From Treponema sp. (lineage in GTDB: Bacteria; Spirochaetota; Spirochaetia; Treponematales; Breznakiellaceae): 13,939 bases of DNA. Where the stretch lies: the NCBI GenBank assembly GCA_031281685.1, contig JAITFA010000154.1:1-13939 (forward strand), given 5' to 3'. The notes below the pieces were generated by a model. That model ran no database searches, was not told where the DNA came from, and was given only the letters and a program-made list of their open reading frames with translations. Positions 1 to 13,939 of the stretch are shown in pieces (within the stretch, counting starts at the first letter, position 1; every line of letters begins with the position of its first letter). The position numbers and the translations under genes are program-made.

Positions 1-627
1 TTATGTATGCCTGACCAAACCACGGTGGACTATCTCTGGCGCTTCATTGGACCTGATGGCGATGGTTCTTACGCAACAAAGGAAGCGGCGCTCGCGGATT
101 TTGCCACATGGCACAGCGACGCCGATGCGGTCTACGCGGCTACGGTCGATATTGACTGCGGCAGCCTTGAGCCGTGCGCGACAGTGGGTTATAAGCCGGA
201 TCAGGTAAAGACGATCAGCGAATTGCGGGGCGTGCGTGTAGATCAGGTTTACATTGGCTCTTGCACCAACGGACGTATTGAAGACCTGCGTGAGGCTGCG
301 GCGGTGTTACGGGGAAGAAGAATCGCGGAATCGGTTCGCGGCATTGTGTCCCCTGCCACGACGGACGTGTACGCTCAGGCGTTGAAAGAGGGGCTTATCG
401 CGGTGTTCCTCGACGCTGGTTTTTGCGTAACAAACCCAACGTGCGGCGCGTGTTTGGGCATGTCCAACGGCGTGCTTGCCGAGGGCGAGGTCTGCGCCTC
501 TACCACAAACCGCAATTTTTACGGGCGCATGGGCAAGGGCGGGATGGTTCACCTCATGAGTCCAGCTTCAGCGGCGGCTACAGCAGTCGCGGGAAGTATC
601 GTGAACCCAGAAGATTTGTATAATTAA
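1..627 (+). CDS. leuC: 3-isopropylmalate dehydratase large subunit, 3' part (5' end outside window)
   Basis: Isopropylmalate isomerase large subunit; with LeuD it converts 2-isopropylmalate to 3-isopropylmalate in leucine synthesis. The reading frame is open to the left edge, and the visible 208 residues are roughly the C-terminal half of a protein of about 420 residues, so the Met codon at 7 is internal. Aconitase-family marks are clear: SCTNGR, whose Cys (codon 262-264) is one 4Fe-4S ligand, and later NPTCGACLG with the other two cluster cysteines, followed by STTNRNFYGRMG and the alanine-rich stretch near the C-terminus. The segment before SCTNGR (EPCATVGYKPDQV) is a little divergent from the usual EP-x-x-A-x-PhxPDNV pattern but collinear with it. 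The stop is 9 bases before leuD, so the two are almost certainly co-transcribed. The family call is secure; only the missing N-terminal half is unknown. Confidence 0.95.
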   Translation, partial: LCMPDQTTVDYLWRFIGPDGDGSYATKEAALADFATWHSDADAVYAATVDIDCGSLEPCATVGYKPDQVKTISELRGVRVDQVYIGSCTNGRIEDLREAAAVLRGRRIAESVRGIVSPATTDVYAQALKEGLIAVFLDAGFCVTNPTCGACLGMSNGVLAEGEVCASTTNRNFYGRMGKGGMVHLMSPASAAATAVAGSIVNPEDLYN

Positions 628-636
628 GGAAAAAAC

Positions 637-1161
637 ATGAAAACATTTGGCGGCCCGGTTCTATTTCTGGACCGGAGCGATATTAACACAGACGAGATCA
701 TACCGGCGAAGTACCTCACGGAGAACACCCGTGAGGCGTTAACCCCTTATCTTCTTGAAGACCTGAAACTCCCAGGCTTTGATCCTAAGAAAGACCTTGC
801 GGGCAAGCGCGCCGTGCTTACCCGCACAAACTTTGGTTGTGGCAGTTCACGCGAACACGCTCCATGGGCGCTTGAGATGAACGGTATCACAGTGGTGATT
901 GCCGGCAGTTTTGCCCGTATCTTTCGGCAGAACATGTATAACTGCGGTCTCATCGCCGCGGAGCTTCCGGCTGCGGAACTTGACGCGCTGTTCGCGGAGT
1001 TCGCGGGCAAAGACACCACGCTTGAGGTAAACGTCGCTGAAACTACGTTCACCTTTAAGGCTGCTCATAAGGAGAAAAAGGTTTCCTTTGCGCTGAAGGG
1101 TTTTGACCGAGCGTTGGTTACGGCAGGCGGCTGGGTTGAATACGCGGCGGAGCGTTATTGA
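637..1161 (+). CDS. leuD: 3-isopropylmalate dehydratase small subunit
   Basis: Small (swivel-domain) subunit of isopropylmalate isomerase, partner of LeuC in the cytoplasm. The 174-residue product has the normal length for the short LeuD type. It opens with the family pattern GGPVLFLDRSDINTDEIIPAKYL and has the substrate-loop motif NFGCGSSREHAPWAL at residues 65-79, followed by the conserved segment around SFARIFRQNMYNCGL. The ATG at 637 is preceded by AAGGAAAAAAC, an acceptable ribosome binding site, nine bases after the leuC stop. The TGA stop is 3 bases before the ATG of the next gene, so translation is probably coupled. No truncation or frameshift is visible. Confidence 0.95.
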   Translation: MKTFGGPVLFLDRSDINTDEIIPAKYLTENTREALTPYLLEDLKLPGFDPKKDLAGKRAVLTRTNFGCGSSREHAPWALEMNGITVVIAGSFARIFRQNMYNCGLIAAELPAAELDALFAEFAGKDTTLEVNVAETTFTFKAAHKEKKVSFALKGFDRALVTAGGWVEYAAERY

Positions 1162-1164
1162 AAC

Positions 1165-1569
1165 ATGTTTACTACAACCGTAAGCCCCCGTTTTGGCGAT
1201 GTGGATGGTCTGGGGCATATTAACAACACCGTCATCGCCATCTGGTTTGAGCAGGCGCGCAATCCCCTGTTCAGGATATTTTCGCCTAACCTTGAAATCT
1301 GCCACGAAACTTGGCCCCTCATTATGGCGCACACGGACTTTGACTTTGTCGGCGAACTCTTCTTCCGTGCCGACGTGGAAATCCGCACCACCGTCAGCCA
1401 CATTGGTACAAAGTCCTTCACCCTCTACCACGAGGCTTGGCAGGAAAGCCGTCTCTGCGTAAAAGGTCACGCGGTCATCGTGTACTACGATTTCATGAAA
1501 AAAGAAACCGTCCCCATCCCGCCCGACAAACGCACACAGCTTGAGGAACTCCTTGAGCCGGAAGCCTGA
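1165..1569 (+). CDS. Acyl-CoA thioesterase, 4HBT hotdog-fold family (YbgC-like)
   Basis: A 134-residue single-domain protein of the 4-hydroxybenzoyl-CoA thioesterase superfamily, expected to hydrolyse an acyl-CoA or similar thioester in the cytoplasm. The N-terminal signature runs PRFGDVDGLGHINNTVIAIWF, where Asp14, His18 and Asn20 correspond to the catalytic Asp region and the conserved H-x-N that begins the long hotdog helix; EQAR follows, as in YbgC-type enzymes. The central strands (DFDFVGELFFRADVEIRT) and the later VKGHAVIVYYDF match the remaining sheet. It starts only 3 bases after the leuD stop and lacks a strong Shine-Dalgarno, which suggests coupling to leuD. Its substrate and any link to leucine synthesis are not shown; neighbouring placement is the only hint. 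It ends the leftmost operon. Confidence 0.85.
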   Translation: MFTTTVSPRFGDVDGLGHINNTVIAIWFEQARNPLFRIFSPNLEICHETWPLIMAHTDFDFVGELFFRADVEIRTTVSHIGTKSFTLYHEAWQESRLCVKGHAVIVYYDFMKKETVPIPPDKRTQLEELLEPEA

Positions 1570-1839
1570 GTAAGCCGCCCGCTCCCGTTGCTCATGACGG
1601 GAACGGCGCCTGCCAAGCCTTTCAAAGCCTGAGTAGGTTTAATAATTCAGTATGGGTTCCGGTCTCAATAATTCGCTCGCGTTACAAGACCATAATCTTA
1701 CCGCTTTCCCGCCATGTTAAAATCAATAATCGTCCGCGCAAGCCCTTCCTACGCGCTCGCCTAACGCCTTATCAAAGGGACTTATCAGCGCGAGCCGCTT
1801 ACGATAGCGGCTGGCATTGATGTTACGCGATCCGGCCTA
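1570..1839. other. Gene-free spacer downstream of the leu operon
   Basis: No convincing gene is seen. The stretch holds small dyads only: TCCCGT/ACGGGA around 1583-1602 (loop TGCTCATG) and AGCCGCT/AGCGGCT at 1793-1812 (6-base loop). Neither is followed by a T-run, so neither is a convincing intrinsic terminator, and no clear terminator for the leu operon is visible. The 11-mer AAGCCTGAGTA, which covers the thioesterase stop at 1562-1572, recurs at 1625-1635, exactly 63 bp on. AATAATTC also recurs at about 1640 and 1668. The region leads straight into the 21-bp array at 1840. Confidence 0.5.
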
Positions 1840-1986
1840 ATGTCTTTAGACGACGAGTCAATGTCTTCAGACGCGGAGTTAATGTCTAAAGACATCAGGT
1901 CAATGTCTTTAGACGCGGAGTTAATGTCTAAAGACATCAGGTCAATGTCTTTAGACGACGAGTCAATGTCTTTAGACGCGGGATTG
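1840..1986. repeat. Seven-unit 21-bp tandem repeat with conserved GTCT-NN-AGAC dyads
   Basis: Seven direct 21-bp units start at 1840, 1861, 1882, 1903, 1924, 1945 and 1966. Each begins AT-GTCT-NN-AGAC and continues with nine more variable bases. The arms GTCT and AGAC are perfect in all seven units, while the two central bases vary (TT, TC, AA, TT, AA, TT, TT). Units 1 and 6 are identical, as are 3 and 5; 2 and 4 differ by one base. In units 3 and 5 the dyad grows to ATGTCT-AA-AGACAT. A core GTCTAAAGAC is the reverse complement of GTCTTTAGAC, so neighbouring units can also pair with each other over 12 bp (1903-1914 with 1926-1937). The plus strand is open over the array (60 codons, 1840-2022, seven in-frame ATGs), but I do not call it a gene. 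Confidence 0.9.
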
Positions 1987-2001
1987 ATCGCAAGTCTCAG
2001 T

Positions 2002-2056
2002 CAAACGGTGCGGCGCTTTTAAAGCAGCAGTGGATGGCAAAGTACAGCGCCGTTTG
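2002..2056. repeat. Imperfect inverted repeat after the 21-bp array
   Basis: CAAACGG at 2002-2008 is the reverse complement of CCGTTTG at 2050-2056, and the arms can be extended by CGCT/AGCG if a five-base bulge is allowed on the left. It lies just beyond the stop of the minus-strand nucleotidyltransferase (2074) and could form a hairpin at the end of that transcript. The loop is long and no T-run follows on either strand, so it is not a standard terminator. Confidence 0.3.
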
Positions 2057-2073
2057 TGAACTATCTGACAGAC

Positions 2074-2985
2074 CTATGCCCATAAAGACGCGGGATAAAC
2101 ACCCTGCGCCACAAGTTCAGCCACACGAGCGGTCGTGCTTGCCTTATCTTCCTTATAGGTAACGCCAAACCAGTCCGCGTTAGCATTTAACGCCTTGAAC
2201 GAAAGCGTTTTGTTTTTGATGAGCCAGTCCACGGCGCGCGGAATGTAACATTCACTCTTAGGGTTGCTGGCTGAGGTCTTGAGAAACTCCTCGAAGTAGC
2301 GGCGTATATGGGGAATAACCCCCGGCGGAAAGCCCCAGAAGTTCATTGATACCGGCGTGTCTGGCGCGAGGTCGCGTTCCGTGCCGTCTGGCGCAGTGTT
2401 GAAGATACGACCGTTCCGTTGGCTAATCGCGGTCAGCTCTTCCACCGAAACGAGATAGCCGTTCTCGATACCACAGACCCCACGCGCCACACTTCCCTGG
2501 GGGCTGAGGGTTTTGTCGAGCCGGTACGGTACTATGGCGCCTTCGCTCAACTCGGCTGAACCAAGGTAGGTCCCCAATACCTCAAAAGCCTCTTTGCTGT
2601 AAAAGTCGTCGGCGTTAATCACGGCAAAGGGCGCGTCGATTTTGTCCGCCGCGCAGAGCAGGGCGTGGCTCGTTCCCCAGGGTTTGACGCGCGTGACGCG
2701 CTGCGCCTCCGCGTATACTTCAGGCGGAATCAGGGTATCCAGGTCCTGAAACACCACTTCGTACCTGACCCGCGTTCCCATACGACTGAGAACCAGTTCC
2801 CTGAAGTCCTGCTCAATGTCGTGTCTGATGATGAAGATGACTTTCTCAAAGCCTGAGCGGAGCGCGTCATACACTGAATAGTCCAGCAGGACTTCGCCAC
2901 TGTTGCCGATGCGGTCAACCTGTTTCAAGCCGCCGTAGCGACTTCCTATGCCTGCTGCCAAGATTACCAGAACTGGTCCTTTCAT
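2074..2985 (-). CDS. NTP-transferase family nucleotidyltransferase (sugar-nucleotide type)
   Basis: A 303-residue GT-A-fold nucleotidyltransferase, expected to join an NTP to a phosphorylated sugar or similar small molecule in the cytoplasm. The N-terminal nucleotide loop is clear, LAAGIGSRYGGLKQ at residues 9-22, the family's G-x-G-x-R pattern with the following Lys. KPWGTSHALLCA (101-112) and INADDFYS (123-130, acidic metal-binding pair Asp126-Asp127) follow in the correct order. The C-terminal part lacks left-handed-helix hexapeptides, so this is a single-domain type. The ATG at 2985 has a good site, AGGAG, five bases upstream. An intrinsic terminator ends only 17 bp before the start codon, so its promoter is not obvious. 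Substrate cannot be told from sequence; it could serve surface polysaccharide, lipid or phosphonate-type conjugates. Family confidence is high, exact role low. Confidence 0.85.
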   Translation of the reverse strand: MKGPVLVILAAGIGSRYGGLKQVDRIGNSGEVLLDYSVYDALRSGFEKVIFIIRHDIEQDFRELVLSRMGTRVRYEVVFQDLDTLIPPEVYAEAQRVTRVKPWGTSHALLCAADKIDAPFAVINADDFYSKEAFEVLGTYLGSAELSEGAIVPYRLDKTLSPQGSVARGVCGIENGYLVSVEELTAISQRNGRIFNTAPDGTERDLAPDTPVSMNFWGFPPGVIPHIRRYFEEFLKTSASNPKSECYIPRAVDWLIKNKTLSFKALNANADWFGVTYKEDKASTTARVAELVAQGVYPASLWA

Positions 2986-3001
2986 AAAAACTCCTATTTA
3001 T

Positions 3002-3040
3002 AAAAAGCTAAGGCGGTTTCAGAACGCTGAAACCGCCTTA
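3002..3040 (-). terminator. Strong intrinsic terminator between the two minus-strand genes
   Basis: A perfect 14-bp stem, arms 3009-3022 and 3027-3040 (TAAGGCGGTTTCAG and its complement) with a 4-base loop, is followed on the minus strand by GC and then five T (3006-3002). It lies 25 bp after the stop of the exported protein gene, and its T-run ends 17 bp before the start codon of the nucleotidyltransferase. There is no U-tract on the plus-strand side. Confidence 0.85.
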
Positions 3041-3065
3041 TGTTATCATCTTACGCAATTAACGG

Positions 3066-3974
3066 CTAGTTCACCACAAAGGTAAGGTAGTAAAAGGTAT
3101 AGTCAAAGCGAAAAGCCATGTTATAGCTTCCGGGCGAGGTAAAGCGAAAACGGCTGTATAAACCGTTTTCCCATTCGATGTTGTCATAGTCGTTAAACAT
3201 GAAGGGTTTGATAGCTCCGGGCGGATTCAGGCTGGAATTCGCCCTGTTCAGGTTATCATTCAGCAGTATCCACTCATTCAACGGGGCATTAACGGGCTGT
3301 TCGGCGTAAAACGCCATCTCATTGGGTGTAAATGTAAGGGGGGCATCGTTAAAGGATATGCCCAATCCGTCGCGTTGCAGGCTAAAGTATATGGTGTTTG
3401 GCGCGGAAAAACCGTCCATGCTGTTGTATGGGACAAGGTGGTACATACCATTATCGTAGGCAAGCGCATATTTGCCGCCGCCATCCGAGAAAAGCAACTG
3501 CCGGTCGATAAAATAGTACCATCCATCTTCGCCTGCCATTTCCGAGGAGTATACGGTCTTGATCGCGCCGGACTTGTACTCAAGGATCGAGAAGTCGAAG
3601 ATGTGGGCTGAACCGCCGCTACAGGTGAGCAATATCTGCGGCTGAGTATTCCGCTCAAAAAACACGATATCAAAATAATCAAGCTCCGGGTGCTTCCAGT
3701 CTTGCTCATAAAGCAGAACGTTTTGTCTATTCCGTTTACTGGCGATAGCAAGGCTGTCTGCGCACACTACGAAGAATTCCTCATACCGATCATCGCCGTA
3801 CAGGTCTACCCAGCCGGACTTTTCCACTGGAATCAGTGCTGTCTCCACCCCGATTAGGTCAGCCAGTAAAGCCAGTCCCTTTCCGTCGTCGGGACGCGGT
3901 TCTACCTGTTGATAGCCTGCGGCCCAGAGCGGAAGGGCGCTGAGACTCAAGAGGAGTACAACCCATTTTTTCAT
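3066..3974 (-). CDS. Exported protein of unknown function
   Basis: I do not recognise the family. The ATG at 3974 (MKKWVVLLLSLSALPLWA...) is preferred over an in-frame GTG five codons upstream because it has GGGGGA about four bases before it; this gives 302 residues. The N-terminus is a typical Sec signal peptide: two lysines, a hydrophobic core, then LPLWAAGY, with probable signal peptidase I cleavage after WA or WAA. There is no lipobox Cys, so a soluble periplasmic or outer-surface location is likelier than a lipoprotein. The mature part is rich in aromatic residues and Asp/Asn and looks mainly beta-structured (for example EEFFVVCADSLAIA and GSAHIFDFSILEYKSG, and the C-terminal RFDYTFYYLTFVVN). 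An intrinsic terminator follows it. A divergent gene begins 131 bp away. Confidence 0.75.
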   Translation of the reverse strand: MKKWVVLLLSLSALPLWAAGYQQVEPRPDDGKGLALLADLIGVETALIPVEKSGWVDLYGDDRYEEFFVVCADSLAIASKRNRQNVLLYEQDWKHPELDYFDIVFFERNTQPQILLTCSGGSAHIFDFSILEYKSGAIKTVYSSEMAGEDGWYYFIDRQLLFSDGGGKYALAYDNGMYHLVPYNSMDGFSAPNTIYFSLQRDGLGISFNDAPLTFTPNEMAFYAEQPVNAPLNEWILLNDNLNRANSSLNPPGAIKPFMFNDYDNIEWENGLYSRFRFTSPGSYNMAFRFDYTFYYLTFVVN

Positions 3975-3992
3975 AAATCCCCCATACACTCA

Positions 3993-4021
3993 AATATCCA
4001 TCTTGCGGTAAGAAAAGGCAA
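3993..4021 (-). promoter_or_regulatory. Possible promoter of the exported protein gene
   Basis: On the minus strand TTGCCT (4021-4016) is followed after 17 bp by GATATT (3998-3993), which would start RNA near 3986, just ahead of the GGGGGA ribosome binding site. Both boxes are off consensus, so this is tentative. Confidence 0.3.
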
Positions 4022-4069
4022 TGGTTGCCAGGAGCTGTTCCCCTGTTTCATTGGGGGAAGTGTATAGAA

Positions 4070-4098
4070 TTGAAACGCCGCACGTTTTGTGATACGCT
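4070..4098 (+). promoter_or_regulatory. Candidate sigma-70 promoter of the YciO-like gene
   Basis: TTGAAA (4070-4075) and TACGCT (4093-4098) are 17 bp apart, with an extended TGA directly before the second box. The predicted start of transcription falls at or next to the ATG at 4105, so the message would be leaderless, consistent with the lack of a Shine-Dalgarno. An alternative -10, TAGAAT at 4064-4069, would give a leader of about 30 bases but has a poor -35. Confidence 0.45.
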
Positions 4099-4104
4099 AC
4101 ATAT

Positions 4105-4770
4105 ATGATTGAGTATGTGGTTCCGAACAATATTAATGATCGTGTTCTTGACCGCGCCTGCCAGCTTCTTTCCGAAGGCGGACTGCTTGCCCTACCGACA
4201 GACACGAGCTGGAGTATCGTGTGTTCGCTCAAGTCAGTCAGCGGCATTAAGAAGCTCAAAGCCCATTCAGGCGAGCGGGATGAGCGACACTTTACCCTGC
4301 TTTGTTCTGATATTTCCCAATTCGGGGAATTGTGCCGCATGGATAACAGCCAGTTCAGGCTTATCAAGCGGCTTGTGCCTGGGCCGTATGTCTTTGTGCT
4401 GAAAACCCTTCTTGGCACTGAAAAGTCTCTAGGCCTGCGCCGCAAAGAGATCGGTATCCGTATCCCCGCTCATCAAGTTCCGCTTGCGCTTATAAGAAGC
4501 CTGGGCGTTCCCCTGTATTCGATTACCGCTAAACGCGGTATGCTGCCGGACTTTGATGGTGATGAGGCTAAGGCGCAGAGCATGGACGAGTTCCCGGTGA
4601 TTCCAGAAGATGAGTTGTTTGAAGGCGGCTGGGAGCTTGAGGCGCTTGAATGGATAGCCCTTATTCTTGATAGCGGGATTGAGCAGGAGCGGCTTTTCTC
4701 AACGGTCATTGATATAAGCGGTGATGACCCCCAAGTATTACGCGCTGGAGCCGGACTTTGGCCTGCTTAA
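4105..4770 (+). CDS. Sua5/YciO/YrdC-family protein, YciO-like
   Basis: A 221-residue protein with one YrdC domain. The order of motifs, LLALPTDTSW (27-36), ERHFTLLCSDISQ-like strand (in the sequence DERHFTLLCSDIS), DNSQFRLIKRLVPGPYVFVLK, then KEIGIRIPAHQ, follows E. coli YciO more closely than the shorter TsaC/YrdC proteins. YrdC-type enzymes make threonylcarbamoyl-AMP for the tRNA t6A modification; whether YciO-like members do this in vivo is less settled, so I call the family and not the reaction. The last 60 residues are an acidic tail beyond the core. The ATG at 4105 has no Shine-Dalgarno and sits where the candidate promoter would start RNA. Twenty bases after its stop comes the preferred start of the cardiolipin synthase, so the two are likely co-transcribed. 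Confidence 0.85.
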   Translation: MIEYVVPNNINDRVLDRACQLLSEGGLLALPTDTSWSIVCSLKSVSGIKKLKAHSGERDERHFTLLCSDISQFGELCRMDNSQFRLIKRLVPGPYVFVLKTLLGTEKSLGLRRKEIGIRIPAHQVPLALIRSLGVPLYSITAKRGMLPDFDGDEAKAQSMDEFPVIPEDELFEGGWELEALEWIALILDSGIEQERLFSTVIDISGDDPQVLRAGAGLWPA

Positions 4771-4790
4771 AGAAGCTAAAAGAGATTGGA

Positions 4791-6311
4791 ATGAGCTTGA
4801 TTCGCGTGATATTCAGGCGGCGTATCTATGTCATTGCCATCCTGCTTATCCAAATCGCCTGTATCCTGTCATTCCTTGCCGGATCAAGTATGGTGTTCTG
4901 GCATGTGAATATAGCTATGCAGGCTCTGAGCATTATAGTCAGCTTCTACATTGTCAACAAACAGGGTAAGTCTGGTTATAAACTCACTTGGCTATTCCTC
5001 TTTCTGGTGTTTCCCGTGTTCGGAGGCTTTCTTTACATACTTCTTCACTCCCAAATTGACTCCCGAAAGCTACGCCGTCTGGTTCAAGAGGGTAACCGGC
5101 TTATCCACCCCCTCTATTTTCTACCCGGCGACGTATTACCACTCCTTGAGGATAAGGATTGCCTCAATCAGGTTCGTTACTTACAGAACTATGCGGGCTT
5201 TCCAGTGTATACCCACACCCAGTCCGAGTATTTCGCGTCAGGCGAGCGCTTTTTTGCCAAAATCGTTGAAGAACTAGCCAAGGCTGAACGATACATCTTT
5301 ATCGAATTCTTCATTATTAAAGAAGGATATATGCTGGATACCATCATGGATGTGCTTGAATATAAGGCTAGCTCTGGTCTGGATGTGCGACTCATATATG
5401 ATGACTTAGGGTGTTTTATGTTGCCGTCGAACTATAAGCGGCGTCTGACAGAGAAGGGGATCAAGTGTGAGGTGTTTAACCCCTTTCAGCCCATTCTCTC
5501 ATCGCACCAGAACAACCGCGACCACCGTAAAATCGTTATTGTTGACGGGAAAGTGGCTTTTACCGGTGGTATAAACATTGGCGACGAGTACATAAACGCC
5601 CATGAGCGTTTTGGACACTGGAAAGACGCGGCCATCATGCTGGAGGGAGAGGCGGCTTGGAGCTTCACGCTCATCTTTTTGCAAATGTGGAACCTGCATC
5701 AACCTCAGAAGATCGCGTATGAGGCGTTTTATCCGTGGCAGGAAAGCGCCTGCCCCATTCCCTCTGACGGCTATGTCCAGCCTTACGCGGACAGCCCCAT
5801 TGACAATGAAAACGTGGGGGAACACGTCTACATCCAAATTATCAACAATGCGCGGGAGTATCTGTACATCAACACTCCCTATCTGGTGGTAGACGAAAAT
5901 CTGCTGTCCGCGCTGAAACTGGCTGCCAAGAGCGGCGTTGACGTGCGTATCATCACCCCTCACCGCTGGGACAAGAAGATCGTGGCGATTACGTCCCGTT
6001 CCTACTACCGTGAACTGGTATCCGTCGGCGTCAAAATCTACGAGTACACAAACGGCTTTAACCATTCCAAGACCTTTGTCTCGGACGACAAGGTGGCCAC
6101 TGTCGGCACTACCAACCTCGACTTCCGCAGTCTCTACCTGCACTTTGAATGTGGCGTATGGCTATACAAGAATAGAACAATCTCTTTTATTAAAGAGGAC
6201 TTTCTGGCTACTCTGCCATCCTGCCGCCAGATCACGCTGAAAGACTGCTCCCGTAATGCCTTCCAGCGGATTATTCAGGACATACTGCGCCTCTTCGCCC
6301 CGCTTATGTGA
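4791..6311 (+). CDS. cls: Cardiolipin synthase (two HKD motifs)
   Basis: A 506-residue membrane phospholipase-D-superfamily enzyme, which makes cardiolipin from phosphatidylglycerol in bacteria of this family. Three hydrophobic stretches come first (about residues 12-30, 34-55 and 65-85), as in bacterial Cls with its membrane anchor. Two complete HKD motifs follow: HRKIVIVD (His245, Lys247, Asp252), then GGINIGDEY; and HSKTFVSD (His425, Lys427, Asp432), then GTTNLDFRS. The length fits the family (about 480-510). The open frame reaches back to a TTG at 4758 inside the upstream gene, but the ATG at 4791 is preferred: it follows AAAAGAGATTGGA and gives the usual N-terminus with Arg-rich residues before the first membrane segment. 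It follows the YciO-like gene in the same direction; no clear terminator is seen after its stop. Confidence 0.92.
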   Translation: MSLIRVIFRRRIYVIAILLIQIACILSFLAGSSMVFWHVNIAMQALSIIVSFYIVNKQGKSGYKLTWLFLFLVFPVFGGFLYILLHSQIDSRKLRRLVQEGNRLIHPLYFLPGDVLPLLEDKDCLNQVRYLQNYAGFPVYTHTQSEYFASGERFFAKIVEELAKAERYIFIEFFIIKEGYMLDTIMDVLEYKASSGLDVRLIYDDLGCFMLPSNYKRRLTEKGIKCEVFNPFQPILSSHQNNRDHRKIVIVDGKVAFTGGINIGDEYINAHERFGHWKDAAIMLEGEAAWSFTLIFLQMWNLHQPQKIAYEAFYPWQESACPIPSDGYVQPYADSPIDNENVGEHVYIQIINNAREYLYINTPYLVVDENLLSALKLAAKSGVDVRIITPHRWDKKIVAITSRSYYRELVSVGVKIYEYTNGFNHSKTFVSDDKVATVGTTNLDFRSLYLHFECGVWLYKNRTISFIKEDFLATLPSCRQITLKDCSRNAFQRIIQDILRLFAPLM

Positions 6312-6352
6312 ACCGCGTTATGTGCGTGATGGCATAGTATGTCACTAGAAAC

Positions 6353-6381
6353 TTGACTTGAAATGGCCGAATAGGTATAAT
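6353..6381 (+). promoter_or_regulatory. Near-consensus sigma-70 promoter of the cheY operon
   Basis: TTGACT (6353-6358) and TATAAT (6376-6381) are separated by exactly 17 bp, so five of six and six of six consensus bases match. RNA should start near 6388, giving a leader of about 20 bases that contains AAAGGAGATG before the cheY start. This is the best promoter in the window and probably drives all eight genes up to the terminator at 13289. Confidence 0.85.
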
Positions 6382-6409
6382 ATCTATTTAAGAGAAAAGG
6401 AGATGCGAG

Positions 6410-6850
6410 ATGGCAAAAATTGATACCAACACTGGGGTTAATGAAAAAGTTCCCGATGGTTTACGCCCATCTGACGGTAGTCCGTATCGAGTTCTTGTGG
6501 TTGATGATTCCATGTTTATAGCGAAACAGCTTGGACAGATATTCACATCCGAGAGATTCGAGGTACTGGCAAGCGCAGGCGATGGCGCTCAGGCGCTTGA
6601 AAAATACAAGGAACTGCACCCCAAGGTTGATTTGGTGACTATGGACATCACAATGCCAGTGATGGATGGCGTTACTGCTTTAGAGAAAATACTTGAATTT
6701 GACAAAAACGCAAAGGTAATTATGGTCAGCGCCTTGGGTAAGCAGGATGTGGTCAAAAAATGCCTCCTTCTAGGCGCGAAAAGCTTTATCGTTAAGCCGC
6801 TTGACCGTAGAAAGGTACTTGAACGGGTGGTTACCGTTCTAAACCACTAA
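6410..6850 (+). CDS. cheY: Chemotaxis response regulator CheY
   Basis: A single-domain receiver protein of 146 residues; once phosphorylated by CheA it would bind the flagellar switch and change rotation. All active-site residues are present: the acidic pair Asp32-Asp33 (VLVVDDSMF), phospho-acceptor Asp79 (VTMDITMPVMDG), Ser107 (VMVSALG-type strand, here IMVSALG) and Lys129 (IVKPLDRRK). A polar tail of about 25 residues precedes the receiver, which I recall as typical of treponemal CheY. There is no output domain. The ATG at 6410 follows AAAGGAGATGCGAG, and the strong promoter lies directly upstream. It is not next to cheA or cheW here; it heads an operon with the N-acetylglucosamine genes nagA and nagB. 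It could instead act in another two-component route, but the sequence fits CheY best. Confidence 0.88.
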   Translation: MAKIDTNTGVNEKVPDGLRPSDGSPYRVLVVDDSMFIAKQLGQIFTSERFEVLASAGDGAQALEKYKELHPKVDLVTMDITMPVMDGVTALEKILEFDKNAKVIMVSALGKQDVVKKCLLLGAKSFIVKPLDRRKVLERVVTVLNH

Positions 6851-6862
6851 GATTCACGCGCT

Positions 6863-8071
6863 ATGAGTGTTATTTGTTTACATAACGGAATCGTGATGAG
6901 CGGTTTTACCACCATGGAAGGTTGCACAGTGCTTCTTGAAGGCAACAAAGTGGCTGACGTTTTCTCACGACGGCGTTTTGAGCAACGGCGTTTTGATACA
7001 GAAGCGCAAATCATCGATGTAAAGGGTTCGTACATCGTACCCGGTTTTATTGACACGCATATACATGGCTTTGGCGGCTTTGGTACCGATGACGCTTCCA
7101 CTGATTCAGTACTGGCTATGTCTCGCCTCCTTGCTCAGTATGGGGTAACGGCCTTTAACCCAGCGCTCTACCCTTCGGAGGGAGAACGGATGATTGAAGC
7201 TGTCCGTAATGTGGCGGCAGCTATAGGTAGGGAAGAGGGCGCACAGATCATGGGGCTGCACCTTGAGGGGCCGTTTATCTCACCTGTGCGACTCGGTGTA
7301 CAGCGACCTGAGACTGTACGCGCTGTTGACATCCCCTTTATGGAACGGCTCTGGAAAGCCTCGGGTGGTCATATCGTCAACATGACTGTCGCGCCGGAAC
7401 TTAAAGGTATGCGGGAACTCGCGCTCTTCTGCATCAAGAAAGGTATAGTCCTGCAAGTCGGCCATACCGACGCCAATTATGAGAACATGGTCGAGGGTAT
7501 GCAAACGGGCATACTCCATACCACCCACCTCTTCAACGCCATGCGCAAAATGGAACACCGTAACCCTAACGCGGTAGGCGCGGTACTCATTCACCCTGAA
7601 CTGTCGTGTGAAATCATTGCCGACGGTTTTCACATTCACCCGCATCTGTTCAAGCTCTTGCAGCGGGATAAAGCAATTGAGCGGCTTGTGCTGGTAACTG
7701 ATTCGCTCAAGCCGACTGAGCAAAAAACCGGCCCGTTTTTTGCCAACGGTGAAGAAGTGGTGTTCCACGATGGCGTGTTTCACCGCGCAGCCGACGACGT
7801 AATCGCTGGTTCTGCGCTGACGATGATACGCGGGGTACAGAACTTGGTAGCTTTTGGCTTCAGCCTTGAGGATGCGGTGAAGACTGCCACTCGTAATCCG
7901 GCGCAGATCATGCGTTACGCCATGAAAGGCGCCATCATTCCGGGCTATGACGCGGATATAACCGTATTTGACAAAGACTTTACCGTGCAAACCGTCATTG
8001 TGGGCGGTAGTATTAAAAAAAATAGTTTTGTGATCTCAAGGAGAACCGATTATGCGCCTTATTATTCGTAA
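6863..8071 (+). CDS. nagA: N-acetylglucosamine-6-phosphate deacetylase
   Basis: A cytoplasmic amidohydrolase that removes acetate from N-acetylglucosamine-6-phosphate, giving glucosamine-6-phosphate for NagB. The 402-residue product has the usual two-part fold: a small beta domain at both ends and a TIM barrel between. Active-site groups occur in order: His66-x-His68 (DTHIHGFG), Glu135 (LHLEGPFIS), His201 (VGHTDANY), His222 (THLFNAM) and catalytic Asp280 (LVTDSL). Metal content cannot be told; many homologues keep fewer metals than dihydroorotase-type relatives. The ATG at 6863 has no clear Shine-Dalgarno and lies only 12 bases after the cheY stop, which suggests translational coupling to cheY. 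Its 3' end overlaps nagB by 20 bp, and the nagB ribosome binding site lies within it. Confidence 0.95.
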
Positions 8072-8834
8072 AGACTATGACGCAGCGAGCAAGTGGGCCG
8101 CAACATACATCATAAACCGGATCAGCGCGTTTGGACCAAGCGCCTCAAAGCCCTTTGTGCTGGGCTTACCCACTGGATCAGGTCCGCTGGGGATTTACCG
8201 CGAGCTTATCGCGGACAACAAACAGGGGAAAATCTCGTTCCGCAACATCGTTACCTTTAACATGGATGAGTATGTGGGACTTTCGGCTGACCACCCTCAG
8301 AGTTATCATCGCTTCATGTACGACAATTTCTTTAAGCATATTGATATAGACCAGAAAAACGTGAACATCCTTGATGGTATGGCCGCTGATTTAACGGCGG
8401 AGTGCGCAGCCTATGAGGAGCGGATCGCTTCCTGCGGCGGCATTGAACTGTTTCTCGGCGGCATGGGCATTGACGGCCACATTGCCTTTAACGAACCCGG
8501 CTCTTCCCTCGCCTCGCGTACCAGAGTGAAGACCCTCACCGAGAACACCATCAGCGCAAACGCTCGTTTCTTTGACGGTGACAGGAGCAAAGTACCCACA
8601 ACCGCGCTCACTGTAGGCGTGGGAACCATCATGGATGCGCGGGAAGTCCTGCTCATTGTGAGTGGCCGAAACAAGGCGCGGGCGCTCAAAGCTGCGGTCG
8701 AGGGGAGCGTTAATCAGATGTGGACGGTTTCCTGCCTCCAGCAGCACCGTAAAGCCATTATTGTCTGCGACGAAGACGCCACTGACGAACTTATGGTTGG
8801 CACGGTCCGATATTTTAAGGATATAGAAAAATAA
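8052..8834 (+). CDS. nagB: Glucosamine-6-phosphate deaminase
   Basis: Converts glucosamine-6-phosphate to fructose-6-phosphate and ammonia, taking the NagA product into glycolysis. The 260-residue protein is collinear with E. coli NagB through the catalytic region: Asp72 (NMDEY), Asp141, His143 and Glu148 ([11 protein letters not shown]). Residues that form the allosteric N-acetylglucosamine-6-phosphate site in the E. coli hexamer are also at matching numbers: Ser151/Ser152, Arg158, Lys160 (SRTRVKTL) and Tyr254 (RYFKDIE), so substrate-type activation is plausible. The phosphate loop reads [12 protein letters not shown], slightly unlike the usual GLPTGGTP. The ATG at 8052 lies inside the end of nagA, with AAGGAGAACCG before it, so the two proteins are translated together. 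The C-terminus is about six residues shorter than in E. coli. Confidence 0.96.
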
Positions 8835-8861
8835 ACCACTAGCCACTAACAAGGAAAGCTA

Positions 8862-10202
8862 ATGATTGTAATGAAATTCGGCGGAAGTTCCGTGGCAAAC
8901 GCGGAGCGGGTACGCCATGTGGCTGAGATTGTGCGGAGGGAGCTTGCGCGGAAGCCAGTGCTGGTTGTATCGGCAATGGGAAACACGACCGATCATCTGA
9001 TCGAAGCTGCTGAGGCTGCGCTGAAAACACGCTCGGTTTCGATTACTAAAATCGAGGAACTGCATAACAAGACCATACAGGAACTCAAGCTCAACGCGGT
9101 TGTCCGTGAAGAGATTCGATCCATGTTTGAGGAGTTGCGAAGTCTTCTTATCGGTATCTCGATGATACGGGAACTGACAAACAAAACGAGGGACTACCTC
9201 GTGTCTTTTGGGGAACGGCTCTCGGCGCGAATCATGGCAGCCTACCTGTGTTCAACCGGATGTAAAGCAAAGGCGCTGGACGCTTGGGATGCGGGCTTTT
9301 GCTCTGACTCGAACTTTTCGTCCGCATGGCTCCTGAAAAAAAGCTGGAGCCTTATCCCTGAACGCCTCCTGCCGCTCGTCAATGAGGGGTTACTGCCTGT
9401 GCTTACCGGCTTTATCGCCAAAGATGAGAAGGGCAACATCACCACCTTGGGGCGCGGCGGCTCCGACTTGAGCGCTACGGTGATTGCGGCGGCGTGTCGG
9501 GCTGAGGAAGCGCAGGTCTGGAAAGACGTTGACGGTATTCTGACCGCTGATCCGCATCTGGTGCCAGACGCCCTGCCGGTTGATGAGGTGAGCTACGAAG
9601 AAGCGGCGGAGCTGGCCTACTTTGGGTCCCAGGTGCTTCATCCGCGGGCTATGCAGCCATGCGCCAAAATAGGCATCCCGGTTCGTGTGAAGAATTCATA
9701 TAACCCTGAAGCGCAAGGCACGCTAATCGTGGCCTCAGTTGAAAAGACCCGGCCAGTTGTGGCGATTACCTCGCGGAAAAACGTTACGCTGGTGGATATT
9801 GTTTCTACCCGCATGGTCGGTCAGTCCGGATTCCTGAAAAAAGTGTTTTCGGCTTTTGCTGAATACGGCATTTCGGTTGATATGGTTGCCACAAGCGAAG
9901 TTTCCGTGTCACTCACCGTAGACGCCGAGTATGACTTGACCGAGGTGGAAGCCACGCTATCCGCCCTTTCCACAGTAGACATCAAGACCGGCAAGGCCAT
10001 TGTTACGATTGTTGGAGACGTGAAGCGTTCTTCGGAAATCCTTAGCCGCGTCTTTGGGGTCTGCGCAGCCATTGGCGTACAGGCGCAGATGCTATCTCAA
10101 GGCGCGAGTAAGGTAAACATCAGCTTTATCGTGAACGATACCGAATCGCCTGATGTGGTGAAGGCGATTCACCATAACTTTTTTGGAGGTAATGTATGCT
10201 GA
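8862..10202 (+). CDS. lysC: Aspartate kinase, monofunctional with C-terminal ACT domains
   Basis: Phosphorylates aspartate, the first step to diaminopimelate, lysine, threonine and methionine. The 446-residue protein starts with the kinase signature MKFGGSSVAN, has LVSFGERLSAR in the middle, GRGGSDLSA at 197-205 and WKDVDGILTADP after it, all typical of the amino-acid kinase fold. From about residue 305 come two ACT domains, the first with VTLVDIVSTRMVGQSGFL and then VDMVATSEVSVSLTVD, the form I associate with plant and chlamydial monofunctional kinases and not with E. coli ThrA or MetL. These domains usually bind lysine or another end product as feedback inhibitor. The ATG at 8862 follows AAGGAAAGCTA; an internal ATG three codons on (before KFGG) is a possible alternative. 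Its last 7 bp overlap dapB, with GGAGG for dapB inside its own last codons. Confidence 0.95.
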   Translation: MIVMKFGGSSVANAERVRHVAEIVRRELARKPVLVVSAMGNTTDHLIEAAEAALKTRSVSITKIEELHNKTIQELKLNAVVREEIRSMFEELRSLLIGISMIRELTNKTRDYLVSFGERLSARIMAAYLCSTGCKAKALDAWDAGFCSDSNFSSAWLLKKSWSLIPERLLPLVNEGLLPVLTGFIAKDEKGNITTLGRGGSDLSATVIAAACRAEEAQVWKDVDGILTADPHLVPDALPVDEVSYEEAAELAYFGSQVLHPRAMQPCAKIGIPVRVKNSYNPEAQGTLIVASVEKTRPVVAITSRKNVTLVDIVSTRMVGQSGFLKKVFSAFAEYGISVDMVATSEVSVSLTVDAEYDLTEVEATLSALSTVDIKTGKAIVTIVGDVKRSSEILSRVFGVCAAIGVQAQMLSQGASKVNISFIVNDTESPDVVKAIHHNFFGGNVC

Positions 10203-10999
10203 ACCTTATCATAGTTGGATACGGCAAGATGGGTAAGCTCATTGAGCAAAAGGCGCTTGAAGACGGACATAAGGTGAGCGCGCTTGTTGACCCGTTTGCG
10301 ACTGGCGGGATACCTCTTTCTGGCGCAAAAGTTTACAAGAGCATTGCCGATATAAGCCCCGCTGCTCTGAGTAACGAAGGCGGTTCCACTGTCGCTATTG
10401 AGTTCACGCGGCCTGATACGGCAGTGGCGAATATCACGGCGCTTGCGGCAATCAAGGTTCCGACCGTTGTCGGCACGACCGGCTGGTATGAGCAGCTTCC
10501 CGAAGTGGAGCGGGTGGTAGAAGCCGCTGGCTCCGCCCTGCTCTATGCCTCGAATTTTTCCATTGGCGTCAACCTTTTTTACCGTGTCGCCGCGTATACC
10601 GCCGCACTGGTGAGCCTCTTTGAGGACTACGATGTGGGCGGCTTGGAGATTCACCACAACAAAAAAGCCGACAGCCCCTCAGGTACCGCGAAAACACTCG
10701 TGGACTGGATCGGCGCCGCAACTCATGGGAAAAAGCAGACCGCGGTCTGGAATAAACTTGACCGCCCGCCCACGCCGGATGAACTGCACTTTGCCAGCCT
10801 CCGCGTGGGTTCCGTGCCGGGTATACACAGCGTCATCTTTGACTCTGCCTCTGACACCATTGAACTGCGCCACAGCGCCCGCAACCGTGAAGGCTTTGCC
10901 GCCGGCGCGTTATTTGCCGCTGAGTGGCTGGCAGCAAACCGCGGCGGTGTGTTCACGATAGACGACGCCCTCGCCGGCGTACTGCCCATTTTCGACTAG
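10196..10999 (+). CDS. dapB: 4-hydroxy-tetrahydrodipicolinate reductase
   Basis: Reduces dihydrodipicolinate with NAD(P)H in the diaminopimelate/lysine pathway. The 267-residue protein has an N-terminal Rossmann loop, IIVGYGKMGK at residues 5-14, an adenine-side EFTRPD segment, VVGTTGW, and the catalytic signature EIHHNKKADSPSGTAKT starting at residue 151, with His153, His154 and Lys157 at the family's general acid and substrate positions. The GxxG loop is the short GYGKMG form seen in many anaerobes, not the longer GxxGRMG one. It starts by overlapping lysC by 7 bp, with GGAGG six bases before the ATG, so coupled translation is likely. The other genes of the pathway (asd, dapA) are not in this window. 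Confidence 0.95.
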   Translation: MLNLIIVGYGKMGKLIEQKALEDGHKVSALVDPFATGGIPLSGAKVYKSIADISPAALSNEGGSTVAIEFTRPDTAVANITALAAIKVPTVVGTTGWYEQLPEVERVVEAAGSALLYASNFSIGVNLFYRVAAYTAALVSLFEDYDVGGLEIHHNKKADSPSGTAKTLVDWIGAATHGKKQTAVWNKLDRPPTPDELHFASLRVGSVPGIHSVIFDSASDTIELRHSARNREGFAAGALFAAEWLAANRGGVFTIDDALAGVLPIFD

Positions 11000-11033
11000 A
11001 CACAAACAGCTTGGAGGTAATACAACAAAAACT

Positions 11034-11891
11034 ATGGATAACTTTAACCTATTTACAACAGTAGCGGAGATGCTCTCATACACCTTTTTGGTCAGAGCGG
11101 TGATTGTGGGGTTTCTCGTATCGTTATGCGCGAGTCTTCTGGGCGTCAGTCTCGTACTTAAACGCTATTCAATGATTGGAGACGGGCTTTCTCATGTGGG
11201 CTTTGGCACGCTGGCTCTTGCCACGGCGCTGAACATGGCGCCGCTTGCGGTCTCCATTCCAATCGTGGTGCTGGCGGCTTTCCTGCTCCTGCGCCTCAGC
11301 GAAAACAGCGCCATCAAGGGAGACTCAGCCATCGCCATCATTTCAACCGGCTCTCTCGCCATCGGCGTAATCGTAATCTCCATGACTACCGGCATGAATA
11401 CCGACGTTTGTAACTACCTTTTTGGCAGTCTCCTTGCCATGAACAAGGGCGATGTGTACCTCAGCGTCAGCCTGTCGATTGTCGTACTCGTTCTTTTCGT
11501 GCTGTTCTACCATAAGATTTTTGCCGTAACTTTTGACGAGACCTTTGCGCGAGCCACAGGAACCCGAACCGGCGTGTACAATATGCTTATCGCCCTGCTC
11601 ACGGCAGTCACGATTGTGCTGGGTATGCGAATGATGGGCGCGCTCCTCATATCCGCGCTCATCATCTTTCCGGCGCTTACAAGTATGCGCCTGTGCAAGC
11701 ATTTCAGCGCCGTTACCATCTGCGCCGCGCTGGTATCGGTAGCGTCGTTCTTTATCGGCGTGGTGTTTTCATTTGTTGAAGAAACCCCGACCGGCGCAAG
11801 TGTGGTTATAGTCAATATAGTGATGTTCTGTGTATTTTCATTGCTAAGGTTTCTAAAACAGTTTAGTACCACAAGGGAGGTTTTTTCATGA
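11034..11891 (+). CDS. znuB: ABC-3 family metal transporter permease (ZnuB/TroC-like)
   Basis: An integral membrane permease of the zinc/manganese/iron ABC-3 family, 285 residues, normal length. It is hydrophobic throughout, with about eight membrane segments. Family marks include the first cytoplasmic segment LKRYSMIGDGLSHVGFG, where the GDGLSH sequence is the well-known ABC-3 pattern, and MRMMGALLISALIIFPALTS near the C-terminal half. Metal specificity cannot be read from this; the symbol denotes the family. No ATPase or solute-binding subunit is encoded next to it, so these must lie elsewhere if the transporter is complete. Its best Shine-Dalgarno (GGAGG at 11013-11017) is 16 bases from the ATG at 11034, unusually far, and no in-frame earlier start exists. 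The TGA overlaps the start of the next gene as ATGA. Confidence 0.85.
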   Translation: MDNFNLFTTVAEMLSYTFLVRAVIVGFLVSLCASLLGVSLVLKRYSMIGDGLSHVGFGTLALATALNMAPLAVSIPIVVLAAFLLLRLSENSAIKGDSAIAIISTGSLAIGVIVISMTTGMNTDVCNYLFGSLLAMNKGDVYLSVSLSIVVLVLFVLFYHKIFAVTFDETFARATGTRTGVYNMLIALLTAVTIVLGMRMMGALLISALIIFPALTSMRLCKHFSAVTICAALVSVASFFIGVVFSFVEETPTGASVVIVNIVMFCVFSLLRFLKQFSTTREVFS

Positions 11892-12565
11892 ACAAAAAAA
11901 ATCAGTTGGCAACTGCCGCGTGTCTAGCGGCAGCAGCGCTTTCGTTGAGCGGCTGCGGCGTCAAAGCGTCGTCCGCGCTGTCGGGCGTGAACAGCGCGGC
12001 TAAGACATCCGCCGTACCGCTGTATTCCAGCGGACCGGAAACCGCCCCCGCGCCGCCGAGCGCAAACAGCGAGGTCAAGGCATCCGCTGTATCGTTGTCT
12101 TCCAGCGGGCAAGAAACCGCCCCAGCGCCGTCCGTGTTTACCCTCGGTTATAACAATAACAGCCGCGTGTTCAGCGCGGGCGCGACAAAAGGCGGCAGCA
12201 ACATTGTCGAAATAAAGGAAAAGATGTTCATAGCCCAGGTGAACGACGTTTACCTTAACCCCGACGACTACGTTGGCAAGACTATCAAGCTGGAAGGACT
12301 GTTTATGACACAGGACAACGGCGCGCAGATTCCGCCCTACTACTTTGTGATCCGCTATGGTCCGGGCTGTTGCGGCAATGACGGGAACGCGGGCTTTGAG
12401 GTAATCTGGGACAATCAAGAGCCGGTTTATCCGCGGGACAACGAATGGGTAGAGGCGGTAGGAGTGTTCGGTTCTTATGAGGAAGACGGCTATCCTTACT
12501 ATTGTCTCAGTCTCGCTTCGCTTAAAGTGCTTGATGAACGCGGTCAGGAATTTGTGCTGCAATAG
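11888..12565 (+). CDS. Predicted lipoprotein with C-terminal YcgQ/DUF1980-like domain
   Basis: A 225-residue exported lipoprotein. The N-terminus is a type II signal peptide with lipobox LSGC (Cys23). It is followed by a low-complexity, Ser/Ala/Pro-rich linker made of two 25-residue copies (Asn35-Ala59 and Asn60-Phe84), both containing SSG-x-ETAPAP. The C-terminal domain (about 110-225) has VGKTIKLEGLFM, then FVIRYGPGCCGNDG with Cys161-Cys162, then EWVEAVGVFGSY. I read this as resembling the C-terminal domain of YcgQ/TIGR03943-type proteins (DUF1980/UPF0703), which I recall from zinc-regulated settings; this is motif resemblance only. The Cys pair could bind a metal. Translation is coupled to the metal permease by an ATGA overlap, with GGGAGG inside the permease's end. 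This makes a shared metal-handling role plausible but unproven. Confidence 0.65.
   Translation: MNKKNQLATAACLAAAALSLSGCGVKASSALSGVNSAAKTSAVPLYSSGPETAPAPPSANSEVKASAVSLSSSGQETAPAPSVFTLGYNNNSRVFSAGATKGGSNIVEIKEKMFIAQVNDVYLNPDDYVGKTIKLEGLFMTQDNGAQIPPYYFVIRYGPGCCGNDGNAGFEVIWDNQEPVYPRDNEWVEAVGVFGSYEEDGYPYYCLSLASLKVLDERGQEFVLQ
11990..12139 (+). repeat. Tandem 75-bp duplication inside the lipoprotein gene
   Basis: Two 75-bp units, 11990-12064 and 12065-12139, code for the Ser/Ala/Pro-rich linker of the lipoprotein. Each reads from AACAGC to a segment coding SSG-x-ETAPAP. Their DNA is clearly related, with substitutions at many positions, so the duplication is not very recent. A shorter partial match (VKASS) precedes the first unit. 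Confidence 0.75.
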
Positions 12566-12592
12566 CAGTATTACAGTAACAAGGAGTACAGA

Positions 12593-13282
12593 ATGGGTAG
12601 GACAAAAAAGACGGAAGGAACTCAGGGAGTCAGGAACAGACTGCTGAGGGCTTTGTATCTCTTCTCATCGCTGGATGGGGAGTGTAACGAGGAGCGCCTG
12701 CGGGAGCTTTGCGCGTCGCCAGTGGAAGAGGCGTTTATTGATGAATGTAGACGGTTCTTTGATGAAAAAGTGCGGCCCGCTGCGCGGGGCTATGATGATG
12801 AGGATTGCTGCGATGTTATTATTGAGGCAGCCGGCGCTGAACTCAAGGACTTTGAGCCGGATACCCTGCTGGAACTGCTGAAATATGTGTACCTGAACAA
12901 GGCGTATGAAGGTAACAAGAAACGCTTTGTCCAGCACCTTGCCCGCAACGGCCAGATTTCAAAGGAACTGTTCGCGGCTCTGGAACACACCGCTTCTGCG
13001 CTGGCTGACATTGAAGCCCAGCGGGAAACGGCAAAGGACAGCAATAACACCTACCGGCAGGTTCTTGAGATGCTTTCCAGCCTGGAACAGCAGGAACGGG
13101 AATTGCTTGAGTCTTATGAGCAAACCAGGCAAACGCTGACGCAAGAGACTTCTTTGCTGACGTTTGTCTCCCGTGAGCCGTCCGGCGGCGACGCTGAGTT
13201 TGCGGCGCCCAGGAAACGGGGCCGCCCTCACAAAGACGCGCCGGTTCCTCCTGACGAGCCGCCGGAAGAAGAACTCGTATAA
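12593..13282 (+). CDS. Unknown protein with C-terminal AT-hook-like motif
   Basis: I do not recognise the family. The 229-residue product has no signal peptide or membrane segment, so it should be cytoplasmic. The first 130 residues are a mixed, charged, helical-looking region (for example FIDECRRFFDEKVRP and LLELLKYVYLNKAYEG). About residues 130-185 are rich in Glu, Gln and Leu (QVLEMLSSLEQQERELLESYEQ), the pattern of a coiled coil. Then comes PRKRGRPHK at 206-214, a match to the RGRP core of AT-hooks that bind the minor groove of AT-rich DNA, then an acidic, Pro-rich tail. The ATG at 12593 follows AAGGAGTACAGA, 27 bp after the lipoprotein stop, and an intrinsic terminator follows 6 bp after its own stop, so it is the last gene of the long operon. 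A DNA-binding or nucleoid role is a guess from the hook. Confidence 0.7.
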   Translation: MGRTKKTEGTQGVRNRLLRALYLFSSLDGECNEERLRELCASPVEEAFIDECRRFFDEKVRPAARGYDDEDCCDVIIEAAGAELKDFEPDTLLELLKYVYLNKAYEGNKKRFVQHLARNGQISKELFAALEHTASALADIEAQRETAKDSNNTYRQVLEMLSSLEQQERELLESYEQTRQTLTQETSLLTFVSREPSGGDAEFAAPRKRGRPHKDAPVPPDEPPEEELV

Positions 13283-13288
13283 GCAAAC

Positions 13289-13316
13289 AACCCGCCCGCA
13301 ACGGCGGGTTTCTTTT
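13289..13316 (+). terminator. Intrinsic terminator of the cheY-to-AT-hook operon
   Basis: AACCCGCC (13289-13296) and GGCGGGTT (13303-13310) form a perfect 8-bp stem with a 6-base loop, followed by TTTCTTTTT. It lies 6 bp after the stop of the AT-hook protein. Confidence 0.88.
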
Positions 13317-13460
13317 TCAGGGCTGGCGCGGCGTCCTTGCGAATAGGTCAAGCTGCGCGCGATTTGCCGGACTTGGCTGCGTTCCAGCGGAACGATTGCC
13401 TAAACCTGACCCGCGGAATCACGCGGCGCTCTTACCCGGTTGAATAACGCCGCTACATCC
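13317..13460. other. Gene-free spacer before the 22-bp array
   Basis: No gene is seen. Two small GC-rich dyads are present: CGTTCC-AGC-GGAACG at 13380-13394 (6-bp stem, 3-base loop) and CCGCG-GAATCA-CGCGG at 13411-13426. Neither is followed by a T-run. Confidence 0.5.
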
Positions 13461-13702
13461 CTTTCTCAAGAGTCCTTGATCTCTTTTCCAAGAGTCCTTG
13501 ATCTCTTTCTCAAGAGTCCTTGATCTCTTTCTCAAGAGTACTTGATCTTTTTCCTGAGAGTACTTGATCTCTTTCTGAAGAGTACTTGATCTCTTTCCAA
13601 AAAGGACTTGATCTCTTTCCCACGAGTCCTTGATCTCTTTCTCAAGAGTCCTTGATCTCTTTCCCACGAGTCCTTGATCTCTTTCTCAAGACTCCCGCAG
13701 CT
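13461..13702. repeat. 22-bp tandem repeat, ten units plus one decayed
   Basis: Ten uninterrupted 22-bp units run from 13461 to 13680 and a decayed eleventh reaches 13702. The best-kept part is CTTGATCT followed by CTTTC of the next unit, giving CTTGATCTCTTTC at most junctions. The middle varies: CAAGAGTC, CAAGAGTA, CACGAGTC and AAAAAGGA. Units 1, 3 and 9 are identical, and so are 8 and 10, which suggests unit shuffling or partial duplication. TCAAG and CTTGA half-sites face each other in several units. Since 22 is not a multiple of three, all three frames are mixed; the minus-strand open frame here is not called as a gene. The array ends 37 bp before the -35 box of the HU-related gene. Confidence 0.92.
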
Positions 13703-13738
13703 CGTGGCGGAGAGTAGCGTGTCGCGTGGGAAAGAGGC

Positions 13739-13767
13739 TTGACCTTTTCAATGTAACATGCTAATAT
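13739..13767 (+). promoter_or_regulatory. Sigma-70-type promoter of the HU-related gene
   Basis: TTGACC (13739-13744) and TAATAT (13762-13767) are exactly 17 bp apart. RNA should start near 13774, giving a leader of about 26 bases that contains AAAAGGAG six bases before the ATG at 13800. It is not the Bacteroidetes -33/-7 type promoter. Confidence 0.75.
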
Positions 13768-13789
13768 TGCGAAAATATTACAATGAAAA
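13745..13789. promoter_or_regulatory. Two overlapping dyads across the HU-related promoter (operator candidate)
   Basis: An outer inverted repeat has 12-bp arms, TTTTCAATGTAA (13745-13756) and TTACAATGAAAA (13778-13789), matching at 11 of 12 positions with 21 bp between them. An inner perfect one, TAATATT (13762-13768) and AATATTA (13774-13780) with a 5-base loop, covers the -10 box and predicted start. A regulator bound here would block the promoter. As the outer left arm lies before the predicted RNA start, this dyad would act in DNA and not as an RNA hairpin. Confidence 0.55.
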
Positions 13790-13799
13790 GGAGACCTAT

Positions 13800-13939
13800 A
13801 TGGCGCTTTGGCTCAGAAAAATTCAGAAGAAGAATCCCCGTGATTTAACCCAGTCAAAATGGTATTTGACGCAGGAAAAGTCGGGGACTGTGGGGCTTAA
13901 GGACATCGCAAAGGAGATTGAGGGGCGGTCGGCCCTTTC
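13800..13939 (+). CDS. HU-related histone-like DNA-binding protein, 5' part (cut by window end)
   Basis: Only the first 46 codons are visible. They read MALWLRKIQKKNPRDLTQ..., then KWYLTQEKSGTVGLKDIAKEIEGRSALS. This matches what I recall of the HU-related 'histone-like' family (TIGR01201 type), best known in Bacteroidetes, where the protein starts with a similar RK-x-QKKNP segment and then a helix containing DIAKEI-x-x-RS-x-L. These are variants of HU/IHF and would bind DNA as dimers. The ATG at 13800 follows AAAAGGAGACCTAT, with a good promoter and a possible operator upstream. If the call holds, finding it in a spirochaete-like genome suggests transfer. The remaining length, including any C-terminal extension, lies beyond the window. 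Confidence 0.7.
   Translation, partial: MALWLRKIQKKNPRDLTQSKWYLTQEKSGTVGLKDIAKEIEGRSAL

Follow-up and report, generated by a model that had tools for sequence, protein, structure and literature searches.

Phased arrays of GTCT-NN-AGAC dyads, a family of apparently non-coding elements in uncultured gut spirochetes

Plasmid centromere or operator arrays, such as sopC, the parC of RHH-type ParR and the omega heptads, are among the closest described systems, together with the CopY/BlaI-type 4-2-4 operators, e.g. TACANNTGTA, in which four-base arms surround two free bases. In the Beggiatoaceae, TAACTGA heptamer direct repeats are abundant, intergenic and tandem and lie mostly right upstream of start codons, and the available excerpt of the report finds no pattern in the functions encoded downstream (PMC4679880). 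The locus described here combines symmetric sites with a strict 21-bp step and belongs to a family of apparently non-coding elements in uncultured gut spirochetes. A literature search, outside which most subscription journals lay, revealed no description of such phased arrays among the papers listed.

The window array and its distribution

The window, i.e. the whole 13,939-bp stretch of DNA that was analysed, contains seven exact GTCTNNAGAC sites starting at 1842, 1863, 1884, 1905, 1926, 1947 and 1968, as found by motif search. The original prediction of seven dyads with 56 of 56 arm bases intact at a step of 21 bp was confirmed, and 200 dinucleotide shuffles of the window yielded a mean of 0.12 sites and a maximum of 2, none reaching 7. 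The dyad centres change as predicted (TT, TC, AA, TT, AA, TT and TT, in order), and units 1 and 6 as well as units 3 and 5 are indeed identical; however, the spacer between dyads, given there as nine bases, is 11 bp. Because the 6 internal linkers are of only 3 kinds, selection and recent copying cannot be told apart from the window alone, and the predicted weight of selection over copying gains its support from the arrays of relatives. The features around the array are as follows.

1165..1569, + strand: thioesterase-like gene (4HBT domain match), 3' end towards the array
1637..1696, - strand: scrap of an ABC transporter gene, matching the 3' part of the ABC gene of relative G004 with 80% identity in 60 bases
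1705..1826, no strand: left flank common with relative G002 at the same slot, 80.8% identity
1840..1841, no strand: AT preceding the first dyad; arm-adjacent bases prolong the dyad symmetry (37 arrays)
1842..1977, no strand: seven GTCT-NN-AGAC dyads at a step of 21 bp (motif search)
1978..1988, no strand: final 11 bp, linker-like, at about the start of the alignment with the G002 and G004 flank of the same slot
2074..2985, - strand: nucleotidyltransferase-like gene (NTP_transf_3 match below its cut-off), 3' end towards the array

A search of the genome and its relatives at 21-bp steps, suggested along with the original prediction, revealed a second array of 4 exact units in the own genome G000 (1.49 Mb, 56% complete) at C156:3132-3204, and 0 arrays of the reversed control pattern. 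Outside the two arrays, single GTCT-NN-AGAC sites were not enriched in G000 (11 vs 8 for the reversed pattern); therefore, the element exists at the level of the array and is no scattered operator. The pair motif, meaning two dyads at a distance of 21 bp, was found in 4 of 5 genomes of the genus and, across 19 of 56 genera, in 27 of the 145 family genomes; the 118 family genomes without it include incomplete MAGs, which affects such genome-level absences. Outside the family, the pair motif occurs in 1 of 375 Spirochaetota genomes, and the same draw of Spirochaetota genomes also held 17 family genomes, 4 of which carry it. With a free gap of 1-31 bp, 232 neighbouring dyad pairs were collected in 21 family genomes, and 229 of them are exactly 21 bp apart (the fixed-gap counts there sum to 229), making the predicted step near-absolute. 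The reversed pattern was absent from 144 of the 145 family genomes. The exception, G069, has 73 steps of CAGA-NN-TCTG (CAGANNTCTG), which are real 21-bp arrays of another arm type.

The named records closest to a neighbouring gene are from Treponema and Spirochaetaceae MAGs, with 62-69% protein identity. We take the habitat of the array-bearing genomes to be the termite gut and their family to be the Breznakiellaceae, an assumption drawn from isolate names and aided by the available excerpt of one report (PMC13067680).

Arrays of similar period are common in the genus. In 504.6 kb from four members, 50 of 65 tandem arrays (at least 3 copies, period at least 12) have periods of 21-23 bp, and the complete family genomes G041 and G030 hold two arrays each in 220 kb, 0 of 2 in that range, the TRF thresholds differing between such counts. 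A scan for 4-bp dyads at steps of 14-35 placed 24 of 26 genus loci at 21-23, compared with 7 of 7 in 712 kb of a non-spirochaete control (the seven lie in L015, L036, L047, L055 and L057) and 0 of 2 in 128 kb from other spirochaetes; 60 kb of G131 gave no locus. The control suggests a general helical preference of bacterial dyad arrays, and the step preference may be general even where arrays are rare. Extension of the steps to 60 gave 40 genus loci, 21 at 21-23 and 15 at 42-46. Most of the "random" stretches analysed begin at the end of a contig, a place where assemblies break because of repeats. Another 21-bp family, GCT-NN-AGC, shows 7-48 steps in five genus members vs 0-6 for the reversed pattern.

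Other repeats were also observed. The window has a second array at 13457-13695, with period 22 and about 11 copies of CTCTT-TCYC-AAGAG-TCCTTGAT, lying 5' of a gene whose start at 13800 is 105 bp away and whose end is beyond the contig; this gene has what we take to be an HU-like look. In addition, a 75-bp repeat (1.9 copies, 11990-12130) lies inside the gene 11888-12565 (DUF1980_C), the N-terminus of which resembles a lipoprotein signal by eye. G069 has a very large repeat load in L158-L164, where CAGA-NN-TCTG arrays, in which a 42-bp unit recurs as many as 29 times, stand next to AAACG-AC-CGTTT arrays. Perfect heptamer arrays, with 14-17 copies of a 7-bp unit, lie at or near contig ends (L096:4279-4380, L100:1-118, L101:1-118 and L172:3605-3703), and in 140 kb of G170, of another spirochaete family, the same arms GCCA..TGGC are found in three dyad arrays of 23 bp (L258, L263 and L264).

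Conservation of arms, centres and linkers

Constraint on the arms was assessed in 254 internal units of 45 arrays from the fetched loci. Arm mismatches occupy 44 of 2032 internal positions, a count made somewhat favourable by collection with the exact motif and at most 2 inexact units in a row, and the two outer bases account for 27 of the 44. Among 217 pairs of adjacent units, differences occur in 3-22 at the arm columns, 46-47 at the centre columns and 25-103 at the linker columns. Arms as variable as the linkers, the observation that would speak against the original prediction, were thus not found in these 45 arrays. The arms are equally held in arrays without a gene of the ORF222 family described below (21/1272 mismatches vs 23/760 in ORF222 arrays). 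The claim of protected arms around a free centre holds for the arms; the centre, however, is AT-biased, being AA in 117, TT in 100 and TA in 55 of 344 units (272 together), and the arm-adjacent columns are variable. Within the linkers, R at column 14 (245/254) and Y at column 18 (240/254) are conserved.

The dyad symmetry reaches beyond the arms. Taking one unit from each of 37 arrays, symmetry is 0.71 vs 0.42 expected one base further out and 0.58 vs 0.35 at two bases, with none at offset 3; the score is no different for hairpin-type pairing between linker ends than for dyad-type flank symmetry. The held arms and the extended symmetry agree with a palindromic protein site or DNA structure, as originally suggested, with protein binding as the part that we infer. 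Comparison of the linkers of 13 arrays gave 3.60 between loci of the same genome (n = 18) and 5.35 between different genomes (n = 60), showing that linkers are on average more alike within a genome and follow genome-specific dialects. The orthologous slot pair, at 5.06, ranks 28 of 60 and is unremarkable.

Retained slots and neighbouring genes

The window array lies between convergent genes, 3' of both neighbours, and G000, G002 and G004 all have an array at this place between the thioesterase and nucleotidyltransferase genes. In G002 it consists of ten 21-bp units, nine of them exact, with linkers wholly different from those of the window. The G004 genome has no GTCT pair; its slot holds about nine near-identical units AGCTAAAGCGATCAGGACAAA, matching the window unit GTCTAAAGACATCAGGTCAAT at 15 of 21 bases by eye and containing a symmetric inner dyad, GCT-AA-AGC. 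Two overlapping frames begin 113 bp downstream of this array. The second matches ABC_tran; the first, with no convincing Pfam match, is probably part of the same transporter, and the ABC transporter gene appears split in two at this slot (L189:3435-4851). The second frame survives in the window as the scrap at 1637-1696. The window copy looks orphaned, its downstream ABC gene apparently lost and the array kept at the ancestral place.

The second G000 array also has a GTCT array at its orthologous G002 slot; both known G000 arrays are therefore matched in this congener, with different linkers. Two other testable repeat types showed no array at the orthologous G002 place. As the slots are retained and orthologous linkers are no more alike than others, the arrays stay put while their linkers change in concert.

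One partner observed next to the arrays is ORF222, an undescribed paralogous family of helical+FN3 proteins with an FN3 C-terminus and an N-terminal bundle without clear fold match: 16 of 44 array loci are directly 5' of ORF222 genes or gene fragments, and 17 of 45 arrays adjoin ORF222. In the random stretches, a 21-bp array precedes 7 of 8 ORF222 matches, with distances measured from the HMM match and not from the start codon; these arrays have other unit sequences, and a clean dyad is not always present. A stricter gene call placed an array at 3 of 4 ORF222 genes vs 14 of 388 genes overall (p 1.5e-4), differing from the HMM-based figure because four ORF222 genes dropped out, probably since their early start codons overlap the arrays. 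A clean 4-2-4 dyad is missing from seven of 14 ORF222 arrays, which have other gaps or a best pairing of 0.52-0.86 (best of many placements, no null).

On the ORF222 protein tree, the GTCT label needs 3 changes, compared with a mean of 8.2 after shuffling and 0 of 500 shuffles as low, and a pair of ORF222 proteins with AGTT arrays, from two genera, forms one clade (100/100). Thus, ORF222 paralogs carry different array units, and, for those dyads that are clear, arm sequence goes with protein clade, a correlation that can arise from linkage alone, the GTCT loci having been chosen by pattern. The genome with most steps, G002 (63), has no intact GTCT-clade ORF222 in the fetched loci; its L101 holds a 31-residue ORF222 remnant, and L100 a scrap seen by eye and missed by the search.

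In addition, a GTCT array is found 5' of metF-fhs in G000 and G003 and 5' of fhs in G002. The 21-bp arrays overall show little 5' bias, with 36 genes counted for the 5' side and 29 for the 3' side, and promoter-like sites fall on either side of arrays. Many arrays, that of the window included, are not 5' of an intact gene. One of 41 arrays lies inside a longer frame according to a simple ORF caller, which took the wrong frame beside the window array.

Candidate functions and comparison with known systems

We propose that the arrays are non-coding cis elements, operator-like phased dyad arrays read as duplex by a cooperative dimer, a reading to which we give about an even chance. Cooperative recognition of the duplex by dimers predicts features that these arrays show: symmetric arms that stay fixed, linkers free to vary, near-absolute spacing of two turns, occurrence only as arrays, and slots that are retained. 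Symmetric half-sites are conserved at helical spacing, as in operator arrays; as for promoter location, arrays are 5' of ORF222 and metF-fhs, with the window copy and many others elsewhere and the promoter side variable. The unit would be a two-fold-symmetric site of about 14 bp, ww-GTCT-nn-AGAC-ww, repeated every two helix turns, and a dimeric factor may bind neighbouring sites cooperatively on one DNA face, so that the element would work only as an array. The position 5' of genes suggests transcription control, and the arrays before ORF222 genes, the metF-fhs operon and the G004 ABC transporter would most likely be operator or activator arrays. The leading candidate for the reader is ORF222, or else a co-inherited partner, because the arms change with the ORF222 clade where readable; shared inheritance of gene and array could also give this correlation.

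A bolder version is that each array and its ORF222 paralog form a self-addressed pair, each member reading its own arms, so that a genome would carry mutually insulated address strips, some of which, e.g. that of the window, might form a regulon by spreading to other genes or persisting there. We consider this doubtful, as it is weakened by the ORF222 arrays without a clean 4-2-4 dyad (7/14). If true, such pairs would be a new architecture, with many orthogonal regulators from one phased 4-2-4 template. The ORF222 paralog set may offer a natural series of arm specificities. A reader protein, if found, would allow the array to serve as a simple test of the way in which cooperative DNA recognition arises from phased repeats, and would explain an unannotated portion of these genomes, given the abundance of 21-23-bp arrays in the genus.

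The arrays could also be REP-like repeats that a dyad-recognising machinery (a RAYT or another nuclease or recombinase) multiplies and homogenises; arms would then be fixed because copying requires an intact site, and there would be no function for the host. The linker dialects and the patchy distribution over the family fit such copying. Y1 matches, moreover, reach 11 in G000 and at least 28 in relatives (6-11 per genus genome, some of them fragments), and all five Y1 proteins tested, four from the genus, are RAYTs (REP-associated tyrosine transposases). GTCT arrays occur in 10 of 21 genomes with at least 4 Y1 matches vs 17 of 124 others (p 0.0009), and one RAYT is 129 bp from a GTCT array (L113). 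However, 9 of 27 array genomes, MAGs being incomplete, gave no Y1 match (E 1e-10), Y1 genes are present in only two distinct array loci, and the RAYT genes are mostly flanked by a different motif, GTGYCAGACAC, with GTGCCAGA common to 15 of 17 flanks. The units also lack the palindromic 20-40 bp stem-loop of REP/BIME elements, having 4-bp arms, a 2-nt gap and symmetry to offset 2, and their mostly AA, TT or TA centres and variable arm-adjacent columns show no unpaired GTAG or CGTC tag. Some repeats here may owe their spread to RAYT; the retention of slots between species, which GTCT arrays show and two other tested repeat types do not, is not accounted for by it. We regard REP-like amplification as possible, though rather unlikely. 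Where arrays adjoin RAYT genes, 6 of 7 are on the 3' side and four have period 23. GTGYCAGACAC elements precede most RAYT genes at L269-L288 and resemble the CTCTGACACC units of many irregular arrays. The 23-bp arrays at L212:807, L194:4773-4959 and L279:4683-4766, the last 126 bp from a Y1 (RAYT) domain, have units reading like GTAG-TGGGAG-N5-CTCCCA-GC, which look like GTAG-tagged REPs in tandem.

Less probable again is an RNA element, in which the array is transcribed in a 5' UTR as a hairpin string or as a sponge for an RNA-binding protein. Folded as RNA, the window array outscores its shuffles (z -5.1 and -6.3), as low folding energy is expected from any dyad array. The best promoter-like site is upstream of the array in L104 and L102, a hairpin plus AGGAG stands between array and start in several ORF222 genes, and the equal scores of hairpin-type and dyad-type flank symmetry give no clear rejection. 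Yet complementary neighbouring centres are under-represented (45/299 vs 55.2 in permutations), giving no support to pairing of neighbours into hairpins; complementarity of the flanks shows no link to that of the centres (p 0.23), no Rfam match was obtained, and the genes on both sides of the window copy point their 3' ends at it. A terminator is likewise unsupported, no terminator-like site being found. The genus is full of 21-23-bp arrays and some window units are identical, as expected of a neutral minisatellite made by slippage, with arms unchanged by chance or recent copying; this is very improbable, as arms are fixed and linkers and centres variable over 45 arrays and in diverged orthologous slots. 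Scarcely credible is a coding heptapeptide repeat in the frame S-x-D, 21 bp being seven codons. Frames can be open (window 1840-2022, 60 codons), and in L104 the frame through the array ends at the start of the next gene. Against this, the centre TA of G131 arrays creates TAA in the S-x-D frame, TGA and TAG were seen by eye in that frame of L098 and L103, silent changes in the S and D codons (columns 4 and 10) are rare (12/508), and in 32 arrays there is no frame that consistently reads through into the gene. A translated product kept across copies, which the original prediction had named as counter-evidence, was thus not found.

Two known array classes were also rejected, the second on its repeat layout. 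A plasmid-type centromere is a single locus with a partition gene, whereas several array loci occur per genome, and no partition ATPase or filament gene is among the 25 neighbour families listed, of 42. CRISPR has 24-48 bp repeats and unique spacers, whereas the period here is 21 bp with 8 conserved bases, and linkers recur within and between arrays.

Among described systems, CopY/BlaI operators share the 4-2-4 layout, and differ in having few sites per promoter, another arm sequence and no array. Similar to sopC, parC and the omega heptads, the arrays combine tandem symmetric sites, helical spacing, array-only use and presumed cooperative dimer binding; unlike them, they occupy several chromosomal loci per genome beside ordinary genes, and their arms differ between array families. 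The TAACTGA repeat of Beggiatoaceae is a 7-bp direct repeat, described in the available excerpt without variable linker or dyad (PMC4679880). Compared with REP/BIME elements, as the available excerpt of PMC3733652 presents them, the arrays lack a fixed GTAG or CGTC tag and a stem-loop, having a 2-nt gap, occur also in genomes without a detected Y1 gene, and are set apart by the strict 21-bp tandem step and the retained slots; they resemble these elements in being intergenic, palindromic, lineage-restricted and of many families, with RAYT genes abundant in the same genomes (PMC3733652).
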